6,087 bases of DNA, taken from assembly GCA_945292135.1 (NCBI GenBank), contig CALYRA010000098.1, positions 1 to 6,087 of the forward strand, written 5' to 3'. Both the position numbers and the translations under genes were made by a program. The notes beneath the pieces were generated by a model. That model saw only the letters and a program-made list of their open reading frames with translations, was not told where the DNA came from and ran no database searches. The DNA comes from an uncultured Dysgonomonas sp. (GTDB lineage Bacteria; Bacteroidota; Bacteroidia; Bacteroidales; Dysgonomonadaceae). Shown here piece after piece: positions 1-6,087 of this stretch (within the stretch, counting starts at the first letter, position 1; every line of letters starts with the position of its first letter).

Positions 1-41
1 GCGGATTCTGGAAAAGGTATGAGCAAATATAATGAATAAGA

Positions 42-401
42 ATTTTTAAGTCATTATTCTCAGAATCAATTGCTAAAAATATTGCCGTATCCCAAGAGCG
101 TATTGATAGGAGAAGATTAGGAGAATCTTACCCGATAATAAATATTGATGACTTTGTTTCTGGCTTGCCTTTCTCTTATAATACTGTGGTTGGGCAAAAA
201 AGATAAGGAATAAGTCAAGGACAAAGACAACGCTTGTTGATAGCTCGTGTTGTATATAAAGACACCCGATTTATATTTTTAGATGAAGCTCCTAATGCAT
301 TAGTAGCTAATAATGAAAAGCTAATTTTGGATAATCTAAACAAATTTTATAAAGGCAAAATCGGATATTGTAGCTTTTAGTATACTGTTACTCATTGATT
401 T
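42..401 (+). pseudogene. Decayed ATP-binding domain of a peptidase-type (bacteriocin/peptide) ABC exporter
   Basis: Read in the frame starting at base 3, the sequence shows the C-terminal half of an ABC ATPase domain. A stretch like SIAKNIAVSQERID is typical of the post-Q-loop region of C39-peptidase exporters. It is followed by DFVSGLPFSYNTVVGQ, the signature GISQGQRQR (this family often has SQGQ instead of SGGQ), and Walker B FIFLDEAPNAL. After LNKFYKGK the similarity fades, but V-T-H followed by TGA at 387-398 fits the H-loop VAHR with CGA changed to TGA. In-frame stops at 30-32, 33-35, 204-206, 378-380 and 396-398 show it is dead. No Walker A could be confirmed near base 1; the rest of the gene is either outside the window or lost. 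Intact relatives export peptides across the inner membrane after leader cleavage. The family call is confident, the substrate unknown. Confidence 0.8.
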
Positions 402-417
402 ATTTTTAAAGCTTGGT

Positions 418-1059
418 TCAATATCGACGAAGTAAACCAATCACAAGCGCAAGATTAAAAACTTCTGATTTATGTATTCTAAAGTCTTTGTATAAATCGT
501 TGTTCTCAGATTTACAAAGGATATATTCGTCGTCGTCAAATATACGTTTGACGATAACCCCCTGGCTTGTATCTAAAACATGAAACCTCCCCCACTGCAC
601 AAAGTTCACAGGCTTTATATACAAACAAGCGAGCTCGTCACCCGAATGAAATTCAGGTAACATACTATCACCCTTCGCAATAATTGTAAAATCGTATTTG
701 GCAAATGCTTTAATAACTGGAATTTGTTCGCAATTTTCGATTGTAATACCATCAAGCGCGACCGATAAAGAGCCCGCCGCCGCATCGTATGGTATTCTCG
801 GGCGGGTTTCTTCAATTTCCGTTTCCTCTTTCTTTTTGGCAATGGGCTGTCTTTCTTCTTTAATCATTTTTGCAGCATCATTAAAAAACCACTCAAGATT
901 AAGGTCATGATAATTATCTATTATTATTTTAAGCTTATCGACTCCCAAACTACTGCCACTATCTAAAAAACCAACTGAAAACCCAGTTTTTAGATAAAAC
1001 TTATTCTTGGTAATGCCTTTGTATTCAAGATATTTAAGTAATTTTTGTTTGTCGGTCAT
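418..1059 (-). CDS. S24-family phage repressor (CI/LexA-like, self-cleaving)
   Basis: The 213-aa protein has the two-domain layout of phage CI-type repressors. Residues about 5-60 form an atypical HTH of the Bacteroidota kind (KNKFYLKTGFSVGFLD, then DKLKIIIDNYHDLNLEWFF). A charged Lys/Glu linker (66-88) follows, then an S24 peptidase domain. The expected serine is Ser132 in GDSML and the lysine Lys171 in IVKRIF, spaced as in LexA/UmuD. A95-G96 in the segment DAAAG, just before the peptidase domain, is a good candidate self-cleavage site. All key residues are present, so the protein is probably functional. The ATG at 1059 is chosen because the HTH starts right after it; no clear Shine-Dalgarno is seen, as is usual in Bacteroidota. 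It diverges from the fibre/hydrolase gene across 99 bases and probably binds there, repressing that gene and perhaps itself until DNA damage. The DNA target and SOS link are inferred. Confidence 0.88.
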   Translation of the reverse strand: MTDKQKLLKYLEYKGITKNKFYLKTGFSVGFLDSGSSLGVDKLKIIIDNYHDLNLEWFFNDAAKMIKEERQPIAKKKEETEIEETRPRIPYDAAAGSLSVALDGITIENCEQIPVIKAFAKYDFTIIAKGDSMLPEFHSGDELACLYIKPVNFVQWGRFHVLDTSQGVIVKRIFDDDEYILCKSENNDLYKDFRIHKSEVFNLALVIGLLRRY

Positions 1060-1158
1060 GATTTTTATCTTTATTTATTTGCTTTGCGTGATAATTATCT
1101 TTATATTTATATTGTTTTCTTGAACCAATATAAAGAAATAATTAAAATCGCATAGAAA
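1060..1158. promoter_or_regulatory. Divergent control region with candidate repressor operators
   Basis: This 99-base AT-rich spacer lies between the starts of the repressor and the fibre gene. It carries two exact copies of TTATCTTTA (1065-1073 and 1095-1103) exactly 30 bases apart, about three helical turns. A perfect 10-bp palindrome, GATAATTATC (1090-1099), overlaps the second copy. TATCTTTA (1096-1103) also resembles the Bacteroidota -7 element TAnnTTTG with its last base changed, so operator and promoter may overlap, but no well-spaced -33 TTTG is present (the best, at 1078-1081, leaves only 14 bases). No Shine-Dalgarno precedes the ATG at 1159. Binding by the neighbouring S24 repressor is inferred from layout alone. 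Confidence 0.5.
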
Positions 1159-3864
1159 ATGGAAGCAAAAGAAAATGAGGGCTTGACACCCGAGCAAATC
1201 GAATCGTCTCAGATCATAAAATTTTCGGATGGTAAAGAGCCGAACAGTAACGATTTTTCAAATCTTATCGACTCATTCGAGCATAAGAGCATACCTATCG
1301 CACAATCACGTATTTTAGATCTTGCCCAGTCTTTTGATAAAAAAGCCGATAAGACACAAGTCGAGGCGTTTGCGGTCGGTTTAATATACAAACCAGCCAT
1401 GCCTAATGTGGCGGCGCTTACATCTACTTACCCTAATGCGCAAAAAGGATGGGCGGCAAAAGTAATGGATCAGACCGACCCGAACGGCAATGCTTATATT
1501 TACCAGTTTGACGGCTTGGGGTGGAATAATACAGGTCTTATTGTCTTTCCTCATAATGTGGCTACAAAAGAAGAGCTAAACGACGTCTCGAATGATGTCG
1601 ATGAGATAAAAAACGAGCTCGGTTTTGATGAATCGACGCCCTGCGAAATTATACCTTATTCGGTGGGTAATTCCGAGACTAATAATTCAAAACAATGGTT
1701 TTATTTAAACCCGTCTATATTAGTTGGTAAAACGGTAACAGGGGTAAAGGTAAACTTTAAAAAAGCGGGTACATTTACCGTTGTTTTTGGTAAAGGATTA
1801 AATACATCGTCTTATGCTGAAATAACAAGGCAAACATTTACGGTTGTCACTGGAGAGCAGATTTTAAACCTTACATCACCTTTTATGTTCGGCGTTGATC
1901 ATTGTATCGGGTTTAACGATTATTCAAATACCGCAACATGGTTATATGCGTCTAAAACTACATCAAATCCGATTGCTGGGGGCTGGGTTGGTCGTGCATC
2001 AAATGGTAGCTGGTCAAGTAAAACCGAAGATGGCGACTTGTGCATCGGTGTGCTTGTTTCTGCTGGCTTAGGTAGTAACTATGTGAAAAAAATAAACTTA
2101 CAATCTGATTATTCGAGTAGTAAAGAGTCTGTCCCGACAAGTTTCTTGCTTAATCGGCAACATGGCGACCTTTACGGTGTTTATGACAATGACGGGGGAG
2201 CTTATGATGAAATAATACCTTACGGCGAGGGAAATAAATGGTCCAATGGTTTAGATATAAACCCGACAAATAACGGTCAATGGTTTTACGAGAATCAGAA
2301 TATTTTAAGGGGTAAAAAAATTAGCGGTGTGAAAGCTAAATTTGATAAAGCGGGTACATTCTCAATACTAATCGGTAAGAATATAGGTACAAATAATTTT
2401 ACCTATACTGTTGCACATGCTTTAAGTGTTGTCGAGGGTGTCAATGAATTAGTATTTAGCCCGATTACGCTTAACGCTGACGAAAGTCTCGGATTTGTTT
2501 CACCAACTGACAATGTTCGTTTTTGGTTCTCAGAAGCAAACAAGCCAAATTCGATTGGTGGCGGTTTTCGGGGGGGCAAAAGCACGGCTTTAGTAAAAGC
2601 CGATTTGTGTATAGGTGTGTTTGTTGGTGAGCCGCTAAATGAATTAATACCATTTTCGGGGCTTACTGATAGAGACTCAGTATTGCCAGCAGGTCAATGG
2701 TTTTATGAGAATCACTCGGTTATGAATGGCAAATTCATAAACAAACTTAAGATTAATATTTCGACGGCTGGAACAATGTCGGTTCTATTTGCAAAAAACG
2801 TCGGATCGTCAGGTTATACATACACAAAACAAGTATTTAATGTAAGTGTCGGTATCAATGAATTATCAATTTTAAGACAATTAGAGAGCAACGAAACAGT
2901 AGGTTTTTTTGATTATGACGATACCGCTAAATTTAAATTTGGCGGCGTTAATTCGGGAGATAAAAAAAATAATATCGGCGGTGGTTTTATATCAATATCA
3001 TCAAACGGCGCATGGCGATCAAGCGTTTTACTATATGATTTATCAATCGGAGTTTTCACGGGTGGTAATGGCTCTGCGATAAGCGGCGATATAAATAAAA
3101 TTAACGCCCGCTTAAAACATTTAGAAGAAGCAATACAAGCCGTCAATCCCGATTATACGGGTTTGTTACGAGATAAAACATTTTCGGTACTGGGTGACAG
3201 TATATCAACATATCAAGGCATTATACCGAGCGGACACCCTTACAAATACCCGAATTTTGGTATTACCGACTGGCGGCAAACATGGTGGGGCTTGCTGACT
3301 ACTGACAAATACGGCATGAAACTCGTTGCAAATGCCTCGTGGTCGGGTGGTACAGTTACGGATATGGTTGACGGATCTTTGCCTAATTATATATCAAAGC
3401 TCGGTGTCAATCCCGATTATATTTTTCTTTTTGGTGGCACAAATGATTTCGGGCAATGTAAAACGATCGGCGACTTAAATTTTTATAATACTTTTGATCG
3501 TAAATTGTTTATTCAAGCCGTATGTTATCAGATTGAGAAAATACAAGAGACTTACACAAATGCAAAGATCGTTTATCTGACGCCAATGCAAAGAAATTAT
3601 GCGGCTCAATCGAATAGTAAAAACCCGAATAAGGTTAGAGATTCAAAACCGTTCTTGTATGAGTATTGCGATGCAATAAAGATGGTTTGCAAGATTTATG
3701 GCGTACAAGTAGTTGATATGTTTAATTGTGGTATCCACTTTTATAATATGAAATATTATATGCCTGATAATTTACACCCAAATGTTCGAGGTATGGAAGT
3801 TATCGCAAATTATGTATATAAAAATGTCTCTTTGTATGCAGAACGAAATAGTCTTATTAAATAG
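1159..3864 (+). CDS. Phage tail-fibre-like protein with three tandem modules and a C-terminal SGNH/GDSL hydrolase
   Basis: The 901-aa protein has no signal peptide or membrane segment. Residues 1-155 resemble N-termini of Bacteroidota phage tail fibres (FSNLIDSFEHKS, then AQKGWAAKVMD and YIYQFDGLGWNNTG), ending in a short heptad-like stretch (about 137-155). Three related modules of about 140 aa follow (163-301, 351-490, 495-635). A short coiled-coil-like linker (645-661, KINARLKHLEEAIQ) leads into an SGNH hydrolase. Its blocks are visible: GDSIS with nucleophile Ser681, Gly730/731 in WSGG, GGTND with Asn762, and DNLHP with Asp870 and His873. The likely role is a particle-borne or released esterase that deacylates surface glycans of the host; the substrate is unknown. 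The ATG at 1159 opens directly into the fibre-like N-terminus. G+C is higher than in the flanks. No tail, chaperone or other phage gene adjoins it, so how it would reach a virion is unclear. Confidence 0.82.
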   Translation: MEAKENEGLTPEQIESSQIIKFSDGKEPNSNDFSNLIDSFEHKSIPIAQSRILDLAQSFDKKADKTQVEAFAVGLIYKPAMPNVAALTSTYPNAQKGWAAKVMDQTDPNGNAYIYQFDGLGWNNTGLIVFPHNVATKEELNDVSNDVDEIKNELGFDESTPCEIIPYSVGNSETNNSKQWFYLNPSILVGKTVTGVKVNFKKAGTFTVVFGKGLNTSSYAEITRQTFTVVTGEQILNLTSPFMFGVDHCIGFNDYSNTATWLYASKTTSNPIAGGWVGRASNGSWSSKTEDGDLCIGVLVSAGLGSNYVKKINLQSDYSSSKESVPTSFLLNRQHGDLYGVYDNDGGAYDEIIPYGEGNKWSNGLDINPTNNGQWFYENQNILRGKKISGVKAKFDKAGTFSILIGKNIGTNNFTYTVAHALSVVEGVNELVFSPITLNADESLGFVSPTDNVRFWFSEANKPNSIGGGFRGGKSTALVKADLCIGVFVGEPLNELIPFSGLTDRDSVLPAGQWFYENHSVMNGKFINKLKINISTAGTMSVLFAKNVGSSGYTYTKQVFNVSVGINELSILRQLESNETVGFFDYDDTAKFKFGGVNSGDKKNNIGGGFISISSNGAWRSSVLLYDLSIGVFTGGNGSAISGDINKINARLKHLEEAIQAVNPDYTGLLRDKTFSVLGDSISTYQGIIPSGHPYKYPNFGITDWRQTWWGLLTTDKYGMKLVANASWSGGTVTDMVDGSLPNYISKLGVNPDYIFLFGGTNDFGQCKTIGDLNFYNTFDRKLFIQAVCYQIEKIQETYTNAKIVYLTPMQRNYAAQSNSKNPNKVRDSKPFLYEYCDAIKMVCKIYGVQVVDMFNCGIHFYNMKYYMPDNLHPNVRGMEVIANYVYKNVSLYAERNSLIK
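1645..3063 (+). repeat. Three tandem protein-level repeats within the fibre/hydrolase gene
   Basis: The modules start at codons 163, 351 and 495 and end at about 301, 490 and 635. Each opens with E-[IL]-IP-[YF], then QWFY near +17 to +26, followed by GK-x(2,3)-[GN]-[VL]-K, KAGTF/TAGTM, [FI]GK or FAKN, an ELVF/ILNL-like strand, GF/GV near a Trp or Phe strand, IGGG[FW] (IAGGW in module 1), and the closing DL[CS]IGV. Modules 2 and 3 nearly abut, while modules 1 and 2 are separated by a 49-residue linker. The alternating beta-strand pattern suggests jelly-roll or carbohydrate-binding-like sandwiches. The fold is inferred; the repetition is seen directly. The DNA copies are clearly diverged, so the duplication is not recent. 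Confidence 0.8.
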
Positions 3865-3868
3865 TGTT

Positions 3869-3901
3869 AAATACTGTTCAAATAGTATTTGATTATCTTT
3901 G
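3869..3901 (+). promoter_or_regulatory. Overlapping dyads and a -7-like element just after the fibre/hydrolase stop
   Basis: Five bases past the TAG at 3862-3864 lies AAATACT (3869-3875) paired with AGTATTT (3884-3890). The same segment also holds a 13-base dyad, CAAATA-G-TATTTG (3879-3891), symmetric around one central base. Immediately downstream, TATCTTTG (3894-3901) matches the Bacteroidota -7 consensus TAnnTTTG fully. A -33 TTTG at the usual distance is missing; TGTT at 3865-3868 is a poor stand-in. If it is used, transcription would start inside the terminator that follows and give only a very short RNA. It may simply be a protein-binding site. Confidence 0.35.
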
Positions 3902-3902
3902 C

Positions 3903-3946
3903 GCAAATCATATCTCTTTCTTGTAGGTGTGATTTGCATTTTTTTT
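3903..3946 (+). terminator. Rho-independent terminator of the fibre/hydrolase gene
   Basis: GCAAATCATA (3903-3912) pairs with TGTGATTTGC (3928-3937): ten pairs including one G-U wobble, with a 15-base loop. Eight T's follow at 3939-3946, and more T-rich sequence after that. It sits 38 bases after the stop codon of the fibre/hydrolase gene, so that gene appears to be a single-gene transcript. Confidence 0.8.
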
Positions 3947-3960
3947 GTATTTTTTATTTC

Positions 3961-4348
3961 GAAAAACTGGTTTTTCATTTTCGCGATTATATATGATTAC
4001 AACTTTACAATTTATATATATCCAATAATAATGAAGCCAATAAATTACAATTTACAATTACTAATCTTCATTTGAATGGTTTATGATTGACTGCGAAAGA
4101 TAATTTCTGTACATCCTAAAATGAGAATTTTCTGAAGTGAAGTTATAATAGTATTGGTTAATATCCGTTTTAACTCTTTCATATCTGTATCTTATGATTT
4201 TATAATAGCATCATCCCATGGTGCTGCCATTAGTATCTAATATTAAATAAAAATCATTTTTTCAACCCCATTTCTTTCTGCCTCTCTATTCTTAATAAAA
4301 TAAATTACTCCCTATTGGGATTTTGTTAAACAATTAAATTATAAATAT
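3961..4348. other. AT-rich gene-free stretch between fibre/hydrolase gene and integrase remnant
   Basis: No convincing gene is seen on either strand. It opens with a perfect 7-bp hairpin, GAAAAAC-TG-GTTTTTC (3961-3976), and holds two copies of TTACAATTTA near 4004 and 4045. TCCCATGGTG at 4214-4223 recurs at 5213-5222 in the same orientation. On the - strand a reading of about 47 codons runs between TGA near 4205 and TAG near 4062, rich in Tyr, Arg and Asn, and continues across the TGA in the same frame for about 20 codons. It resembles no family I recognise and may be residue of another decayed gene. The right border of the transferred repressor-fibre pair should lie in or just before this stretch, but no flanking direct repeat was found. 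Confidence 0.4.
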
Positions 4349-4803
4349 GTGAGAAAGAGTTTAGAATTAACGGCCACAGAAGTGATCGATCTGTTGATCG
4401 AAAAGTTTAGCATGCAAGTAAGAGTTAAGAATGGACATCAGCTCATCAGTTCAGGGAATGCCAAAGACTTTCAAATGTTGAAAAATTCATTGGTAAAATT
4501 TGTATCAGATAAATACAAGAAGCCATTCACTTACCTTTCAGTTTTGTGATATAGACAACACTTTTTTGATAGATTACATTTCTTATCTTGAAAAACGAGC
4601 GGCCAATCTGGGTACAAAAGGAGCCATATCCAATCGTCTGAAAAAACTACAGGCAGTCTTCAACTATGTCCTTGAAATAGGAATTCAGGGTGCTGATTCT
4701 TCCATATTCCATAGATGTATCAGAACAAATGAAAGTACTGGAAGTAATACCTTTTATCCTTTCTGCTGATATAATATATAAGATAGAAAACATTGTCGCT
4801 CTG
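4349..4803 (+). pseudogene. Tyrosine recombinase (integrase) remnant in three frames
   Basis: Three consecutive frames together spell the core-binding (SAM-like) domain of Bacteroidota site-specific integrases. The first (4349 to about 4528) reads LELTATEVIDLLIEK, then GHQLISSGNAKDFQMLKNSL and DKYKKPF. The second (from about 4530) reads CDIDNTFLIDYISYLEKR, then TKGAISNRLKKLQAVFNY and GADSSIF. The third (from about 4726) reads MKVLEVIPFILSADIIYKIENI. The breaks fall near 4528-4545 and 4715-4730. The N-terminal arm-binding domain (about 100 aa in relatives) is absent upstream, and the catalytic domain with its Arg-His-Arg-Tyr residues is missing: similarity stops at about 4795-4803, where the opposite-strand HTH gene also breaks. 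It cannot be active. GTG at 4349 is simply the first in-frame start-like codon. The family call is confident; the parent element is unknown. Confidence 0.82.
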
Positions 4804-5051
4804 CTTATACTTAATAATAATGCTGCTTTTGACACAGTAAAATATTCCCGATATTTAAGAATAGATGAGTCGGTCGAATTAGGTTTACTTAATGTCTGTT
4901 TATTGTTACTATTTATTTTAAACTCTCTTTGCTTTTCCTTATATGCTTTAGATGCATACTTCAAAGAGCAGTATTTCGTTTTTGTCGTTTTAGCAATAAA
5001 AGTGCTATTACAGAACAGACATAATCTTTCAATTTCTATATTACTACTCAT
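4647..5051 (-). pseudogene. Truncated zinc-finger/helix-turn-helix (excisionase-like) protein
   Basis: The 134-codon frame is genuine only for residues 1 to about 88 (5051 down to about 4788). It opens with a small zinc-ribbon: C11-LF-C14, then YC28S. The expected fourth ligand is Tyr32 (TAT) instead of Cys, a one-base change from TGT. A polar linker (about 40-65) leads to the start of an excisionase-type HTH (FTVSKAALLLSISRATMF, 71-88), where the usual LLGIS has become LLSIS. After residue 88 the frame runs antisense through the integrase remnant to a stop at 4647, so the last 46 residues are not native. Intact relatives are small DNA-binding proteins of Bacteroidota mobile elements, thought to act as excision or accessory factors. 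The loss of both HTH end and zinc ligand makes function unlikely. The ATG at 5049-5051 starts at the family's usual MSSNIEIER-like N-terminus. Confidence 0.7.
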
Positions 5052-5079
5052 TAGTATTATTATTGGTAATAATTTGTCC

Positions 5080-5182
5080 TTATATTAATTTCTCGAAATC
5101 CTTTCCTGATGCGAATTTTATATCGTTGGCGATAATTTGCTCAATAATTTGTCCCTAAATAATGCAAGCTTTCACAGATATC
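5080..5182 (-). pseudogene. Diverged, broken second copy of the mnmE 3' end
   Basis: Read on the - strand, 5182 down to 5153 gives DICESLHYLG, against DIRECMHYLG in the intact mnmE. After a frameshift (restart at 5154), it gives GQIIEQIIANDIKFASGK, against GQISTDEILGNIFGKFCIGK. By hand count 24 of 29 bases match between 5154-5182 and 5482-5510. Compared with mnmE it lacks about 17 bases in total, mostly the GEIT segment, and has FASGK in place of the near-invariant FCIGK that ends MnmE proteins. It then runs seven codons further to TAA at 5080-5082. Similarity ends sharply at 5182. Duplicated gene tails like this are left by integrative elements that use a gene's 3' end as attachment site, and the excisionase-like gene starts 28 bases further on. 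Chance similarity within a repeat-rich patch is the main alternative. Confidence 0.5.
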
Positions 5183-5197
5183 GTTATTTGTCCCTAA
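5147..5197. repeat. Direct 12-base repeats ATTTGTCCCTAA with flanking variants
   Basis: ATTTGTCCCTAA occurs exactly at 5147-5158 and 5186-5197, 39 bases apart, in the same orientation. A shorter relative ATTTGTCC lies at 5072-5079, and TGTCCC at 5211-5216. They sit upstream of the excisionase-like gene on its strand and overlap the broken mnmE tail. Such spaced short repeats fit integrase/excisionase arm-type sites or the repeated ends of an insertion sequence; the sequence alone does not decide which. Confidence 0.5.
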
Positions 5198-5287
5198 TTT
5201 TGACTAATCATGTCCCATGGTGTCTCAACTATGCATTATTTAGAATATGTAATTTTAAGTAAGATAGTCGGAGGAAAAATGGAGGAG

Positions 5288-5344
5288 AAAAAAACAACAA
5301 AAAACACTAACCAATGCTAAACATTGATTAGTGTCTATTTTTTT
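5288..5344 (-). terminator. Bidirectional intrinsic terminator downstream of mnmE
   Basis: A 13-bp stem, 5304-5316 with 5322-5334, encloses the 5-base loop CTAAA. On the - strand its single irregular position is a G-U wobble, and the stem is followed by T6 and, after GTTG, a run of seven T's (complement of 5288-5303), a strong terminator 75 bases past the mnmE stop. On the + strand that position is a C-A mismatch, but seven T's (5338-5344) follow, so weaker termination from the left is also likely. Confidence 0.85.
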
Positions 5345-5408
5345 ATAACACTAAAAATGGTATTATATTGACCGATTCTATTATTTGTTAATCGTTGATA
5401 ATCAATAA

Positions 5409-6087
5409 TTATTTTCCGATACAGAATTTCCCAAAGATATTACCTAAAATCTCATCGGTAGATATTTGTCCTGTAATTTCTCCTAAATAATGCATGCATT
5501 CGCGTATATCCTGGGATAGAAAATCACCTGATATATTTAAATCTAAACCTTCATTTATTCTCTGAATAGCTTTTAAAGCTTTTTCAAGAGCTTCATAATG
5601 ACGAAGGTTTGTGATGATTATATCTTGTCTCCCAAAATCCGGAATGTTCGCGACTTCTATTAATTTATCTTCAAGCTTGTCAATCCCGTCATTGTATTTT
5701 GCGGATATAAATATTCGATCAGGTAATTCATCTTTTAAAAGATTATCTTTTATGAATTTTCTATCTGCTGATACCGCATCTATTTTGTTGAATATCAATA
5801 TCACTTTTTTGTCATTTAACAAAGGTAAAATCTTATTTGCCAAAGAAAGAATATGTTCATTGTCCGTTTCAGCATCCACTAACCACAAAACTATATTTGC
5901 TTGTTCTAATTTTTTGAATGTACGCTCTATGCCAATATTTTCAATTTCATCTTGAGTTTCACGTATTCCGGCAGTGTCTATTAATCGGAATGTAATCCCT
6001 TTGATGTTGATGGTATCTTCAATTACATCACGCGTTGTACCATGTATATCTGATACAATTGCTTTTTCTTCATGTAATAGCAAATTG
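5409..6087 (-). CDS. mnmE: tRNA uridine-5-carboxymethylaminomethyl modification GTPase MnmE (C-terminal part)
   Basis: The frame runs off the window end at 6087, so only about the last 225 residues of a usual ~450-465 are seen; the N-terminal tetrahydrofolate-binding domain and the P-loop (G1) lie outside. Counting from Met/Leu at 6083, visible motifs are G2 GTTRD (15-19), G3 DTAG (36-39) followed by REtqDEIE with the conserved catalytic-type Glu48 (E. coli Glu282 by my alignment), G4 NKID, G5 SAK, a C-terminal helical region, and the terminal FCIGK with its invariant Cys. With MnmG, MnmE adds the cmnm5 group to U34 of certain tRNAs in the cytoplasm. All residues visible are intact. The gene ends at TAA 5409-5411 and has its own terminator. 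It is the only clear housekeeping gene here, and its 3' end appears duplicated at 5080-5182. Confidence 0.96.
   Translation of the reverse strand, partial: NLLLHEEKAIVSDIHGTTRDVIEDTINIKGITFRLIDTAGIRETQDEIENIGIERTFKKLEQANIVLWLVDAETDNEHILSLANKILPLLNDKKVILIFNKIDAVSADRKFIKDNLLKDELPDRIFISAKYNDGIDKLEDKLIEVANIPDFGRQDIIITNLRHYEALEKALKAIQRINEGLDLNISGDFLSQDIRECMHYLGEITGQISTDEILGNIFGKFCIGK

What the first reader, a model, noticed from the sequence alone, without database searches (positions are those of the whole stretch)
5080..5510. Second, diverged mnmE tail suggests elements integrate at the mnmE 3' end
Bases 5154-5182 match 5482-5510 within mnmE at 24 of 29 positions, in the mnmE coding sense, and protein similarity continues to the terminal GK after a frameshift. 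The match breaks abruptly at 5182, as expected at a crossover point. Known precedent: Salmonella genomic island 1 integrates at the 3' end of trmE/thdF, the enterobacterial mnmE. A similar habit in Bacteroidota would be notable. Two models fit: 5080-5182 is a displaced old tail, or it is the tail carried by an older element whose excisionase-like gene follows at 5051, with a second element later inserted between it and mnmE.
Basis: partly seen in the sequence, partly recalled or inferred. Interest (0 to 1): 0.75.

Follow-up and report, generated by a model that had tools for sequence, protein, structure and literature searches.

The report
Mobile-element landing site at mnmE end
In this relative of the bacterium Dysgonomonas, the tRNA-modification gene mnmE is followed by what is likely the decayed start of an inserted DNA element; related bacteria carry elements joined at exactly the gene's last 18 letters, so this gene end is likely a standing docking site for mobile DNA across Bacteroidales, as it is known to be for Salmonella genomic island 1.

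Summary
In detail: 5154-5182 matches mnmE at 24/29, and a profile of mnmE tails finds 5120-5183 (14.3 bits, E 8.8e-5). The wider guess is strongly supported. In Dysgonomonadaceae, 22 of 63 genomes with enough contig have a tyrosine integrase within 2.5 kb after mnmE, in the same direction (about 0.7% expected). Two genomes show elements bounded by an 18-bp repeat, the codons FCIGK-stop, and one empty site resumes exactly at that repeat. Most mnmE-adjacent integrases cluster on a tree. Salmonella genomic island 1 uses the same 18-bp site.

The detailed reading changes. The likely junction is at the mnmE stop (5409-5426), not at 5182. Bases 5269-5412 are 85% identical to the left end of an element in G006, although the two mnmE genes are only 68% identical. 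A truncated excisionase-like gene follows, overlapped by a 580-bp dispersed repeat. The second tail (about 5093-5183) sits inside this wreck; two similar relics lie near element ends in relatives. How the relic arose is unresolved, because the mapped elements share only the 18-bp core with mnmE, not a 100-bp tail.

The parts
5409..6087 (-). mnmE, C-terminal part (225 codons in the window plus stop), intact reading frame ending FCIGK-stop
   Evidence: ORF list; MnmE_helical and MMR_HSR1 Pfam hits
5409..5426 (-). likely attL core: last 18 bp of mnmE, TTCTGTATCGGAAAATAA (FCIGK-stop)
   Evidence: Position equals the 18-bp direct repeat that bounds elements in G077 and G080; inferred for this window
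5184..5408 (-). likely left end of a decayed integrative element; 5269-5412 is 84.8% identical to the left end of the G006 element, which has an HTH gene and an integrase
   Evidence: alignment and blastn to G006, HTH and integrase in G006; mnmE itself is 68.1% identical
5288..5344 (-). hairpin with T run, terminator-like, inside the left end
   Evidence: RNA fold of the reverse complement of 5270-5350, -20.2 kcal/mol; aligned with the G006 left end
5093..5183 (-). degenerate second copy of an mnmE tail; 5120-5183 by profile, 5093-5119 by eye only
4650..5051 (-). truncated excisionase-like HTH gene; most alignments to intact relatives cover residues 1 to about 88-108 (weakest and longest: 1-131)
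   Evidence: tblastn to L068, L060, L019 at 39-49% identity
4228..4806 (+). 580-bp dispersed repeat carrying a frameshifted tyrosine-integrase fragment (sub-threshold Phage_int_SAM_5 hit); it overlaps the HTH ORF from about its residue 82 on

Best explanation
The window shows mnmE followed by the likely decayed left end of an integrative element that would have inserted by tyrosine-integrase recombination in the last 18 bp of mnmE, the site at which elements in related Bacteroidales are found. Shown: in relatives the last 18 bp of mnmE (FCIGK-stop) is the direct repeat at both element ends, mnmE stays intact, and the integrase (alone or behind an excisionase-like HTH gene) lies just downstream in the same direction. 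Inferred: the element's integrase recombines its own 18-bp copy with mnmE, so the gene keeps its conserved last codons and gains the element's 3' flank, including a terminator. Repeated insertion and deletion at one spot then likely built up the wreckage seen here: a left-end remnant, a degenerate second mnmE tail, a cut excisionase-like gene and a 580-bp repeat.
For: Window: 5269-5412 is 84.8% identical over 145 bp to the G006 left end, while the mnmE genes are 68.1% identical over 675 bp; G006 has HTH and integrase next. Family: 22 of 63 genomes with at least 2.4 kb downstream have a co-directional integrase of about 220 aa or more starting within 2.5 kb; 3 more have fragments; 12 were set aside for short contigs or, in one, an mnmE end cut off by the contig. 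Background: 360 PF00589 matches in 17 genomes, about one per 187 kb. Repeats: G077 18/18 at +18,262; G080 18/19 at +12,052. Empty site: DNA after the G080 right core matches G086 straight after mnmE at 87.2% over 1,330 bp, starting at the core. Order level: 14 of 50 genomes with at least 1.5 kb downstream (one a fragment), plus one on a shorter contig; 60 taken. Viral contigs: of 105 pattern loci, 12 have an integrase downstream, 6 of those without an mnmE tail, as attP should look. G486: the mnmE contig ends in the stop codon and two contigs share its last 141 bp, then diverge there. Tree: 6 label changes against 25.0 shuffled.
Against: No right end, intact integrase or second exact core is present in the window; the host is a 71.6%-complete MAG with a 6-kb contig. 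38 of 63 family genomes, the window's own among them, show no integrase in the stretch. G081's right core is inexact, and G003, G010 and G002 gave no clear right repeat. On the trees the mnmE label is not one clade: G024's mnmE-adjacent integrase fell among the others and was then left out for its long branch, and integrases lying elsewhere (G117:C67, G011:C14, G021:C35) sit inside the mnmE groups; G021:C35 is nearly identical to mnmE ones on a contig where no mnmE was found, though a clean core precedes it. The profile of the relic covers only the middle of the tail, and the 18-bp model does not predict a 90-bp duplicate. Integration itself is inferred; nothing was tested at the bench.
Confidence: 0.85

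Rival explanations
1. The second tail at 5093-5183 is the old native tail, displaced by an element whose crossover lay about 100 bp upstream of the stop and which therefore carried a longer replacement tail.
For: G030:C25 has an orphan tail of the last 58 bp of mnmE (26.2 bits) followed, by eye, by sequence like the mnmE flank of G033, so displaced tails longer than 18 bp seem to exist. The window relic and those in G021/ZJ279 and G036 start near the same point, about 100 bp before the stop.
Against: The repeats mapped exactly here are 18-19 bp at the stop, and the 6 attP-like viral contigs carry no further mnmE tail by profile. The relic is not followed by an intact core or a native flank but by an HTH gene about 40 bp on.
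Confidence: 0.4
2. The mnmE-like segment was captured into the end of an element (ectopic recombination or aberrant excision) and then travelled with it, so it marks an element end rather than a displaced host tail.
For: In ZJ279 the relic lies between the end of an ORF and a clean core that starts an HTH-plus-integrase element; in G036 it overlaps the end of an ORF.
Against: Downstream stretches of G077, G080 and G029 that hold right cores gave no tail-like hit above 10 bits.
Confidence: 0.3
3. The second tail is a chance resemblance, helped by AT-rich sequence and by a ribosome-binding-site-like AGGRNAAAT motif that occurs both in the mnmE tail and before the HTH genes.
For: Left ends of the elements contain AGGGAGAAATAA-type motifs, and 5068-5085 and 5143-5160 are a short repeat with that motif.
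Against: The best-matching 29 bp (GATAT...CATTATTTAGG) lies mostly outside the motif; scores exceed the random and reversed controls.
Confidence: 0.08
4. 5184-5408 is simply the native mnmE 3' flank and no element ever inserted here.
For: Downstream flanks with terminators are normal; the window shows no complete integrase at this spot.
Against: The flank is more conserved with G006 than the gene is, and in G006 it leads into an excisionase-like gene and integrase; that gene is a relative of the truncated gene in the window.
Confidence: 0.07

Closest known systems
[quoted passage not shown]
   Same: Same place and length of attachment site: the last 18 bp of mnmE. The SGI1 repeat printed in PMC11237444 is TTCTGTATTGGTAAGTAA (passage); here TTYTGTATCGGAAAGTAA. 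Tyrosine integrase at the mnmE end; tandem arrays known for SGI1 (PMC2297512, passages).
   Different: Different phylum; no SGI1 backbone gene was looked for; many elements here put an excisionase-like multi-HTH gene between mnmE and the integrase; by eye, contents include conjugation-like genes (L062) and terminase-like genes (L064).
IntCTnDOT-type integrases of Bacteroidota (CTnDOT, NBU1)
   Same: Domain order Arm-DNA-bind_5, Phage_int_SAM_5, Phage_integrase in three integrases next to mnmE or an mnmE tail. PMC8138268 places CTnDOT, NBU1 and SGI1 integrases in one subgroup (passages).
   Different: NBU1 targets the 3' end of a tRNA-Leu gene (PMC5704250 table passage); none of the Bacteroidota elements in the table passages that I saw is at mnmE.
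Islands at dusA
   Same: Same strategy of using a conserved gene end as integration site (PMC4482086, abstract start in search listing).
   Different: Another gene, and its 5' end.

Membership tests
mnmE 3'-end (SGI1-like) site users | attachment core = last 18 bp of mnmE | tested here: met
   Relatives: G077 18/18, G080 18/19. For the window only one end is present: the gene ends in such a core and the G006-like flank begins there, so there it is inferred
mnmE 3'-end (SGI1-like) site users | direct repeats at both ends and a matching empty site | tested here: met
   Relatives: G080 against G086; not testable for the window's own element
mnmE 3'-end (SGI1-like) site users | own tyrosine integrase next to the core | tested here: inconclusive
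   Met in relatives; in the window the excisionase-like gene is truncated and no complete integrase remains, only a SAM5 fragment inside a dispersed repeat
SGI1 family proper | SGI1 backbone and mobilisation by IncA/IncC plasmids | not tested
   No SGI1 backbone gene was looked for
SGI1 family proper | IntSGI1 kinship | tested here: inconclusive
   An integrase beside a Gammaproteobacteria-like mnmE (L422, core TTCTGTATTGGGAAGTAA) joins an mnmE group at 93/90 support (not starred), 47% identity to G010's; IntSGI1 itself was not fetched
IntCTnDOT-type integrases | Arm-DNA-bind_5 + SAM5 + catalytic domain | tested here: met
   Three relatives; the window has no such complete gene
excisionase family DNA-binding proteins (TIGR01764 / HTH_17) | HTH_17 / excise domain | tested here: inconclusive
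   Intact relative L068: HTH_17 2.2e-33, TIGR01764 70.4 bits over a cut-off of 28.8; window ORF: no such hit of its own, only 41% identity to L068 over residues 1-92

The most novel reading that the evidence does not exclude
The codons for the conserved FCIGK end of MnmE are a docking site served by one old, cross-phylum lineage of tyrosine integrases: it runs through Bacteroidales prophages, conjugative elements and islands, and the Gammaproteobacterial mnmE islands, SGI1 included, are an offshoot of it. In Bacteroidales the site has been hit so often that arrays of dead elements and duplicated mnmE tails, as in this window, are left as a fossil record.
Probability: 0.45. Interest if true: 0.65.

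Novelty: new variant of a known kind. Interest (0 to 1): 0.5.

Why it matters
mnmE is widely conserved (its tail was matched in 345 of 393 genomes of the order), so a shared docking site at its end gives mobile elements a target that works across families and perhaps phyla. It offers a marker for finding integrative elements in Bacteroidales, may explain why assemblies break just after mnmE, and makes testable whether SGI1's integrase comes from a Bacteroidota lineage. The excisionase-like multi-HTH gene next to the core is a candidate directionality factor.

Tried and rejected
Element-carried 41-codon tails: the first whole-genome searches listed stand-alone mnmE tails of 34-48 codons. Three sets checked proved to be contig ends that overlap the mnmE contig (G067 177 bp with 1 mismatch; G109 with the mnmE contig ending inside the core, by eye; G486 141 bp), so they are not evidence for long carried tails. 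G031 and G110 have tails unlike their own mnmE and may come from other strains (by eye). G020 and G045 were not resolved; G020's tail contig carries an HTH gene and integrase pieces but is not in my counts.

A G078 profile hit of 15.1 bits was set aside: the alignment has a bias of 29.8 and only its core end looks real. The G029 hit at +19,530 (83% of 42 bp) is not interpreted. G003, G010 and G002 gave no convincing right repeat. The idea that left ends in general resemble the mnmE tail was not borne out: apart from the window no left end reached 8 bits. mnmE hits in the phage collection were in unannotated records among those listed and were not used as counts. Six rows with long branches were left out of the second tree (mv_L244, mn_G024 and four 'other' rows); the first tree held them (5 changes against 25.2).

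Full report
OBSERVATION. The window is G000:C98:1-6087 of a 2.0-Mb, 71.6%-complete MAG. mnmE lies on the minus strand and ends at 5409. The direct repeat 5154-5182 / 5482-5510 is 24/29. A nucleotide profile of 37 mnmE tails finds the true tail and, second, 5183-5120 with 14.3 bits, E 8.8e-5. In 794 kb of fetched loci (some overlapping) the weak hits are two orphan tails (L061 53.1, L069 28.6 bits), the window (14.3), L073 (13.5), a stretch inside G003's own mnmE (10.8) and a core-only hit on L069 (7.7); reversed sequence reaches 6.2. With 74 tails and 1.54 Mb the window scores 15.9, against 8.9 at best reversed. Local alignment to the own tail scores 38, against at most 30 in 4,000 random pieces. 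The second tail is therefore real, though its last third is too degenerate for the profile.

WHAT LIES AROUND IT. From 5412 down to 5269 the window is 84.8% identical over 145 bp to the stretch after mnmE in G006, whereas mnmE itself is 68.1% identical over 675 bp. Binned, identity already rises to 78-88% over the last 160 bp of the gene, stays at 80-88% down to 5281 and then falls to about 50%. In G006 that stretch leads into an excisionase-like gene and a tyrosine integrase. In the 13 elements aligned the HTH gene starts 246-274 bp after the last mnmE sense base; in the window it starts 361 bp after, with the tail relic in the extra stretch (and its coordinates). The window's HTH ORF is 39-49% identical to L060, L068 and L019 over residues 1 to about 90; some alignments run to residue 103-131 at lower identity. 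From about residue 82 on it lies inside a 580-bp dispersed repeat (4228-4806), with copies at 79% on G000:C66, 74% in G011 and 72% in G004 out of 25 genomes searched. The repeat holds a frameshifted integrase fragment. That the repeat cut the HTH gene is inferred.

THE HABIT IN RELATIVES. 81 of 101 family genomes had an mnmE tail match. I examined 75 of these; G005, G007, G020, G069, G095 and G120 were not examined. 63 of the 75 have at least 2.4 kb after the stop; 12 were set aside. 22 of 63 have a co-directional integrase of about 220 aa or more starting within 2.5 kb, 3 more have fragments, and 38 (the window's genome among them) have none by my profile; no opposite-strand hit was printed (per-genome list). 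17 genomes hold 360 PF00589 matches, about one per 187 kb, so roughly 0.7% would be expected for one strand of a 2.5-kb stretch (my arithmetic). Across the order, 60 regions were taken by me from the capped list (345 of 393 genomes matched), high scores first and passing over many hits close to a contig end, so this is not a random sample. 50 have at least 1.5 kb and 14 of these have an integrase (one a fragment), plus G177 on a shorter contig.

THE CORE. In the one-contig genome G077 the last 18 bp of mnmE, TTCTGTATCGGAAAGTAA, recur exactly 18.3 kb downstream; in G080 18 of 19 recur at 12.05 kb. DNA after the G080 right copy matches G086 directly after mnmE at 87.2% over 1,330 bp, beginning at the core, and G110:C95 at 83% over 232 bp. 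No integrase was found in 6 kb after mnmE in G086, which thus shows the empty site. G081 has an inexact right core at about 21.9 kb. G029 repeats the 91 bp from inside the core onward at 91.2%, 17.36 kb downstream, likely the remnant of an older element, since ZJ279 has an HTH-plus-integrase element at the matching place. Of 105 viral-contig loci holding the core pattern, 12 have an integrase downstream and 9 an mnmE tail upstream, 6 both; the 6 with an integrase but no tail look like attP. In G486 the mnmE contig stops in the stop codon, and two contigs share its last 141 bp and then diverge there; one has an integrase piece.

INTEGRASES. Three representatives have Arm-DNA-bind_5, SAM5 and the catalytic domain. 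On a tree of 77 (45 labelled mnmE, 28 others, 4 phage records; 6 long-branch rows left out) the mnmE label needs 6 changes, against 25.0 when shuffled; a 100/100 branch holds all 45 with 7 others and the 4 phage records. Some of the 45 are viral-contig rows labelled by the core alone. In the first tree, G024's mnmE-adjacent integrase fell among the others. The others were mostly chosen as further hits of two mnmE integrases plus three of the own genome, so sampling is not even. One phage-collection contig labelled Salmonella phage has a Gammaproteobacteria-like mnmE end (my reading by recall), core TTCTGTATTGGGAAGTAA and an integrase that joins one mnmE group at 93/90, 47% identical to G010's. 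IntSGI1 itself was not tested.

THE RELIC. Similar degenerate tails occur in ZJ279 (L073 / G021:C35), ending about 100 bp before a clean core that opens an HTH-plus-integrase element, and in G036 about 2.2 kb after mnmE, overlapping the end of an ORF. G030:C25 has a 58-bp tail followed, by eye, by mnmE-flank-like sequence. These fit wreckage and accretion at the site. They do not decide between a displaced host tail and a tail captured by an element, and the mapped elements share only 18 bp with mnmE. I give the displaced-tail model 0.4.

HOW IT LIKELY WORKS. Shown by sequence in relatives: the core lies in the codons FCIGK-stop, the gene stays intact, and the element's integrase, alone or behind the HTH gene, lies downstream in the same direction. 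Inferred: the integrase recombines its core copy with that of mnmE; the HTH protein, whose intact relative has four HTH_17 stretches and matches the excisionase model, would steer excision; the terminator-like hairpin would end mnmE transcription.

KNOWN WORK. [quoted passage not shown] PMC8138268 (passages) groups SGI1's integrase with CTnDOT and NBU1. The mobilizable-element review PMC5704250 (passages) lists trmE only for Gammaproteobacteria in what I saw. Searches that combined mnmE, trmE, thdF or 'tRNA modification GTPase' with Bacteroidota terms listed no paper whose title or abstract start describes this site in Bacteroidota; apart from the passages named, those papers were seen as listings only. 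Subscription papers and island databases such as TIGER/Islander (PMC12424338, listing) were not searchable here, so the site may be recorded there.

Noticed in passing
window 4228-4806: 580-bp dispersed repeat with a frameshifted integrase fragment; second copy on G000:C66 (79%), others in G011:C3 (74%) and G004:C2 (72%).
   Followed up: partly
window 418-1059 and 1159-3864: A Peptidase_S24 protein next to a 901-aa protein with a C-terminal GDSL hydrolase domain and repeated GQWFYEN-type segments; possibly a prophage remnant.
   Followed up: no
window 1-380: By eye, a broken ABC-transporter-like fragment (GQRQRLLIAR ... FLDEAP).
   Followed up: no
L068 9814-10740: The excisionase-like protein between mnmE and the integrase has four HTH_17 stretches behind an N-terminal Cys-rich part, which seems unusual for a directionality factor.
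   Followed up: partly
L062 and L064: By eye, genes after these mnmE-tail-linked integrases include conjugation-like proteins (L062) and terminase-like proteins (L064), so several kinds of element seem to use the site.
   Followed up: no
L073 / G021:C35 and G021:C16: Dysgonomonas sp. ZJ279 may have two different elements in tandem at mnmE, split over two contigs.
   Followed up: partly
G029 18179-18269 of the oriented stretch: 91-bp copy of an element left end with no HTH or integrase behind it, a likely deletion remnant.
   Followed up: partly
and contigs: Several contigs end just after the mnmE stop (5 of 60 within 200 bp), which fits assembly forks at this site.
   Followed up: partly
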